Of a stretch of DNA of 64,000 nt, positions 1-64,000 are shown in pieces; the first letter of the stretch is position 1, and every line of letters begins with the position of its first letter. The notes below the pieces were generated by a model. The model searched no databases. It was not told the DNA's origin and saw only the letters and a list, made by a program, of their open reading frames with translations. The stretch lies in assembly GCA_945860955.1 (NCBI GenBank), contig CAMATH010000009.1, positions 1 to 64,000 of the forward strand, read 5' to 3'. The DNA is from Planctomicrobium piriforme. GTDB lineage: Bacteria > Planctomycetota > Planctomycetia > Planctomycetales > Planctomycetaceae. The translations under genes were made by a program, and so were the position numbers.

Positions 1-141
1 AGCGACTGCGACCCCCGCACCCGAGACCGGATAATGGCAGCGGCCTGAGGCAACTTCTCCACCTCCGTAAACTCGCGCACTCAATCGACGCCTGCGACGA
101 GCGCCGCCGGACCGCGCGCCGACCGCGGGGTTATTGAGCAG
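1..141 (-). other. Left-edge stretch, possible start of a truncated minus-strand gene
   Basis: A minus-strand TTG at 53 is preceded by GGAGG at 62-66 with 8 bases between them, and the frame stays open to the window edge. Only about 17 codons are visible (MPQAAAIIRSRVRGSQS) and I recognise no family. Other frames are also open over this GC-rich stretch, so the call rests only on the ribosome-binding-site match. Confidence 0.2.
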
Positions 142-228
142 TTACATCCAAACCAATCCGATGCACCCGGCTGCGACTACAAAGATCACCCCCATCAGGA
201 TCACCAAACTCTCAGTGTCAGTTGCCAT
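142..228 (-). CDS. Possible 28-residue single-pass membrane peptide
   Basis: The minus strand holds a short reading frame from ATG at 228 to TAA at 142. It encodes 28 residues: a polar start (MATDTES) followed by about 20 hydrophobic residues (LVILMGVIFVVAAGCIGLVW). A GAGGG motif sits 9 bases upstream of the ATG. Residue order and length fit a small inner-membrane peptide such as those attached to transporters or oxidases, but it does not match KdpF or CydX as I remember them, so no function is proposed. About 230 bases of AT-richer DNA upstream (229-459) hold no other gene. Short hydrophobic frames can arise by chance; the ribosome-binding site and clean start raise it above noise. Confidence 0.4.
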   Translation of the reverse strand: MATDTESLVILMGVIFVVAAGCIGLVWM

Positions 229-459
229 TTCGCCACGCCCTCAAAAAAGTACCGATAGTCACATCCTGGTGTACATTAACCCATCCATCATCCGGACAAC
301 TTGCGGTCGCAACGCAGTTGCTCGGGGGCTACATGGTCAACTATCTTTAACTCTTGATCTGTCTGCAATGCCTTTTGGGGGTTTTTCCAGTTTTTTGATT
401 GACTTTAACCCACGAGTCGCATAGCGGTGGATCGCGGAGTGTTCTACTAGAAAAACACA

Positions 460-3400
460 CTATTTCCGCTCGTGGCTAGACTCTTTTCTCGCAGCCTCCG
501 GCGGCGTCTTCACCTCCAGTGTCAGCAATGCAGATCCGTGTCGCTCGTTCTTCTGTTCCACCTTCGGGGCCGCAAAAAATACCCATTTTCCCGCCGTTGC
601 CCACGGGTCACAGGACACCACAAACGAGCGACTCGTCTCGTTTTCATTGATCAAGACTCCATTCAACCCCACGTCCAGAACCTGCAGTCCGTGCGGCAGA
701 TTCAATACGTCCACCGGAACCCTCCCCTGGAATCCATTCCGCCGCTCGATCGTCACGGTGAACCTCACCTGCTGACCCGGCTCAATCGCCGCCAACCTTG
801 GTTTCACAAACACTTTGAGGTCGGGAGGCGAGGTCACCGTCACTTGATGCGCACCAAAGCCCGGTGTGCTGAAGCTCTCCACAACCTTTCCATCGACTTG
901 ACCCGTTGCAACCACCTTCCAGCGCAGTCCTTCGTCCCCCTGCGGTTGTGGCGTATCCTTGTCCGACGCGATTTGTATCACTCCCGTCACCAAGTCCGGT
1001 CCGATCCGCGTCGTGGACGATGTGAATCCCGGAGGCAACCCTTCCAGCCGAACATCCACCGGTCCGTTGAAGTTGTCGAGTCGTTGGATGGTCACATTCA
1101 CCGGAAGTGCCCCACCTCGCGGCACATTCGGGTTCTCCGGATCAATCGCGACGCGAAAGTCTTCCTGCCGTTCACGAATGACCAGCCGATAAGTCGCGTC
1201 CAACCCCCCGCGCGCCCGCACGTCCCGCAGCCGAACAATGTAGTTGCCATCCGCCGGCGCGTCGAACCAAAGGACCGAGTCGCTTTGAAAACCCGGTCCG
1301 CCGTCGTCATTGCGCCAGGGAAGATCGACTACGGGCATGCCATTCGGGGGAAATTTTTGACCAGCCGAGTGAACTTCCACCTTGTATGCGAATCGATTGA
1401 GCGCATGCGCTTCGGGGGTCGTTCCCAGATATCCCAGCCGCACTCCCCCCCGATCGAAAAACTTCACGTCTTCATCCGGCCCCAGCGGCAGAATCTGAAT
1501 CTTCGCGAGTTCGCCCCCCAGCAGAATCAAATCGCCGGGGAGAAAATCCTCCCAGTTGTGGAGGCGAATCCCCTTGCTGCGCGAGTCGTGATCTCGCAGC
1601 TCCGTGTACGTCTCCGAAACCGATCGCAGCGTTTGCCGGGGAAGGACTCTCCCCTCCGCGTCCAGAATCTCAATCACCGAATCCATCGGCGAACCGATTC
1701 GCCGCGCGATCACTTCCACGGTCAATCGCTCTCCCTGTCGTGCCGTGAACGCGAAATGATCCACATCCGTCCCGATCTGATCGAGCGTGTGCATCCTGCC
1801 ACTGACACCCGATGGGATCGTTACCACCTGTGCCAATCGGGGATCATCGTTCGGCTCGTTCTCCGTGAATTCGGCGAATCGGCTTTGCTCATAACGTACC
1901 GCGTTGAGCGAGACCCCCAGTTTGGTCTGGACGATCGGACTGCGTCCCCCGGCGCCGGGAGCCGGGGAAATCGGTGCGACCCCGTCCAGATTGAACCCGG
2001 TCACCGAGAGATCTGTCACCTCGTTGGCCCCGCGTTCCCCTTGATCCGCCCCACGGACCGCCAACGGGAAGACACCGGTGACGAATGGAAAGAGTCCCGC
2101 ATGGACGTAATAGTAGTGGTTGCCCCCACCCGTGTTGTCGCGGTCCTGGATCTCCAGCGTGTACTTGCCGGCCTGCGGCACCCGAAATCCCAACGTCACC
2201 TCCGAGCGACCGGTCCGCCGCACCTGTGACGCGAGTCGTTGTCCGTGCATGTCCCGGACTGTCATTCTCGCCTGCAACGACGACCCCAAATTGGGTCCGG
2301 TGAGATGAAAAACCAGTTCCTGCCCCTCGCTGGCGTCAAACGACCAGACGTCGATGTCACCACGAACCGCGATCGCCCCCGTCAAAGTCGCCGGCAGTGT
2401 CACCGGCGTCGCCACCTCTCGGCTGTTGTTGGGTTCCATCTCCCCGACCTCGGCGAACGGTCCCACGTAGAACGACCGGGCGGCGGTACTGCCCAGCGGA
2501 GTATGCAGCCGCAGTGTGACAAGTTCCGGTTCAAAATCCGCCGGCAGTTCGATCTCACACGACACCTGATTCGCGTTTTTGGGATCGCCGGGGAGCAACG
2601 TCGCGGTCAACCGCCCGTGCGAAACAAACAGCCGGTCGGCGTCGGCGATGTTCTGCCCGGAGAGGGTCAGCTTCACCTTCTGCCCGCGAACGACGGTTCG
2701 GGGGCTGATGGAATCGAGCCGGGGCATCGGGGGATTCGGTTTTGGCGGTGCCGGCTCGGCGGCGGACGGGGTGGGCGGCGCTTGCTCCTGAACGGCAGCC
2801 GCCGCGATGATCAGCGGCTCGCTGGTGTGTTGCGCTTTCAGAGCTGAAACCAGATCCCGTACCCGTTTCGTACTGGCGGGTTCAAACAGCGGTAACGAAC
2901 CGTTGAACAGACCACAGGCCAAACGGGTTCCCGCGGGATCCACCGCCAGTGTCAGCGGCCAGTCGGAAAGTTCCTCGTAAATGTGTCGCTCCCGCAGAGT
3001 GGCGACTTCCCAGGCCTTGACGCGACGGTCCTCCGAGCCGGAAAACAGCGTCGCGCCGTCGGGGCTGTACGCGAGTGTCAAAACCGGGGCATCGTGCGCG
3101 AATGCCGCGCGTTTCAGTCGCGCGGTCGTCCCATTCCATTCGTAGACGCGAATCGTGCGATCGATCCCTGCGGCGGCGAACTCCAACCCCTTGGGGTGAA
3201 ACACCACCGCGTTGATCCCCTTGGTCGCCTCACTGAGGGTGAGCAGTCGCTCGCCCGTCTCAGCCGACCAGAGTTTCACTGTCTGATCGGCTCCCCCCGA
3301 GAGAATCGACTTGCCGTCCGGACTGAACTGCGCGCTGTAAACCGGCGCGGTGTGGTGTCGCAGCGTGGAGACGACTTCGCCCGTCGCGGCGTTCCACAGC

Positions 3401-3870
3401 AGCAACAGCTTGTCGTAACTCGCGGTGACCAGGCGCGAGCCATCGGCGTTGTAGGCCACCGCGTAAATGGAATCGGTATGCCCCACGAACCGTTTGGGTT
3501 CAGGGTTCGGCAAAGTCCAGACCAGAACCTCGCCCGAAATCCCCGACTCGCCGCCGGCCGCCGCGACCCGCGAGCCATCGGGACTGACCGCGACCGCATT
3601 AATATTCTGGGTGGCACCTTTCAAGGAAAACTTCGTCGCACCGGTCGCCACGTCGAGCAGCGCAACCTCGGCACCGCGCGCCACCGCCAGCCAGCTTCCA
3701 TCGGGCGAGAACGCGACACCCGTGATGGAGGGGGCCGATTTTCGCTGTGACGCGTTCTGGACGACGGGAACATTCCGATTCGCGTCCTCAGCGCGACAGT
3801 CGTCACCCACCAAGCAACACCAGAACGCGAACAACGTCGACAGCAACATCCCGAGCCGTGGCCAATTCAT
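460..3870 (-). CDS. Secreted WD40 repeat and pre-peptidase C-terminal domain protein
   Basis: The product is 1136 residues. It opens with a signal peptide (MNWPRLGMLLSTLFAFWCCL). From about residue 45 to 335 there are WD40 repeats, seen as recurring FSPDG and VSPDG blocks ending in W or L-W pairs. A proline-rich linker and an Ig/IPT-like domain follow, then two pre-peptidase C-terminal (PPC) domains that begin at EPNN near residue 482 and EPND near residue 675. Further Ig-like sheets form the C-terminus. I chose ATG at 3870 because GAGAGG lies just upstream and the longer frame would overlap the preceding gene. It lies 68 bases downstream of a DUF1549/DUF1553 gene on the same strand, so the two are probably co-transcribed. 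No catalytic site is visible; an extracytoplasmic binding or scaffolding role is an inference. Confidence 0.85.
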   Translation of the reverse strand: MNWPRLGMLLSTLFAFWCCLVGDDCRAEDANRNVPVVQNASQRKSAPSITGVAFSPDGSWLAVARGAEVALLDVATGATKFSLKGATQNINAVAVSPDGSRVAAAGGESGISGEVLVWTLPNPEPKRFVGHTDSIYAVAYNADGSRLVTASYDKLLLLWNAATGEVVSTLRHHTAPVYSAQFSPDGKSILSGGADQTVKLWSAETGERLLTLSEATKGINAVVFHPKGLEFAAAGIDRTIRVYEWNGTTARLKRAAFAHDAPVLTLAYSPDGATLFSGSEDRRVKAWEVATLRERHIYEELSDWPLTLAVDPAGTRLACGLFNGSLPLFEPASTKRVRDLVSALKAQHTSEPLIIAAAAVQEQAPPTPSAAEPAPPKPNPPMPRLDSISPRTVVRGQKVKLTLSGQNIADADRLFVSHGRLTATLLPGDPKNANQVSCEIELPADFEPELVTLRLHTPLGSTAARSFYVGPFAEVGEMEPNNSREVATPVTLPATLTGAIAVRGDIDVWSFDASEGQELVFHLTGPNLGSSLQARMTVRDMHGQRLASQVRRTGRSEVTLGFRVPQAGKYTLEIQDRDNTGGGNHYYYVHAGLFPFVTGVFPLAVRGADQGERGANEVTDLSVTGFNLDGVAPISPAPGAGGRSPIVQTKLGVSLNAVRYEQSRFAEFTENEPNDDPRLAQVVTIPSGVSGRMHTLDQIGTDVDHFAFTARQGERLTVEVIARRIGSPMDSVIEILDAEGRVLPRQTLRSVSETYTELRDHDSRSKGIRLHNWEDFLPGDLILLGGELAKIQILPLGPDEDVKFFDRGGVRLGYLGTTPEAHALNRFAYKVEVHSAGQKFPPNGMPVVDLPWRNDDGGPGFQSDSVLWFDAPADGNYIVRLRDVRARGGLDATYRLVIRERQEDFRVAIDPENPNVPRGGALPVNVTIQRLDNFNGPVDVRLEGLPPGFTSSTTRIGPDLVTGVIQIASDKDTPQPQGDEGLRWKVVATGQVDGKVVESFSTPGFGAHQVTVTSPPDLKVFVKPRLAAIEPGQQVRFTVTIERRNGFQGRVPVDVLNLPHGLQVLDVGLNGVLINENETSRSFVVSCDPWATAGKWVFFAAPKVEQKNERHGSALLTLEVKTPPEAARKESSHERK

Positions 3871-3938
3871 CTGCGATCGCCTCTCGATTTCCCGCACGAA
3901 CAGAATCTGACTCCGCGCCCGCGGCGCGACCCGCACCC

Positions 3939-6443
3939 CTAATGGACGAACAGGAATTCCTTGCTCGTCAGCACCGCCCACAGCACATCTTCCAGCGCCT
4001 CCCGTTTCGCCGTGGCCAGAAGCGCCGGATCGGTGACTCCCTGGGTCACTTCCGCGAGTGCCGCCGTCAACCGTTGCGACTCTTCCACGGTCGGCGTCCG
4101 CGACAGCGAACCAAGATAGATCCGCGCGATCAGCTCTTCGTCACCCACACCTTCGTCGATCCAACGTTTTAGCACGTTGTCCGCCGACTTCAGCTTGTCG
4201 TTCAGCGTTTTTCCGTTCGCCAGGTGCAGCGTCTGCGTAATGTTTGGCTCCGAATTCCGTTCGCACTCACAGGAAAACTCCCGTGCCGGTCGGCCAAACG
4301 CCGACAGGAAATAGCTGGTGACGTTATTGTCGGGCAACTGCAATGCCCGCAATCCTTTGGGATAGTCGGGGAATTCGGTCGGAACCTGTGTGACCTGCGA
4401 CAGCGCGTCGAGCAGCACCTCGGCCGACATGCGCTTCACCAGAAAATGGGAATAAAACCGGTCGTCGGCAACGTTGCCGGGGAGTGGGGCGGCGGTCCGC
4501 TGATACGCCTGCGACCGCATCACGGTACGAATCAGGTCACGCACGTTGTAACCCGATTGGACAAAGTGGGCGGCGAGCGCGTCGAGCAATTCGCCATTCG
4601 TCGGAGGATTGGTCGCCCGCAGGTCGTCGACCATTTCCACCAGTCCGCGTCCCATAAAATTCGCCCAGACCCGATTCGCCAGCGCTTTCGCGAAGTAGGG
4701 ATTCTCTGGGGCGGTCAACCACCTTGCCAGATGATCCCGTCGGTCGCGGGGATCCTGATCAGCGAGCGCTTCGCCATCCAGCGGACGGGCGAGCGGAGTT
4801 CCGATGCGCGTCGGATGCTTGATGTTTCCCGATTCGACCGAGAACACGACCGACTCGCCGTCGACCCCGGTGTCTTTTGTTCGAACGCGTGCGAAGAGAT
4901 TCGCCAGTCCGTAATAGTCGTCGAGCGTCCAACGTTCGAGCGGGTGGTCATGACACTGGGCGCAACCGACCGAGAGTCCCAGAAATGTCACCGTCGTCGC
5001 TTCACTTTGAACCTTGGGATCTTTGTGGAGCACAAAGTAGTTGGCCGCCCCGTTCTCCAGCGTGCTTCCCTGCGCCGTCAAGACCTGACGGGCGAATTCA
5101 TCCCAGGGCCGATTGTCAGCGACCGCGTCGCGAATCCAGTTGTAGAACGACCAGACCGCCGGCCCCTTCAGTTTCTTTGTGCTGACGAGCAGCAGATCCG
5201 ACCATTTATAGCTCCAGTAATCGACGAATTCCGGACGTGTCAGCAACGCGTCGATCAGCCGATCCCGCTTGTCGGGTGAACTGTCCGCGAGGAACGCCCG
5301 CGTTTCCTCCACGGTTGGCAAAACTCCCAGCGCATCCAGATGCGCCCGGCGGAGAAATTCGCTGTCACTGGCCGGGCCGGACGGGGGGATATCGAGTCGC
5401 TGCAGCTTCGCCAGCACCAGCTCATCAATGAAGTTTCGGCGGGGACTTTGTGTGAAGAATTCGGGCGGTACCTGCTGGTCGAACGGCACGCTGATATTCG
5501 CCACCGCGACTTTGCTGGCGAACCAGACGGTAATCGCCGACTCTCCCCGACCGGCGACCGAAACCACCCCTTCCTCATCCACGGTCGCAACCCCCGCTTC
5601 GGTGCTGGTGTACTTGGCCCAGTGCGTAACGTCCCGTCTGCGGCCATCACTGTAGGTCGCCTGAACGAGCATTTGCTGCCGGCTCTGGCCCGCGAGGGTC
5701 ACCTGTCGCGGCAGCACCTCGAGGCTGACCACAGTGGCATCGGTGTTCGAGGGGGCGGGGGTTCCCTGCGCGATCCATTCGGAAACAATGCGATATTCCA
5801 GGCTCTCCGGCTCGAAGCGGGTTCCGCCACCGTGGGGGACTTCGCCAGCTCCCTTGACGAGCAGCAAACTCTTCGCCGGATCATCTCGATTGATTCGTCT
5901 CCCCTTCGCCTGGCGAGTGAGGGTGTTGAAGTCCATTTCATGGTCATAACCACGGAGCGCGAGCTTGAAGTTCTTTTTTCCCGCCTGCGCCCCGTGACAC
6001 GCCCCCATATTGCATCCCGCGCGGGTCAGCACGGTCTGGACATCGTGGCGAAAACTCCAGGGTTCGTCCGCTTTTGACTGTCGGACGACAACGCGGGAGG
6101 AGATGCGTTGGCCGTTCACTTCCGCAGTGAGCGTCACCTCGCCATCCCCCACGGGCGACAACACCCCTTCGTCCAGGCGGACGATGTCGGGGGAAGAGAG
6201 CGACAGTCGTGCCGACCCGGTCACATCGCCGGCCGGCTGGCCATCGGTCAGACGTTCGACCACGACCCGTTGGAGGGCGTGCGGTCCGACGAGTTCCAGC
6301 TTTTCCGGAAGAATCTGATAGGTCTCCGCCGCGTTCGCGATTCCGAGTGACACGCACCAGAACGCGAAGAATGTGGAAACCAGGGAGTGCGGGGGCGCAT
6401 TCCAGGATCGCAGGCAGGCACGGAACATCGAGTCAAATCCCAT
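3939..6443 (-). CDS. DUF1549/DUF1553 protein with Ig-like BIG2 domains and heme-like motifs
   Basis: The product is 834 residues with a signal peptide ending near NAAE. Two bacterial Ig-like (BIG2-type) segments lie at about residues 40-125 and 245-325. A CNMGACH motif near residue 142 lies between them. The DUF1549 part (about 340-540) contains CAQCHDH near residue 492, a CxxCH heme-binding motif, and the DUF1553 part fills about 580-800. This architecture is typical of planctomycete surface or periplasmic proteins of unknown function, where cytochrome-like motifs suggest covalent heme. It is the first gene of a pair with the WD40/PPC gene downstream. The start is uncertain by a few codons, since neither nearby ATG has a clear ribosome-binding site. 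Confidence 0.9.
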   Translation of the reverse strand: MGFDSMFRACLRSWNAPPHSLVSTFFAFWCVSLGIANAAETYQILPEKLELVGPHALQRVVVERLTDGQPAGDVTGSARLSLSSPDIVRLDEGVLSPVGDGEVTLTAEVNGQRISSRVVVRQSKADEPWSFRHDVQTVLTRAGCNMGACHGAQAGKKNFKLALRGYDHEMDFNTLTRQAKGRRINRDDPAKSLLLVKGAGEVPHGGGTRFEPESLEYRIVSEWIAQGTPAPSNTDATVVSLEVLPRQVTLAGQSRQQMLVQATYSDGRRRDVTHWAKYTSTEAGVATVDEEGVVSVAGRGESAITVWFASKVAVANISVPFDQQVPPEFFTQSPRRNFIDELVLAKLQRLDIPPSGPASDSEFLRRAHLDALGVLPTVEETRAFLADSSPDKRDRLIDALLTRPEFVDYWSYKWSDLLLVSTKKLKGPAVWSFYNWIRDAVADNRPWDEFARQVLTAQGSTLENGAANYFVLHKDPKVQSEATTVTFLGLSVGCAQCHDHPLERWTLDDYYGLANLFARVRTKDTGVDGESVVFSVESGNIKHPTRIGTPLARPLDGEALADQDPRDRRDHLARWLTAPENPYFAKALANRVWANFMGRGLVEMVDDLRATNPPTNGELLDALAAHFVQSGYNVRDLIRTVMRSQAYQRTAAPLPGNVADDRFYSHFLVKRMSAEVLLDALSQVTQVPTEFPDYPKGLRALQLPDNNVTSYFLSAFGRPAREFSCECERNSEPNITQTLHLANGKTLNDKLKSADNVLKRWIDEGVGDEELIARIYLGSLSRTPTVEESQRLTAALAEVTQGVTDPALLATAKREALEDVLWAVLTSKEFLFVH

Positions 6444-6760
6444 CGTCAGCGAAACCCGAATCGAATCTGTCGGCCAGATGTCAGCCGGAGCGCAGGATCG
6501 ATCTCAGAGTTCGCCGATGTGGCGGAGATTATCTCACAGTGACCAGGGGAATGCGATTGATCCGCAATACCGCCGATCCGTCGTCGGCTGACCATTTCGT
6601 ATCCTCGAAATAGATCCGGGCAGTCACAGAGATTCTATTTGACAATCGATCGCCGCGCCCATAGTCTGACAGCCCAGCTTTTGGCGCGGAGCGAGTCGCG
6701 ATTCCTGGGCTGGTTGGAATTGTCAATGGTCGACTCATGGAATAATCAAAGGGGATTGCG
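6444..6760. other. Divergent intergenic region
   Basis: This 317-base gap separates the minus-strand DUF1549 gene from the plus-strand Wzz-like gene. Apart from the promoter candidate at 6639-6667 and a GATAAT box read on the minus strand near 6530-6540, I see no gene or strong hairpin. Confidence 0.5.
6639..6667 (+). promoter_or_regulatory. Candidate sigma-70-type promoter for the Wzz-like gene
   Basis: TTGACA at 6639-6644 is a perfect -35 box. TAGTCT at 6662-6667 follows after 17 bases and matches three of six -10 positions. It points toward the gene starting at 6761. Confidence 0.35.
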
Positions 6761-7738
6761 ATGCGGGAGATCTGGTCAAGTTTGCGGCCTGTGGTCATTG
6801 CCGGCCTACTGATTACGACGGCAGTGAGTCTGTTCGGGATTTCAATGAGTGGGGAGCCGGCGGCTACGGCCCCTTCTGGCTTGGCCGCCGAGATCTTGAT
6901 CACCCGTGGCGGGCAGTTGCTGGACGACGATTTCGAAGAATTTGGCACCCGAGAACACCACTGGTACGTCGACCCGGGGGTGATCAGCCGATTCGCCTCC
7001 AGCCCCGTGGTAGTGAAACAGGTGATCAATAACAATCTGATTTCGCAATTGCCCCGGATTCAAAAAGAGGCGCAGCCCGAGTTGCTGTTCGCGCACCACT
7101 TGAAAGTGACGACACCCGACACGAATTGTCTCCGGATTGAATTCACGGCGGGAAACGATGTGGAGCGGGCGGCGGTGGCGAATGCGGTCGCCGACGCTGT
7201 GATCAATGAGTTCAATCAACGGGTGAGTCTGGCCCATGCCAAACGGCTGGCTGCGATAGATGAAGCGCTGAGCGAAGCCAAGCTGAAACTTTCAGACTGG
7301 CGGCGTGCCCACGAACGTCTTCAGAAACGAGTTCAAATCAATCCGCTTGGTAAGGATGGTGTCATACAGGAGGCATTGTGGCGACAATTGGCGGAACGCC
7401 GTGCCAGACTCTTGCTGGACAAGGTCGCACTCGACGCCCGACTGGCGGCATTTACGGAAGCGACCGGATCCGAAACCGCGGAGTTCAAAGAGGTATCCAA
7501 CGCCCGGCTGCAACTGGTCGCCGAACTGGATCAACTCGAAAAGCTGAGAGACGAAGAGATCGCCAAAAAGGCGAATCACTCGACATGGGAATTTGAATTG
7601 AGCGAACTTGACCAGTCGATTGCTGACATAACGGTGTGGAAGCGGAAGCTGACGGAAAAACGCGACCGTGCAAAGCTCCGTGCTGCGACCAGTCGAATTG
7701 TTTTCGAGAAAACTCAGTCCGCGGTCGAGAAGCCGTAG
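6761..7738 (+). CDS. Wzz/GumC-like membrane protein with coiled coil
   Basis: The product is 325 residues. A single transmembrane segment lies at about residues 9-27. An alpha/beta region to about residue 145 resembles the periplasmic part of polysaccharide chain-length determinant (Wzz) proteins, and a long charged helical stretch with coiled-coil character follows (about 155-315). Known Wzz proteins have a second membrane helix near the C-terminus; none is visible here, and no tyrosine kinase domain is present. AAGGGGA lies just before the ATG. No polysaccharide genes surround it. The fold assignment is by overall pattern and is tentative; a membrane-anchored coiled-coil protein of unknown role is the safe reading. 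Confidence 0.75.
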   Translation: MREIWSSLRPVVIAGLLITTAVSLFGISMSGEPAATAPSGLAAEILITRGGQLLDDDFEEFGTREHHWYVDPGVISRFASSPVVVKQVINNNLISQLPRIQKEAQPELLFAHHLKVTTPDTNCLRIEFTAGNDVERAAVANAVADAVINEFNQRVSLAHAKRLAAIDEALSEAKLKLSDWRRAHERLQKRVQINPLGKDGVIQEALWRQLAERRARLLLDKVALDARLAAFTEATGSETAEFKEVSNARLQLVAELDQLEKLRDEEIAKKANHSTWEFELSELDQSIADITVWKRKLTEKRDRAKLRAATSRIVFEKTQSAVEKP

Positions 7739-7753
7739 TCCGGGTCATCGGCT

Positions 7754-8152
7754 TCACTCGCGAAACACCCGAACCGACGCCACTTCACCGGCCGCCAGGG
7801 TCACTTTGTCTTTCGCGCGGTGGTCGTACCCGTTGCCGTTCATGTTGGAGGGGACTTCGGTCTTGGCGACGATTTCCTCGGCATTGACCAGTACAATTCC
7901 GTCAGGTCCCGACTTCTGAACGTAGCCTGTGACCGAACGATTCGTGTTCGTCGTCTCAACGGTGCATCGGGCCCCCTTCGGAACCTGAGCGAGTTCGTCG
8001 GATTTGAAACGTTTCACATCCACAAATGTGTACTTCCCGCTGGGGGGTACCCGTTGGTATTTCACCTGGGACGACGGTTTGGATGGTGATTGACACGCGG
8101 CGACGCCAACGAACAGCAGGATTGCCGCGACGGGATTCCAGATTCGAGACAT
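7754..8152 (-). CDS. Small lipoprotein of unknown function
   Basis: The product is 132 residues. It starts MSRIWNPVAAILLFVGVAAC, with a lipobox (VAAC) placing the modified cysteine at residue 20. The mature part has alternating beta-like segments and no catalytic motif that I recognise. ATG at 8152 was chosen because the signal sequence begins there, although the frame is open further upstream. The ribosome-binding site is weak (TAGG). It converges on the Wzz-like gene with only 15 bases between the two stop codons. Confidence 0.7.
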   Translation of the reverse strand: MSRIWNPVAAILLFVGVAACQSPSKPSSQVKYQRVPPSGKYTFVDVKRFKSDELAQVPKGARCTVETTNTNRSVTGYVQKSGPDGIVLVNAEEIVAKTEVPSNMNGNGYDHRAKDKVTLAAGEVASVRVFRE

Positions 8153-8307
8153 GCGCAGTAACCTACGGCCAGGCTCGTCAGATGCGACTACCCGGCAGGA
8201 GTTAGACAGGGTTGCGGAGAAGGACGTGGGGGGACGACAGGAAGGGAGATGAGGAGGGAACGTCGATTTACCACAACGGATGATTTTTTGGCAAGATCGG
8301 TTTGGAT

Positions 8308-8805
8308 TCACCCTTCGAGAAATTCCCACTCTGAGAACGTTGCCGCTTGCCCGGCAAACGCTCCGGCGGAATCCCTGAGATTCCAGACGGTTGCCCGATG
8401 GATGCGAAATCGCCGACCGGTCGTGGCGATCCGAATTCCCTGATAGTCATCGACATATCCCTGCCGCGTCGTCCGTTCCAGCAATCGGGCGCGCTCATCC
8501 CGGTGCAGTGGCTCGGCAGTCAGACGCGACGGGGTCTGGCGAAGTTGCTCAATGGAGATTTCCCACAGTTTCAACGCCGTCCGATTCCCGTAGTTGAGGA
8601 TCGGGTCGGATTGAGTTCCATGTGAAACCACGACGAATTCCGATTCAAACAGCGCCCGCGCCTGATCTCCGGCTGTACCGTCACGCGGAATCAACTCCCG
8701 GCCAATCCAATGTCGAAACGAGTCCAGCAAGATCTGAGTATGGAAGACCCAGTTGTGATTCAACCAAGGGGTGTCCGGATTTCCCGGCGCGGGTGTTTCT
8801 GGCAT
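8308..8805 (-). CDS. MEKHLA domain protein
   Basis: The product is 165 residues and consists almost entirely of a MEKHLA domain, a PAS-like sensory fold. The family pattern is clear: the opening helix with LLDSFRHWIGREL, the strand FVVVSHGTQSDPILNYGN, the segment with SRLTAEPLHRDERARLL, and the closing RRFRIHRATVWNL and GQAATFSEWE strands. In other bacteria such proteins stand alone and have no settled role; in plants the domain occurs in HD-ZIP III proteins. No ligand-binding residue can be assigned from sequence alone. It is followed on the same strand, after 155 bases, by the lipoprotein gene; co-transcription is possible but not shown. Confidence 0.88.
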   Translation of the reverse strand: MPETPAPGNPDTPWLNHNWVFHTQILLDSFRHWIGRELIPRDGTAGDQARALFESEFVVVSHGTQSDPILNYGNRTALKLWEISIEQLRQTPSRLTAEPLHRDERARLLERTTRQGYVDDYQGIRIATTGRRFRIHRATVWNLRDSAGAFAGQAATFSEWEFLEG

Positions 8806-8873
8806 GGAGGCAAATCGATCGGCTCAGCGGACGGGTTCTATACCTCGCACGGCCGGAAACGAGACAATTTCGG

Positions 8874-8931
8874 GGAGCCGCGCCCGTTACGAAGCGGTAT
8901 CAAACTCCCGCTTCCTGACGGGCGCGGCTCC
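8874..8931. repeat. REP-like palindromic element, copy 1
   Basis: GGAGCCGCGCCCGT at 8874-8887 is matched by its exact reverse complement at 8918-8931, enclosing 30 bases that begin with TACGAAGCGGTA. A second, half-decayed copy of the same left arm lies at 59707. It sits in the 434-base gap 8806-9239, which otherwise holds only the terminator at 9087-9130 and no gene I can support. The element fits dispersed extragenic palindromes found in many copies in planctomycete genomes. Confidence 0.75.
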
Positions 8932-9086
8932 ATCAAAACGTCTCAACGCGGAGCGCGCGGGGTAAAGGCAAGCGAGTATATCCGGCGAAACTCGAAAAGT
9001 GTGAGGTTGCGACTCGCTGGAATTTTGCCGGAGTTGACTCGACCGTTTCGAAGTTCCGGTAAAGAGCGCCCGGGGACTCCACAAAA

Positions 9087-9130
9087 AAAACCAGCCCGGC
9101 GATTTCGATGGAAATCGCCGGGCTGGTTTT
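9087..9130 (-). terminator. Rho-independent terminator of the molybdenum hydroxylase operon
   Basis: A perfect 20-bp inverted repeat (9087-9106 with 9111-9130) closes on the four-base loop GATG. Read on the minus strand the hairpin is followed by a run of eight T (9083-9090). It is 110 bases past the stop codon at 9240. The plus-strand side also ends in TTTT, so it could work both ways. Confidence 0.85.
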
Positions 9131-9239
9131 GTTCAGAGTCCCGAAATGGCTCCCGGGCGGATCGCGTCGCTCCGGGTGGTCTCACATCGCGGGGACCGAC
9201 TCGCGGCCCCGCGCGGAATCCAATTGTTCTCCGCCGAGA

Positions 9240-9464
9240 CTACGCTTCGTAGCAGGACCGTCCGGCGTCACGGCACTCTTTGTCACCGACGAACTGATCG
9301 TCGGGACCAAACGCGCGCTGGTTGCGGGAACACCAGAAGTTCCCATCTCCCGCCACGCGGTCGGCCTCGGACAGACCGTAATTCAGGTACATACCTTTGC
9401 AGCGCAGGCTCCGGCAACGTTCGCCCAGAACCGGGGCGGGTTGGAGCACGTTGAAATCGCTCAT
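9240..9464 (-). CDS. Five-cysteine small protein at the end of the molybdenum hydroxylase operon
   Basis: The product is 74 residues with cysteines at 17, 22, 45, 64 and 71, arranged as a CX4C pair and single cysteines, the kind of pattern that binds zinc or an iron-sulfur cluster. No signal peptide is visible. The start is firmly placed: GAAGGAG lies 9 bases upstream, and the ATG follows the stop codon of the FAD-subunit gene by one base. The terminator at 9087-9130 follows. Its place as last gene of a dehydrogenase operon suggests a role in assembly of, or electron transfer to, that enzyme, but this is inference. I recognise no named family. Confidence 0.75.
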   Translation of the reverse strand: MSDFNVLQPAPVLGERCRSLRCKGMYLNYGLSEADRVAGDGNFWCSRNQRAFGPDDQFVGDKECRDAGRSCYEA

Positions 9465-9465
9465 C

Positions 9466-10464
9466 TCAGCTCACTCCTTCCAATTGGCCGACGGCGCGGA
9501 GCAGCGCCCGCTTCACCGCCGTGCGTGCGATCTGAACCTTGTACTCGTTGTGCGCCAGTGGAGTCGCCCGGGCGACGGCGGCATCTCCCGCCGCCTGCGC
9601 GGTCGCTTCGTCGATCGAGCGTCCCTTCAGAACCTCGGCGGCATCGTGCGAAACCCACGGCGTCGGGGCGACATGCCCCAACACGACACGGGCTTCAGTC
9701 ACCATCCGGCCGTTCATTTCCAAAGCGACACCGGCCGACGCCAGTGGGTAATCCAACCCTTCCATCTGCAGCACTTCGTACGTGGCGCTCGCGAGGGTTG
9801 AACTCACCTCGGGCAGCCAGACGTGAGTCACCAACTGACCTGGCGTCAGCACCGTCACCCGTTGATCGGAGGACTTGGGTGTCACGTAGAAGTACTCGAT
9901 CGGCAACAGCGTGACCTGGTCGGGAGTCGGGCCGACGATGCGAACCTTCGCCCCCAGCGCGATCAGCGCGGGTGCGAAACGCGACGCCGACACAAACTTC
10001 GCCGGCCCCTGGTTCCCCAGGATGGCGTGGAAATCACTGCGGCCCTCGGCCGGCAATGACTCGCCATTCAGCGTTCCCAGCAGTCCGTATCCATTCCGGA
10101 AGTACCAGCAGTTGGGCAGATGACACAGGTCACCCCCCAGCGTGCCGGCCGACTGGATCTGGATCGCGTGGACGCCGTCGGCGACATGCGCCAGCGACGG
10201 ATGTCCCGCCAAAAGAGGATGCACCAGAATCTCGTCGAGCGTGGTGAGCGCGCCGACCAGCAGACCGCCGGTCACCGAGGTCACCCCCTTCATCGAACTG
10301 ATGTTGGTGATGTCGACCACGCGTTGGGGCGTGACAATGTCGGCCTTCAGCAGGCTGATCAGGTCGGTCCCGCCGGCGAGGACGGCGGTCTGGCCGTCGT
10401 GCGCCGCCAGAAGCTCGACCGCTTCGGCCTCGGTGCGGGGGCTGGCAAATTCGAAGGAACTCAT
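9466..10464 (-). CDS. Xanthine dehydrogenase-family FAD-binding subunit
   Basis: The product is 332 residues, usual for the CoxM/XdhB/PaoB flavin subunit of molybdenum hydroxylases. The FAD-binding motif AVLAGGTDLISLLK lies near residues 29-42, and the second flavin motif AGTLGGDLCHLPNCWYFRNG near residue 110. The cysteines in the latter are common in subunits that carry an extra cluster. It passes electrons from the iron-sulfur centres to FAD and on to an acceptor. The start overlaps the stop of the molybdopterin-subunit gene (ATGA), with AGGAGG 6 bases upstream, so the genes are translationally coupled. No Tat or Sec signal is present; export would be by piggyback on the 2Fe-2S subunit. Confidence 0.92.
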   Translation of the reverse strand: MSSFEFASPRTEAEAVELLAAHDGQTAVLAGGTDLISLLKADIVTPQRVVDITNISSMKGVTSVTGGLLVGALTTLDEILVHPLLAGHPSLAHVADGVHAIQIQSAGTLGGDLCHLPNCWYFRNGYGLLGTLNGESLPAEGRSDFHAILGNQGPAKFVSASRFAPALIALGAKVRIVGPTPDQVTLLPIEYFYVTPKSSDQRVTVLTPGQLVTHVWLPEVSSTLASATYEVLQMEGLDYPLASAGVALEMNGRMVTEARVVLGHVAPTPWVSHDAAEVLKGRSIDEATAQAAGDAAVARATPLAHNEYKVQIARTAVKRALLRAVGQLEGVS

Positions 10465-12611
10465 GCGTTGCCTCCTTTCTTGAGGGCGTCGAGCACGCGC
10501 TTGGGGGTCAATGGAAGCACCGGGACTCGCACACCAATGGCGTTCGCCACCGCGTTCGAGATCGCCGCTCCAGGAGCGATGACCGGCGGCTCTCCCAGTC
10601 CCACCACGCCACGATCGTATTCGCTGGCGGGCTGGTGCATGATTGCGACCAACTCACCCACGTCGCCAATTCGCGGCAACTTGTAGTTCTTCAGATCGGC
10701 GTTGATGTAACGGCCGGTCTTGTTGTCCATGATCCGCTCTTCGCTCAGCGAGTACGCGATCCCCATGATGAGAGCGCCCAGCACCTGGCTCTTGGCAGTC
10801 AACTCATCAAGGATCAACCCGCAATCCTGCACGCACACAAACTTGTGAATGCGGACATTGCCGGTCTCAGTGTCGACTGACAGATCGACCATCTGCACAC
10901 CACCCACCTGGTCGGCGGTCAGACCGTCTTTCTTCGGTCCTTCCCCCTTCACCACGAGGGGCATCGGGCCAATCAGTCGGCAGGCGTCCTTCCAAGAACA
11001 GACTTCTTTCTTCCCCGCGAAGATCTTCCCTTCACGAGCCGACAGTCCGTCCGCTTCGACCTTATACTTCTCGGCGACCTTGTCGAAGATCGTCCAGAGA
11101 GCGTCTTGAGCGGCCCGTCGATGAGCGCCCGAGACGCCGCCGACGGTAATACTGCCGCCGGAAGCACCCGACGTCGGATACTTGCTCGATCCCAGGTTCA
11201 CCTTCACACCAGACAGCGGCAGGCCGAACGTCTCGGCCAGCACAATGCTGATGATCGTGCGGGTTCCGGTTCCGATATCCTGGCTTCCCAGGAACGTCTC
11301 AACCGAACCATCGGGATGAACCTTGACCTCGCAGGTACAGGGGCCAGCGCCCCCGCCCCAGCGATGCAAGGCCATTCCCAGTCCCCGTTTGACCGGTCCC
11401 TTTCCTTCGCCACGCGGATGCCACTTCTCCTGCCAGCCAATCGCCTTGGCGGCGATCGCCATTTCCTCGGCATATGTTCCCGCTTTGTCGTTCAGCGTGA
11501 ACTCAAGGTTCTTAAGGAAGAAGTCGTAGCTGTTCATCCCCAGCTTGGCGGCCAAGTCGTCCAGCGCGGTCTGCGTCATCGCGCACAACTGCGGGTGCGG
11601 CGGTGCGCGCCACGCCCGGTTCGGCCCGGTGTTGCATTCCAGCCCGGTCTGCGACCGCTTGAAATTGGGGAACTTGAACGGATACGGCAACTGCTGCACG
11701 TCGACACCACCACCGCCAGGACCGTCGGTCCCCCAGTGATGACTTTCCCACGCGACCACTTTGCCTTCTGCATCCGCCGCGACCGTGACTTCGACGAAGC
11801 CCGAAGGACGCGTTCCCGCAGTCTTCAACTCCGTCGCACGGTCGAGCATCAACCGAACCGGCCGACCCGCTTCTTTCGCCATTTTCGCAGCCGCCAGACC
11901 CCATTCGTCGGCCTGGAACTTCGAACCAAAACCGCCACCTTCATAGTTGCCGGTGATGGTGACGTTGGCTTCATCAATTCCCAACGGCTCGGCGAATTGA
12001 CCGGCAGTCCCCGACACGTTCTGCGTCGAGAGGTGAACGTCGAGGTCGTCCCCCTTCCATTCACAGTGCGAGCCGTGCGGTTCGAGGCACATGTGGCTGA
12101 TCGTCTGGATGCCGTAGTAGCCTTTGTGGACCACCTTGGCACCCTGGATCGCCGCCTCGACGTCCCCTTCGCTGGCGCTTCCGAGCACTTTCGAGCGTTC
12201 GGCCTTCTTGCCCGCTTCGAGGTTTTCCTCATCGACGAAGTGTTCGAGAACCTCGTATTCGATGGTCGCTTCGATCGCCTTCACGCCATCCGCGGCCTGT
12301 TCGGCCCGTTCGGCGGCGACGGCGGCGATGAGATCGCCATCCCACTTGATCTCGTTTTCGTCGATGTCCTTAAAGAGGTGAACCGCCTTGACGCCGGGCA
12401 CCTTTTTCGCCGCCTCGATGTCGATCTTCTTGATCTTGGCGTGGGCGTGCTTACAGGTCACCAGCTTGGCGAACAGCGTTCCTTTGCTGTTGATGTCAGC
12501 CGAGTATTTGGCCGACCCGACGATTTTCGGAAGCGCGTCGATGCGGGTGATTTCCTTCCCGATCAGCACGTTCTGGTCGCGCGGTCCCCAGGCATGTTTG
12601 CGTTCGGCCAT
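10461..12611 (-). CDS. Xanthine dehydrogenase-family molybdopterin-binding subunit
   Basis: The product is 716 residues, the length of the short CoxL/XdhA/PaoC catalytic subunits. Cofactor contacts typical of the family are visible: GNYEGGGFGSKF near residue 220, the glycine-rich SQDIGTGTRTI, and SGASGGSITVGG. The catalytic glutamate lies in GVVGLGEPPVIAPGAA near the C-terminus. The substrate could be an aldehyde, a purine or another N-heterocycle; the sequence does not decide. No signal peptide is present. It starts one base after the stop of the 2Fe-2S gene and overlaps the FAD-subunit gene, giving the order FeS, Mo, FAD. Confidence 0.93.
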   Translation of the reverse strand: MAERKHAWGPRDQNVLIGKEITRIDALPKIVGSAKYSADINSKGTLFAKLVTCKHAHAKIKKIDIEAAKKVPGVKAVHLFKDIDENEIKWDGDLIAAVAAERAEQAADGVKAIEATIEYEVLEHFVDEENLEAGKKAERSKVLGSASEGDVEAAIQGAKVVHKGYYGIQTISHMCLEPHGSHCEWKGDDLDVHLSTQNVSGTAGQFAEPLGIDEANVTITGNYEGGGFGSKFQADEWGLAAAKMAKEAGRPVRLMLDRATELKTAGTRPSGFVEVTVAADAEGKVVAWESHHWGTDGPGGGGVDVQQLPYPFKFPNFKRSQTGLECNTGPNRAWRAPPHPQLCAMTQTALDDLAAKLGMNSYDFFLKNLEFTLNDKAGTYAEEMAIAAKAIGWQEKWHPRGEGKGPVKRGLGMALHRWGGGAGPCTCEVKVHPDGSVETFLGSQDIGTGTRTIISIVLAETFGLPLSGVKVNLGSSKYPTSGASGGSITVGGVSGAHRRAAQDALWTIFDKVAEKYKVEADGLSAREGKIFAGKKEVCSWKDACRLIGPMPLVVKGEGPKKDGLTADQVGGVQMVDLSVDTETGNVRIHKFVCVQDCGLILDELTAKSQVLGALIMGIAYSLSEERIMDNKTGRYINADLKNYKLPRIGDVGELVAIMHQPASEYDRGVVGLGEPPVIAPGAAISNAVANAIGVRVPVLPLTPKRVLDALKKGGNA

Positions 12612-12612
12612 G

Positions 12613-13251
12613 CTACTTGCCTCCCTTCTTCGAACATTCGAGAGCGGCGGCGATCACGCCAGCATAGGTGCCGCAGCGGCAGATGTTGCCCCCCAGCCCC
12701 TTGCCGATGTCTTCCACCGTCGCGTTCGGCTTGGCGGCGACAAACGCCCGCGTCGCCACCACGAAACCCGGGGTGCAATAGCCGCACTGGGTGGCGTCGT
12801 GCTTCACGAAGCACTGCGCGACCGCGTCGACTCCCTGACCCGCCAACCCCTCGGCGGTCATGATCTTCTTCCCGACAGCGGAGTGCGCCAGGACCGAACA
12901 GGCGTAGACCGCCTTGCCATCGAGCAGCACCGTGCAGGCACCACAATTTGCCGTGTCGCAGACCTCTTTGGCCCCGGTGAGGCTGAGGTCGTCGCGCAGG
13001 ACGTCGAGCAGGGTGACGCGAGGCTCGACGGTGACGGTCACCGCTTTGCCGTTGATGTCGAGCTTAACCGCAGACGCTTTCGCCGGGGCGACCTTGGTGC
13101 CCGCCTGCTGCGCCGCTTCGGTCTCGCTGACCGACTGGGCCAGCGTGGTGGCCGCGACGGCCGCCCCCGACCCCTTGAGGAAATCGCGACGACTGAACCC
13201 GGATCCACTCCGGATTTGGTCCTCACGCGTGGGATGACCTTGATCGGGCAT
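12613..13251 (-). CDS. Tat-exported 2Fe-2S subunit of molybdenum hydroxylase
   Basis: The product is 212 residues. A twin-arginine signal (SRRDFLKGSGAAVAATTLA, arginines 21-22) is followed by the plant-type [2Fe-2S] domain with CDTANCGAC and a downstream cysteine. The second all-alpha [2Fe-2S] domain has CGYCTPGF and CRCGTY. ATG at 13251 was chosen for its GGAGAGGAG site 5-6 bases upstream. The family model is PaoA (YagT) of Escherichia coli, whose Tat signal exports the whole PaoABC aldehyde oxidoreductase to the periplasm. Here the two partner subunits also lack signals, so the same hitch-hiking is expected. It is the first gene of the operon running down to 9240. Confidence 0.93.
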   Translation of the reverse strand: MPDQGHPTREDQIRSGSGFSRRDFLKGSGAAVAATTLAQSVSETEAAQQAGTKVAPAKASAVKLDINGKAVTVTVEPRVTLLDVLRDDLSLTGAKEVCDTANCGACTVLLDGKAVYACSVLAHSAVGKKIMTAEGLAGQGVDAVAQCFVKHDATQCGYCTPGFVVATRAFVAAKPNATVEDIGKGLGGNICRCGTYAGVIAAALECSKKGGK

Positions 13252-13539
13252 AAATGCTCCTCTCCCTGAAGAAATCACAACGGAAGATGCATGAGCGAAT
13301 CGGCGGTCCGGTTCGCGGGAACGGAGTGATTGTATCGGCAGAATCTGACGCCACAACCGAGAGGGGAAAAAAGGTCAAGTTCCCTGCTGCCCTAACCGAG
13401 GTTCGCGAGGCCGGAATCTGGAATTCAGTTTCTTCCGTTTCCTGCGGAGCGCATAATGACGGCTCGGACCACGGTCAGCCCGTGCTGGCCGTTTTTCCGA
13501 CAGGACGAGATCCCTTCCGCGCTCCAAGGTGCTTCTCTG

Positions 13540-15012
13540 ATGAACCGATTTCTGTATTGGGTGACATCGGTCGTGTTCGTGTCGCTGTTTGTCCCAACCA
13601 TCGGGACCGGGGCCGAGAAAGAGACCACAACCGGCGATCGGATCTTCGCAACGGGGGGAATCCAGAAGTTCCATCTGAAGCTCAGCGAACGGCAGTTCTC
13701 GGCGCTGACTCCCGCAGGGGGCGGTCGTCCCGGCGGACCAGGGTTCGGGCCACCAGGGTTCGGGCCGCCAACCCCCGCTCCCGAGGGAACGCACCGTAAC
13801 ACGTTCGGGGTCAATTTCCCCTGGGCGCACGGCGATCTCGTCTTCGAGGATGGGACGTTTTGCGATGTCGCCGTCCGTTATAAGGGGAACTACACCTACA
13901 TGGCGGCGGCCCAGTCGCTCAAAAAGCCGTTCAAAATCGACCTCAATCGCCATGTCAAAGGGCAGAAGCTCGACGGATTGACGATGCTGAACTTCAACAG
14001 CGGCGTGAGCGACCCGACCCGGACCCGTGAGGCGATGTCGTACGCGTTCTTTCGTGACGCCGGGCTCACCGCCCCGCGCACGTCGTTCGTCGAACTGACC
14101 CTCTCGGTCCCTGATCGATACGACCACGAGTTGGTCGGAGTTTTCACATTGGTCGAGCAGGTCGGAAAAGCGTTTCTCGAAAAACACTTTCAGGATGGCC
14201 GGGGTATGTTGTTAAAGCCCGAGGGGCTGCAAGGGGGCCTGGGTCACCGTGGGGACGACTGGAAGGCCCATGAAGCTCAATACCATCCCGAAACCGAACC
14301 TACCGAGGAGGAGCAACAGCGGCTGATCGATTTCACGCGAATGATCGACCTGGGGACCGACAGGGAATTCGCGGCCCAGATTGGTTCCTACCTGGAGATC
14401 GACTCTTTTCTGCGTTTCATCGCGGCCAATACCCTGCTGGCGAATCTCGACAGCTACCTGGGTTACGGTCACAACTATTACCTCTATCTGGTACCCGGCA
14501 CGAAGAAGTTCGTGTTCATTCCGTGGGATCTTGATCTGTCATTGGCGACCTGGCCAGCGGTCGGCACTCCAGAACAACTGGTGGAATTGAGCATCCATCA
14601 TCCCCACGCGGGGCAGAACAAACTGATCGAGCGACTGTTCGCGATCCCGGACCACAAACAACGCTATCTTGAGATTCTCCAGGAGTTGTGTCAGACGGTA
14701 TTCACCGAGGAGGCATTCGTCACGCGGCTCGCAGAGTTCGAGTCCGAGTTGAAAGCCCCTCTGGCCGCCGAAGCGAAGGCGATCGCAGGGCGCAACGAAG
14801 GACGGGGAGGCGGGGGATTCGCCGCGGGGTTCGGCGGAGGCGGCGGACAATTTGGCCAGTCGATGCCCACGCGACGGTTCATCACACTTCGCACGAAATC
14901 GGTCGCCGACCAGTTGGCGGGTCAGGCGAAAGGCTTCGAGCCCAGAGCGTTCGGCATGGGCTTTGGCGGACGAACCCCGGGAGGTCGCCCGGCAGGCCGG
15001 CCCCTGCGGTGA
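13540..15012 (+). CDS. Secreted CotH kinase family protein
   Basis: The product is 490 residues with a signal peptide (MNRFLYWVTSVVFVSLFV). A glycine/proline-rich insert lies near residues 60-85. The CotH domain shows the usual landmarks: FCDVAVRYKGNYT, KKPFKIDLNRH, the LLKPEG strand, and the catalytic-type cluster LANLDSYLGYGHNYYLY followed by FIPWDLDLS. Bacillus CotH is an atypical spore-coat protein kinase; planctomycete members are secreted and of unknown target. The C-terminal 70 residues are rich in glycine and arginine and look disordered. The start at 13540 has AAGGTG upstream and begins the signal sequence. The gene is divergent from the molybdenum hydroxylase operon across 288 bases. 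Confidence 0.9.
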   Translation: MNRFLYWVTSVVFVSLFVPTIGTGAEKETTTGDRIFATGGIQKFHLKLSERQFSALTPAGGGRPGGPGFGPPGFGPPTPAPEGTHRNTFGVNFPWAHGDLVFEDGTFCDVAVRYKGNYTYMAAAQSLKKPFKIDLNRHVKGQKLDGLTMLNFNSGVSDPTRTREAMSYAFFRDAGLTAPRTSFVELTLSVPDRYDHELVGVFTLVEQVGKAFLEKHFQDGRGMLLKPEGLQGGLGHRGDDWKAHEAQYHPETEPTEEEQQRLIDFTRMIDLGTDREFAAQIGSYLEIDSFLRFIAANTLLANLDSYLGYGHNYYLYLVPGTKKFVFIPWDLDLSLATWPAVGTPEQLVELSIHHPHAGQNKLIERLFAIPDHKQRYLEILQELCQTVFTEEAFVTRLAEFESELKAPLAAEAKAIAGRNEGRGGGGFAAGFGGGGGQFGQSMPTRRFITLRTKSVADQLAGQAKGFEPRAFGMGFGGRTPGGRPAGRPLR

Positions 15013-15114
15013 TGGGCGGCTTGCCGGATTTCGTTCGGTGACGCGCAGCGACTCGATTCGCTAATGATCGAGGACCAAACTTGTGGGCGATCACCAGAGT
15101 CCCCTCGAAAGAGC

Positions 15115-16470
15115 TCAGGCGAAGAAGTCGGACTGCACAGTTCCCGACGGAACCAGCCGATGCGGGCGGTTCTGGTTGTCATAGACTTCGCCCTCATGGT
15201 GGACGCCGAGCGCCTGGTAAATCGACGAAATCACATCCCCCGGCACCAGCGGATTGCTGTTCGGGAACGCTCCGATTTTATCGCTCGATCCGTAGATGTA
15301 CCCTTCCTTCATGCCACCCCCCACCAGCATCAGGCTGTAGCAGAAATTCCAGTGATCGCGACCGGCGTTGTTGGCGTTGATCTTCGGCGTGCGGCCGAAA
15401 TCGCCAAACACCGCCACCAGGGTCCGGTCGAGCATGCCACGCACGTGCAGATCTTCAATGAGGCTCGCGCAGGCCGAATCAAGCTGCGGCAAAAGCGTCC
15501 CCTTGAGTGACTTGAAGTTGCTCCCGTGGGTGTCCCAGGTGGCGTTTGCGTCGGGGGCCCACGAAATGGTCGCGACCCGGGTGCCGGCTTCGACCAGCCG
15601 GCGGGCGAGCAGCACACTTTGGCCGTAAATGTTCCGCCCGTATTTTTCGCGAACGGCATCACTCTCTTCCGACAATCGGAATGCCCGCTGTGTCTGTTCG
15701 GAGGTGAGAATGTCGAGCGCCCGTTCCTGCATTTTTTGCATTTCCTGCCCGGCGGAACCGGCAGTCTGCGTGGGAATGTCCAGCGTGTTGATCAGTCCAC
15801 GACGCTGAGCCAGCCGATCGGCCGAGACGTCGGGGCTGGGACTCAGTTCGGCGATGCGAAAGTCAGCTTCATTGGGATTCTTGAGGACGAACATCGGATC
15901 GGTAGCGCGCCCCAGAATGCCGCCAAAAAAACCTGGCTGGGGCGGTCCACCCGCTCCCTCTTTGGTGACATACGGCAGATGGACGTGCGGAAAGACATCG
16001 CGGGCGACGGGGCGCAGGCGACTCATGACCGAACCCAGGCTGGGATGATCATCGGGACGGGCACCGCCGCCGATCTCACCCCGGTCGTGCCCCGTCAGCG
16101 ACGCGTAAACGGCCGCCGCGTGTGAGTTGTTCACACTGTGATGCATGCTGCGGACCACCAGCGACTTGTGCATCCACTGCGCCAAACGCGGGAGGTGTTC
16201 CGAGACCTGATACCCCGTGAGCGAACTGGCGATGGGCTGAAACTCACCTCGAATTCCATCGGGAGCTTCGGGCTTCATGTCCCACATGTCGAGGTGGCTG
16301 GGGCCACCGTTCAGAAAGAGCAGAATGCACGAGTCGGCGGAGGCTTTGATCCGCTTGGTTTCTTCGGCCGCCAGCAATTGCGGCAGAGACAGCCCCGAGG
16401 CCCCCATTCCCAGCATTCCGAGCTTCAGGCAACGGCGACGTGAGAGCAGACGGGTGATCGGGTGGGCCAT
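15115..16470 (-). CDS. DUF1501 protein with twin-arginine leader
   Basis: The product is 451 residues. The leader has SRRRCLKLG followed by a hydrophobic stretch, which fits Tat export. The body is a DUF1501 domain, an alkaline-phosphatase-like fold: it has ILLFLNGGPSHLDMWDMKPEAP near the start of the mature part, SVNNSHAAAVYASLTGHDRG, and a C-terminal FGDFGRTPKIN followed by GRDHWN, which hold the likely metal-ligand residues. In planctomycetes these genes usually sit next to DUF1549/DUF1553 genes; here it stands alone between CotH (convergent, 102 bases) and the GNAT gene (divergent). The substrate is unknown; sulfatase or phosphatase relatives share the fold. Confidence 0.92.
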   Translation of the reverse strand: MAHPITRLLSRRRCLKLGMLGMGASGLSLPQLLAAEETKRIKASADSCILLFLNGGPSHLDMWDMKPEAPDGIRGEFQPIASSLTGYQVSEHLPRLAQWMHKSLVVRSMHHSVNNSHAAAVYASLTGHDRGEIGGGARPDDHPSLGSVMSRLRPVARDVFPHVHLPYVTKEGAGGPPQPGFFGGILGRATDPMFVLKNPNEADFRIAELSPSPDVSADRLAQRRGLINTLDIPTQTAGSAGQEMQKMQERALDILTSEQTQRAFRLSEESDAVREKYGRNIYGQSVLLARRLVEAGTRVATISWAPDANATWDTHGSNFKSLKGTLLPQLDSACASLIEDLHVRGMLDRTLVAVFGDFGRTPKINANNAGRDHWNFCYSLMLVGGGMKEGYIYGSSDKIGAFPNSNPLVPGDVISSIYQALGVHHEGEVYDNQNRPHRLVPSGTVQSDFFA

Positions 16471-16591
16471 GGCGACTCGGTTCTTCCAGACGACGGGGAC
16501 GCATCGACAAACTTCACTGCGAGCATTGTATCAGAAGTGGAGGGGCGGGGAAGACGCTCCACGAGTGAATGTGCCGTCAGTCAGGATCAGT

Positions 16592-16600
16592 TGCTATACT
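16592..16600 (+). promoter_or_regulatory. Extended -10 promoter candidate for the GNAT/Nudix/nitrilase/pssA run
   Basis: TGCTATACT combines a TGN extension with TATACT (five of six -10 positions). No good -35 box lies at the right distance, which is normal for extended -10 promoters. It would start transcription about 35 bases before the GTG at 16642. Confidence 0.4.
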
Positions 16601-16641
16601 CCCGCCGATTGTCAGTCAGAAACTCCCTGTGGACCCGCGCA

Positions 16642-17139
16642 GTGACGAACCCGCCGAAAATCACCATCCGCCTCGCCGGTCCTGCCGACTGGGAGACGGT
16701 TGCCGACTTTAACTGCCGACTGGCGGAGGAAAGCGAGGGAAAACGCCTCGACCGGAGTCACATCGAGCCGGGAGTCCAGGCGTTGCTTGCCGACGCTCGG
16801 AAGGGGCGGTATTACCTCGCGTTGATTGACGGCGAGATTGTCGGACAACTGATGCATACCCATGAGTGGAGCGACTGGCGGAACGGCGATATTTGGTGGC
16901 TGCAGAGCGTGTATGTGGTTCCCGATCGGCGTCGGAAGGGAGTGTTTCGAGCGCTGTTTGAGCATCTTCGGACCGCCGCTCAAGACGATCCGGGTGTGGT
17001 CGGAATGCGGTTGTACGTCGAAGAGCAGAACACCCATGCGCACGCGACCTACGCGAATCTGGGGTTCCAGCCCGGGGGGTATTTCGTGTTGGAGCAATGG
17101 CATCGCCGGGGCGTCAAAAAAATGAACGAGGGATCGTAG
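16642..17139 (+). CDS. GNAT family N-acetyltransferase
   Basis: The product is 165 residues. The GNAT fold is read from the opening strand ITIRLAGPADWETVADFN, the strand-turn ALIDGEIVGQLMHTHEW, the core strand WWLQSVYVVPDRRRKGVFRALFEHL (shown here only to mark the acetyl-CoA loop, RRRKGV) and the closing GMRLYVEEQNTHAHATYANLGF. It would transfer an acetyl group from acetyl-CoA to an amine; the acceptor is unknown. A GTG start at 16642 is chosen because homology to the fold begins immediately after it and upstream codons run into the promoter region. The ribosome-binding site is poor. The Nudix gene follows after 3 bases. Confidence 0.85.
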   Translation: MTNPPKITIRLAGPADWETVADFNCRLAEESEGKRLDRSHIEPGVQALLADARKGRYYLALIDGEIVGQLMHTHEWSDWRNGDIWWLQSVYVVPDRRRKGVFRALFEHLRTAAQDDPGVVGMRLYVEEQNTHAHATYANLGFQPGGYFVLEQWHRRGVKKMNEGS

Positions 17140-17142
17140 GCG

Positions 17143-17658
17143 ATGGAAGAGCAGTTCGATGTGTGTGATGAGTACGACAATGTCGTTGGGCAGCTTCCGC
17201 GATCGGTGGTGCATGCGCAGGGCCTGCTCCATCGCGCGGTCCACGTGTTCGTATTCAATTCGCGGGGAGAGTTGATGCTGCAGATGCGGTCACGCTTCAA
17301 AGACGAAGCGCCGCTGCAGTTCACCTCGTCGGCGTCGGGGCACTTGAACGCGGGGGAGAGCTACGCGGAGGCGGCTCCCCGCGAAATGTTGGAGGAGATT
17401 GGCATCACCGCCCCGTTGGAATTCGTCTGCAAACTTCCCGCGGCACCGGAGACCGCGAGAGAACACACGGTACTGTACCGCACGATCACCAACGCCGAGC
17501 CAACCATCGACCCGCACGAGATCGATGCTGTCTCGTTCCACACACTCGAGGAAATCGAGAGGTGGATCGCGCGGGATCCGGGGCGGTTTTCGGTCTGTTT
17601 TCAAACGTTGTTCGCGTGGTACCGGGAACACCGGACCAGGCCACAGTCTGAGGAGTGA
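17143..17658 (+). CDS. Nudix hydrolase, isopentenyl-diphosphate isomerase-like
   Basis: The product is 171 residues. The Nudix box is complete: G66, E72, R80-E81, E84-E85 and G87, in the expected spacing. The preceding region (EEQFDVCDEYDNVVG and HRAVHVFVFNSRGELMLQ) resembles the YfcD/IDI group of Nudix proteins, which split nucleoside-diphosphate-like compounds or isomerise isopentenyl diphosphate. The substrate cannot be fixed: the type-1 IDI catalytic cysteine region is not obviously present, so pyrophosphohydrolase activity is the safer guess. It begins 3 bases after the GNAT gene and ends 4 bases before the nitrilase gene, indicating one transcript. Confidence 0.88.
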   Translation: MEEQFDVCDEYDNVVGQLPRSVVHAQGLLHRAVHVFVFNSRGELMLQMRSRFKDEAPLQFTSSASGHLNAGESYAEAAPREMLEEIGITAPLEFVCKLPAAPETAREHTVLYRTITNAEPTIDPHEIDAVSFHTLEEIERWIARDPGRFSVCFQTLFAWYREHRTRPQSEE

Positions 17659-17662
17659 TTTC

Positions 17663-18622
17663 ATGCGTGACATCCGCATCGGGGCGGCACAGTTTGAATA
17701 TCGTCCGGGTGATTCCTCGTACAATCTGGGGCGTATTCGCGAATTGACCCGCCGGGCCGTCGAGTCGGGGGCGGAAATGGTCAGTTTTCATGAATGCTGC
17801 CTTCAGGGCTACACTCATGTGCAGACATTTTCGAAGGACCAGCTTTGGGATCTCGCCGAGCCGATTCCCGATGGCCCCTGTACGCGGGCGCTGATGGATC
17901 TGGCGAAAGAGTTTCGCGTTCCCTTGCTGGCGGGGCTATTCGAACGGGATGGCGACCGCATCCACAACACGTATGTTTGCGTCACCGGAGACGGGCTGGT
18001 CGCCAAGCATCGCAAATTGCACACGTTTGTGAGTCGGTTCCTGACGCCGGGAGATTCGTACACCGTGTTCGACCTGCTGGGGTGTCGGTTTGGAATGCTG
18101 ATCTGTTACGACAACAACCTCCCCGAAAACGTGCGGATCACCGCGTTGCGGGGGGCGGAGATCATCTTCATGCCGCATGTGACGGGGTGTCTCCCCTCGA
18201 CGATGCCTGGCCGGGGGACGGTCGACCCGGCGTTGTGGCAGAATCGCGAACGGGATCCCGTGCGATTGAGACAAGAATTTCAGGGTCCGAAAGGGCGGGG
18301 CTGGCTGATGCGCTGGTTACCTGCCCGGGCGTGGGAAAACGGGGTGTACGGTGTCTACACCAACGCGATCGGCTGGGACGAAGGGGAGGTTCGACCGGGA
18401 GGAGCGATGATTCTCGACCCGTTTGGCGAAGTTCTGGTGGAGAGCCAGGCGCTGGAGGATGACGTGGTCGTGGGGTTCCTGACCGCGGAGAAGCGGGAGC
18501 TTTCGAGTGGCAGGCGGTACCTGCGGGCTCGTCGACCGGAGCTGTATGGTACACTGGTGGAACCCGGTTCGGAGACACCTGTGACAGAACCGGGATGGAA
18601 ACTGAAGACCGACACTCCGTGA
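17663..18622 (+). CDS. Carbon-nitrogen hydrolase (nitrilase superfamily)
   Basis: The product is 319 residues. The nitrilase triad is visible: Glu44 in SFHECC, Lys118 in KHRKLH and Cys148 in LICYDNNLPE. These enzymes hydrolyse amides, carbamoyl groups or nitriles through a cysteine thioester. Compared with typical members there is an insertion after the cysteine (about residues 175-215) that includes NRERDPVRLRQEF. ATG at 17663 has GAGGAG about 8 bases upstream. It is the third gene of the run GNAT, Nudix, nitrilase, pssA. The substrate is not deducible; N-carbamoylputrescine-type or omega-amidase-type activity are options. Confidence 0.9.
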   Translation: MRDIRIGAAQFEYRPGDSSYNLGRIRELTRRAVESGAEMVSFHECCLQGYTHVQTFSKDQLWDLAEPIPDGPCTRALMDLAKEFRVPLLAGLFERDGDRIHNTYVCVTGDGLVAKHRKLHTFVSRFLTPGDSYTVFDLLGCRFGMLICYDNNLPENVRITALRGAEIIFMPHVTGCLPSTMPGRGTVDPALWQNRERDPVRLRQEFQGPKGRGWLMRWLPARAWENGVYGVYTNAIGWDEGEVRPGGAMILDPFGEVLVESQALEDDVVVGFLTAEKRELSSGRRYLRARRPELYGTLVEPGSETPVTEPGWKLKTDTP

Positions 18623-18652
18623 ACCAACGCCCATTGGGGTGGTGAGAGCCAG

Positions 18653-19591
18653 ATGAAGGAAGTTCGAACGATTCGCCTGCGACGGGGGCCGCGACTGTTC
18701 GCCGTCCTGCCGACGATGCTGACGCTGGGAAACGTGGTGTGTGGTTTCGGGGCGCTGACGTTCGCCGCCAAAGTCGGGACCGAGAATTTCGGCCTGGGGG
18801 GGGACGACGACGGGTGCCTGTACTACGCGGGGGTGCTGATCTTCGTCGCGATGGTCTTCGACATGCTCGATGGTCGCGCGGCACGGTGGGCGAAACAGAC
18901 CAGCCAGTTCGGTGCCGAGCTGGACAGTTTGTGCGACGCGGTGAGTTTTGGGGTGGCCCCCGCGTTCATTCTGATCAAGTTCTCGCCCGATTTTCACCCG
19001 CGACTGTTGTGGAGTATCGCGGTCTTTTATGTTGTGTGCGCGATCCTGAGGCTGGCCCGCTTCAACGTGGAGACCGATGAAGCCGACTCGCATGAATTCT
19101 TCAGCGGACTTCCCTCGCCGGCGGCGGCGGGAGCGGTCGCGTCGTTCATGGTGGCGTTTCCGCTGATCGATCAGACGGCGAAAGCCACGCTCGGAGAAGG
19201 CGCGGACCTCTGGGACCGCTGGGGACACGCGTCGGCGGTCTGGCTGGCGCCGGCACTGCGGCTGCTGATGCCGCTGGTGACGTTGACCACCGCGGGGCTC
19301 ATGGTGTCGCGAATCCGGTATTCGCATTTCTTCAACCGCTGGTTTCGCGGCCGCAAGAGCTATCAGCATGTGCTGATGCTGCTGGCGGGGATCTTCATCG
19401 CGGTGATGGTGAAGGAATTGGCGTTGCCGGTGATCTTCTGCGGATTCGCGTTCGCAGCCCCCATCCGTGCGGGACTGGACTGGATGCTTGGCAAGAAGAC
19501 CAAGCTCGCGTCCGCAGGGCCGGCAACGACGGTCACCGACTCAGATCCCGAGGCATCGGGCGAGAACCTGAGGGTCGCCCCCCCGCAATGA
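18653..19591 (+). CDS. pssA: CDP-diacylglycerol-serine O-phosphatidyltransferase
   Basis: The product is 312 residues, a polytopic membrane enzyme that joins serine to CDP-diacylglycerol to make phosphatidylserine, the precursor of phosphatidylethanolamine. The CDP-alcohol phosphotransferase signature is intact: D73-G74, A77-R78, G87, D91 and D95. Several hydrophobic helices follow, including one around residues 120-140 and paired helices near 230-270. The GALTFAAK and SFGVAPAFILIKF blocks fit the PssA subfamily rather than PgsA. It starts 30 bases after the nitrilase gene. The last 40 residues are polar and probably cytosolic. Confidence 0.92.
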   Translation: MKEVRTIRLRRGPRLFAVLPTMLTLGNVVCGFGALTFAAKVGTENFGLGGDDDGCLYYAGVLIFVAMVFDMLDGRAARWAKQTSQFGAELDSLCDAVSFGVAPAFILIKFSPDFHPRLLWSIAVFYVVCAILRLARFNVETDEADSHEFFSGLPSPAAAGAVASFMVAFPLIDQTAKATLGEGADLWDRWGHASAVWLAPALRLLMPLVTLTTAGLMVSRIRYSHFFNRWFRGRKSYQHVLMLLAGIFIAVMVKELALPVIFCGFAFAAPIRAGLDWMLGKKTKLASAGPATTVTDSDPEASGENLRVAPPQ

Positions 19592-19671
19592 GAACCCCGG
19601 CGGGGTCAGCCCGACACTACAGCTTGTAGAGTGTAACTGGTGCTGCGGGGGCGGGGAGCCGACGAACTCGC

Positions 19672-22600
19672 TCATCCTCCGTCAAGTCCCAGTCGCTGGA
19701 GCAGAGCCTTGTAGCTGACCCGCTCGATTTGAGACAGAGAACCGGTTTGAAATCCGGTGGCTAACGCCTGATCGCGTGATTTCGTCGCCTCCGCGTGATC
19801 ATTCGCCTGTTCCTGCGCGAGAGCCAGATGAAACCAGAGGGTGGGGGTGGGAGAATCGTCGACCAGCGCCTTCAGAATCGCAACAGCCTGAGCACCTTGA
19901 TTGATGTTGACATAAATCATCCCGTGGGTATCGAGCAGATCGGGCAACGGTCCCGCCTGGTCGATAGAGCGTTTGACGAGTCCCAGTGCCTCAGTAGCTC
20001 GATTGTTGTCGAACGATGTGAGCCAGGCGAGATTGTTCAGCGCGATGACGTTGTCCGGTTCAGCCTCGAGAATTTTTTGGTAGATCAAACTGGCCTCGGC
20101 ATATTTCGCGTGAAATATCATGAGGTCGGCAATAGTGATCTCGATCGCGTTTCGTTCAGGAATTTCCTTCGCGCGTTCCCGCAAGCGAGTCAATCTGTCG
20201 GCGACCAAATCTGATTGGGCCGGAGAGACTCTCCCCACGCGAACGATCGAAACGTAGGAGCGGGCGATGGCCAAATCGCTGACTTTTCCGTCGAGACTTT
20301 CAACGATCTTGATGGCTGACTCCGGATCTTGGTGTCGCGCCTGGAATGACGCCAGCACCAGTGGGGCGTCAGGCGAAGTCGAGGTCTTCACGTACTCTCG
20401 GATCGTTTTCTCCGCCGCGTCATCATCCCCCAGATCTTCCAGGGAAATTGCGACCAGACGAATCAACTCGCCCTGCATGATCGCGCGAATTCCAGGCGAT
20501 TCGAGTACCGGCGCGAGCGACCGAATGGCATTGGCTTCGTTGCCACTTTGGATCATCTGCTGAAGATTCGCCAGGACTTGTTGGGCGTCGGGGTTCTTTT
20601 CTGGGTCGATTTGTCGACGAAGACTGGCAATGGTGTAGTCCGCCCGACCTGTGCGCAATAGTGTGGAGAAGACTTTTCCCGCGGGCATTTTCCCCAACTT
20701 GTTGAGAAAACCACCAAGAATCGCAACCGATTCGTTCACACGCCCCTGGATCGCCAACAACTGCGATTTGAAGTGAGCCAGGCGAAAAGAATCGGGTTCC
20801 AGTCGCTCGAGCAGGGCCGCCGCGCTTTCGATATCTCGCAACAATTGCTTGTCCGGTGTGATTTTGTGCCGCGGCAACGCTCCCGCCAGCAGTGACGCGA
20901 GAACGTCTGCGTTGTCCGGTTCCGCAGAGATCAATTCCCGGTAAATGGCCAGCGCGATTGGCCAACGACCCGCTTCCTCATTCAGTTGAGCGATGCGAAA
21001 TTGGTCCTGAGAGGCGGTTTCCTGTCGACGGGTCAGTTCTTCATAAATCAGAATCTGGCGGACCAGATCCTTGCGAATCCGGCTGCGCGACAACGCCGCC
21101 AGTTGCGAACGCAAATCCTCAGTCAAAACCTCTTCGATCGGCTTGCCACCCCCCAGGATCTTGATCGCCTCGTCGAATTCGGCGTAATTTGTAGCCGAGG
21201 CGGCTTGCAGTTCCGCCTTGAACCGAATCGCCTGGGCACGCTGTTCTTTTGTGATTTTGGTGTTGGAATCGAGCAACAACGTCAGCAGTTTCTGTGATTC
21301 CAATACCTTTCCGTGGCGCATGCAGAAGTTGACATGCTCGTAGATCGCAATAGCCGCGTCGGTCCGGCCCGTGTGGGATTTCGCCAATTCCCGTTCAGCA
21401 TTTTCCAGGTCGTCGACCGCCTCGTAACAGAGTCCCAGCGTGAGTGGCTTCAGATGTTCTGGCTCCGCAGGAACCCGCTGGGAGGCCTCTTCGATCACCT
21501 TGAGTGCGGTTTCTCGACGATTGCGGTCAGCGAAATAACTGACCCGCATGAACCACCCGAGTGGCCGATCCGGCGCATCGTGCGTCGCCTCCTCAAGAAG
21601 TTCTTCAACCTTCGGTCCCGATTCCCCCTTCGAGAGTTCAATCTGGGCTCTAAACAATTTGTCAGTCGAGTCTCCCGAGTGCTTCCCGCTGATTTGTCGC
21701 TGAGCGTCATCGAATAGTCGCAAACGAAATGCGGAAACGGCAGCCCGTTGTCTGACGTTGTCGGGCAAAACGCTCGCGTTGCTGCCTTCGGCTCGGGAGA
21801 CAAACTGCAATACCTCTTCGTGGCGTCCGTCGCGGAAAAGATGTTCGACGATCAGTTGAATTGTTTCCGGGGCGCGGTCACCCAGCTCGAAGGCCCGAGT
21901 CAGTTCAATCTGCGAATCACGGACCAAACCCAATTCCTCATTGGCGAGTCCCAGCAATCGATGCGCTTCCGACCAACTGGGACGACCCTTCAAGGCGAGT
22001 TTCATCTGACTGACACCCAATTCCAGAAGTCGGTTTCGCTCGCTCCGTTCGGTCGCGTTACCAGTTTTGTTGATCGCACCGGCTTGTCGTAAAAACGACA
22101 CACCTTCCAGAAAAGCGCTGTTCGGACCATTCGCTCCCTCGATTCCCCGAACCAGCTCCAAGTACTCCTTCAGTCGCGGCGCATCGCTCTGCCGGACTGC
22201 CAGGTCCGCCAGACGCAACAACACAACGATGTTCCGTGGTTCGTATTTGAGCGACTTTGTCCACAATTCCCGTGCGACTGAGTCAATCCCTTCGTTCTTG
22301 GCCATTTCCGCCAAACCACGCAACAACTTTCCGGCATCGTCCTCGGACATCGAGTTGAGATCGTCACCCAGCTTCAGGATCGTCGCGGCCGCCTGCGTTC
22401 CATCTGCCATGATCCGCAATTCACCGCGCATCAAACGCGTCTCGGCTGAATCACCAACCTCGGATTCATACCCTGCGACAATCTTGTCCGCCTCACGTAC
22501 CCGTTGTTCCAAGGGAATGTCGGTTCGGGACATCGTCAACAGCACGTGGGCTTCAGTCAATGGGGCGTTTTTGGGATCGGCTTTTCGCGCCTCAACCAGG

Positions 22601-24507
22601 TGGTCGTTGGCACCAACAAAATTCGCCTGTTGGAACAACACCTCCACACGCAGCGCTCTAACGGTCGTATCTTCGCGATGTCGCTCTTCCAGCCGGCTGA
22701 GCGTGTTTTCAACGGCGGTCCAGTCGCGTTGTTCGGGCGGCAGCTTCATTTGGCGCCGAATCACCAACCGTAAAACCGACGCAGGCACTTCTCCGACCGT
22801 CATCGACTTGCCAAATTCCGCCATGGCCAGCTCTTCCATCCCGTTCATCGCATACAGATTCGCACGGAAAATCCGACCACCCTGCCACAGGGGATCCTCC
22901 GCGATCGCGCGAGTCAAGACCTCAATACTTGCTCCGGGGTTCTCCAGTCGAGCGAAGCACTCCACAAGTGAAAGATCCAGGCTTCGTTTCGCCTCTTTGA
23001 AATCCTTCAGGTCCTCACGCGTTGACTCCAGCCGGGTCGCCGCTTCACGCCACTGTCCCGTCGACATCAATTTTCGGGATTCGAGAAGTTCGATGAGAGC
23101 GGCACGGACGCCGATCTGCTTCAACCCGTCCAGCATCTCGACCAGTTCAGCGTCGATTTTACGGCGTTCCGCCGATGAAACTTCGTAGCCACCTAGCAGC
23201 AGGGAATTCGCGATCCCCCATTGAAACACAAACTGCCATTCGAGCGACCTGTCATCCGACCCCATCGCCCCGGTTTCGATTCGACTTTTCAGAACCGCCA
23301 GACCTTCCCGCAATGCCTCCCGTGACGCTTCAGGTTCACGAAGCTCCAACAGCAAACGAGATCGAACCTCGTAGAACCCCAAGGGAGGGTTTTCGAGTTT
23401 GAGCCCCAGGTCGGTCAGACGCATCGCCTCGTCGAGCGCTTCCTTCGCGCCGGCTTCGTCCTCCAGCCTTCTCGCCAATTGAATTCGGGCACTCGCTGAC
23501 CGAACCCCCGCCAAAATCAATTCGGGCTCCGTTGGAAACTCCGCCAATGCACCGTCGGCAATTGTTCGCGACTCCTCCAGTTCCCCTTGTCCGATCAGAT
23601 AATCAATCCGAGCGATCGAATACATCCAACTGGGACGCACGTCCCGTTCCATTCGATTGAACACAATCTGCACAAACTCGTCCCGCGTCAGTTCCACTCC
23701 CTCCGGATTCTCCTCATTGTGTTTCCCTTCCTTTCCCGACTCATTTAAGTCTGCGTTTTCGTCCGCCCCCTCCTCGGATTTCGGTTCGACAGCCGGGACT
23801 CCTGTGCCTGTTGAGTTCGGCAGTGGGCGCAGACGGTCGGCAACCCCCGACAACTTCTCGATCGCGACAGCGGAATTGGCAGCGATTTCCAAAAACGCGT
23901 AATAGTTCTCCGCCTTCGTTGGATCGATCGTGATCGCGTCCATGTAAAGGCTGGCCGCCAGTTCAAATTCTGACTTGCGAAGTCGACACAGCGCCACCAG
24001 CCGGGTGACTTCGTAATCGGTCCCAACCTGCTTGGCAAGCGGCCCCAAGTGTTCCGAAAGCACGGCGTCGAAACGTCCCTGTGAAATCGCCAACCGCATC
24101 AATCGCAGCCGCGACTTGACGTCGTCGGGTCGACGAACGACGTAGTCCGCCAGCAACTGATACGCCGCGACTCTCCGCTTCGGATCCGTCCGCGATTCTT
24201 CCAGCCAGTCAACTGCCAGCAGACGCGCGTCATCGTCGTTCGGTCGCAACCGGAGATAGGAACCGATGTCCTTGATCGCGGCGGTCCGTTCCCCCTCCGC
24301 GTACTTTCGCTTTGCCAGTTCCAGATAGATTTCCGAATTACGCCCCAAAAAAAATCGCCGCAGAAAAAAGCCGCCCACCGCAGCGCTGACGCAAATCGCC
24401 GCGATCACCGCAATCAACCGGAAGTTGATCCGAACACTGACCTTGTCGAGATATTCCAGATCTCTCGGATTATTGTGTCGCTTTGTCGGTTTTGAAGGCT
24501 GTGTCAT
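19672..24507 (-). CDS. Very large membrane-anchored TPR repeat protein
   Basis: The product is 1611 residues. A short cytosolic N-terminus is followed by one transmembrane helix at about residues 29-50 (LIAVIAAICVSAAVGGFFLR). The rest is almost all helical tetratricopeptide-like repeats, recognisable as recurring A-x3-Y/L-A-E motifs, such as KYAEGERTAAIKDIGSYLRL near the start and KYAEASLIYQKILEAEPDNV near the end. A polar, acidic insert lies near residues 230-265. No enzymatic domain is visible, so it probably scaffolds other envelope proteins from the periplasmic face. A good promoter lies at 24574-24602, but there is no clear ribosome-binding site in front of the ATG at 24507. Confidence 0.88.
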   Translation of the reverse strand: MTQPSKPTKRHNNPRDLEYLDKVSVRINFRLIAVIAAICVSAAVGGFFLRRFFLGRNSEIYLELAKRKYAEGERTAAIKDIGSYLRLRPNDDDARLLAVDWLEESRTDPKRRVAAYQLLADYVVRRPDDVKSRLRLMRLAISQGRFDAVLSEHLGPLAKQVGTDYEVTRLVALCRLRKSEFELAASLYMDAITIDPTKAENYYAFLEIAANSAVAIEKLSGVADRLRPLPNSTGTGVPAVEPKSEEGADENADLNESGKEGKHNEENPEGVELTRDEFVQIVFNRMERDVRPSWMYSIARIDYLIGQGELEESRTIADGALAEFPTEPELILAGVRSASARIQLARRLEDEAGAKEALDEAMRLTDLGLKLENPPLGFYEVRSRLLLELREPEASREALREGLAVLKSRIETGAMGSDDRSLEWQFVFQWGIANSLLLGGYEVSSAERRKIDAELVEMLDGLKQIGVRAALIELLESRKLMSTGQWREAATRLESTREDLKDFKEAKRSLDLSLVECFARLENPGASIEVLTRAIAEDPLWQGGRIFRANLYAMNGMEELAMAEFGKSMTVGEVPASVLRLVIRRQMKLPPEQRDWTAVENTLSRLEERHREDTTVRALRVEVLFQQANFVGANDHLVEARKADPKNAPLTEAHVLLTMSRTDIPLEQRVREADKIVAGYESEVGDSAETRLMRGELRIMADGTQAAATILKLGDDLNSMSEDDAGKLLRGLAEMAKNEGIDSVARELWTKSLKYEPRNIVVLLRLADLAVRQSDAPRLKEYLELVRGIEGANGPNSAFLEGVSFLRQAGAINKTGNATERSERNRLLELGVSQMKLALKGRPSWSEAHRLLGLANEELGLVRDSQIELTRAFELGDRAPETIQLIVEHLFRDGRHEEVLQFVSRAEGSNASVLPDNVRQRAAVSAFRLRLFDDAQRQISGKHSGDSTDKLFRAQIELSKGESGPKVEELLEEATHDAPDRPLGWFMRVSYFADRNRRETALKVIEEASQRVPAEPEHLKPLTLGLCYEAVDDLENAERELAKSHTGRTDAAIAIYEHVNFCMRHGKVLESQKLLTLLLDSNTKITKEQRAQAIRFKAELQAASATNYAEFDEAIKILGGGKPIEEVLTEDLRSQLAALSRSRIRKDLVRQILIYEELTRRQETASQDQFRIAQLNEEAGRWPIALAIYRELISAEPDNADVLASLLAGALPRHKITPDKQLLRDIESAAALLERLEPDSFRLAHFKSQLLAIQGRVNESVAILGGFLNKLGKMPAGKVFSTLLRTGRADYTIASLRRQIDPEKNPDAQQVLANLQQMIQSGNEANAIRSLAPVLESPGIRAIMQGELIRLVAISLEDLGDDDAAEKTIREYVKTSTSPDAPLVLASFQARHQDPESAIKIVESLDGKVSDLAIARSYVSIVRVGRVSPAQSDLVADRLTRLRERAKEIPERNAIEITIADLMIFHAKYAEASLIYQKILEAEPDNVIALNNLAWLTSFDNNRATEALGLVKRSIDQAGPLPDLLDTHGMIYVNINQGAQAVAILKALVDDSPTPTLWFHLALAQEQANDHAEATKSRDQALATGFQTGSLSQIERVSYKALLQRLGLDGG

Positions 24508-24573
24508 TGCGTACAGTTTGCGACGTGAACAGGGGGGGGCGCCGGGAAGATTCTTTCACTTCGTAGTTTGGCC

Positions 24574-24602
24574 ATTCTAGGAAGCTCGACCCGTTCAATC
24601 AA
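24574..24602 (-). promoter_or_regulatory. Sigma-70-type promoter of the large TPR gene
   Basis: Read on the minus strand, TTGATT (24602-24597) is separated by exactly 17 bases from TAGAAT (24579-24574), which matches five of six -10 positions. Transcription would start about 60 bases before the ATG at 24507. Confidence 0.5.
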
Positions 24603-24978
24603 ATTGACATAATCCGGATTTTTGTCGTTTCCGAATTTTGACTCACAATTCCATCGCCTGCCAGTCTCCTTTTCCTGGCGGCGCATTCCACACTCCGTCG
24701 CAAGTTGAGTTTGGTCTGGTGCCCCGACCCCCAACGAATCCAAAGTCCCCGCGACTGGGCCGATTGACCTACCAATGGAAACGTTTGATCAGTTACTCGG
24801 CCCCGTCGCGATGCCATTTGAGGTTCCTGAGGCATCTCCCGGAGTTTCCCGTGATGGAAAAATTGTTCTCTGGGCGATTGGATGTCCTGCGCTGCCCCGC
24901 GAACGGCCACTAGTATTCGAGGATTCAGTGGCTGTCTCCAAGGGGCTTCGTCAATTGTCGCCCAGTAAATCATCGCGA
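24603..24978. other. Intergenic stretch without a supported gene
   Basis: Between the TPR promoter and the SlyX stop codon are about 376 bases. Short frames are open on both strands (for example a minus frame from 24982 and a plus frame from 24775), but neither has a ribosome-binding site or a protein sequence that I recognise. A decayed gene is possible. Confidence 0.4.
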
Positions 24979-25263
24979 TCAATAATGGGGCGGGCGTTCC
25001 GCCTGGAGGTCGCGGGTTTCGTCTTCGGCTCCCAGGCGCGCGAGCCGATCGTCGACGCGACTGAGCGCCAATTGCAAACGCTCGATCACCTTCTGCTGTT
25101 CCAGTACAACGGAATTCAGGGTTTCAAAGTCGCGCTGTAAGTGCATCGCCAGACTCTCGGCTTGAATCAACCGCGTTTCCAGAATCTCCACGGTGAGAGG
25201 AACGGGCAGATCCTCTTCACCCGGGCAAGGGCGAAACACCGACCGTGTTTTTGACTGTGTCAT
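24979..25263 (-). CDS. SlyX family coiled-coil protein
   Basis: The product is 94 residues. From about residue 24 it reads as a single amphipathic coiled coil (VEILETRLIQAESLAMHL, then LNSVVLEQQKVIERLQLAL and RVDDRLARL), ending in the PPHY tail that marks the SlyX family. SlyX has no established biochemical role. The first 20 residues are polar and not conserved in type. The gene lies downstream of the PspA-like and ECF sigma genes on the same strand, 193 bases after the former. Confidence 0.85.
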   Translation of the reverse strand: MTQSKTRSVFRPCPGEEDLPVPLTVEILETRLIQAESLAMHLQRDFETLNSVVLEQQKVIERLQLALSRVDDRLARLGAEDETRDLQAERPPHY

Positions 25264-25456
25264 TCAATCATCTCCGTTTCCACCTGACTTCCACTCAACT
25301 TCGGTCAATTACGGCCCAGTGAACGCTGATTTACGCTCGTAACCGCAGCGGCGGCTCGGCAGGAGCCTCGCCCTCCCGTGACCTGCTTCCCCGACATCAT
25401 ACGTCGCGGAACGCGACTTTGATTGCATGCGTGTTGCGCGGCTCGGTCGAAATGGG

Positions 25457-26023
25457 TCACCCCTGCCCCAGCTCGCGCCGCAGCGCGTCGAGATCATCCT
25501 CCACATCTTTCTGCCGGGCCGGGTCGACTTCCCCTCCCTCTCGAGGACGACCGTACGACGAATCGCGTTTCTTCGGTTTGGCTGGCATGTCTCCGGCCGA
25601 GGCCAGGAGATCCTGCTGCAGCCGGCGGGCCTCGGCCAGACGTGCCTCGACCGCCCGCAAGATCGTCGTCAGGTGGCTATGGGTCGAAACCGCCGCCGCC
25701 ACCTGCTGTTCGATCCCCGCCGCCAGGTCGGCCGTCTCCCTTTTCCGGAACAACGCCTGTCGGGCGGCCTCTTCATTTCCCGCCGTCAACTCCTTGCGGG
25801 CGATCTGTCCCCACTCGTCGGCCTGAGCCCGGCGTTCCACGAGTTCCGTCCGCAGTTTTTCCAGCGACTTTTCCGCCCCCCCCACGCTCCGCCGAGCACC
25901 GGCGAGACCTTCCTCAATCTCCGCGATGATCCGCGCGATCGCCGTCGTGCGATCGGGGGACTGTTCCAGCAGGTCGTCGATCCGATAGCTGACAATGTCA
26001 CTCAGTCGGCCGTAGTAGGTCAT
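25457..26023 (-). CDS. PspA/IM30-like coiled-coil protein
   Basis: The product is 188 residues, mostly charged helices. The start MTYYGRLSDIVSYRIDDLLE resembles the amphipathic N-terminal helix by which PspA/IM30 (ESCRT-III-like) proteins bind stressed membranes, and residues 40-150 form the long antiparallel coiled coil with many A, E, R and Q. It is shorter than classical PspA (about 220), and the C-terminal part is polar and lysine/arginine-rich. I chose ATG at 26023, which has AAGGA 7 bases upstream, over an ATG seven codons earlier. The ECF sigma gene ends 68 bases upstream, which suggests a stress-response pair. Confidence 0.75.
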   Translation of the reverse strand: MTYYGRLSDIVSYRIDDLLEQSPDRTTAIARIIAEIEEGLAGARRSVGGAEKSLEKLRTELVERRAQADEWGQIARKELTAGNEEAARQALFRKRETADLAAGIEQQVAAAVSTHSHLTTILRAVEARLAEARRLQQDLLASAGDMPAKPKKRDSSYGRPREGGEVDPARQKDVEDDLDALRRELGQG

Positions 26024-26091
26024 GGCAGTTCCTTCTTTCCTCAACAGTCGGGAGGGGATTCAATGGGAAACGGATGGGGATCCCGGCCGGT

Positions 26092-26742
26092 TCATTCTTC
26101 GAACCCCCGCCCCCGCAATTTCTCACGGAGTTTTTCTCGGGCCAGCCGCAACCTGCTTTTTGTGGTCGCCACGCTGGTTTGCAGGATCCGTGCCACTTCC
26201 GGCAGACTCAATTCGGATTGATGGTGCAAAGTGAACGTCAATCGCTGCTCTTCCGGAAGCGTCTGTAACAATTTGCCGACGACGGACGCCAGCTCGTTCA
26301 CATCGGCCTGATCCTCGGCGGTGATCACATCCTCGGCAAGTCCCGCCAGAACAGAGGTTTCATCGGTCCGTCCCTGCACCGCCTTAACCAGAGCGTCGTG
26401 GTTCCGCCGACGGACGGTGTCAATCAGCAGATTCCGGGCGACCCGGAACATCCAGCCGCGAAACCGACCCGAGGGGATATAGTCCCACGACTGGTCGAAG
26501 ACTTTGAGCAGCGTTTCCTGTGTCAGATCCTCGGCCAACTGTCGGTCGCGGGTGTTGGCGTAGAAGAAATTGATCAACGACTGTTGATGCCGTTCCACCA
26601 GTTCCGGAAATGCCTGCGAGTCCCCTTCCTGCACACGGATCATCAGCCCGTCGTCGATATCGGCGACACGGTCGACCGCGTGGTCGGCACCGGGGGTGTC
26701 CTGGGTGGGGGGGTTGGGGCTGTTCATGTCGGGCGGGAGCAT
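26092..26742 (-). CDS. ECF-type RNA polymerase sigma factor
   Basis: The product is 216 residues. Region 2 is clear (FFYANTRDRQLAEDLTQETL, then FRGWMFRVARNLLIDTVRR), which binds core polymerase and the -10 element. Region 4 has a helix-turn-helix (LSLPEVARILQTSVATTKSR) for -35 recognition. There is a 40-residue linker but no region 1 or 3, so it is of the extracytoplasmic-function class. No anti-sigma gene is seen next to it. ATG at 26742 has GGGAAG 9 bases upstream; a second ATG five codons later lacks a site. It is divergent from the LarA-like gene with 60 bases between, and leads into the PspA-like and SlyX genes. Confidence 0.9.
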   Translation of the reverse strand: MLPPDMNSPNPPTQDTPGADHAVDRVADIDDGLMIRVQEGDSQAFPELVERHQQSLINFFYANTRDRQLAEDLTQETLLKVFDQSWDYIPSGRFRGWMFRVARNLLIDTVRRRNHDALVKAVQGRTDETSVLAGLAEDVITAEDQADVNELASVVGKLLQTLPEEQRLTFTLHHQSELSLPEVARILQTSVATTKSRLRLAREKLREKLRGRGFEE

Positions 26743-26802
26743 CGTAACATACTTCCCGGCGGCGAAAATGGTGCCGCCCGCCCGTTCGGAATCGGAGTCT
26801 GC

Positions 26803-28026
26803 ATGCGAGTCGAGTTGAGTTACGGAAAAACGGGTCGCCTCAGTTGTGAGATGGACCCTCAGCGTGAGTTCGTCCTGCATCGCGGCCCCATGTCGCGGGT
26901 CGACTTTCGTGAACGCCTGCGCCGACAACTGGTGAATCCACTGGACTTCCCACCACTGGAGCAAACGTGCATTTCGGATGACCGTGTTGTCCTGGCGCTC
27001 GACCGCTCGACTCCCTGCGCCGCCGAGCTGATCGCCGGCGTGTGGGAGATTCTCGAGCAACGGGGCGTTCCCGCCGAATCGATCCAGATTCTGCAACCTC
27101 CGCCTGTGAACGGACAGCAGTTTCGCGATCCGCGGCGGTTGTTGCCCGAGGCGATTCGAGAACAGATCGCCTGGACGATTCACGATCCCGTAGATCCCAA
27201 GCGCCAGGCGTACCTGGCGGCGACCGCTCAGGGAGAGCGAATCTATCTGGCTCGGGAACTGGTGGATGCGGATGTGACCATCTCGTTGGGCGCGGTCGCG
27301 TTTGACCCGGTTCTGGGTTGCCGGGGGACGCACAGCGCTTTCTACCCCGCGCTCTCCAATGCCGAGACCATCGCGAAAGCTCGCGGAGAAGGGCATGCGG
27401 AACTCGGACCCGACGACGCCCGGCCGTTGCGACAGGTCATTGATGAAGTCGCGTGGCTGCTGGGGACGCTGTTTTCAGTCCAGGTCGTTCCCGGAACAGG
27501 GGGGGGGGCGGCCGATGTCTTCGCCGGCGCTTGCGAATCGGTCTTTCGGCGCGGGAAACAGTTGTTAAACGAATACTGGCGCGTCCCGGTTCCCGAACGG
27601 GTTGATTTGGTCGTGGTCGCGGTCGATCAAGAGGACGCAGGAACGACCTGGGATCAGGTGGGGGCGGCGCTGTCGGCGGCCCAGCGGATTGTCACCCGCG
27701 GCGGACGGATTGTGGTTCTTTCGGAACTGGATGTGGAACCTGGACCCAGCCTGGAGTTATTGAAGTCGCAGACATCGGCTCGGGGGGCACTGTCGGCGAT
27801 GCGCAAGATGGGGGCGGAAGACATGATCGCGGCAACCCAGGTCGCCAGCGCGGCGGACTGGGCGCGGGTCTTTTTCCTGAGCCGGCTTCCCGGTGATGTG
27901 ATTGACGAACTGTCGATGGCTCCCCTCGAAAACGACCGCGAAGCGGCGCGGCTGCTGGCGGGGGAAGAGTCGTGCGTCCTGTTGGGGAGCGCTCACCACA
28001 CGTGGACGGAGGTGGAGGAGAATTGA
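26803..28026 (+). CDS. LarA/DUF2088-like protein lacking nickel ligands
   Basis: The product is 407 residues, near the length of lactate racemase LarA (about 425). The N-terminal part has the DUF2088 signature of a LarA-like fold: MRVELSYGKTGRLSC, then DRVVLALDRSTPCAAELIAG and EQRGVPAESIQILQPPPVNG. In LarA the nickel-pincer cofactor is held by a lysine and histidines in GTHRP and HFFAGFSGGRKS blocks. Here the corresponding segments read QPPPVNGQQ and LGCRGTHSAFYPALSN, so those ligands appear to be missing. Racemase activity is therefore doubtful and the real substrate is unknown. The stop codon overlaps the TTG start of the next gene. Confidence 0.78.
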   Translation: MRVELSYGKTGRLSCEMDPQREFVLHRGPMSRVDFRERLRRQLVNPLDFPPLEQTCISDDRVVLALDRSTPCAAELIAGVWEILEQRGVPAESIQILQPPPVNGQQFRDPRRLLPEAIREQIAWTIHDPVDPKRQAYLAATAQGERIYLARELVDADVTISLGAVAFDPVLGCRGTHSAFYPALSNAETIAKARGEGHAELGPDDARPLRQVIDEVAWLLGTLFSVQVVPGTGGGAADVFAGACESVFRRGKQLLNEYWRVPVPERVDLVVVAVDQEDAGTTWDQVGAALSAAQRIVTRGGRIVVLSELDVEPGPSLELLKSQTSARGALSAMRKMGAEDMIAATQVASAADWARVFFLSRLPGDVIDELSMAPLENDREAARLLAGEESCVLLGSAHHTWTEVEEN

Positions 28027-29669
28027 ACGCACTCGCTTCGTCCATTCCCGTCGCGAGTTCTTCTTCACGCGGCCGAAAACGCGGCATTGGCCTGGTAGGA
28101 CGGGTCTCTGACCCGTCCGTGCAGAAAAGGCGACTGGATTCCTGTTTTTCAGTGCAGCCGCCTCCGGACGGGTCAGAGACCCGTCCTACGACGGCCTTGC
28201 GGCTGTCCAATCCAAGGCTGCGTGATGTCTATACAACCGGGTGTGGCCGTTGGCTCTGCGCGGCGGCATGCTGCCTTTTGATTGCCGCCACGGTTGCGTT
28301 CTCCAGCGAAATCGAAGGAGATCGCCCCACGAGCAAGTCCGCCACGCAGACTGTGCCCGTAGCGGACGGGGCCGCCGAACAGTCCAAACCCGACCTCTCC
28401 GAATCCGAACTGCGATCCACCATCGCAAAGGCACTTACTCAACTCCGTTCGCCGCGTCGGGCTGAGCGGGCCAACGCCGAGCGTCGTTTGCGCGAACTCG
28501 GTCCCCGGGTGTTGACCTGGCTGCCGGCCGACGAAGAACTTGATTCCGCTTCCGTTCGCGACGTGATTGCGCGGGTTCGAATAGCACACGAGGAACAGCT
28601 CGCCCGCGATACGACCCGCGCCTCGCGGCTCACTCTCCAGGGGACAAAATCGTTAGCCGACTGGGCCTCCGAAATCACGCGCCAAACCGGCAATCGCTGC
28701 ATTCTGGATGAACTCCCAGAGGAGTCGCGGAATCGGGAATGGAAATTCGACCACCAGCCCGACGAATTCTGGCCTGCCTTCGATCGGTTCATCGCCGAGC
28801 TGAAGCTCGACTGGAGGATTGATGCCGAGCAGTCGGCCATTTACCTGTTTGAACGCGCGCAATCGACGGCGAACCGCGCGCCAGAACTCGCCCTGAGCTA
28901 TCAGGGAATCCACCGTGTGGTTGTCGAACAAGCGCGGCTGCGTCCTAGGGAAAACGGTTCGCCCTTGCTGCGGGTGCGGTTGTCGATCACAAGTGAGCCC
29001 CGCGTGCGGCACCTGCTGTTTCAGCTCTCGAACGCAAATCAGGTGGCGACTCCGTTGACCGGGGAGACCGACCCCGTGCCACTCACCCCGTTCGCATTTG
29101 AAGGCAAACTGGAACTTCCCCCCGCGGGGGGCGTCGCGCGGGTTCAGGTCGATTTCGTTTGTCCGCGAACTCCGCCCGTCAAGAAAATTCGACTCGATGG
29201 CGAGATTCTGGCGACCGTCGCGCCGCTCAATCTCCCCGTTCGGTTTCGTGGACTGAGTCTGATCGCGAACAAGGAGGACACGCTGGGAATCCGTCGGCGA
29301 CGGGGGGGCGTGCAAGTGGTACTCGATGAAGTCCGGCTGAAACCGGAAGGAACCGATCGTCAGACCGCGGTCGTGAAGATCGCCGTCGCGTATGACAAAG
29401 GGGGCAAGGCGTTTGAATCGCACCGCACCTGGATTCTGCACAACGAGGCGTATCTCGAAACGGCATCGGGCGAACGGGTACCGAAGGAATCGGTTTCCGA
29501 ACCGACATTCCAGGCCGACGGCGCGGTTGGGATGAGTTACCGATTCGCGAATCTCCCGATTCCGTGGGATGACGACGTGTTTGTTTATCAGGCACCGGCG
29601 CTCATTGTTGATCTGCCGGTGAAGTTCTCCGTAGAATTCGCCCCCACTCCACCCGAAACCACTCCTTGA
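28023..29669 (+). CDS. Secreted protein of unknown function with palindrome-interrupted leader
   Basis: Counted from TTG at 28023 the product is 548 residues. This start overlaps the stop of the upstream gene and follows the purine-rich GGAGGTGGAGGAG. The 95-bp palindrome at 28095-28189 is read through in frame, and just after it comes a normal-looking signal peptide (RWLCAAACCLLIAATVAFSS). A TTG at 28197, 8 bases after the palindrome, gives a leader of ordinary size but lacks a ribosome-binding site. The mature protein has a helical domain (about 130-190) and two beta-rich regions; I recognise no family and no catalytic motif. The DinB gene begins 10 bases downstream. Confidence 0.7.
   Translation: MNALASSIPVASSSSRGRKRGIGLVGRVSDPSVQKRRLDSCFSVQPPPDGSETRPTTALRLSNPRLRDVYTTGCGRWLCAAACCLLIAATVAFSSEIEGDRPTSKSATQTVPVADGAAEQSKPDLSESELRSTIAKALTQLRSPRRAERANAERRLRELGPRVLTWLPADEELDSASVRDVIARVRIAHEEQLARDTTRASRLTLQGTKSLADWASEITRQTGNRCILDELPEESRNREWKFDHQPDEFWPAFDRFIAELKLDWRIDAEQSAIYLFERAQSTANRAPELALSYQGIHRVVVEQARLRPRENGSPLLRVRLSITSEPRVRHLLFQLSNANQVATPLTGETDPVPLTPFAFEGKLELPPAGGVARVQVDFVCPRTPPVKKIRLDGEILATVAPLNLPVRFRGLSLIANKEDTLGIRRRRGGVQVVLDEVRLKPEGTDRQTAVVKIAVAYDKGGKAFESHRTWILHNEAYLETASGERVPKESVSEPTFQADGAVGMSYRFANLPIPWDDDVFVYQAPALIVDLPVKFSVEFAPTPPETTP
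28095..28189. repeat. Large REP-like palindrome with GGACGGGTC arms
   Basis: The 24-base arm GTAGGACGGGTCTCTGACCC followed by GTCC (28095-28118) is repeated in perfect inverted form at 28166-28189, with 47 bases between. Each arm is itself a hairpin (GGACGGGTC, TCT, GACCCGTCC). Similar elements translate to the string DGSETRPT that contaminates many predicted planctomycete proteins, so this is very likely a multicopy extragenic palindrome. It lies between the LarA-like stop codon and the signal-peptide region of the following gene. Confidence 0.85.
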
Positions 29670-29678
29670 GGAACCACG

Positions 29679-30170
29679 ATGAATTCTCGCGACGCGATCA
29701 AGCTGAGTCTCGATATGTCCGACATGATCGTCCAGATGTACCTGGGTGATCTCGACGACGGCGATCTGCTGGTTCGTCCCATTCCCGGCACCAATCACAT
29801 CGCCTGGCAACTGGGACACCTCATCGCCTCGGAAAATCACTTCATTGAAGAGATTGTTCCCGGTTCGATGCCGGCGCTCCCCGCGGGGTTCGCCGACCGA
29901 CACAATACCGCCACCTCGCGACTTGACTCGGCGAGCGCCTTTCTGACGAAAGCCGAATACCTGAAGCTGTACGCCGAACAGCGGGCCGCGACGTTGGCCA
30001 CACTCGCGAAACAGACGGACGCCGACCTCGACAAAGCTCCCCCCGAGAAATTCAAGGAGTACACGAAGAGCGTCGGCGACTGCTTCAGCCTGCAGGGTTC
30101 ACACTACATGATGCACGCGGGGCAATGGGCGATCATCCGACGGAAACTCGGTCGGAAGCCGATGTTCTAG
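29679..30170 (+). CDS. DinB family protein
   Basis: The product is 163 residues of the DinB/YfiT four-helix bundle. The usual metal-binding histidines are present: His in NHIAWQLGHLIASENHF (about residues 35-50) and in SHYMMHAGQWAIIRRKLGR near the C-terminus. Such proteins bind nickel or zinc and include thiol transferases and damage-inducible proteins; the substrate is unknown here. GAGGAACCACG precedes the ATG with good spacing. It follows the secreted-protein gene by 9 bases and precedes the APC permease by 38 bases, so these are probably one operon. Confidence 0.87.
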   Translation: MNSRDAIKLSLDMSDMIVQMYLGDLDDGDLLVRPIPGTNHIAWQLGHLIASENHFIEEIVPGSMPALPAGFADRHNTATSRLDSASAFLTKAEYLKLYAEQRAATLATLAKQTDADLDKAPPEKFKEYTKSVGDCFSLQGSHYMMHAGQWAIIRRKLGRKPMF

Positions 30171-30208
30171 AGTCTGAACTTAACAGAAGCCTCTTTCGAC
30201 GGTCGCCC

Positions 30209-31597
30209 ATGTCCCTACCGGAATCGAACACGCCGGCGACCGCGCAAGAGGCTCCGCTGCATCGCACTCTGGGAGTGTGGCAGGCGACCGCGCTCAACAT
30301 CGCGAATATGGTGGGGATCGGGCCGTTCATCACGATCCCATTGTTCATCGCCAAAATGCAGGGGCCGCAAGCCCTCATCGGCTGGATCATCGCCGCGTTG
30401 CTGGTACTGTGCGACGGTTTGGTCTGGAGTGAACTCGGGGCGGCGCTCCCGGGGAGCGGCGGGTCGTACCATTTTCTCTCGAAAATCTACGGCGGCACGA
30501 GCTGGGGGCGGGTCATTCCGTTTCTGTTCATCTGGCAGTTTCTGATCTCGGGAACGCTGGAGATGGCTTCGGGGTACATTGGCGCGGTCGACTACCTCAA
30601 ATACGCGCTGCCGACGTTGGAACCAACTCTTGCCGACTGGCACATTCCCGGTGGCACGGGGAGTGTGGCGGCGGTTTGCTCATTGATCGTGACAGCCATC
30701 CTCTGTCGGCCGATTCGGTTTCTGGGACATCTCGGGCTGATTCTCGCGGGGGGTACGCTGATGACGGTCGCCGTCGTCATTGTCGCAGGTGTCAGCAACT
30801 TTCGACCGGAACTCATCGAGTTTCCCGAGGGAGCCTTCACACCGAACCGCGCGTTTTTTGGTGGACTGGGGGGGGCGATGCTGATCGCCGTCTACGATTA
30901 CCTCGGCTACTACAATGTCTGCCACCTGGGAGACGAGGTGGTGAATCCGGGGAAGACGATTCCGCGTGCCGTGGTGATTTCGATTGTCGTGATCGCACTC
31001 GTCTACCTCTGCATGAACATCGTGATCATCGGCGTGGTGCCGTGGCAACAGGCGATGGTTTCCAAGAACATCGCCGCTGAGTTCATGGAAACGCTGTATG
31101 GCCGAAAAGTCGCCGTCGTGTTCACGGCGCTGATTTTGTGGACGGTCGCCGCCTGTATGTTCGCGATTCAACTCGGTTACTCGCGGATTCCCTACGCGGC
31201 GGCCCGCAACGGCGATTTTTTCCGAATCTTCGCCGTGGTGCATCCCGTTCACCGCTATCCGTATGTGGCACTGATCGCGATTGGCGTGCTGACTGCGGTA
31301 TTCTGCTATTGGCCGTTGCAACAGGTGATCGACGCCGCCGTGACGGTTCGGATTTTGATTCAGTTCATCGGCCAGATCATTGGTCTGCATCTGTTGCGCG
31401 CGCGACGTCCCGCGGTCGAGCTGCCGTTTCGGATGTGGCTGTATCCGATTCCCAGTGTCGTGGCATTGTTGGGTTGGTTGTTCGTCCTCGGCACCTCGAC
31501 CTGGCTGGCGTTGGGAATGGCCATGGGAGTTGTGGTCACCGGTTTGGTGATGTTTCTAGTGAAAGAGTTGTACGATGCCGCGAGTGAACGATGCTGA
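30209..31597 (+). CDS. APC superfamily amino acid permease
   Basis: The product is 462 residues with about 12 hydrophobic helices. The first helix has the unwound substrate-binding motif of the APC family (NIANMVGIGPFI), and helix 3 contains ELGAALPGSGGSYHFL, another family hallmark. It would import an amino acid or amine by proton or sodium coupling, or act as an exchanger; the substrate cannot be told from sequence. ATG at 30209 is preferred over an upstream in-frame start inside the DinB gene because homology begins soon after it. The gene's last 7 bases overlap the start of lpxK. Confidence 0.9.
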   Translation: MSLPESNTPATAQEAPLHRTLGVWQATALNIANMVGIGPFITIPLFIAKMQGPQALIGWIIAALLVLCDGLVWSELGAALPGSGGSYHFLSKIYGGTSWGRVIPFLFIWQFLISGTLEMASGYIGAVDYLKYALPTLEPTLADWHIPGGTGSVAAVCSLIVTAILCRPIRFLGHLGLILAGGTLMTVAVVIVAGVSNFRPELIEFPEGAFTPNRAFFGGLGGAMLIAVYDYLGYYNVCHLGDEVVNPGKTIPRAVVISIVVIALVYLCMNIVIIGVVPWQQAMVSKNIAAEFMETLYGRKVAVVFTALILWTVAACMFAIQLGYSRIPYAAARNGDFFRIFAVVHPVHRYPYVALIAIGVLTAVFCYWPLQQVIDAAVTVRILIQFIGQIIGLHLLRARRPAVELPFRMWLYPIPSVVALLGWLFVLGTSTWLALGMAMGVVVTGLVMFLVKELYDAASERC

Positions 31598-32661
31598 CTG
31601 AAACCGAGTTCCTCGATCTGGTCTCGGGGCGCCGTCAGGGAGTCGGTCCTGCGCTCGCACGGTTCGGGTTGTGGCTCGCCTCGGGCTTTTATGGAACCGG
31701 GGTCACGCTACGCAACGTCGCTTACAACCTGGGGATTCTATCGCCTCGGCGGGCGGGACTTCCGGTCATCAGCATTGGCAACATCACCACGGGGGGGACT
31801 GGAAAAACACCGTTCGCCGCCTGGCTGGCGCGGTGGTTTCGAAACCACGGAGTGCGGGTCTGTTTCGTCAGTCGGGGGTATCGGGCCGAATCGGGGAAGC
31901 AGAACGACGAGGCACTGGTTCTCGATCAACTCTGCCCTGATGTCCCGCATTTGCAGAATCCCGATCGATTCCTCTCGGCAGAGATCGCGCGGATTGAACT
32001 GGAAAGCCAACTGATCGTGCTGGACGACGGTTTCCAGCATCGGCAACTCGCCCGCGATCTGGACATTGTCCTGATCGACGCTCTCAATCCGTTTGGATAT
32101 GGGCACTGGCTGCCGCGGGGATTGTTGAGAGAACCGAGAATGGGTGTCACCCGGGCGCAGATCCTCGTCGTCACCCGGGTCGATCAAGCCGAACGCCACG
32201 CACTCGAGCTGCTGCTGCATCGTGTGCGGGGTCTGCATCCCGATGGGATTGTAGTGCAGGCGAGCTTTCCGCCATTGGGATTGATTTCTACCTCGGGAAC
32301 CCGGGTTCCACTGACGCAGTTGCATGGCCAGACCGTGGCGGCGTTCTGCGGGATTGGGAATCCCGAGGCATTCGAAAGCAGCCTGCGGCTCGCCGGCTGT
32401 CGGGTCGCCGCGTTCCGCCGATTCGCCGACCACCATCCGTATTCCATCGACGATGTCACCGATCTGACCCGATGGACAAAGGACGTCGCCCCGACGCTGG
32501 TGGTCACGACCCAGAAAGACCTGGTGAAACTCGACATCGACCGCTTGGGAGGAGTTCCTCTGTGGGCCCTGGAAATCGGAACGCAGATTCATCAGGGAGC
32601 GGAAGCGCTCGGGGCCAAACTGTCTAAGATTTTGGAACGGATTCCACGGGATGACGGCTAA
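31591..32661 (+). CDS. lpxK: Tetraacyldisaccharide 4'-kinase
   Basis: The product is 356 residues, the usual size for LpxK, which phosphorylates the 4' position of the lipid A precursor on the inner face of the cytoplasmic membrane. The atypical Walker A motif GGTGKT lies at residues 68-73, and the conserved DDGFQHRQLARDLDIVLID block at about 143-161 carries catalytic residues. An N-terminal membrane-associated helix precedes it (ALARFGLWLASGFYG). Its presence means that the organism has at least part of a lipid A pathway. It overlaps the APC permease gene by 7 bases and is followed by a terminator. Confidence 0.93.
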   Translation: MLTETEFLDLVSGRRQGVGPALARFGLWLASGFYGTGVTLRNVAYNLGILSPRRAGLPVISIGNITTGGTGKTPFAAWLARWFRNHGVRVCFVSRGYRAESGKQNDEALVLDQLCPDVPHLQNPDRFLSAEIARIELESQLIVLDDGFQHRQLARDLDIVLIDALNPFGYGHWLPRGLLREPRMGVTRAQILVVTRVDQAERHALELLLHRVRGLHPDGIVVQASFPPLGLISTSGTRVPLTQLHGQTVAAFCGIGNPEAFESSLRLAGCRVAAFRRFADHHPYSIDDVTDLTRWTKDVAPTLVVTTQKDLVKLDIDRLGGVPLWALEIGTQIHQGAEALGAKLSKILERIPRDDG

Positions 32662-32680
32662 ACAACTTCCATGAAACGAC

Positions 32681-32715
32681 ACCGCTCCACGGCAACTGTG
32701 CCGTGGAGCGGTTTT
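32681..32715 (+). terminator. Rho-independent terminator after lpxK
   Basis: ACCGCTCCACGGC (32681-32693) pairs with GCCGTGGAGCGGT (32700-32712), a 13-bp stem with a six-base loop, followed by TTTTT ending at 32715. It is about 20 bases past the lpxK stop codon. Confidence 0.85.
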
Positions 32716-32785
32716 TGGACGACTGGCTGACCTACGACGCAACCGTGTGGTAGGCCACGGCGATCCGGAATCTCGGTCGGTGGCG

Positions 32786-33190
32786 TTACTCGGTGACCTT
32801 ACGGTACTTCGCGTCACCAAATCCCAGGAGGGGGAAAAAGATGAACGAAAGAAGTGCCAAGCCAATCCCGAATCCCGGCCCCTTGCCGAAGTTTTTCGCG
32901 ACATCGATCAAGATCAAAATCAGTACAATGAAATTGACGCAGGGAACAAAGCAGAGCAGCGCCCACCAGTTCGGCTTGCCGGAAATCTCCACCAGGACGA
33001 ACACATTGTAAATCGGCACGATGGCTGCCCAACCGGGTTTCCCCGCTTTTTCAAACGTCTTCCACAGCCCCGCGATCCACGCCAGAATCAAGAGGAGGTA
33101 GACAATCGACAAGACGATCGCCATGGGACCACCGACTTCGGGGGATCCCTCCTGTGCAAAAACCACCGCGCGCTCGAATCCGAACATCAT
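32786..33190 (-). CDS. DUF5684 small membrane protein
   Basis: The product is 134 residues with four predicted membrane segments. The DUF5684 pattern is clear: WKTFEKAGKPGWAAIVPIYN, then a second GKPNWWALLCFVPCVNFIV, a short polar DVAKNFGKGPGFGIGLALL and the closing FFPLLGFGDAKY. Function is unknown; related proteins are sometimes fused to signal peptidase-like modules. The gene has GGGAG upstream of paired ATG codons. It converges on lpxK, with the terminator between them. Confidence 0.88.
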   Translation of the reverse strand: MMFGFERAVVFAQEGSPEVGGPMAIVLSIVYLLLILAWIAGLWKTFEKAGKPGWAAIVPIYNVFVLVEISGKPNWWALLCFVPCVNFIVLILILIDVAKNFGKGPGFGIGLALLSFIFFPLLGFGDAKYRKVTE

Positions 33191-33511
33191 TAGTTACTCC
33201 CGGGGCATTGTGAAATGAAACCGAACTTCAACGTGGGAATATTAACGAGATGGAACGATGAAGTCACGGTTTGGACAGGATTTCAGGATGGACAGGATCG
33301 ATGGGAACAGGAACCACTGCGCAGCGGTCCCCCTTGAGTGCATCGCTGGTTGACTGTGGTTGAACCCGGCCGATCCTTCAGAGAAAGACAGTTTCAGCCG
33401 TCACTGGCAGCTCCACGTTCACTCTGCGAAACTGCCCGTCCGTGCCGCTTGACTGTGTCTGTTCTCCACTCAGTCCATTCCCCGACTCATGGAAAGGTTC
33501 GGTTCCCACAC
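33191..33511. other. Intergenic region with a degenerate CAGGAT repeat
   Basis: The 321-base gap between divergent genes holds three CAGGAT units at 33276-33281, 33284-33289 and 33293-33298, two of them inside longer GGACAGGAT copies at 33273 and 33290. This looks like a remnant of a dispersed intergenic repeat. I see no gene; the frame open upstream of 33512 lacks a signal of its own. Confidence 0.45.
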
Positions 33512-34546
33512 ATGCCTCGAAGAATCGTCTGGATCGCTATGACCCTGCTGGTTGCCACCCAATTCGCTGTGGGCAATGACGGCCCGGTGGAAAACGTGAT
33601 CCTGGGGGTCCACGGCGGTCTGGGTGAGTCACCGGGGGTTTTGACTCCCGAGGAAGAAAAGTCGGTGATCGCCGGCATTGAGAAGGCATTGCGTGCGGGG
33701 CATACAGTTCTAACGAAAAAACAGGGGGGGAGTCTCGACGCGGTCGAGGCGGCCATCCGGATTCTGGAGGACGATCCGAATTTCAACGCGGGGAAGGGGG
33801 CGGTCTTCACCAGTGACGGACGCAACGAACTCGACGCCTCGATCATGGATGGTCGCGATCGCAAGGCGGGTGCGGTCGCCGGGGTCACCAATGTCAAGAA
33901 CCCGATCTCGGCCGCGCGTGCCGTGATGGAGAAGACCAAACATGTGCTGCTAGTGAGCAAAGGGGCCGAGGAGTTCGCGGCGAAGGCGGGACTGGATATC
34001 GTGGACCCCGCCTACTTCCGCACCGAAAAACGCTGGAAAGATCTGGAAGAGCGACGCAAAAAAGAGCGCGAACAACCGCAAAGTCGTCTCGATCCGTCAG
34101 GCTTCCTGCCCGACGAGCCGGCCACCCGCCACTGGAGCACGGTCGGAGCCGTCGCACTCGACACAGCGGGGAACCTCGCGGCGGGAACCTCCACAGGGGG
34201 GATGACCTACAAACGGTACGGGCGGGTCGGAGATTCCCCCATCATCGGCGCGGGAACGTTCGCCGACAACGCGACGTGCGCGGTGTCCTGCACCGGTCAC
34301 GGCGAATTCTTCATTCGCTGGCAGGTCGCCAGCGACATCTCGGCCCAGATTGAATACAAAGGGGTCGATGTTCGTAAAGCGGTCGACACCGTGATCAATG
34401 GCAAATTGAAACCGGTGCAGGGAGAAGGGGCGGCGATTGTCCTTGACCGGAAGGGCCGGTTCGCGTCAGCGACCAACAGCGACAGCCTGTGGCGCGGCTG
34501 GATCACTGCCGACGGCAAGGTCGTGGTGAAGCTCTATCCGGAGTGA
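33512..34546 (+). CDS. Secreted isoaspartyl peptidase/L-asparaginase (Ntn hydrolase)
   Basis: The product is 344 residues with a signal peptide (MPRRIVWIAMTLLVATQFAV). The family motif GGSLDAVEAAIRILEDDPNFNAGKGAVF lies in the alpha part (key residues NAGKG). The autocatalytic cleavage and nucleophile is Thr210 in HWSTVGAVALD, followed by GTSTGGMTYK and GRVGDSPIIGAGTFAD, the substrate-binding loop. It is expected to hydrolyse isoaspartyl dipeptides or asparagine in the periplasm. The start was placed at the signal sequence; a GGAAAGG lies upstream but a little far. A weak hairpin with TTTT at about 34555-34573 may end the transcript. Confidence 0.92.
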   Translation: MPRRIVWIAMTLLVATQFAVGNDGPVENVILGVHGGLGESPGVLTPEEEKSVIAGIEKALRAGHTVLTKKQGGSLDAVEAAIRILEDDPNFNAGKGAVFTSDGRNELDASIMDGRDRKAGAVAGVTNVKNPISAARAVMEKTKHVLLVSKGAEEFAAKAGLDIVDPAYFRTEKRWKDLEERRKKEREQPQSRLDPSGFLPDEPATRHWSTVGAVALDTAGNLAAGTSTGGMTYKRYGRVGDSPIIGAGTFADNATCAVSCTGHGEFFIRWQVASDISAQIEYKGVDVRKAVDTVINGKLKPVQGEGAAIVLDRKGRFASATNSDSLWRGWITADGKVVVKLYPE

Positions 34547-34870
34547 CAACGGCGCGGCACGAATTGCCGTTTTGGGGACACCCATAATTGGTGTGGAAAA
34601 TCGGGATGGACAATGAAAAGTCGGCTCAGTGAGTGTCGACGTGCGAAGTGGATGCCGGTGGCAGGTCAAGATAGGTTTTCAAGGGATTGCCAATGCGTTC
34701 CATGAATTCCGAGGCGTCCTCCGTTGGATTGGCCATTCCTTGAAAACCTAGCGTCACCCGCCGCTGGTCCCCATGACGCACTTCGGCACTCGCCGTGTTG
34801 ACCATCCGCAGAACCAGCAACAAAAACGGTTTTGAATTTGGACGGGTTTTTAGGGCGTCCGCGTTGGTAT
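34547..34870. other. Gap with a weak hairpin and one doubtful small frame
   Basis: A 5-bp hairpin (CGGCA, loop, TGCCG) followed by TTTT at 34555-34573 lies just past the asparaginase gene. A minus-strand frame from ATG at 34806 to 34626 would encode 59 residues (starting MVNTASAEVRHGDQRRVTLG), but it has no ribosome-binding site and no family that I know, so it is not called as a gene. Confidence 0.35.
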
Positions 34871-36286
34871 CTACTGCGCGGCGGCCGCCTCGGCCTTTCC
34901 AGCGGCGACGCCCAGCGGCTCCACGACGCGATTCTCGGCCGCAAGCAGGATCTGCATCGCTTTCACGAGAACCCCCTCCACGTCGGGAGCGACCAGCGAC
35001 GCGTCGGGGCTGGGTTCGTAGCCCCCTTGTTGGTAGGCGACCCGGGTCCCGATGTACCACGGGGCGTAATCGCCATACGCGGCCATCGCCACGAACAAGT
35101 CGGGACGAAGCTGTTGCGCGAGCAGTTGATATTCGACGAATAATTCCCCGGGCATGTGCAGCACCCGGGTGGACCCGAGCGTCAAACAGCCAATGTCAAT
35201 TGTGTCCCCCGCCTGACAGCGTCTCAGCCAGACCAATTCCCCGGCGAGTTGAATTCTGCGACTGGCGGGCAACTGGTCGTTTTTTACATCCTCGAGCAGT
35301 TTCGCCGCGTCCAGGTGGGGAGCCACCGGCAGCGCGACGGCGACCGACTTCCAATCGACATCCTCCGCCGAAATTGGCAATTTTTTCTCGTCGTCCCAGG
35401 CACGGGTCATTCCTGCCGCCACGCGGTCGGCCAATACCTGCCGGTTTTCGTGCGCGCCGTCGTTGTATTTCCCCGCGCCGATATTCCCGCCGGCACCGTT
35501 GAAGTGAATGTGCAACACTCGTGTCGCCTGCTGTCGCTGGTTGCGGGCGAGTCCCGGAAAGTCGGGATTCGCCTGGCCGGTTCGGTAGTAACTCTGGGGA
35601 TGGGTCGCGTAGTAGGTGAGTGTCACCAGTTTCTTTTCGGCGTTCCAAAAACTGATCGACTTGAGGTTTCGATCGATGACCCCTTCGGGATACGCGCGAA
35701 CAGCCGGGTCGGCGGTCGCCGTGTAGCGAACATGTTTGACTTTGCCGTCGGCTCCCAGAATCCGGCGACTGGAGGCGACCTGTTCAACCACCCCTAGCCC
35801 AACTCCCAGATGTGTGACAGGTTGGGCCTCTTGAATCGCTTTCGCGACCCCCTGGGCCGACCGGCGCATGACATCGCGGGCGGAGGGAGAATCGAAGATC
35901 GTCTCGCGAATTCCGACTTGGTCAACCAGCGCGGCGACCGACAAATCGCACCAGGGTGCGTCGTGCTGATGCAGCGCATGGACCGCGACGCGATCGGGAG
36001 TGGTTTTCGCCGCCCGGGCGAGTTCTTCCCGGAAGACCTTGTTCCCATCATTCCCCACGCCGATCCAGTCGATCGCACATAGTACGATCGGCTTTCCTTT
36101 TCCGATCAGAACAATTCCGCGGCAAGTCAGGGGGGTCGTGACTTCGCGTGTGACGTTGTACGCCATCGGACTGCCTATGGGAGGGGAGGCATCCACATCA
36201 AACGTGCCGACCCGCAGCGGCTCGGCGGCACGAGCGCTCGCCACAACGGACGCGACCAGCAGGCTGAGAACGAGTTTCGCGCGCAT
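34871..36286 (-). CDS. Neutral/alkaline ceramidase-like secreted protein
   Basis: The product is 471 residues with a signal peptide (MRAKLVLSLLVASVVASARA). The body resembles the N-terminal catalytic domain of neutral ceramidases: VGTFDVDASPPIGSPM, then HALHQHDAPWCD, and THPQSYYRTGQANPDFPG, with histidines that bind zinc. In Pseudomonas ceramidase a serine in a GDVSPN loop is the nucleophile; the matching loop here reads NGAGGNIGAGKYNDG and has no serine, so amidase action on ceramide is uncertain. AGAGG lies upstream of ATG at 36286. It follows the esterase gene by 83 bases on the same strand and is probably co-transcribed. Confidence 0.85.
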   Translation of the reverse strand: MRAKLVLSLLVASVVASARAAEPLRVGTFDVDASPPIGSPMAYNVTREVTTPLTCRGIVLIGKGKPIVLCAIDWIGVGNDGNKVFREELARAAKTTPDRVAVHALHQHDAPWCDLSVAALVDQVGIRETIFDSPSARDVMRRSAQGVAKAIQEAQPVTHLGVGLGVVEQVASSRRILGADGKVKHVRYTATADPAVRAYPEGVIDRNLKSISFWNAEKKLVTLTYYATHPQSYYRTGQANPDFPGLARNQRQQATRVLHIHFNGAGGNIGAGKYNDGAHENRQVLADRVAAGMTRAWDDEKKLPISAEDVDWKSVAVALPVAPHLDAAKLLEDVKNDQLPASRRIQLAGELVWLRRCQAGDTIDIGCLTLGSTRVLHMPGELFVEYQLLAQQLRPDLFVAMAAYGDYAPWYIGTRVAYQQGGYEPSPDASLVAPDVEGVLVKAMQILLAAENRVVEPLGVAAGKAEAAAAQ

Positions 36287-36369
36287 CCTGGAGAACCTCT
36301 TGATGGTTAAATTGGCGCTTGATGGGAATTGTCGCGGACTGGCGGTGGTGACCTGGGCGTCGCGCCAGG

Positions 36370-38376
36370 TCATTCGTCGCGAATCACCAGCCGGTCGGCG
36401 TGGCCCGCGTTTTTGTAGATCTGCGTCGTCTTGTCGCGCAGCGGTCGCGATGGGCCGATCAGGGTTAACCGCCGTGGTGCCAGCATCCCCAACGCGTCGG
36501 GAATGTCGAGTGTCCGCAGTACGTTGAGAAAGATCGGACCTTCGCGGTGTGACGCCGGTGGATCGATGAGCAACACCTCGGCGATGCAGTTGTCAAACAG
36601 GGCGGCGTACGCCCCGAGAATACCGGCTTGCCCCCTCCCCACAACTCCGACCAGCAATTCCCCCCCTTCGGATTCATGCAGCCAGCGGGCAACCGCTTGA
36701 ATGTCCCAGACACGCAGCGTGTCGACGGTTCGCCCCAACAGGGCATGCGACCGCTCCACGTAGTTTGGCGGATTCTTGCGGGTGTAGGCTGAAAACGCCC
36801 CAAAACCGCGAGGACTGACGCACGTCACAATCGCGTCCGCAGGGATCTTTCCCTTCGCCCAGGCGGGGAATTCCCCCTCGGCGTCGTCGGCGTCCAGAAT
36901 CACCACCCAGAGACGCTTTGGTGCCGAATTGTCTTTGGGTTTCAGCTCGTTCTTCGCGGGTGCAGCTCCGGGAGTCACCCGCGCCAAGACGGCCGTCGCG
37001 TCATCCGTCTGCAAAATGGTCCGTCCATCGGGGCGACTCTCTCTCACTTCGGCCGCGGGAATTTCATCGGGCCAATCGCGAAAGACGTTTTTCAAAAGTC
37101 CCGCACGCAAGGTGTTTGACCACTGTTCGAACTCAGAGGCGTTGGCGGGCGCGGTCACCTTCGCGACGGGCACAAACGTCTCGTCGATTTTGGAATTCAG
37201 ACTGTCCGCAGGCAGGTCACTTTCCTCCGGAAACACGCGGAGTTCTTTCCCGGGAATCTTGGGGAGTTGAGGTTCCTGAACCTCGGCATTGTCGTTTCTC
37301 AAGTGCCGATTGATGAAACGGTACGCCATCAGCCGCAGTTCCAGATTGTCTTCGTGGCCACCGGGAGTCACGCCAATATCAAACAGATCACCCGGCTTTT
37401 TCTGGTAGAAGTTGTAGAGCCGTTCGAGTCGGGTTCGGATCCGCTCGTTCGCGGGCATCGGGAAGATGGTGTCATGCCCCGAGTTTTCGAACAGCATGGG
37501 ACGGGGGGCGACGAGGGCGGCGATTGTCGACCACTCCCAGCGGTAGGCGTTGTACAGGAACATGCAGTCGCAATGTCCGTTGACGACTTTGTCCGTCACA
37601 TAACTCTGGAGATCGCTCATTCCACTGACCGGAACGCAAACCTTGACACGCTCGTCGGCGGCGGTGATCCAGAACGTCGCTGCCCCGCCGCCACTGATGC
37701 CGGTGACCGCGATCCGCGCGGCGTCGACTTCGGGACGCGTTACCAGATAGTCAATCGCCCGCACTCCATTCCAGCATTCCACACCGGCCGACGTGTACCC
37801 CGCCGACTGCCACCACCAACGCTGGTGCTGATAGGTGCCATGGTGAATTCCAGAGACCTCCCCGAGTTGCAGCGTGTCGATGATCAGGCAGGCATAGCCG
37901 TGCGTGGCGAACCACGATCCGTGATGCTGAAAGGCGGTTTTGTTGCCATCACGACCGCGACCGGAGTGCCCGCAGACGTAGAGCACCGTCGGCAGTTTGT
38001 CTTTCGGTAACGGATGGGGGAGGTACAAATTGCCGGTCACGTAGAGTCCGGGTTTCGATTGAAAATGGACATTCTCCACCCGAAACCCGTCCCGTTCCAA
38101 CGCACCCGTGACAACCGCTTTCAGCGGCGTCTTTTCTGGGATCGGCCAGAGTCCCAGCATGTCGAGGAACTGCTCTTTTCGCTCGGCCCGTTGTGCCTCC
38201 CATTCTTCACGCGACGTGACCCACGACAGCTCTCCGCCGGAAAGTCGCGACGATTCGGTGGCCAGCCAGCGCTCCATCACCGCGTCTCCATCGCGCGGCT
38301 CTTGAGCCCGGACGATCGGCACGCAGGTCGCGGACAGAAGGAACATCGACGCAACAACGAGAAAGCGACGCATCAC
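36370..38376 (-). CDS. Secreted alpha/beta hydrolase, acetyl xylan esterase-like
   Basis: The product is 668 residues with a signal peptide (MMRRFLVVASMFLLSATC). An AXE1/alpha-beta hydrolase domain fills about residues 100-360. The nucleophile elbow is GISGGG with the serine near residue 228; VTPGGHEDNLELR near residue 345 carries the likely catalytic histidine, and an aspartate lies in ENSGHDTIFPM. A second, shorter domain (about 430-668) also looks like a degenerate hydrolase fold without a clear elbow (LVGVVGRGQAGILGAYAALF). Substrates in this group are acetylated polysaccharides or other esters. It is the first gene of a two-gene operon with the ceramidase-like gene. Confidence 0.88.
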   Translation of the reverse strand: MMRRFLVVASMFLLSATCVPIVRAQEPRDGDAVMERWLATESSRLSGGELSWVTSREEWEAQRAERKEQFLDMLGLWPIPEKTPLKAVVTGALERDGFRVENVHFQSKPGLYVTGNLYLPHPLPKDKLPTVLYVCGHSGRGRDGNKTAFQHHGSWFATHGYACLIIDTLQLGEVSGIHHGTYQHQRWWWQSAGYTSAGVECWNGVRAIDYLVTRPEVDAARIAVTGISGGGAATFWITAADERVKVCVPVSGMSDLQSYVTDKVVNGHCDCMFLYNAYRWEWSTIAALVAPRPMLFENSGHDTIFPMPANERIRTRLERLYNFYQKKPGDLFDIGVTPGGHEDNLELRLMAYRFINRHLRNDNAEVQEPQLPKIPGKELRVFPEESDLPADSLNSKIDETFVPVAKVTAPANASEFEQWSNTLRAGLLKNVFRDWPDEIPAAEVRESRPDGRTILQTDDATAVLARVTPGAAPAKNELKPKDNSAPKRLWVVILDADDAEGEFPAWAKGKIPADAIVTCVSPRGFGAFSAYTRKNPPNYVERSHALLGRTVDTLRVWDIQAVARWLHESEGGELLVGVVGRGQAGILGAYAALFDNCIAEVLLIDPPASHREGPIFLNVLRTLDIPDALGMLAPRRLTLIGPSRPLRDKTTQIYKNAGHADRLVIRDE

Positions 38377-38431
38377 AGACTCCTGCGAGACTGGGGACGG
38401 TTCGGAGGACGCGGCCTGATTCCATGGGCCT

Positions 38432-38460
38432 ATTGTCTACGACGGGGCGTACTTCGACAA
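38432..38460 (-). promoter_or_regulatory. Candidate promoter for the esterase/ceramidase-like operon
   Basis: On the minus strand TTGTCG (38460-38455) and GACAAT (38437-38432) are separated by 17 bases; each box matches four of six consensus positions. Transcription would begin about 50 bases before the ATG at 38376. Confidence 0.3.
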
Positions 38461-38602
38461 CTCGCCGGCCCCTAGTTGACATCAATGCCCCGTTCGCCCA
38501 ATTCGACTGGCGTCACAGTACAATCTGCGGTTAGAATCCCAGAAGTGAGTTAGACAGTTTCGGTGCCGTCACCCTGGAGAGTCGACAGACGGAGTTGAAG
38601 TG

Positions 38603-39415
38603 ATGACTGTGCAAAGTCCCGTCGTAGAGCTGTATTACCCGGAATCGGATGGGCAACCGATGGCAGAAACCGATTTGCATCGTGACTGGATGTTCCGGAT
38701 TATCGACGTATTGCAATATCGGTACGATGGCGAACCGGTGTATATCTCGGGCAACCTGTTTTTGTATTACCACGATGGAGATCCTCAGCGGTCGGTTTCC
38801 CCTGATGCGCTGGTGGTGAAAGGGATACCGGCGGGAATGCGTCGGATCTACAAAGTGTGGGAGGAGGGGAAGGTGCCGGACGTCGTGTTCGAAACGACCT
38901 CCGAGTCAACGCGTCGCAACGACACTGTGCGAAAATTCGAGTTGTACGCGCGGATCGGTATTCGCGAGTATTTTCTGTACGATCCAACCGCCGACTACCT
39001 GAATCCGCCGCTGCAAGGATATCGGCTCGGCTCAAATGGCTACGTCCGAATCGAGCCGGACACGGAGCGCCGACTGACTTGCGAAGAACTGGATTTGTTC
39101 CTGGAGTTACGCGACGGGGCGCTCGTGTTTCGAGATCGACAGACCGGGCGAATTCAACTGACCCGCGCTGAAGCGATCGCCGAAGATCGCGACCGACAGG
39201 CCACCGCCCGGCGGACGGCGGAGGTTGCTCGTCGAGCTGCGGAAGCCGCCCAGCGATCCGCAGACGCGGCACGTCTCAATGCGGAAGCGGAACTCGATCG
39301 GGAGTTGGCCGCGCGCATCGCCGCCGAGGCGCATGGCGTCCAACTGGCGGCCGAGATCGCCGCCCTGCGCGCACAGTTGGCAGAGAAAGCTTCCGAACCC
39401 AACGCGGGACAATAA
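38603..39415 (+). CDS. Uma2 family endonuclease-like protein with coiled-coil tail
   Basis: The product is 270 residues. The first 180 residues form the Uma2 restriction-endonuclease-like fold, with PD-(D/E)XK elements in SPDALVVKG, PDVVFETTSEST and FELYARIGIREYFLYDP. These proteins are abundant in cyanobacteria and planctomycetes and their role is unsettled. From about residue 185 there is an alanine- and arginine-rich coiled coil (ATARRTAEVARRAAEAAQRS). ATG at 38603 has GGAG 8 bases upstream; the GTG codon directly in front is less likely. The 226-base gap to the divergent esterase gene contains TTGACA at 38476 and TACAAT at 38519, but their spacing does not make one promoter. Confidence 0.88.
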   Translation: MTVQSPVVELYYPESDGQPMAETDLHRDWMFRIIDVLQYRYDGEPVYISGNLFLYYHDGDPQRSVSPDALVVKGIPAGMRRIYKVWEEGKVPDVVFETTSESTRRNDTVRKFELYARIGIREYFLYDPTADYLNPPLQGYRLGSNGYVRIEPDTERRLTCEELDLFLELRDGALVFRDRQTGRIQLTRAEAIAEDRDRQATARRTAEVARRAAEAAQRSADAARLNAEAELDRELAARIAAEAHGVQLAAEIAALRAQLAEKASEPNAGQ

Positions 39416-39431
39416 CGCCTCACGCTCCCGG

Positions 39432-40445
39432 TCACAGGAGGCCGGTCGTTTCCGGGAAGCCGCACAAGAGATTGAAATTCTGTGCCGCGACCCCGGCCGC
39501 CCCTTTGATCAGGTTGTCGAGGCAGGAGATGATAATCGCCTGTCCGCGCGCTTGGCGGACCGTGATGTCGCAGAAGTTGGTGAACGCCGAGTCTTTTGTC
39601 GACGGCAGGTGATCGACAACGCGCACAAACGGCTTGCCGGCGTAAAACTCGCGAACGGCGGCGATCAGCTCGGCGTCGGTGGCCGACCGGGTGAGGCGCG
39701 CGTAGATCGTCGCGATGATCCCGCGATCCATGGGGACCAGATGCGGTGTGAAAATCGCTTCCACCCCGTGGCCGGTCGCCTGGCTCAAGACCTGTTCAAT
39801 CTCGGGCAGATGGCGGTGTTTGTTCCCGACCGAGTAGGCGCTCATCGCCTCATTGCATTCGGAAAACAGGGTGTTCAGTTTCGGTGTGCGACCCGCACCC
39901 GAAACGCCACTTTTGGCATCGATCACAATTCCCGAGGGCTCAATCCAGCCGCGCGACAGCAGGGGCGCGAGCGCCAGAATGGACGCACTGGTGTAGCATC
40001 CGGGGTTGGCTATCAGAGATTGGCCCGGAATGCGCTCTGCAAACAGCTCGGGCAGCCCGTAGACTGTGGTCGCCAGGCGGCCGGGATCGGAATGTTTGTG
40101 TCCGTACCACTTCTCATAGACCAGGGGATCGTTCAAGCGGTAGTCGGCGCTCAAGTCGATCACCTTCGCCCCGCCTGCCAGGAGTGTGGGAACCGCTTCC
40201 ATGCTGGCGACATGGGGCAGGCAACAGAACACCACTTCCGCACGCTGGGCGACCTGAGCGGGTGTCAGATCTTCACACTTGAGATCGAGCCGGCCGTAGA
40301 GGCTCTGGTGAATTGTGTGGATGGGAGGAGACCCCTCCTGCCGCGTGGTGAGGGCGGTGATCTTTGCTCCCGGATGGCGCAAGAGGATCTTGATGAGTTC
40401 CAGCGCGGTGTAACCGGTGGCGCCGAGGATGGCGACCTGAACCAT
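39432..40445 (-). CDS. argC: N-acetyl-gamma-glutamyl-phosphate reductase
   Basis: The product is 337 residues. ArgC reduces N-acetylglutamyl phosphate to the semialdehyde in arginine synthesis. The NADPH-binding start [19 protein letters not shown] is intact, and the catalytic cysteine is in [15 protein letters not shown] near residue 148. The motif [13 protein letters not shown] and the substrate-binding VSGAGRTPK fit ArgC type 1. ATG at 40445 is the conserved start although no clear ribosome-binding site precedes it. No other arg genes adjoin it. It converges on the Uma2 gene with 16 bases between and is divergent from the cupin gene. Confidence 0.95.
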
Positions 40446-40506
40446 GGCGATATCGTGGGCTGAGAAGTGGAGTTGAAGGGGATCGTACGGTGTGGACGTC
40501 GGGGGG

Positions 40507-40512
40507 ATTTTA
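40507..40512 (-). promoter_or_regulatory. Candidate -10 box upstream of argC
   Basis: TAAAAT on the minus strand matches five of six -10 positions, with a poor TCGATT at the -35 distance. It lies about 60 bases upstream of the argC ATG. Confidence 0.3.
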
Positions 40513-40575
40513 GCGAAATGGAGCGTGAGAATCGACGACCGCGAGCGCGCCTCCAGAATCCGCACGTCGGGTCGC

Positions 40576-40604
40576 TTGATATCATCGTTCAGTCGAGGTA
40601 TGAA
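40576..40604 (+). promoter_or_regulatory. Promoter candidate for the cupin/isomerase/oxidoreductase genes
   Basis: TTGATA at 40576-40581 (five of six) is followed after 17 bases by TATGAA at 40599-40604 (four of six). It lies about 60 bases upstream of the ATG at 40668. Confidence 0.45.
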
Positions 40605-40667
40605 AACGGTTTCGACTTCGCGACACGCGCCTTTTTCCTCACTTGATACTCCACCGGACTTCGCCCC

Positions 40668-41897
40668 ATGGCCAATGTGGCTTCTGTCGTTTCCCAAGCG
40701 CTGACTGACACCGACGGCATTTTGCGGCTCGCGCCGACGTGGGTTCCACGGTCGTTTCTGCAACCAGGCAAACGGCTCAAGCTCCATCCGGCGGACTACT
40801 ACCATCTGGGGACGCACCGTGGCGGCATTGACGAACGGTGGTTTGCCTCCACCACGGTCGCGACCAACGAAGGGGCTCCCGAAGACGAAGGTCTGAGCTA
40901 CGTAGTGGTCGACGGCAAAAAGGCGTTCACCCTCCGCGACGCGGTCGCCGAGCTGAAGGACGAACTGGTCGGCAAGTCGATCTGGAAAAAGTACGCACGT
41001 TGGCCTGTGTATTCGAAATTTTTCGACAACATGGGGCCGATTCCGCACCACATGCATCAGAACGACAAGCAGGCGAAGCTGACCGGGCAGGAAGGCAAAC
41101 CCGAGTCGTACTATTTCCCGCCGCAAATGAACCAGATCGGAAACAATTTTCCGTACACGTTCATGGGATTGGAACCGGGGACGACAAAGCAGGAGATCGT
41201 CGAATGTCTCAATCGCTGGAATGACGGTGACAACGGCATCCTGAACTACTCGAAGGCGTACCGTCTGCAACCGGGAACCGGCTGGTTGATTCCCCCCTGC
41301 GTGCTGCACGCCCCAGGAAGTCTGGTGACGTACGAACCGCAATGGGGCAGCGACGTGTTCGCCATGTACCAGTCGATGGTCGAAGGGCGGGCGGTTCCCC
41401 GGTCATTGCTCACCAAAGACTTCCCGAAAGAAAAGCACGACAACAACAAATACTTGGTCGACGCTCTCGATTGGGAAGGGAACGTCGATCCGAACTTCAA
41501 GGACAATCACTTCCTCGAACCGATCCCCGTCGCGAAGACCGAGAAGGAAGGTTGGGTTGACCGCTGGATTGTCTACGGCAAGGTGAGCGGCAAGCAGTTG
41601 TTTACGGCGAAAGAGCTGACCGTTCAGCCCGGCAAGAAGTGTACGATTCAGGACGGCGGCGCGTACGGCTGGATCACCGTCCAAGGTCGCGGGCGGATTG
41701 GCAATGTGGAATTGCAGTCCCCGGTCATGATCCGTCACTGGGAAATCACACAGGACGAAGTGTTCGTGACCGCGAAGCGCGCGGCGGCCGGTGTGGAAAT
41801 CGAGAACACCGGAACCGAGCCGTTGGTTGGCCTCCGGTATTTCGGTCCCGACGCCCAGCCCGAAGCCCCGGCGATTGGCGACGCGAAGAAGAAGTAG
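40668..41897 (+). CDS. Cupin protein resembling mannose-6-phosphate isomerase
   Basis: The product is 409 residues. The layout recalls class I phosphomannose isomerase: an N-terminal cupin half with [10 protein letters not shown] near residue 125, whose histidines are likely metal ligands, a helical insert and the strands [19 protein letters not shown]. The C-terminal cupin half (about 310-400) includes the [19 protein letters not shown] turn. It is not a close PMI match and lacks some of that family's signature, so isomerase activity is a guess. It is followed after 98 bases by a TIM-barrel isomerase and then a Gfo/Idh gene on the same strand, which places it in a sugar-conversion context. 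Confidence 0.72.
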
Positions 41898-41995
41898 TTC
41901 TACCAGCGAACCGAACGGCGAAAGTCGAATTCCCTAGGGATTCGATTTTCGTCATTTCGATCTCTGTCATTTTTCATCAGCAAGGTCCAGGTCAC

Positions 41996-43051
41996 ATGAG
42001 CAGCTCGCGCAATAACTTTCCTAAACTGCACAACGCCAGTTGGCCGGGAGTGGTCGGGAAGGGTTCCCCCGGGGGCGAGCCGATCATTGAACTGGACACC
42101 ATGCTGAAACTGACGGCGGCGGCGGAAGTCGACGGCGTGAAGTTTGACGGTGTGGACGTGTTCCTCTTCGCGCCCCACTGCGACATTGATTCCAGCGACG
42201 ACGACCTCAAGCGGCTTGCCGACAAGGTCACTTCGTACAACCTGAAAATCGGATCGGTGGTCGCTCCGGTTTGGCCCCCCACCGGGGGAGGGTCGGCGAT
42301 GGGCACCGAAGCCGAGCGCAACCAGTTTGTGGAACAGGTTCGCAAAGGATGCCGGATCGCGAAACGGCTCCGGGAATTGGGGGTTCGCCCTTATGGCATC
42401 GTGCGAATCGACTCGGCGAGCGGTCCGGCCGACTGGGCGAAAGACCCCGAGGGAAGCCAGAAGCTGATCGCCGACACGTTCCGGCGGGCGGCCGACGTCG
42501 CCCAGGATCACGGCGAGCGGCTGGCTGCCGAGGGAGAGATCTGCTGGGGTGGAATGCACAGTTGGAAGCGGATGGTGCAACTCCTCGAGATGACCGACCG
42601 TCCTGGAGTGGTCGGTTTCCAGGCCGACATGGCCCACACGCTGCTGTATACCCTGGGCTACAACGCCCCCGAGGATCGCATTCTTCCGGAAAACTGGAAT
42701 TGGAGCGATCCGAAAGTTCTTGACGACGCCTTGGCGACTCTGACGGCGGCCCTGCGTCCCTGGACCATCGACTTCCACGTCGCCCAGAACGACGCGACCG
42801 TCAAGGGGTCCGGTTCGCACGACAAAACGGGAAAACACTGCCTGCCCACCGATCCGAACGGCAAGCTGTCGATCGCGCATCACGCGCGGCATTGGCTCCG
42901 CGATTCCTACGGCAACCCGCTCCGCAAATACCGCCACATTTGCTGGGATGGCTGCATGTTCCCCAACGACACCATGATGCTCCCCGGAACCTGGAACAGC
43001 ATCCTGAAAGAGATGATCGCGGTGCGGGATCAGCACGGCTGGTACGAGTGA
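41996..43051 (+). CDS. Sugar phosphate isomerase/epimerase (TIM barrel)
   Basis: The product is 351 residues of the xylose-isomerase-like TIM barrel. Strand ends carrying likely metal ligands are [14 protein letters not shown] (glutamate), [14 protein letters not shown] (aspartate/histidine) and [11 protein letters not shown] (histidine). The first strand with [19 protein letters not shown] is also typical. It would isomerise or epimerise a sugar or related polyol, substrate unknown. ATG at 41996 follows AGG closely. It lies between the cupin gene and the Gfo/Idh gene, 98 and 192 bases away. Confidence 0.87.
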
Positions 43052-43243
43052 GAATTGTCGGTTGAGATTTCAAGTCTGTCGGCCCCTTGCGCTGAGCGTT
43101 AGGGGCCACCCATTCGAACTCTCAACGTGACCGCCGTTCCTGGAACTCCGACGCGTCTGTATTGTCATTCGAACTCGAATCGCGGCATTCGTCCGTGGTT
43201 CGAGTCTTGATCCTCCGTCCTTCAGCCCCATTTCAACAATTCC

Positions 43244-44383
43244 ATGTCAAAACCCCTCAACATCGGCATGATCGGCTACGGCTTTATGGGCCGGGCTCAT
43301 TCGAACGGCTATCGCCGGGTCGGCAATTTCTTTGATCTCGCGTACCATCCGGTGTTGAAAGCGGTGTGCGCCCGAGACGCGGCGAAGGCCAAGGACTTCG
43401 CCGACCGATGGGGTTACGAATCGATCGAAACCGACTGGCGGAAGCTGGTCGAACGCAAAGACATCGACGCGGTGGATATCTGCGTCCCCAACAATCTGCA
43501 CAAAGAAATCTCCATCGCCTGCGCGAACGCTGGCAAGATGGTGTTGTGTGAAAAACCCTTGTCGATGAACGTCGCCGAGGGGGAAGAGATGTGCGAGGCG
43601 GTCGAGAAAGCGGGGGTGCCGAACATGGTTTGGTACAACTATCGCCGGGTTCCCGCCGTCACGCTCGCCAAGAAGCTGATTGAAGAGGGCCGGCTGGGAC
43701 GCATCTTCCATTACCGGGCTCTGTTCCTGCAGGACTGGACGATCTCGACCGATCTGCCACAGGGGGGACAGGGACTGTGGCGGCTCGACGCGGCCGCCTC
43801 AGGCTCGGGGGTGACGGGGGATCTTCTGGCGCACTGCATTGACACGGCGATCTGGCTGAACGGCACGATCGACACCGTCAGCGCGATGACCGAGACGTTC
43901 GTTAAGGAACGGACGCACAACCTGACAGGCAAGGTCGAAAAGGTTGGAATCGACGACGCGTGCGCCTTCCTGGCCCGATTCAAGAACGGGTCGCTCGCGA
44001 CGTTTGAGTCGACCCGCTATGCCCGTGGTCACAAGGCGCTCTATACCTTTGAGATCAACGGCGAGAAAGCCTCGATCAAGTGGGATCTGCACGATCTGCA
44101 CCGTCTCGAGTACTTCGATCACCGTGACGAAGGCAAACTCCGCGGCTGGCGGTCAATTCACGTCACCGACAACGGCGGCGAACACCCCTACATGGACAAA
44201 TGGTGGGTTCCCGGCCTGCAAATCGGCTACGAACACTCATTCGTGCATCAAGTCGCCGACTTTCTCGACGGGTTGGGCAAGGGAGTTCCCGCCGAGCCGA
44301 CATTCCGGTCGGCGCTGGAAACCCAAAAGGTTTGCGACGCCGTGTTGGCCAGTGCCGCGAGCGGTGCCTGGGTCAACGTCTAA
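43244..44383 (+). CDS. Gfo/Idh/MocA family oxidoreductase
   Basis: The product is 379 residues. The Rossmann nucleotide-binding motif is [17 protein letters not shown] at the N-terminus. The EKPLSMN motif near residue 103 carries the catalytic lysine, and [10 protein letters not shown] contains the conserved histidine/aspartate pair of the C-terminal domain. Such enzymes oxidise or reduce sugars and inositols with NAD(P). It lacks a signal peptide, so it works in the cytosol, most likely on the product of the neighbouring isomerase. A terminator follows at 44441-44483. Confidence 0.93.
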
Positions 44384-44440
44384 GCTGGTTGCTTAGAGCT
44401 TGCCGTGTCATTGGGACACGGCGTGTTATTGAACAGAGTC

Positions 44441-44483
44441 CCGGGAGACCGAATCGACAGAGAATTCGGCTCCCGGTTGTTTT
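44441..44483 (+). terminator. Terminator after the Gfo/Idh gene
   Basis: CCGGGAG plus CCGAAT (44441-44454, one bulged A) pairs with ATTCGG plus CTCCCGG (44464-44476), then TTGTTTTT. A smaller hairpin, GCCGTGTC/GACACGGC at 44402-44422, lies just before it. Confidence 0.75.
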
Positions 44484-44513
44484 TCTGTCGGTATTGCACT
44501 CCGAACGATAACA

Positions 44514-45335
44514 CTAGTCCAATAGATCAACTTCCGACATCAGTTTCTTGGTCTCGCGGTACGCTTCCGCGACCCAGGCTTCAATCTGTTCGGGTTCCGG
44601 CGAGTATTCCAACTCAATCGAAATGCTGCCGTCGATGCCCAGCGCCTTGATCTCGCGCAGGTACGGAACAAATTCGACCACTCCGCGGCCGGGAGGCAGG
44701 TCGCCGTGACGTTTCCCGTCGCAGTCAGAAATGTGGACGTGAATCGCCTTCCCCTGGAGCCGACGCAGTTCTTCCGGGGCGACGCGCGACAGACACAGAT
44801 GCGACACATCGATATTCGCCTGCACCGCCGGGTGTCCAACGTCGTCGATGAATCGCACCATCGTGTCGACGTTGTTCACCAGCGACAGTGCGAACGGTTC
44901 CAATTCCAGAGCGATCTGCACGTTGAGCTTCTCGGCGTGTTCGGCCAGCCGCTGGCAGTTTTGAACGGCGGTGCGCCACTGCTCGGCCGGGGGAATCACC
45001 TCCTGATTCCAGATGTACTCCCCCAACACCAGCAGCACGTTCTTCGCTTCGTATTCGTACGCGAGGTCGAGATACGCTTTCACCCGGTCAATGCTGAAGC
45101 GCTGGACGCTGGGATTGAAGTCGACCAGTCCAACGGCGACGCACGCGATCGACACGATCGGCAAACCAATCCGATCGCACTCCCGCTTGATCAGACGCCG
45201 CTCCCGGATATCGATATCCAGTGGGTCGGCGAAGATGTCGATGGTGTCGAAGCCCAGCTCTTTGGTCTTGGCGATTCCCCAGGCGGTTTCGCGACCCGCC
45301 TGAGCCCAGGCGGAGTTGATGAGTCCGAGTTTCAT
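44514..45335 (-). CDS. Sugar phosphate isomerase/epimerase, second TIM barrel
   Basis: The product is 273 residues. The barrel is read from MKLGLINSAWAQAG, KELGFDTIDIFADPLD, then VQIALELEPFALSLVNNVD with a metal-ligand glutamate, VQANIDVSHLCLS with aspartate and histidine, KAIHVHISDCDG and GSISIELEYSPE with the last glutamate. This is the IolE/IolI-like branch of the AP_endonuc_2 fold. ATG at 45335 was chosen over an upstream in-frame ATG because the first barrel strand starts there. It converges on the Gfo/Idh gene, and may act on the same sugar or polyol pathway. Confidence 0.9.
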   Translation of the reverse strand: MKLGLINSAWAQAGRETAWGIAKTKELGFDTIDIFADPLDIDIRERRLIKRECDRIGLPIVSIACVAVGLVDFNPSVQRFSIDRVKAYLDLAYEYEAKNVLLVLGEYIWNQEVIPPAEQWRTAVQNCQRLAEHAEKLNVQIALELEPFALSLVNNVDTMVRFIDDVGHPAVQANIDVSHLCLSRVAPEELRRLQGKAIHVHISDCDGKRHGDLPPGRGVVEFVPYLREIKALGIDGSISIELEYSPEPEQIEAWVAEAYRETKKLMSEVDLLD

Positions 45336-45512
45336 GGTGTTCCCGTTTGCGGTCGAGCCCGGCTTCGGTGAAGTCGTCACCTTGGCAACCGGGCGGAGTC
45401 AGGAGTGTCAGGTTATCGATTCAAACCCAAGGCGCGAAGCCGAACGTGATTCGCGATTGAACCAATTACAGGGCCACCCATCAGCCAACCGACTGGCCGC
45501 GATCGGTCCAGA

Positions 45513-45854
45513 ATACCGGCGGTTGAAACAAGTCTAAAGGCCGGCGGACTCAAGTATTCCACAGTCAATTCCCGGCGGTTGAACGGCATGAGCGAATCGC
45601 AGCTCAGCGCCTATCGTCTGATCATTGTTTCTGGCGGAATCTACATCACCATGGGCGAGAGTCTGACTCCGGGCGCGACCGCGAACATTCACAATGCCGT
45701 GCAGGGTGGCTTGAACGACCTGGGAATTTGTGCGGGAGGACTTCTGGCCGGAAATGCTTCGTGCAACAGTCTGAATCTCACGTCGGGAGTGCGGTTCGAC
45801 TTTTACGTGGAAGTGAATCCAACCCACAACCCACGTTTTTTCGCACGAAAGTGA
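45513..45854 (+). pseudogene. Remnant of a BPL_N-type glutamine-amidotransferase-like gene
   Basis: One frame reads VETSLKAGGLKYSTVNSRRL, then LSAYRLIIVSGGIYITMGES and LNDLGICAGGLLAGNASCNSL, which fits the BPL_N (biotin-protein-ligase N-terminal) family including its GICAG elbow with the cysteine. The homology begins abruptly without a start codon or signal peptide and stops after VRFDFYVEVN, replaced by an unrelated tail before the stop at 45854. About half of a normal protein is left. A TTG at 45579 exists but has no good ribosome-binding site. I take it to be a decayed fragment. Confidence 0.55.
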
Positions 45855-45927
45855 CATCGAAATACCGCTTACTGCGTGCGCGGCTCGCTTGAGCGTCCGC
45901 GACACCCGGTGTAAGCCAATTTGGAAC

Positions 45928-46602
45928 CTACTCCACAAACTCGTAAGTACTCTCAAACAATGGCTGCTGCACCAGCCAGACATGGTCGGGATCGTCGGTG
46001 TACGGATCGTCGACGTCCGGTTTCACGACGTATCCCCCCGAAGGGGAAAACAGCGAGAGCGACGGGTCGTAGCTGGGGTGAATGTTGAAGCCCTTCCGCG
46101 TCGGCACCAGGATTTGAGCCCCCCAGTTCATCACGTCCGGTTTGGGATGGAAGACCTGGTACTCCCGAGAGGCGTCGTCAAAGGAAAACTGCTTCGATTC
46201 GACTTTTCCGGGTGTGTACTTCGCGTCGATCTTTGCACGATCCTGGAACCACGGCTCATCGGCCACCCCCACGCTCAACCAATATCCTTCTCGGGCGGAC
46301 TCGATTGCGCGGTCGGCGGTCTGAAATTCCTTCCCCACCTCGTCGGCCGAGACGGCTCGCGCCCAGATCGGCTTGGTCTTGCGCACACGACGCCATGCGC
46401 GGTGCTGCTGGATCCAGGCCAGAGTCTCTTGATGTGACATTTCGCCGTCAGGGTTGTCGTCGGCGGCTGGTTCAACGGCAGTCGAGGATGGCAAGCCTTC
46501 ACCGGGACGTGATGATGGACGATCGCAGGCTCCGCCTCCCATCGCCGCCAGCATCACGGTCAGACAGGACAATCGGTGCGAAATCTGCAGTACGGATTTC
46601 AT
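45928..46602 (-). CDS. Lipoprotein of unknown function
   Basis: The product is 224 residues. The leader MKSVLQISHRLSCLTVMLAA ends in a glycine-rich lipobox with the likely lipidated cysteine at residue 26 (GGGAC). A short acidic, proline-rich linker follows, then a compact domain with ETLAWIQQHRAWRRVRKTKP, KQFSFDDASREYQVFHPKPD and a C-terminal DDPDHVWLVQQPLFE. I recognise no family. It lies 61 bases downstream of the beta-helix gene on the same strand. GAGG is present upstream of the ATG but 11 bases away. Confidence 0.75.
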   Translation of the reverse strand: MKSVLQISHRLSCLTVMLAAMGGGACDRPSSRPGEGLPSSTAVEPAADDNPDGEMSHQETLAWIQQHRAWRRVRKTKPIWARAVSADEVGKEFQTADRAIESAREGYWLSVGVADEPWFQDRAKIDAKYTPGKVESKQFSFDDASREYQVFHPKPDVMNWGAQILVPTRKGFNIHPSYDPSLSLFSPSGGYVVKPDVDDPYTDDPDHVWLVQQPLFESTYEFVE

Positions 46603-46663
46603 GGAGTTGGGCGCCTCGAAGCCGCGGTATTCAAGACCTCGCGCTCACGCTGGCGGTGAACGC

Positions 46664-47596
46664 TTACCGCCGCGGTTCAAACGTCTGTGCGCCGTCGATC
46701 AAGAGTTTGCCACCGGCGAACCGAATCGGCAACCCCGCTTTCCCGGGGAGTAGTTTGGTTTCGCTCAACTGCGCCTGCCCCATCTCACCGAGCCAGAGCT
46801 GCGCGACGCGATTCCCGGCCAGTTCACTCCCCACAACCTCGACCTGACTGGCACCACACACCGCCAGTCCCGACCGGCCGTTTTCGACCAGCAGGACGTT
46901 TTCCAGGACAACACCCCGGGCGCGATCATGCACGTTGACACCATCGAGTCGGAAGTGACGCACGGTCAGGTTGCGAATCACGACGTTGTTCACGTCGAAA
47001 ATGGAGATTCCGACATCCTTCGCAGCCAGTCCCAAAGGGAGTTGATCGGGGGCCGACCAACCTTGATCTCCCGCCTGGAAATAGATCACCCCTTTCCAGG
47101 CGGCCCAATGGCCCGGTGCGATTTTTGGCAACTCTGATGTGTTTGGCGGGACCGTCACCTCGGGGGCCGCCCTGTCGAAATTGACCAATTGGTAATGGGC
47201 CTTGCGCATCGGACGGATTTTCCACAGCCCCGCCCCGAGGCTTTCCCAGGCGTTTGAGGGGATCCGGAAGACTCCGCTAACCACCGCGCCATGACCGTCG
47301 ATCGTCAGTCCACCCTGGCCGCCGTTGGCGAATTTTCTCCCGGAAATGTCGATCGATTCGAAATACGGGATGCCATGGTCGGCCAAATGGATGACTCCAT
47401 GGCCACCAGCCCTCCTCAGGGCGGCCTGAATCGATCGAACCGGACCGTTCGTGCCTCCTTGCGGTTCGCTGCTGCCGCCGCTGAACGTGTCTTCCCCCAG
47501 CAGATTGTCGACGAACACGTCGGCGGCGTTCGCGCAAGTGCCCAGGAACAGGCACCCCAACAAAATCAGCGGTAACGAAAAACGGCGGGCAGGCAT
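46664..47596 (-). CDS. Secreted right-handed parallel beta-helix protein
   Basis: The product is 310 residues with a signal peptide (MPARRFSLPLILLGCLFLGT). The mature start ADVFVDNLLGEDTFSGG and VRSIQAALRRAGGHGVIHL is the entry sequence of pectate-lyase-like beta-helix proteins. Beta-helix rungs follow, such as VNNVVIRNLTVRHFRLDGVNV and RGVVLENVLLVENGRSGLAV. No lyase catalytic residues can be pinned down, and the helix is shorter than in polysaccharide lyases. A carbohydrate-binding or -cleaving surface role is possible. It is between the 77-residue protein gene and the lipoprotein gene on the same strand. Confidence 0.85.
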   Translation of the reverse strand: MPARRFSLPLILLGCLFLGTCANAADVFVDNLLGEDTFSGGSSEPQGGTNGPVRSIQAALRRAGGHGVIHLADHGIPYFESIDISGRKFANGGQGGLTIDGHGAVVSGVFRIPSNAWESLGAGLWKIRPMRKAHYQLVNFDRAAPEVTVPPNTSELPKIAPGHWAAWKGVIYFQAGDQGWSAPDQLPLGLAAKDVGISIFDVNNVVIRNLTVRHFRLDGVNVHDRARGVVLENVLLVENGRSGLAVCGASQVEVVGSELAGNRVAQLWLGEMGQAQLSETKLLPGKAGLPIRFAGGKLLIDGAQTFEPRR

Positions 47597-47688
47597 CGCG
47601 ATCGACTCCAGGGAGAACCAGGGTTCAAACTCATGTTGAACACTCTCCCCACCCACTGTCGATCGCAAACCGCGACTTTTCTTCGCGA

Positions 47689-47922
47689 CTACTCCGTGGG
47701 AAGTTCCTTCGAACCGACAATCGTCAAATTCATTCCGATCTGCACGCTCACCGATTTGTCTCCCACCTTGATCGACTGCTTACCGTTCAGGTACCAGCCG
47801 AGCGAACCGGTCGAAAACGACTTCGGGTCGGCCACCATGGGAATTCCGTTGATCGTGATTTCGACAGGCTGCGCGTTGGCTTCAAAGTCGGCGCGGGTGA
47901 TGGGGCAGTTGGTCTTGGCCAT
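47689..47922 (-). CDS. Small protein of unknown function
   Basis: The product is 77 residues: MAKTNCPITRADFEANAQPV followed by beta-rich EITINGIPMVADPKSFSTGS, LGWYLNGKQSIKVGDKSVSV and a closing VQIGMNLTIVGSKE. It has no signal peptide and one cysteine. AGGAAGA precedes the ATG at a good distance, and composition is like that of real planctomycete genes. The sequence reads as a compact beta-barrel-like domain, but I know no family for it. It is the first of three minus-strand genes with the beta-helix and lipoprotein genes, and is divergent from the alcohol dehydrogenase gene. Confidence 0.75.
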   Translation of the reverse strand: MAKTNCPITRADFEANAQPVEITINGIPMVADPKSFSTGSLGWYLNGKQSIKVGDKSVSVQIGMNLTIVGSKELPTE

Positions 47923-48119
47923 GGTCTTCTTCCTGAATGACGGGTTGGGCAGTGGGCCGTGGCGGCATCTCCACCGAACGGCAAGCCCCGCAGTCTAATC
48001 CGCCCGGCGTGCGATTGGTAGCCGTTCATTCCCGGGGGTGATAAACTCCGCCGCCGATTCCACACAGCGCAACCCTCGCGACAGCCCCAACGCCGACCTC
48101 GAATCCAGGAGTTCCTTTT

Positions 48120-49124
48120 GTGCTTGCCGGACATTTTCCCGCCCCCCATCGAGTGGAACTGATCGACGCCCCCGAACCGGTCCTCGACAAGGCTCCCCCC
48201 GCCGGTCAACCGGGGCAAATTGTGTTTGAACCACAGATCGCCTGCCTGTGCGGTTCTGATCTGCCGTACTTCAATGGTGAATCCCCCGAATTCCCGGCCC
48301 GGACGCTGGGACACTCACTACACGAGATGGTAGGGACGGTCACCGCCACCAACGGAACCCGCTGGAAAGTGGGCGACCAGGTGTTGACGGTTCCGGTCAA
48401 CCAGTGCGGGCTGTTTGAACGCTACGCGATTTCCGAAGACCGCGCGATCGCGCTCGATCCCCGCATCGACAAGCACTACGCGGTCATCGCCCAGCCTCTG
48501 GGAACCGTGATCTACGGGCTGAAAAAGCTCCCCAACGTTCTCGACAAGGACGTGGTGATTGTCGGCCAGGGTCCGATTGGTCAGATGTTCACCCGGCTGT
48601 TGTCGAACATGGGGGCGCGCGAGGTGATTGTCCTCGACAAGCTCGACTCGCGGCTCGCCCTCTCACCCAAAATGGGCGCAACCGCCACGCTGAATGTGGA
48701 TCGGTGCGACCCGGTCGCCGAGGTTCAGAAAATTCTGCGCGGCGAACTGGCCGACATCGTCATCGAAGCGGTGGGACACGCCGACCAGGTGATGAATACC
48801 TGCATAAGTCTCGTGAAACACTCGGGACGCATCCTGTACTTTGGCGTACCGCCCGAAAAGATCGACGGCGTGAAATGGCGGCAGTTCTTCTACAAGAACG
48901 CCGCCATCCACACGACGGTCAATCCCGATTTCAGCCGCGACTTTCCGCTGGCGATGCGGTGGCTGGCTGAGGATCGGATCGACCTCCGCCCGCTCATCAC
49001 CCACACATTCGCTCTTCGCGACATTCAAACCGCGTTTGAGACCTTCCGGGACAGGAAGGAAGGTGCCCAAAAGGTGCTGCTGGAATTCCCGGCGTTTCAA
49101 GGGAAGTCGCGGGTGAAGAAATAG
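48120..49124 (+). CDS. Zinc-dependent medium-chain alcohol dehydrogenase family protein
   Basis: The product is 334 residues. The catalytic zinc site is visible as CLCGSD near residue 42 and GHSLHEMVG near residue 68. The NAD(P)-binding fold has VVIVGQGPIGQMFTRLL near residue 143. The structural-zinc loop with four cysteines is absent, as in the shorter threonine- and sorbitol-dehydrogenase relatives. The substrate is unknown. The GTG start has AGGAG 9 bases upstream. A bidirectional hairpin at 49136-49167 separates it from convergent cysC. Confidence 0.88.
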   Translation: MLAGHFPAPHRVELIDAPEPVLDKAPPAGQPGQIVFEPQIACLCGSDLPYFNGESPEFPARTLGHSLHEMVGTVTATNGTRWKVGDQVLTVPVNQCGLFERYAISEDRAIALDPRIDKHYAVIAQPLGTVIYGLKKLPNVLDKDVVIVGQGPIGQMFTRLLSNMGAREVIVLDKLDSRLALSPKMGATATLNVDRCDPVAEVQKILRGELADIVIEAVGHADQVMNTCISLVKHSGRILYFGVPPEKIDGVKWRQFFYKNAAIHTTVNPDFSRDFPLAMRWLAEDRIDLRPLITHTFALRDIQTAFETFRDRKEGAQKVLLEFPAFQGKSRVKK

Positions 49125-49135
49125 AGGTCGGAATC

Positions 49136-49167
49136 TCGCAGGGCGAAATTCGCTTTTCGCCCTGCGA
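49136..49167. terminator. Bidirectional hairpin between convergent genes
   Basis: TCGCAGGGCGAAA (49136-49148) pairs perfectly with TTTCGCCCTGCGA (49155-49167) over 13 bp with a six-base loop. The T-run is weak on both sides, so termination is likely but not certain. Confidence 0.65.
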
Positions 49168-49176
49168 TCTCTTCCA

Positions 49177-49779
49177 CTAGACCATCTTCTGGGCCTTGAG
49201 GTAGGCGATCACTTCGTCGGCGAGTTCGTCGATCGGCTTGGTTCCGTCGAGGATCAGCTCGGCCTTTTCGGGAGCCTCGTACGGATCGTCGATGCCGGTG
49301 AAACCCTTGATCTGGCCGGCGCGGGCCTTCTTGTAAAGGCCTTTCGGATCCCGCGCTTCGCAAACCGCCAGGGGGGTGTCCATGAAGACTTCCACGAACT
49401 CGCCCGGCTCCAGCAGCGCACGGACCGCGTCGCGGTCTTTGCGGTAGGGGGAGATGAACGCGGTGATCGCCAGCACGCCGGCCCCAGAGAACAGCTTTCC
49501 GACTTCACCGATCCGGCGGATGTTCTCCGCGCGATCTTCCGCCGAGAAGCCCAGGTTCTTGTTCAAACCCATGCGGATGTTGTCACCATCGAGGACGTAG
49601 GTGCGCTTCCCCATGGAGTGCAACTTGTGATCCACAACGTTCGCGACGGTGCTTTTGCCCGAGGCGCTCAATCCTGTGAACCACAACACGGCCCCCTTGT
49701 GACCGCTCAGTTGGCACCGCTCGGCTTTGGAGACGGCGTGATCGTGCCAGGTGACATTGGTTGCCTTCTGTTCAGACAT
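49177..49779 (-). CDS. cysC: Adenylylsulfate kinase
   Basis: The product is 200 residues, the size of free-standing APS kinase, which phosphorylates adenosine 5'-phosphosulfate to PAPS. The P-loop is GLSASGKST at residues 36-44. The APS-binding DGDNIRMGLNKNLGFSAEDR and the lid segment RDPKGLYKKARAG are intact, and FISPYRKDRD carries further substrate contacts. No sulfate adenylyltransferase gene adjoins it in the window. PAPS may serve sulfation rather than assimilation; the many sulfatases of planctomycetes make this plausible but it is inference. It is divergent from priA across about 280 bases in which I see no gene. Confidence 0.95.
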   Translation of the reverse strand: MSEQKATNVTWHDHAVSKAERCQLSGHKGAVLWFTGLSASGKSTVANVVDHKLHSMGKRTYVLDGDNIRMGLNKNLGFSAEDRAENIRRIGEVGKLFSGAGVLAITAFISPYRKDRDAVRALLEPGEFVEVFMDTPLAVCEARDPKGLYKKARAGQIKGFTGIDDPYEAPEKAELILDGTKPIDELADEVIAYLKAQKMV

Positions 49780-50057
49780 GACGAAACTTTTCTCTTCACT
49801 AATGGAACCACTCCACCCCAGGCCGGTTGACGGAACAGACCATATTCAGGGTGGTTCAATGACCGAATCGAGAATGGAACATCCCGACGACACGCCGGGC
49901 GGTGTTGACCGACGCCAGCGACAAACTGGAATCTAGAGAATTGCTGACAACGTGGGAAGACTGGATGGAATTTCGGTAACCCCTTTTGTTCGCCACCTTC
50001 CCTCCAAATTCCCCAGGGGTCGCGTACAATCGTCGAATTCCACTCCGTCTTTCCCGC

Positions 50058-52343
50058 GTGGCGCTTGGCGTGAAACAGCAGCGACTCTTCGAACCCGATC
50101 CGCCACCGTGGGAACTCGTCGACCGCGATGACCTCGCCTGCGCACAGTTTGTCTTCAACCGCCCGCTGGAAACGCCGTTTGACTATCTCGTCCCCGATGA
50201 ATTCCGCGGACGGTTGAAACCTGGCATGCGCGTTGCGGTCCCGTTCGGACGCGGTGACCGTTCAATCACGGGGTTTTGTGTCGGATTGGCGCGTCCGACA
50301 GCGCACGCTTCGCTGAAGAGTATCACCGGGCTGATTGATCAGGCCCCCATTCTCACTCCGGCGATGTTGGAACTCACCCGGTGGATCGCGGACCGGTATC
50401 TGTGCGGTTGGGGTCAGGTATTGGAAGCGGTGGTCCCCGCGGGAGTGAAGAATCAGGCGGGAACCCGACAACAGTTGCTGGTGCGCATCAACGACGAGGC
50501 GTGGCCCGGTTCCCCCCCCGTGGAACTGCCTGAAAAGCAGGCCGCCGCCATGGCCGCTCTCCAGACCGCCGGGAGACCGATGGGGCTGGAACAGCTCGCC
50601 CGACTGGCCCACTGTGGCACCGGACCCATCAACGCGCTCCGCCAGCGAAACCTGCTGATTTCGTTCACGGAACGAACTGATGCGGGCGATCCAGAACATG
50701 TCGACATCGAGCGAACGAATGACCTGGAACTGAGTGTTGATCAGCAGCATGTGCTGAATGAGATTCTGAGCGCGCTGCGGGGACGACGGTTTGAGCCGTT
50801 TCTCTTGCACGGCGTGACCGGTTCGGGAAAGACCGAAGTGTACATTCGGGCGATCCGAGAGGTGGTGGGTTACGGTCGGCAAGCGATTGTGCTGGTCCCG
50901 GAGATCAGCCTCACGCCGCAGACGATCCGCCGGTTTCGCAGCCGGTTTGATTCGGTCGCCGTTTTGCACAGCCATCAGACCGATTCGGAACGGCACCGGC
51001 ATTGGCAGCAGATCGCGACGGGCAAGGTCCAGGTGGTGGTCGGGGCGCGGAGCGCGGTCTTTGCCCCCACCCCGCAGTTGGGGTTGATCGTCATTGATGA
51101 GGAACACGAGAACTCGTTCAAACAGGATACGATTCCCCGGTACCACGCGCGGGAAGTGGCGCTGGAGCGGGCGCGTCGCGAGGGAGTCCCTTTGATCCTC
51201 GGTTCCGCAACTCCCACTTTGGAAGCGTGGCAGCGGGCACAGGCGGGGGAACTGAAGCTATTGCAACTCAATCGACGGGTCGCTGGCCTCCCGATGCCTC
51301 CCGTGGTGCTGGTCGACACCCGGGAAGATCCGACACTAAAAACCGGCGGCGCGATTGGGCGCGCCCTGCGAACCGCGATGCAACAGGCACTGGCTGCGAA
51401 GGGGCAGGTGATTCTGTTTCTCAATCTGCGCGGTTACAGCCCGGTGTTGTGGTGCCAGGCGTGCGGCGGCGCGGTCAAGTGCCCAAACTGTGACGTCTCG
51501 TTGACATGGCACAAGGAACACAATCTCGCGCGGTGTCATTCGTGCGATTACAGTTGCGTCCCCCCCAAGTTTTGTCCGACCTGTCAGAAACCGGGGGTCC
51601 GCTATCTGGGAACCGGGACACAGAAGCTGGAAGTCGAAGTCCGCGCGAAGTTCCCGGGAGTCTCCTGCGTGCGGATGGACAGCGACTCCATGCGCCGGCC
51701 CGGCAGTCACGATGTGGCACTCGAAGGATTTCGCAAAGGGGAGACGCGGATCCTGCTGGGAACCCAGATGATCTCCAAGGGACTCGACTTTCCCAACGTG
51801 ACGCTGGTCGGTGTGGTCGACGCCGACACGGTACTGCATCAACCTGATTTGCGCGCGGGAGAGCGAACGTTTCAATTGATCGCTCAGGTCGCGGGAAGAA
51901 CAGGACGCAGTGACCGGGGAGGGCGGGTTCTGGTGCAGACCGCCTGCCCTCAGGAAGTCCCGATTCAATTCGCCGCCCGACACGACTTCATTGGTTTCGT
52001 GCAACGTGAACTCGCCCAGCGCCGGCAGATGGGGTATCCCCCTTACGAAAGTCTGGTGCGGATCATTCTGCGTGGTCCCAGTGAAGCCGAGGTGGCGGCG
52101 ACGGCGCAGGATCTGGGGCAATTGTTGCGGACACAGATCGACTCGAACCAACTCCCGGCACGGGTTTTGGGGCCGGCTCCCTGCCCCGTCTCGCGACTGA
52201 AAAACCTGTTTCGGTACCACATGCAACTGGCCGCCCCGCAATTGGCGACATTGCAGATCCTGTGGCGACAGCACGGTGCGAAGTACAAGTTGCCCGCCAA
52301 TGTTGAACTGGCGGTGGATGTCGACCCGATCAATCTGCGGTAG
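50058..52343 (+). CDS. priA: Primosomal protein N' (replication restart helicase)
   Basis: From GTG at 50058 the product is 761 residues. PriA is the 3'-5' superfamily-2 helicase that reloads the replisome at stalled forks. The DNA-binding N-terminus is seen in TPFDYLVPDEFRGRLKPGMR; the Walker A motif is GVTGSGKTEV near residue 256, and IDEEHENSFKQ is the DEAH-like motif. The zinc-binding insert carries the paired cysteines CQACGGAVKCPNC and CHSCDY, then FCPTC. The GTG at 50070 is an equally possible start; neither has a good ribosome-binding site. Confidence 0.94.
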   Translation: MALGVKQQRLFEPDPPPWELVDRDDLACAQFVFNRPLETPFDYLVPDEFRGRLKPGMRVAVPFGRGDRSITGFCVGLARPTAHASLKSITGLIDQAPILTPAMLELTRWIADRYLCGWGQVLEAVVPAGVKNQAGTRQQLLVRINDEAWPGSPPVELPEKQAAAMAALQTAGRPMGLEQLARLAHCGTGPINALRQRNLLISFTERTDAGDPEHVDIERTNDLELSVDQQHVLNEILSALRGRRFEPFLLHGVTGSGKTEVYIRAIREVVGYGRQAIVLVPEISLTPQTIRRFRSRFDSVAVLHSHQTDSERHRHWQQIATGKVQVVVGARSAVFAPTPQLGLIVIDEEHENSFKQDTIPRYHAREVALERARREGVPLILGSATPTLEAWQRAQAGELKLLQLNRRVAGLPMPPVVLVDTREDPTLKTGGAIGRALRTAMQQALAAKGQVILFLNLRGYSPVLWCQACGGAVKCPNCDVSLTWHKEHNLARCHSCDYSCVPPKFCPTCQKPGVRYLGTGTQKLEVEVRAKFPGVSCVRMDSDSMRRPGSHDVALEGFRKGETRILLGTQMISKGLDFPNVTLVGVVDADTVLHQPDLRAGERTFQLIAQVAGRTGRSDRGGRVLVQTACPQEVPIQFAARHDFIGFVQRELAQRRQMGYPPYESLVRIILRGPSEAEVAATAQDLGQLLRTQIDSNQLPARVLGPAPCPVSRLKNLFRYHMQLAAPQLATLQILWRQHGAKYKLPANVELAVDVDPINLR

Positions 52344-52451
52344 TTTGTGCAGCGAACCGGGCAATTCTTGACGCGCCACGCAGATCTAGCGGGGTTATTT
52401 CGGTGAGCCGTATCGTATTTGCGTTCGTTGCGGTGACCGGACAGGGCCAGG

Positions 52452-53225
52452 TCAATCGCCAGGAATCAACTTCAGCAGCCTTCGGCAAATATCCGCGTGG
52501 ATCCGCTCGTCCCATTCCGCGGCGACATGTGCGGGAAAGTCGAACGGAGCGTTGTACTTCGGTCCCTCTTCGCGAAGGTACCCGCTGCCAGGATCTCCGA
52601 GGTCGATATTCTCGTGCGATTCCTGGATTTTGAGTGGCCCCCAAACGAACCGGTTGCGGGTGAAATAGTTCGCGCTGGAGTTGACGGTGATCGGTCGTCC
52701 TTTTGGCGGGACCAGTGTTCGGCCGGCGGACGAAGGGTCGAGAAAGATCACGAGATCGATGGCCAGCGGTGTTTCACTTTTCGCCAGATCGCGGGCGACT
52801 TCGTGGGCGGTGTGTCCCCCCCAGCTATTTCCCACGATCGCCACACGGTCACGCGGATGCAGCCGGCAATGTTCGCGCATTCGCTCGACGATTCCTGCCG
52901 ATCGAGGCGGCTGCGGATTATTGAGATCGCCCGGTTGCGTCCCGTTCCAGTTGAAGTATTCGGGGAACACTCGGTCGACCTGCAAGTCGCCCCGCAGGCG
53001 ATACAGTCCGCTGTTGCCGGCGTCGCGTGGTGCCGCTCCCGCGACCTGCTCGGGTGACGGGTCGCTGTCCATCCCACCGATCAACACACAGTAAAGATGA
53101 GGCGGCCGGCGTTGCGACTTGACCGGTGCTGATTTTTGCTCCGCATCCGATTCTGCCGCTTTGGCAATCGCCGCGATGCCAAGTGACGCGAGGATCAGAG
53201 TGAATCCGAGGATGGCAGTTCGCAT
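52452..53225 (-). CDS. Secreted alpha/beta hydrolase
   Basis: The product is 257 residues with a signal peptide (MRTAILGFTLILASLGIAAI). The nucleophile elbow is GNSWGG with Ser134. IFLDPSS near residue 160 supplies a plausible aspartate, and a late histidine occurs in HVAAEWDERIH. The opening HLYCVLIGGMDSDPS replaces the usual oxyanion HG motif. It could be a lipase or other esterase; no close family is recognised. It converges on priA and precedes no obvious partner. Confidence 0.8.
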   Translation of the reverse strand: MRTAILGFTLILASLGIAAIAKAAESDAEQKSAPVKSQRRPPHLYCVLIGGMDSDPSPEQVAGAAPRDAGNSGLYRLRGDLQVDRVFPEYFNWNGTQPGDLNNPQPPRSAGIVERMREHCRLHPRDRVAIVGNSWGGHTAHEVARDLAKSETPLAIDLVIFLDPSSAGRTLVPPKGRPITVNSSANYFTRNRFVWGPLKIQESHENIDLGDPGSGYLREEGPKYNAPFDFPAHVAAEWDERIHADICRRLLKLIPGD

Positions 53226-53302
53226 GTCGGCACGGACTGGTTTTGTGAAGGGGGCGGGACTCGAAAGAATCGGTCGGTCCAGAACCGCGGATCAGGGAGA
53301 TT

Positions 53303-56300
53303 TCACGCCGCGACCTTGAAGTTACCATCCTCGCTCACATCTTCGAAGCGGACGGACATCCGTTTCGAGATGCCCGCTTCTTCCATGGTGACGCCGTACA
53401 GCACCTCCGCCCCCGACATCGTCCGTTTGTTGTGCGTCACAACGATGAACTGCGTCCACTCCTGAAATTCGCGGATGACGTTCAAGTAGCGGTTGACGTT
53501 TCCTTCGTCGAGAGCCGCGTCGACTTCGTCGAGAATACAGAACGGGCTGGGCTTGCTCTTGAAGATCGCCAACAGCAACGCGACCGCGGCCATGGTCTTC
53601 TCGCCACCGCTGAGCAGGGAGAGACTCCGCAGTTCTTTCCCGGGAGGGCGGGCGACCACATCAATGCCGCACTCCAGCACGTCGTCGGGATTCTCGAGAA
53701 CCACATCCCCTTCGCCCCCCCCAAACAACTTGCGGAACAGTTCCTGGAAGTTTTTGCGGATCTCGGTAAAGCAGTCGAGGAAAATCCGCCGGCTCTCCTG
53801 ATTGATCTTGCGGATGATCTCTTCCAGTGAATTCTTCGCTTCGACCAGATCCTGCAGTTGGCCGCTCAATCGCGAAAACCGCGATTCCAGTTCATCCAGC
53901 TCTTTCAGACTGTCGGCGTTCACATGCCCCAACTGCTTCAACTTGCGACGGAGCCGATGGATTTGCTCTTCGGCCTGCTGGCGGTCGGCTTCCGCCGAAC
54001 CGGAGTTGTCGCTGGGCGCGGCATTTCCCTCGGACTCCTCCTGATTCCCCTCGGCGGCCTGGTCGCGGAGCAGCGTCCGGGCCGAGTAGCCCGCGTTGAG
54101 CGCCTCTTCGATTTCCATCTGGAACTCGTCGCGCAACCGATCCGCCACGCTGGCCAGTTGGTGTTTCAAGTCAGCCGTCTGCATCTGGCAGGCGTGCAGC
54201 GACTCTTGCGCAGTCCGCAATTCATGACGCAGCGCCAAGTCCCGTTCCGCCAGCTCGCCCCGCCGATTGCGGGCCTTCTCGCGAGTCTGCTGAGCCACGG
54301 CGACTTCGTCGGCAAGCCCCGCGTACTGACTCGCTAGTTCCGTGAGCAGGACTTCTGTCTTGGTCGCTTCGGCTTCGATTTGCACCCGACGGGCGGCGAG
54401 TGTTTGAAAACGACGATCCGCCTCTTCGTGCTGCATGTCCCGCTGGAATCGCTCCTGGTCGAGTCTCGACCGCGAGATCCGCAGGTTTTGCAGCCGTTCT
54501 TCGAACCGCGCCAAATCCCGCTGTTCCGTCGCATGCCGGGTTTGCGCGTCGCGGTGCCGTCCCTCGGCCGACGCCAACTTTCGCTCCAGGCTCTGCAGTT
54601 CGGACTGCAGAGACTCCTGGTCATATTCGGCCTGCGCCAGCTCTTCACGGGCGAGGTCGGTGGCCGGCACCAGTTCGGCGATCTGATCCCGAAGTTGCCG
54701 ACCATCTTCCGCCAGTCGATCCAGCAGTTGCGTCGACCGCTGAACTTCCAGGTCGGCGGCAGAGCAGCCCGATCGCATCTCCGCCAGATGATGCGCCCCC
54801 AGGTCGGCGTCAAACTGCAACCGCAGTTCTTCGCTGGCGGCGACCGCAAGTTCTTCTTTCAGTCGGACCAGTGACTGTTCGGCCGCCGCGATCTGTCGGT
54901 CGGCTCGCACGAGGTCGCTGCGAATGGTCCGCAGTTCACTCTTCCGCGAAATCGTACTCGATTCCCCCGCCAAGCTACCGAGATACAACGTGCCGTTCGG
55001 TTCGACCAATTCCCCTTGCAGCGTGACAAACCGACATCGGGAACCGGTGGCCTGCAACAGCGCCGTCGCCGCGTCGAGCGTTCGCACAATCCAAGTGTCG
55101 GCGAGCAGGTGCGCCGCCAGTCTGGGCACCGAGTCGGGAGTTCGCACCAGTTGATCGGCCCGGCAGACCACCCCCGCGTAACCGGTCAAATCGACGCTGG
55201 CCCGTTCCGTTTGCGACTCAAGTCGCCCATCGTCGTTCACTCCGGAATCGGCCGACGTCGGCAGAATCACGAATCCGACCCGCCCTGAAATCCGGCAGGC
55301 CCCGGAACGCAATGACGCCAACAAAGGCTCGGCGTCATCCAGGACCAAGAGATGCGCACGATTTCCGAGCGCCACTTCGACCAGTGCCGCGTTTTCGATG
55401 TCGCACTCAATGAGGTCAATCACATGTCCGACAACATGGTTCCAGGGTGGCCCCGAGGCCTGTCCCGCCAGGGCGAGAATCTCACGAACCCCGACTCCCA
55501 CGCCATCTTGTCGAGGTTCAAATTCTTCGAGCAACGTCTTCCGCGCCAAAAGCGACGCCCGCTGCTCGCGCAAAGCCGACAGCGCCTGCTGGGTCTCGGT
55601 CGAGTCCGCCTGCAGGCTCGCCCGTTTCGCCACCAGCTCGGTCTGCTGGGCTTTCAAGCTGGCGTGAGCCGCCGCCGCCGACTCGGATGCCTGTTTCAAC
55701 CGGTCGAATTCGCGCTGGGCGACGGCAAGCTGAATTTCCGCACGGGACTGCTGCTCTTCGAGTTGAGCCAGGGTGGCCTCACGTTGCGTCCGCTGCGCCT
55801 CCAGTCCCGCCCCCCGGCTCCCTGCGGTCGAAATCCGGCGCACCAGGGCGAGCATCTCCTGTTGCTTGGTTTCGCGAGATTCCCGGAATCGTTCGACTTC
55901 AATGGCGGCCGTGTGCGCCTCGTCCAGTGACGCCGTGATCTCCGATTGTCGGCGTTCCAGGTCATCCGTGAAGCTGGTCAGGCTCGCTTCGGTCTGCTCC
56001 AGTTCACCCGCGACCTGCTGCGCCCGCTCGGCCAGTTCGCGCTGCTGCTGATCGAGCCGTTCGTATTCGGTGTCCAGCTCTTGCAGCCGTTGCGCCTGAT
56101 GCCGCAACGTCGCCTCGTGACGGGCGACCGCCTCCCGATATTCCGCTTCCCGGCGTTCGACAGCGCGCAGGGTGTCTTCCGCCGCGACCAGTTCCCCTTC
56201 AAACGCCCGCTGATGCCCCTCGCAATCCGCAGCCTGGGCCGAGGCGGCTTCGACCCGGTTCGCCAGAGTCCCCCGCTCTTCTTCGAGCCGCTGGAGTCGG

Positions 56301-57013
56301 GCGGTGAAGTCGCGGAAGTCGTCGGCGGCGGAACCGGCGCGGAGCGTTTTCAGTTCCTGATTGTATTCGCGAAACTTCGCCGCCTTGGAGGCCTGAGTGC
56401 GAGTCGCCGTCAGTTGCGTTTCGACTTCTTTGACAATGTCGGTCAGTCGCAACAGGTTTTGGGCGACACGCTCGAGTTTGCGTTCGGCGTCGACCTTCCG
56501 CAGCTTGAATCGGCTGATTCCCGCTGCCTCTTCGAAGACCGTCCGCCGGGCGGTATTGCTCGATTGGAGCAACTGATCGACGCGTCCCTGTTCGATGATC
56601 GAATAGGCCGCCGTCCCCGCACCGGTCCCCAAAAACAGATCTTTGATGTCTTTGAGTCGCGCGGGGACGCGGTTGATCAGATACTCGGCTTCTCCACTGC
56701 GATAAATCCGCCTGCCGATCACGACACTGTCGGCTTCGATATGAAACGTTCGCTTGGTGTTGTCGAACGTGAGCAGCGCCTCGGCGAAACCGGCGGGCTT
56801 ACGGCTGGTGGATCCGTTGAAGATGACGTCAGTCATCTCCTTTCCGCGGAGACTCTTGGGGCTTTGATCCCCCATGATCCACTTGATCGCGTCGACGACG
56901 TTGCTCTTCCCCGATCCGTTGGGGCCCACCACGCAGGTGATCCCCGACGCGAAGTCAAACACCGTGCGGTCGGCGAAGCTCTTGAAGCCGAACAGTTCCA
57001 GCGCCTTGAGCAT
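53303..57013 (-). CDS. smc: Chromosome segregation protein SMC
   Basis: The product is 1236 residues, full length for bacterial SMC, the ATPase that organises the chromosome with ScpA and ScpB. The Walker A motif is GPNGSGKSN at residues 30-38. Long coiled coils run on each side of a hinge at about residues 515-690 ([13 protein letters not shown] to the [10 protein letters not shown] loop). Near the C-terminus are the ABC signature [17 protein letters not shown] and the Walker [16 protein letters not shown]. The ATG follows directly after the stop codon of the FlgI-like gene (TAA then ATG), so the two are translationally coupled. No scpAB is in the window. Confidence 0.96.
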
Positions 57014-59143
57014 TTATTTGCGTTGGAAGAGGTTGAGCAGGCCACGCTTCTTCGCAGGGGTGGCCGATTCGTCTTTCTCGGAATCTCGTTTGGAGTTCGG
57101 GCCGAGGCTGTCGCTGGCGTCGGTTAGGCTGGCGGAACCCGATTCGTCTTCGGTGTCGGTTTCGGCTTCGTCCTCAACCGGTCCCTGCGCGAAGTTCGTC
57201 CGCTTGGGGGGAGTCAGGTTCGGGAAGATGTTCGGAGCCTGTTCCTCGTTTCCGACGCGCACCTTGGTTTCACCCTTGGCGATCTCCGTATCGCCACTAT
57301 TCGCCCGACGGTAGTACACCCGCCCGGCCTTGGGGAGCGCGTCGAACTCCAGGCGGCCTTCCAGGTTGGACTGTCGGTCGGCGGTCACCAGCATCTGCGC
57401 GATGTCAGGGTAGCTGCCGTCGAGTTTGCCAATCGCCCGCACCACGTCGGCGACGCGCGTTGAGCATTGAACCTGCTGCGATTCGCGATTGGGCTCAAAC
57501 CGGCTGATGGTCACCACATCGCTGCCCGACGGAGCGGTGATCAGGATCTTACCCGCCTGCAGACTGATGGGGGTTCGCAAGCGTTGATCGGCACCGAACA
57601 GTGTCAGTTCCGATTTACGATGTCGGGTCAAATGCACCATCGGTTCGCCCTGCGACTCGATCACGTAGAGTACGAACTCGGGACGGGGCTTCTTCTGTTT
57701 CGACTTTTCGCCATCCGGCGTTTCGAGGCTGCGAATCACGGAATCGCCATAGACCGACTCACCGCGAATGATCTCGTGGTTGCGGTCGACCAGTTCAAGG
57801 GCGCGGAACGCGCCGTAACGAGTCTCTGCACTCCAGACTTCCTTCGTCTTGCCATCCACCTCTTCGATTGTTGGCTGGGTCATCAGAGACCGGAGCGAGT
57901 CTTGAGTGGTCCGGTCACGATCGAGCGTGGCGAGGGCCGCCAGGGCGAACACGCGGAACGCCGGTTCGTTGCGGGCCGCCTCGGCCAGAATCTCTGAGCC
58001 CGACGGATCGCCCAAATAGGCGAGACCGTCCGCCGCATAGTAGCGGACTTCGGGGTCGGACTGTTGCAGACCTTCCCGCAGAATGAGCTTTGCCTCGGCG
58101 GTGCCGATCGCTTCAAGTTCCTGCGCGCCGCGCCCGGCGGTCGCCGGGTTGAACAGCATTTTCCGCAGGCGTTCCAGCCGTTCGCGCTGTTCGACAATGC
58201 TCTCGTTGATCGCGATCGCCCGCACGACGTGCAGGTAGTGCATGTAGTTTTCGCGGTATCGTTCGGGCACGCGGAGTTCGATGTACTGATCGGTCTTGGC
58301 TTTGGCCATGGGGATCTTGCGTCCCTGAACCATGTCGTAGAATCGTCGCCCGATCGCGTCGGCGATACGTTCGGTCTGCCGACCACCTCGCAGGTCGTTC
58401 CGCAGGTAAAGTCCCAGCAATCGATCGGCCTTGGTCAGACCGCCGGTATAGACGCCCCCGCCCGGGATGCGACCGCGTTTCAGCACCGAGGCCTTGGAAT
58501 CCTCGCCGACTTCACCCGTCGACAGCAGAATCGGACCTTCGGCTTTGCCCATCGTGTGGCCCGCTTTGGGGCCACGTCCGGGAACCATCGCCTGTTCGGC
58601 GAGATTCACGTCGAGCAAGTATCCGCCGCGCAGGCTGGTCGCCTCGGAGCTTTCCGGAATCGCGACTTCAATGTCGAACCGTTCACCCACTCGAATCGTG
58701 GGGGGCAATGTCGCCCGTACGACCACAATGGTCTTGTTCGGATCTTGCAGAATCGACTGGGGATTTCGCACGCCCCGTTTGTGCATTTCCTCAATCAGCA
58801 TTCGGCGGTACAGCGACGGGGGAGACTGACCTCCCGTGCCGTCGAGATTGACCACCAGACCGACCGCTTCGATTTGAATCGTATGCAGGCCGGTGACCGC
58901 CACCTGGTCGCCGATGAAGCTGAGCTTCCGGGCGCGAACTTCTTCGGTCTCGTCGAAGTCGGGCTTTTGCGCCCGCAGGCTGAACTTCTGACAGCCGGCG
59001 GCGGCGAAGCACAACGCAAGGCACAAGATCGGAGTCAGCCAGTGCCACGAGGCATGGAAACGGTCGGCAAAGTTGGACCGTGTGGATCGGTCGGCGTCGT
59101 GCGACGTCAACGCGGAATGCCGTCCCTGGCAATTCGTGGACAT
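57014..59143 (-). CDS. FlgI-like lipoprotein with HEAT-like repeats
   Basis: The product is 709 residues. A hydrophobic segment at about 36-50 ends in AAGC, giving a lipobox cysteine at residue 51 after an unusually long polar N-terminus. The next 250 residues match the flagellar P-ring protein FlgI: VVNLDGTGGQSPPSLYRRML, the KTIVVVRATLPPTIRVGERF stretch, FDIEVAIPESSEATSLRGGY and AEGPILLSTGEVG. Residues about 330-430 read as HEAT-like helical repeats (SDPEVRYYAADGLAYLGDPS), which FlgI does not have. The acidic, serine-rich C-terminus looks disordered. No other flagellar gene is nearby. ATG at 59143 has AGAGGA 10 bases upstream. Confidence 0.85.
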   Translation of the reverse strand: MSTNCQGRHSALTSHDADRSTRSNFADRFHASWHWLTPILCLALCFAAAGCQKFSLRAQKPDFDETEEVRARKLSFIGDQVAVTGLHTIQIEAVGLVVNLDGTGGQSPPSLYRRMLIEEMHKRGVRNPQSILQDPNKTIVVVRATLPPTIRVGERFDIEVAIPESSEATSLRGGYLLDVNLAEQAMVPGRGPKAGHTMGKAEGPILLSTGEVGEDSKASVLKRGRIPGGGVYTGGLTKADRLLGLYLRNDLRGGRQTERIADAIGRRFYDMVQGRKIPMAKAKTDQYIELRVPERYRENYMHYLHVVRAIAINESIVEQRERLERLRKMLFNPATAGRGAQELEAIGTAEAKLILREGLQQSDPEVRYYAADGLAYLGDPSGSEILAEAARNEPAFRVFALAALATLDRDRTTQDSLRSLMTQPTIEEVDGKTKEVWSAETRYGAFRALELVDRNHEIIRGESVYGDSVIRSLETPDGEKSKQKKPRPEFVLYVIESQGEPMVHLTRHRKSELTLFGADQRLRTPISLQAGKILITAPSGSDVVTISRFEPNRESQQVQCSTRVADVVRAIGKLDGSYPDIAQMLVTADRQSNLEGRLEFDALPKAGRVYYRRANSGDTEIAKGETKVRVGNEEQAPNIFPNLTPPKRTNFAQGPVEDEAETDTEDESGSASLTDASDSLGPNSKRDSEKDESATPAKKRGLLNLFQRK

Positions 59144-59255
59144 GAGCAGCAAGTCCTCTGGAAAATGCGAACCCGCGAGAGCCGCGGCAGCAGAATCCGG
59201 AAAATGAGGCGGACGAGGTGGGAAAGACGCGAGGAGAAAGAGAGATGAGGGCCGA

Positions 59256-59284
59256 CATATAAACCGAGATCAAAAACCGGTCAA
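59256..59284 (-). promoter_or_regulatory. Promoter of the FlgI-like/smc operon
   Basis: On the minus strand TTGACC (59284-59279, five of six) and TATATG (59261-59256, four of six) are 17 bases apart. The -35 box overlaps the stop codon of the DUF2784 gene. The leader to the ATG at 59143 would be about 105 bases. Confidence 0.5.
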
Positions 59285-59661
59285 GATGAAGTTCTCGTCC
59301 GACGTCGCCGACTGACGATCCACGCGTACACCGCTCCGTTCAATGCCACCACCAGAATCCCCAGTACCAACTGCACCTCCCGGGTCAGACCGGCGGGATA
59401 CATCACCGGAAGAATGGTCCGCGAGATGAAATCGCCCGCCTGTGCCTCTTGTCCCGCCAGTTCACGAAGCCGATCTTCGACAGAGGTTAACGGACAGATG
59501 ATGTTGCCGAATTCCACAAGCGCCCCCCAGGCGGCGGCTGGAAGATGCAACCAGATGACCCTGCGATACCGCAGAACCAGCAGCCCCCCGAAGATGACAA
59601 ACAACACGAAGCCGAAATGCAGCACCAGAACTGCGTCGGCGCAGACTTGATAGAAATTCAC
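59281..59661 (-). CDS. DUF2784 membrane protein
   Basis: The product is 126 residues with four hydrophobic helices. The DUF2784 pattern is clear: YQVCADAVLVLHFGFVLFVI, FGGLLVLRYRRVIWLHLPAA, the conserved WGALVEFGNIICPLT with its cysteine, and the last helix VLGILVVALNGAVYAWIV. Function is unknown. It lies upstream of the FlgI-like gene on the same strand, but a separate promoter at its 3' end suggests independent expression of the latter. Confidence 0.9.
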   Translation of the reverse strand: MNFYQVCADAVLVLHFGFVLFVIFGGLLVLRYRRVIWLHLPAAAWGALVEFGNIICPLTSVEDRLRELAGQEAQAGDFISRTILPVMYPAGLTREVQLVLGILVVALNGAVYAWIVSRRRRTRTSS

Positions 59662-59706
59662 GGGGGCACCTGAATTGCTGGCTGCGGGGATCGCGATTTG
59701 GAATCC

Positions 59707-59745
59707 GAGCCGCGCCCGTCACGAAGCGGTAATCGACTACCGCGT
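59707..59745. repeat. REP-like palindromic element, decayed copy 2
   Basis: GAGCCGCGCCCGTCACGAAG matches the left arm and loop of the element at 8874-8931 with one mismatch over its first 23 bases, and ACTACCGCGTCCTG continues the similarity. The right arm beyond 59745 has diverged and no longer pairs. Confidence 0.6.
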
Positions 59746-59778
59746 CCTGGCCACTTGCGGTTCGGCGTAAACGGCTGG

Positions 59779-62700
59779 TTACGGCACGTAGACAAACTCC
59801 CGCAGATTGAACATCGCGTGCGCCACATCTTTCCAAACCTCCAGGCTGCGGAGCGCGGCGGATCCGTCGACGCCATTCAGTTCCGCAAGCTGATTCGCCG
59901 CCGCGACAAATCGCTGTCGCTGTGCGGGCGTTGGCGGACGATTGACCGCCTGCTCGAACATCGCGTCGATCCGGTCGGCGATGGACGCGTCCGGGCGTTC
60001 AATCAGCCTCTTTCCCCAGAATTCCGCCTGCCCGATCACAAACGGATCGTTCAGCAGCGCCAGCGCCTGTCCGGGCACGTTCGTGACATCGCGTCGGCCC
60101 TGCGTGATTTTGCCACCGGGAAAATTGAACGCCTCGAGAAATTCGGGGGCTTCCATCAGGTTGTTCTTGATGTACACGCTGCGCCTGCCGTTGCCGTCAA
60201 GCGGGCCGGGAAACAGCCGGCGGTCGGCGTTCTCGCTCGCGCGAAACGGCTGCACGCTGTAGCCGAACGGAGTGCGGTCGAGTCTCCCTGAAACGGCGAG
60301 AATCGCGTCGCGTATTCCTTCGGCTTCGAGTCGCCGGGCCGGGTAGTGTTGCAGCAATCGATTCTGCGGATCCAATTCCTTGACCCCGATTCCAGGCTCG
60401 TGCGCGAGTTGAAAGGCCCGCGAACTGACGATGTGCCGAATCAGCACCTTGGTCGACCATCCCTCTTCAATAAAGCGCGCCGCCAGATAATCGAGCAATT
60501 CGGGATGACTGGGGAGTTCCCCCACATGCCCGAAATCGTCGACGGTTCGCACGAGACCCGCACCGAACAGGTGATGCCACACCCGATTGACCATTACGCG
60601 CGCGGTGAGGGGATTGGTGGGACTGGCGATTTCGTCGGCCAATCGCAACCGGCCGCTTCCCTCCGGACCGTACTGGCTCGCATCGCTTCCCAAGACCTCC
60701 AGATAGCGCCTTGGAACCGCTTCGCCCGGCCGATAGCTTTCGCCCCGGGTGAACACCGGTTGCGCGTAGCCAGCTCCCGCATCACCGATTCCAGGCGAAA
60801 CACGGGGAATCGCCAGCGTCGACTCAAGTCGGCGGTATTCCGCGGTCAGCTCTGCCAGGCGGGGCGAGTCGGTCGTCTTCATGCGCAGCAAACCGCGACG
60901 AACCAGTGTGTCGAGCCAGAGTGAGTCTTCATCGGTTCCACTCCCTTCGGACCACACCTCAACCGCCTGGGCGATGCGCCCCGCATAACGATTGGCCAGT
61001 TCTGCAAGATCCGCGGGAACTTGCCCGGCGAACAGTGCCCGCAGGTGATCGACCCCTGGTTTGGGTGTCTCGGCCACGTCATGGACGACGACATGGGTGA
61101 CGCCAAAGCACGATCGCGGATTCTCCGCCGCCTTCTCCCAGGGGAGCCGGTAGTTGCCACCATCTCCCCCCAAAGCGCTCAACTGATCGGGAAACTTGGG
61201 ATTGTCGAACATGGTCACCAGCTCGGCATAGGTCCGCAGACTCAGACTGTCTTCGGGAATGTCGAACGTCACCCAGTGTGGCTGGTCGCTGGTCAGGGCC
61301 CGGTAGTTGCGGTAGTTGAGCTGGCACATGCTCGAAACCAGGCGGACCGCGCTGCTCCGCTGTCCCAGCACATGCAGGCTGATCTTCTTGTTCGTGGGAG
61401 TGAGGACGGGGGAACGGAGAGCTCCATTCAGCCGATCGGAGTCCACGTGGGTGAACCAGCCTGCGGGGAGAATGCTGGTAATCGCGTTATCCCCCTCGGA
61501 GGCCACCCGCAATTCCCCGCTCACCGATGGCCCAGACCGCAATCCCTGTCCATCGTGCTGCCAGAGAGTCGCTGGATTGTGGCGAAAGTCGGCGAGCAAC
61601 GCGAAGTTTGTCGTATTGAATTCGTGCCGCGCCCGGTCCTCTTTTTCAAACCGCTCGGCCAGCGTTCCCCACGCAACCGCGAATGCCTGGGGATCGAGAT
61701 TTCTTTCGTCGGCGAGCAGCCGCCATGGTTCCAACGGGTTTTCCAAGGGAAGAGGCTCGGCGGGAAGGGCCGCGACCCAGGCGTCCAGACGAGCCACATT
61801 CAAACCGACGGCGCGCTGTTCCGCGTCAGCCAGTTTGGCCCGCTTCGCCCAGGCCGCCAGCAGATAATTCGGAACCGCACCGGAATCCTGCTTCCACAGT
61901 TCCGCGAGTTCGCCGCGAATTTCGGATTTCAGCGTCCGAAGTCGCTCGACTGTGTCGGTGTTGACGTCGGGCGTATCGAGCGTATGGCTGACGTAGCGTG
62001 AGCTGCGCAACATCCCCAGCATTCCGTAATAATCCCGCATCGAAATCGGGTCGAGCTTGTGGTCGTGACAGCGGGCGCAAGCCACCGTTGTCGCCTGAAA
62101 CGCTTTGGTCAACGTGTCGATTTGATTGTCGTTGAGGTCGTAACCAATCTGTCGCAGGGCGATGCAGTCGTCATGATTCGCCTCTCCGAATCGGTAGAAC
62201 GCCGTTCCGATCACCGATTCGTTAAACCGCTCGGCGGTATTCCACCGGGGATTGGGCAGCAAGTCCCCCGCGATCTGTTCGCGCACAAACTGGTCGTAGG
62301 GAACATCGGCGTTGAAGGCGCGAATCAGATAGTCGCGATACCGCCACGCGTGGTGAACTTCGTAGTTCCATTCATTGCCGTGCGTCTCGGTGAAGCGGAC
62401 CACATCCATCCAATGCCGCGCCCAGCGTTCGCCAAAATGAACCGACCCCAGCAGGTGATCGACGAACCGCGTCAACGCCGCGGGAGGAATTGGTGCCGTG
62501 TCCGATGCGGCGTCTGGTCGGGGATTCACCATTGAACCCCGCAGTTCATGGACATCCTTCAGAAAAACGGCGAGCTCTTCGTTTGTCGGCGGCAACCCCG
62601 TGAGAACCAAAGACAATCGTCGGGCGATCGTACGGGGGTCGGCGTTCGTGGCGGGAGACAGTCCCTGGCTTTCGAGTTTCGCGAGCAGGAACCGATCGAC

Positions 62701-63234
62701 AGGATTGTCCGACCACTTTTCATCCTTGACCATCGGAACGGCTGGCTTCACGACCGGTTTGAGGCTCCACCAGTCGCGCCGTTCACGCAGCGTTTCTTCC
62801 CACGATTCGGGAAGGCGAACGGCAGGTGTTTCCTCGCGCGGATCGGGAGCGCCGAGTTTGACCCATTCTTCGAACGTGGCGATCGCGTCAGCGGAGAGTT
62901 TCCCCTTCGGGGGCATTCGCAACGATTCGTCGGTATATCGAATCGCGGAGATCAGCAGGCTTTCGTCGACTTTTTGGGGGATCAACGCGGGACCGGTGTC
63001 TCCCCCCTTCTTCCAGCCCGCCCGACTGTCGAGCCGCAAGCCCCCGCCGAGTTTTTTCGAATCCGCCGAATGACATTCGTGGCAGTGCTGAACCAGCAGC
63101 GGCCGGACCCGTTTTTCGAAGAATTCGTCATTCGCGCCGGCAACCCGAGCGCAAAGAACGAAACTGAACGCCGCGAACCCAAGCGTGAGGACGGGTGTCA
63201 GCGAAACAGTTCGGCGGCGCAGTGTGTGATGCAT
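59779..63234 (-). CDS. PSCyt1/DUF1549/DUF1553 planctomycete cytochrome-like protein
   Basis: The product is 1151 residues with a signal peptide (RRRTVSLTPVLTLGFAAFSF). A PSCyt1-type cytochrome domain follows with a CHECH heme motif near residue 48 and the GGGLRLDSRAGWKKGG block. The DUF1549 domain (about 165-390) contains CARCHDHKLDPISMRDYYG, a second heme motif. A long insert with a beta-rich region lies in the middle, and DUF1553 ends the protein (about 790-1120, including NRVWHHLFGAGLVRTVDDFG). Such proteins are typical of planctomycetes and usually pair with DUF1501 genes; here none is adjacent. ATG at 63234 is placed at the start of the signal sequence. Confidence 0.93.
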   Translation of the reverse strand: MHHTLRRRTVSLTPVLTLGFAAFSFVLCARVAGANDEFFEKRVRPLLVQHCHECHSADSKKLGGGLRLDSRAGWKKGGDTGPALIPQKVDESLLISAIRYTDESLRMPPKGKLSADAIATFEEWVKLGAPDPREETPAVRLPESWEETLRERRDWWSLKPVVKPAVPMVKDEKWSDNPVDRFLLAKLESQGLSPATNADPRTIARRLSLVLTGLPPTNEELAVFLKDVHELRGSMVNPRPDAASDTAPIPPAALTRFVDHLLGSVHFGERWARHWMDVVRFTETHGNEWNYEVHHAWRYRDYLIRAFNADVPYDQFVREQIAGDLLPNPRWNTAERFNESVIGTAFYRFGEANHDDCIALRQIGYDLNDNQIDTLTKAFQATTVACARCHDHKLDPISMRDYYGMLGMLRSSRYVSHTLDTPDVNTDTVERLRTLKSEIRGELAELWKQDSGAVPNYLLAAWAKRAKLADAEQRAVGLNVARLDAWVAALPAEPLPLENPLEPWRLLADERNLDPQAFAVAWGTLAERFEKEDRARHEFNTTNFALLADFRHNPATLWQHDGQGLRSGPSVSGELRVASEGDNAITSILPAGWFTHVDSDRLNGALRSPVLTPTNKKISLHVLGQRSSAVRLVSSMCQLNYRNYRALTSDQPHWVTFDIPEDSLSLRTYAELVTMFDNPKFPDQLSALGGDGGNYRLPWEKAAENPRSCFGVTHVVVHDVAETPKPGVDHLRALFAGQVPADLAELANRYAGRIAQAVEVWSEGSGTDEDSLWLDTLVRRGLLRMKTTDSPRLAELTAEYRRLESTLAIPRVSPGIGDAGAGYAQPVFTRGESYRPGEAVPRRYLEVLGSDASQYGPEGSGRLRLADEIASPTNPLTARVMVNRVWHHLFGAGLVRTVDDFGHVGELPSHPELLDYLAARFIEEGWSTKVLIRHIVSSRAFQLAHEPGIGVKELDPQNRLLQHYPARRLEAEGIRDAILAVSGRLDRTPFGYSVQPFRASENADRRLFPGPLDGNGRRSVYIKNNLMEAPEFLEAFNFPGGKITQGRRDVTNVPGQALALLNDPFVIGQAEFWGKRLIERPDASIADRIDAMFEQAVNRPPTPAQRQRFVAAANQLAELNGVDGSAALRSLEVWKDVAHAMFNLREFVYVP

Positions 63235-63451
63235 GGCTGTCGGTTCAGAATCGGTCGTCGAAGCAGGAGAGCTTGTGTGCCGCCATTGTCGCTGGTGGGC
63301 TACGGCTTTTGTAGCGATGACGCACTGCGGCGTCGCACGGGTTGTGGAACCGGCGGCGCACTCATTGTCGCGGACTGCGATGAGTGGTGAAGACGAACTC
63401 GACGAGAAAACCAGTTTACGTTCGCCAGGGTATTCCCCCACCACGACAGGC

Positions 63452-63460
63452 TGCTAGAAT
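63452..63460 (+). promoter_or_regulatory. Extended -10 promoter candidate for the MoaD-like gene
   Basis: TGCTAGAAT joins a TGN extension to TAGAAT (five of six -10 positions). It lies about 57 bases upstream of the ATG at 63517. No matching -35 box is seen. Confidence 0.35.
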
Positions 63461-63516
63461 TCACCGAGAGCAAATGGTACACCAGATCCGCTCATCGAGT
63501 CAGTCAGGAGGTTGAA

Positions 63517-63975
63517 ATGGCGACTTGCTGCAAGAACCGCCGCCGACCGTTTTCCTCGACGGCCAGTGAAACGTTGTGTGGGAAGACCGAGAATCAAATT
63601 CGGTTGGGGCGGGATCGCGCTTTGCGGGACCCGCTGACTCGGTCGCTGGCGGCTGGAATTCCCTGGGGGACGTATTCGATCGAGCGGCATCCTCACACCG
63701 GACGTCCCATCATGGTCTCTGTGTTCATTCCCCCGGCGTGGCGTGATTTGTCGGGGGATGTGGTCGAGGTTTCGATTGAAGCGGGAACGATTCGGCAATT
63801 GGTGAACGCGCTGGAAGAACGCTTTCCGGGAATGCGCGAACGGGCTGTCGAAGACGACGCGCTGCGCCCCGGTCTCGCGGTGGCGATCAATGGTTCGGTC
63901 TCGCGGTTGGGTTTGCGACAGCGCGTGCCCGCCGGCGCGGAAGTTCACTTCCTGCCCGCTCTTGGCGGTGGCTGA
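63517..63975 (+). CDS. MoaD/ThiS-like protein with N-terminal extension
   Basis: The product is 152 residues. Residues 66-152 are a ubiquitin-like MoaD/ThiS domain: MVSVFIPPAWRDLSGDVVEV, then IRQLVNALEERFPGMRERAV, the GLAVAINGSVSRLGLR strand and AEVHFLPALGGG, ending in the double glycine that is adenylylated and thiocarboxylated in sulfur carriers. Residues 1-65 are extra, begin MATCCKNRRRPFSSTASETL and match no family I know. AGGAGG lies 5 bases before the ATG at 63517, so this start looks real; an internal ATG at 63712 would give the usual-sized carrier. The partner enzyme is not in the window, though the molybdenum hydroxylase shows the cell needs molybdopterin. Confidence 0.82.
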   Translation: MATCCKNRRRPFSSTASETLCGKTENQIRLGRDRALRDPLTRSLAAGIPWGTYSIERHPHTGRPIMVSVFIPPAWRDLSGDVVEVSIEAGTIRQLVNALEERFPGMRERAVEDDALRPGLAVAINGSVSRLGLRQRVPAGAEVHFLPALGGG

Positions 63976-64000
63976 CTCGGTTGGAGGAACTCGCCCGAGC

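Follow-up and report, generated by a model that had tools for sequence, protein, structure and literature searches.

A cysteine-rich small protein encoded as the fourth gene of a Tat-exported molybdenum hydroxylase operon across the Planctomycetota

What is the role of a 74-residue, cysteine-rich reading frame at the 3' end of an operon encoding a molybdenum hydroxylase with a twin-arginine export signal? The question is raised by a 64,000-nucleotide stretch of Planctomicrobium piriforme DNA (the window), in which an initial annotation had read this frame, here termed ORF74, as a real gene for a dedicated partner of the exported enzyme, standing where operons of the PaoABC type carry a PaoD-type chaperone and possibly encoding a new assembly or redox factor. 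The analysis presented here identifies ORF74 as a genuine gene by its pattern of sequence change, follows its homologs through the phylum and weighs the functions that its conserved cysteines might serve.

The enzyme operon and its fourth gene

The operon lies on the minus strand and is read in the order [2Fe-2S] subunit, molybdenum subunit, FAD subunit and ORF74, followed by a hairpin. The [2Fe-2S] subunit (12613-13251; PF10518, PF00111, PF01799) bears a Tat signal, recognized by PF10518, with the motif SRRDFL; its likely start is the ATG at 13251, chosen over the mechanically delimited frame that opens at 13356. The molybdenum cofactor subunit (10461-12611; PF02738, PF20256, PF01315) and the FAD subunit (9466-10464; PF00941, PF03450), both on the same strand, complete by Pfam domains and gene order the three-subunit make-up of a PaoABC-type enzyme. 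The resemblance to E. coli PaoABCD thus comprises the molybdenum, FAD and [2Fe-2S] subunits, the Tat signal on the iron-sulfur subunit and the presence of a fourth, 3'-terminal gene. Unlike in PaoABCD, however, the molybdenum subunit falls far short of the PaoC equivalog cut-off (306.2 bits against 1180), the FAD subunit has only one of the four cysteines of the PaoB/HcrB-type cluster loop, and the fourth gene encodes ORF74, a cysteine protein of 71-97 aa in its 63 aligned members, instead of a PaoD chaperone.

A loop of four cysteines holding a [4Fe-4S] cluster in the FAD subunit is a feature of the PaoABC-type family. These cysteines, which we take to be the ligands of the cluster, can be discerned in alignments with PDB entries 1rm6 and 5y6q, and only one of the four is present in the window. 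Among NCBIfam models, the FAD subunit scores best against that of 4-hydroxybenzoyl-CoA reductase, an enzyme (PDB 1rm6/1sb3) that some planctomycete FAD subunits resemble in having four cysteines in the equivalent loop, but the score of the window subunit (127.9 bits) is well below the cut-off of 404.55 and its loop is degenerate. We know of no small fourth protein in 4-hydroxybenzoyl-CoA reductase, whose additional [4Fe-4S] cluster is named in the title of a reference listed in PMC3958847.

ORF74 itself spans positions 9240-9464 of the minus strand, stop codon included, and encodes 74 aa with cysteines at positions 17, 22, 45, 64 and 71, all in agreement with the initial description of the locus. 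Its ribosome-binding site, GGAAGGAG (9474-9481, minus strand), is located inside the FAD gene, close to where that gene ends, 9 nt ahead of the ORF74 ATG at 9464. The stop codon of the FAD subunit (9468-9466) ends only 1 nt ahead of this start, and translational coupling of the two genes is therefore likely. On the 3' side of ORF74, a terminator-like hairpin of 20 pairs followed by a T tail occupies positions 9087-9130 of the same strand, so that the gene does sit, as had been claimed, between the FAD subunit and a 20-bp terminator. The region contains three terminator-like sites, against a mean of 4.0 in shuffled sequences, and the two others have just 5-6 pairs. Downstream of the operon, the same strand encodes a MEKHLA-domain protein (8308-8805; PF08670, E 5.8e-56), and a reading frame of 325 aa at 6761-7738 matches no family significantly (best Pfam E 0.25).

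Comparison with related loci reveals the pattern of change expected of coding DNA. Between ORF74 and its counterpart in the closest relative compared (L002) there are 13 synonymous and no non-synonymous differences, and two further comparisons yield dN and dS values of 0.12 and 1.43 (L003) and of 0.25 and 1.25 (L004). Because all changes relative to L002 are synonymous, ORF74 is, as judged from its sequence evolution, a genuine gene under purifying selection. The presence of homologs at the equivalent place across the phylum, documented below, likewise bears out its reading as a real gene.

Distribution of ORF74 homologs and linkage to the operon

In a sample of 392 genomes from across the phylum, 83 presented a match to ORF74, and in 82 of these 83 a gene for the FAD subunit, the molybdenum subunit or both lies upstream on the same strand. 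By coordinates, 75 of the 83 have the molybdenum gene 974-1855 nt upstream of ORF74 on the same strand; three more (G255, G248 and G338) contain both FAD and molybdenum genes in the ORF74 locus, and the remaining linked genomes were recognized from the list of molybdenum-gene matches (G453, G217) or by inspection of the locus (G382, G361). The one match with neither gene close by (G300, E 0.0035) was taken as chance. Conversely, after removal of the 15 weakest or fragmentary matches from 119, 104 genomes of the phylum sample carry the molybdenum gene, and 92 of them have ORF74 adjacent to it, 75 as counted among the phylum-sample matches and 17 recovered with a better profile on DNA obtained later. 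Six lack it and six could not be judged (G203, G289, G372 and G481, at contig ends, and G310 and G320). The proposal that ORF74 is a dedicated partner of the exported molybdenum hydroxylase is supported by this linkage, and homologs that might have been confined to the window are instead found at this operon phylum-wide.

Closer relatives were sampled as well. Among 150 genomes of the same family, 54 matched ORF74, or 53 once a chance match (G084) is dropped; the molybdenum gene was found at E ≤ 1e-100 in 74 genomes, 22 of which had no genuine ORF74, 15 of them with enough downstream sequence and seven at contig ends. In a sample of 170 genomes from the order, 56 matched, one of them weakly (G158). 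The genome of the window itself holds a second molybdenum gene of the xanthine oxidase family (G000 contig 3, 53023-53733) and a single ORF74 match. The gene on the 3' side of ORF74 is variable, with no common family among ten scanned proteins, and it is on the opposite strand in 58 of 103 loci, a rough count that is based on mechanically delimited reading frames, includes some genomes twice and misreads at least L001, whose actual next gene (MEKHLA) shares the strand of the operon.

Several matches in unusual positions were assessed individually. Candidate paralogs in L049 and L051-L055 (E 1e-3 to 0.01) had no FAD or molybdenum gene in the examined stretch, with surroundings listed for L052 and L053 only, and no motif, and were treated as chance. 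Approximately 1 kb behind the full copy in L012, a second C-terminal half of ORF74 (5463-5591) with an identical C-terminal stretch is a real match, as is a second, fragmentary one at a contig start in L057. These two and L037, whose start is over-long, were excluded from both alignments, A1 and A2, and A2 also excludes L115, one of 26 distant members; the start codons of relatives were chosen by script. Open frames of about 400 aa suggestive of an ORF74-FAD fusion were rejected, the FAD gene being in a different frame in the three that were inspected (L035, L096 and L100). In L144 (G094 contig 21), the molybdenum gene is split over two adjacent frames, which could mean either that the gene is disrupted or that the sequence contains an error.

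A tblastn search of plasmids with three family members as queries returned three partial matches, of which the one on a Shinella plasmid was rejected as a homolog for missing the remaining cysteines, and the other two were weak (E 0.3 and 0.1). A scan of genome contigs, capable of detecting near-exact peptides only, produced 12 loci, all with titles naming Planctomycet- or Schlesneria; more divergent homologs beyond the phylum may have escaped it. As far as these sequence comparisons reach, the ORF74 family is phylum-wide in the Planctomycetota, occurs in many of its families and is tied to one operon.

The enzyme is nonetheless found without ORF74. Of 120 distinct FAD loci, 22 have at least 700 bp of downstream sequence and no ORF74, in a tally (94 with, 22 without, 4 others) that gives no frequency, the loci having been chosen in part for having or lacking the gene. 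Presence and absence change state seven times on the FAD tree. Fifteen of the 22 loci are dispersed within ORF74-bearing clades; the other seven cluster in a single region of it, in which the lack of ORF74 could predate its presence. No remnant of ORF74 better than E 2 was detected in the 22 loci, and the Tat motif is kept in all four of them in which the iron-sulfur gene was examined. Because loci of this kind retain both the enzyme and its Tat motif, ORF74 is, to judge from these genomes, not strictly essential to the enzyme, which several lineages keep without it. In one genus (g56), the gene directly behind the FAD gene encodes a thioredoxin-like, PDZ-domain protein in four of eight ORF74-less loci (L128, L133, L136 and L138), and in L139 such a gene lies about 3 kb away; the L128 protein contains a CIHCH motif. 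Of ten scanned proteins that are encoded after the FAD gene where ORF74 is absent, only two are of this kind, which is possibly an ORF74 substitute in that genus.

The state of the FAD-subunit loop was also compared between the two sets of loci. Where ORF74 is present, the loop is complete (CCCC) in 31 of 94 loci and eroded to a single cysteine (CL-A) in 51, including the clade of the window, the complete form being found in other planctomycete families; where ORF74 is absent, it is eroded in 15 of 22 loci and complete in five. Intact and eroded loops thus occur with and without ORF74, and the idea that ORF74 replaces the [4Fe-4S] loop of the FAD subunit was rejected. From these alignments, the cofactor set of the enzyme seems to have changed inside the family independently of ORF74.

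Four fixed cysteines and one of varying position

Alignment of 63 members (A2) revealed four invariant cysteines, corresponding to Cys17 (codon at 9414-9416), Cys45 (9330-9332), Cys64 (9273-9275) and Cys71 (9252-9254) on the minus strand of the window, where they are spaced C-x27-C-x18-C-x6-C with no CxxC pair among them. K23, W44, G53, P54 and R69 are invariant as well and L20, T48 and D55 nearly so; in a wider set, the residue preceding Cys45 is tryptophan in 77 of 86 sequences and histidine in the other nine. The family accordingly presents four invariant cysteines, no invariant histidine and conserved glycine, proline and tryptophan positions. In the full set of loci, all four cysteines are found in 93 of 94, L147 lacking the first. 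Had the cysteines not been conserved, the initial interpretation would have fallen; four of the five it counted are essentially fixed, while the fifth, represented by Cys22 (9399-9401, minus strand) in the clade of the window, shifts position between lineages.

At least one further cysteine is nevertheless present in all 94 loci, at position 59, 22, 60, 43, 19, 47, 41 or elsewhere. One such residue is found in 68 loci, two in 23 and three in 3, and 51 of the 63 aligned members contain exactly five cysteines. The class of extra cysteine changes 16 times on the FAD tree. To gauge this universality, the sites were simulated as evolving independently on the FAD tree, with the cysteine frequency at each constrained close to the observed one; under this model, 26.4 of 93 loci (sd 7.4) were expected to lack an extra cysteine, and none of 4000 draws had three or fewer such loci. 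A calculation that ignores the tree predicts 21.1 such loci. An earlier simulation with fitted rates predicted 32.6 of 93 loci (sd 15.9), with zero reached in 8 of 4000 draws, but it under-produced cysteines (at site 59, for example, 18.2 against 34 observed), which exaggerated the effect and is mended by the conditioning. Both simulations treat the sites as independent and two-state and depend on an FAD tree that was built rapidly and has long branches. Because an extra cysteine is universal against the simulated expectation, the pattern suggests that ORF74 requires, close to its four fixed cysteines, an additional thiol that can come from several positions. To our knowledge, no family has been described by a required cysteine of moving position.

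Comparison with described proteins provided no relative. ORF74 matched no Pfam or NCBIfam model and no sequence in the PDB, and the 63 aligned members together gave two single Pfam matches (E 0.06-0.1) and none in NCBIfam. A structure model with a mean pLDDT of 80.9 places strands at residues 20-22 and 43-45; searched with Foldseek it returned two matches, both with E above 8 and neither a credible fold, and VIA-align returned none. Neither sequence nor fold searches matched ORF74 to a known iron-sulfur or zinc protein. Ferredoxins, HiPIP and rubredoxin are short proteins built on four cysteines, but the fixed cysteines of ORF74 include no CxxC pair, and it belongs by family, sequence or credible fold to none of the described small iron-sulfur groups. 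Titles and abstract openings of the open-licence literature matches listed did not mention this small protein. The enzyme is of a known kind, and the small protein has no described relative by family, sequence or fold.

Candidate roles for the fourth protein

The strict retention of four cysteines is the strongest point in favor of a metal site, and this conservation suggests that such a site in ORF74 serves the enzyme. The initial suggestion of a new assembly or redox factor agrees with the evidence in either of its forms. The reading we prefer, tentatively and at somewhat less than even chances, is that ORF74 serves the Tat-exported, PaoABC-like hydroxylase as a dedicated fourth component, a cysteine-ligated metal protein providing an exit for electrons from the FAD. 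The protein would fold around a metal site formed by four fixed thiols and one movable thiol, most likely, judging from the cysteines alone, an iron-sulfur cluster. While in the cytoplasm, it would attach to the FAD subunit, then be exported together with the enzyme through the Tat hitchhiker route and help electrons pass from the FAD to a periplasmic acceptor.

Export of this kind has a precedent within the enzyme family. The iron-sulfur subunit carries a twin-arginine motif in all 38 loci in which its frame lies clear of the locus ends (37 by pattern and L182, with HRRDFL, by eye). No hydrophobic stretch was found in ORF74, the best 19-residue mean being 0.05 in the window protein and at most 1.03 among the 63 members, and judged from hydrophobicity there is no apparent signal peptide. 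By analogy, ORF74 could be exported like PaoB and PaoC of E. coli, which lack signals of their own and hitchhike on the Tat signal of PaoA (PMC4273604).

The main rival, which we hold to be somewhat unlikely, is a cytoplasmic assembly or proofreading factor that binds the folded FAD or molybdenum subunit, supplies or protects a cluster or cofactor, or keeps the complex from being exported before it is mature, and is not retained in the enzyme. The lack of a hydrophobic stretch suited to a signal peptide fits such a factor, as does the tie to a Tat-exported cofactor enzyme; ORF74 is also, like PaoD, the 3'-most gene of its operon, and it can be lost while the enzyme persists, as an accessory factor could be. 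XdhC/PaoD chaperones (PF02625) are likewise accessory proteins of xanthine-oxidase-family enzymes, but PaoD, the last gene product of paoABCD, has 35 kDa (PMC3909100) and is indeed, as had been pointed out, far larger than the 74 aa of ORF74. None of the 63 members matched the XdhC/PaoD family. The only match to PF02625 in the genome is on another contig, unlinked to the operon; this gene may fill the PaoD role, which would speak against ORF74 as the assembly factor, or may instead serve a second enzyme of the family, and because the genome does hold a second molybdenum gene of that family, its assignment to the ORF74 enzyme is kept conditional. Cysteines as constant as these four, kept together in 93 of 94 loci, moreover resemble a permanent metal site more than a binding surface.

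Quite unlikely, in our estimate, is a small structural subunit whose zinc site merely stabilizes the FAD subunit and transfers no electrons. Four invariant cysteines without an invariant histidine, together with the conserved glycine, proline and tryptophan, would suit it, and structural zinc would give the same cysteine pattern as a cluster, which counts against our preferred reading; a plain four-cysteine zinc site, however, leaves the further, movable cysteine unexplained. A periplasmic disulfide protein, its cysteines pairing after export and holding no metal, appears improbable. Its partner enzyme is exported, pairing would conserve cysteines and could engage an extra one at changing places, and two or three extra cysteines occur in 26 of 94 loci; yet the cysteine count is odd, at exactly five, in 51 of 63 members, and a protein with no apparent signal peptide would be made in, and carried from, the reducing cytoplasm. 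That ORF74 is a functionless chance frame, of which the GC-rich DNA of the window holds plenty of short examples, can be dismissed given its exclusively synonymous divergence from L002 and the phylum-wide conservation of its place and residues.

Returning to the metal-dependent electron exit, the most serious objection to an obligatory redox role is that ORF74 is dispensable in several lineages, its loss there counting against an electron exit that the enzyme could not do without. The conditioned simulation bears on metal binding in general and therefore leaves the odds between the readings unchanged. A further step, which we deem unlikely, would make ORF74 a new type of cluster site, in which four fixed thiols are joined by a fifth reaching one spot from several positions, within a redox subunit co-exported with the enzyme and connecting it to a periplasmic electron chain of planctomycetes.

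Few systems with exported enzymes of the xanthine oxidase family have been described, and knowledge of the helper proteins of these enzymes and of their electron acceptors in the periplasm is scant. A fourth protein distributed across a phylum, with a strict pattern of four cysteines plus one, is a small candidate for this missing acceptor or helper step, and a required cysteine of moving position is a trait that could help in recognizing metal sites elsewhere among small proteins without a name.
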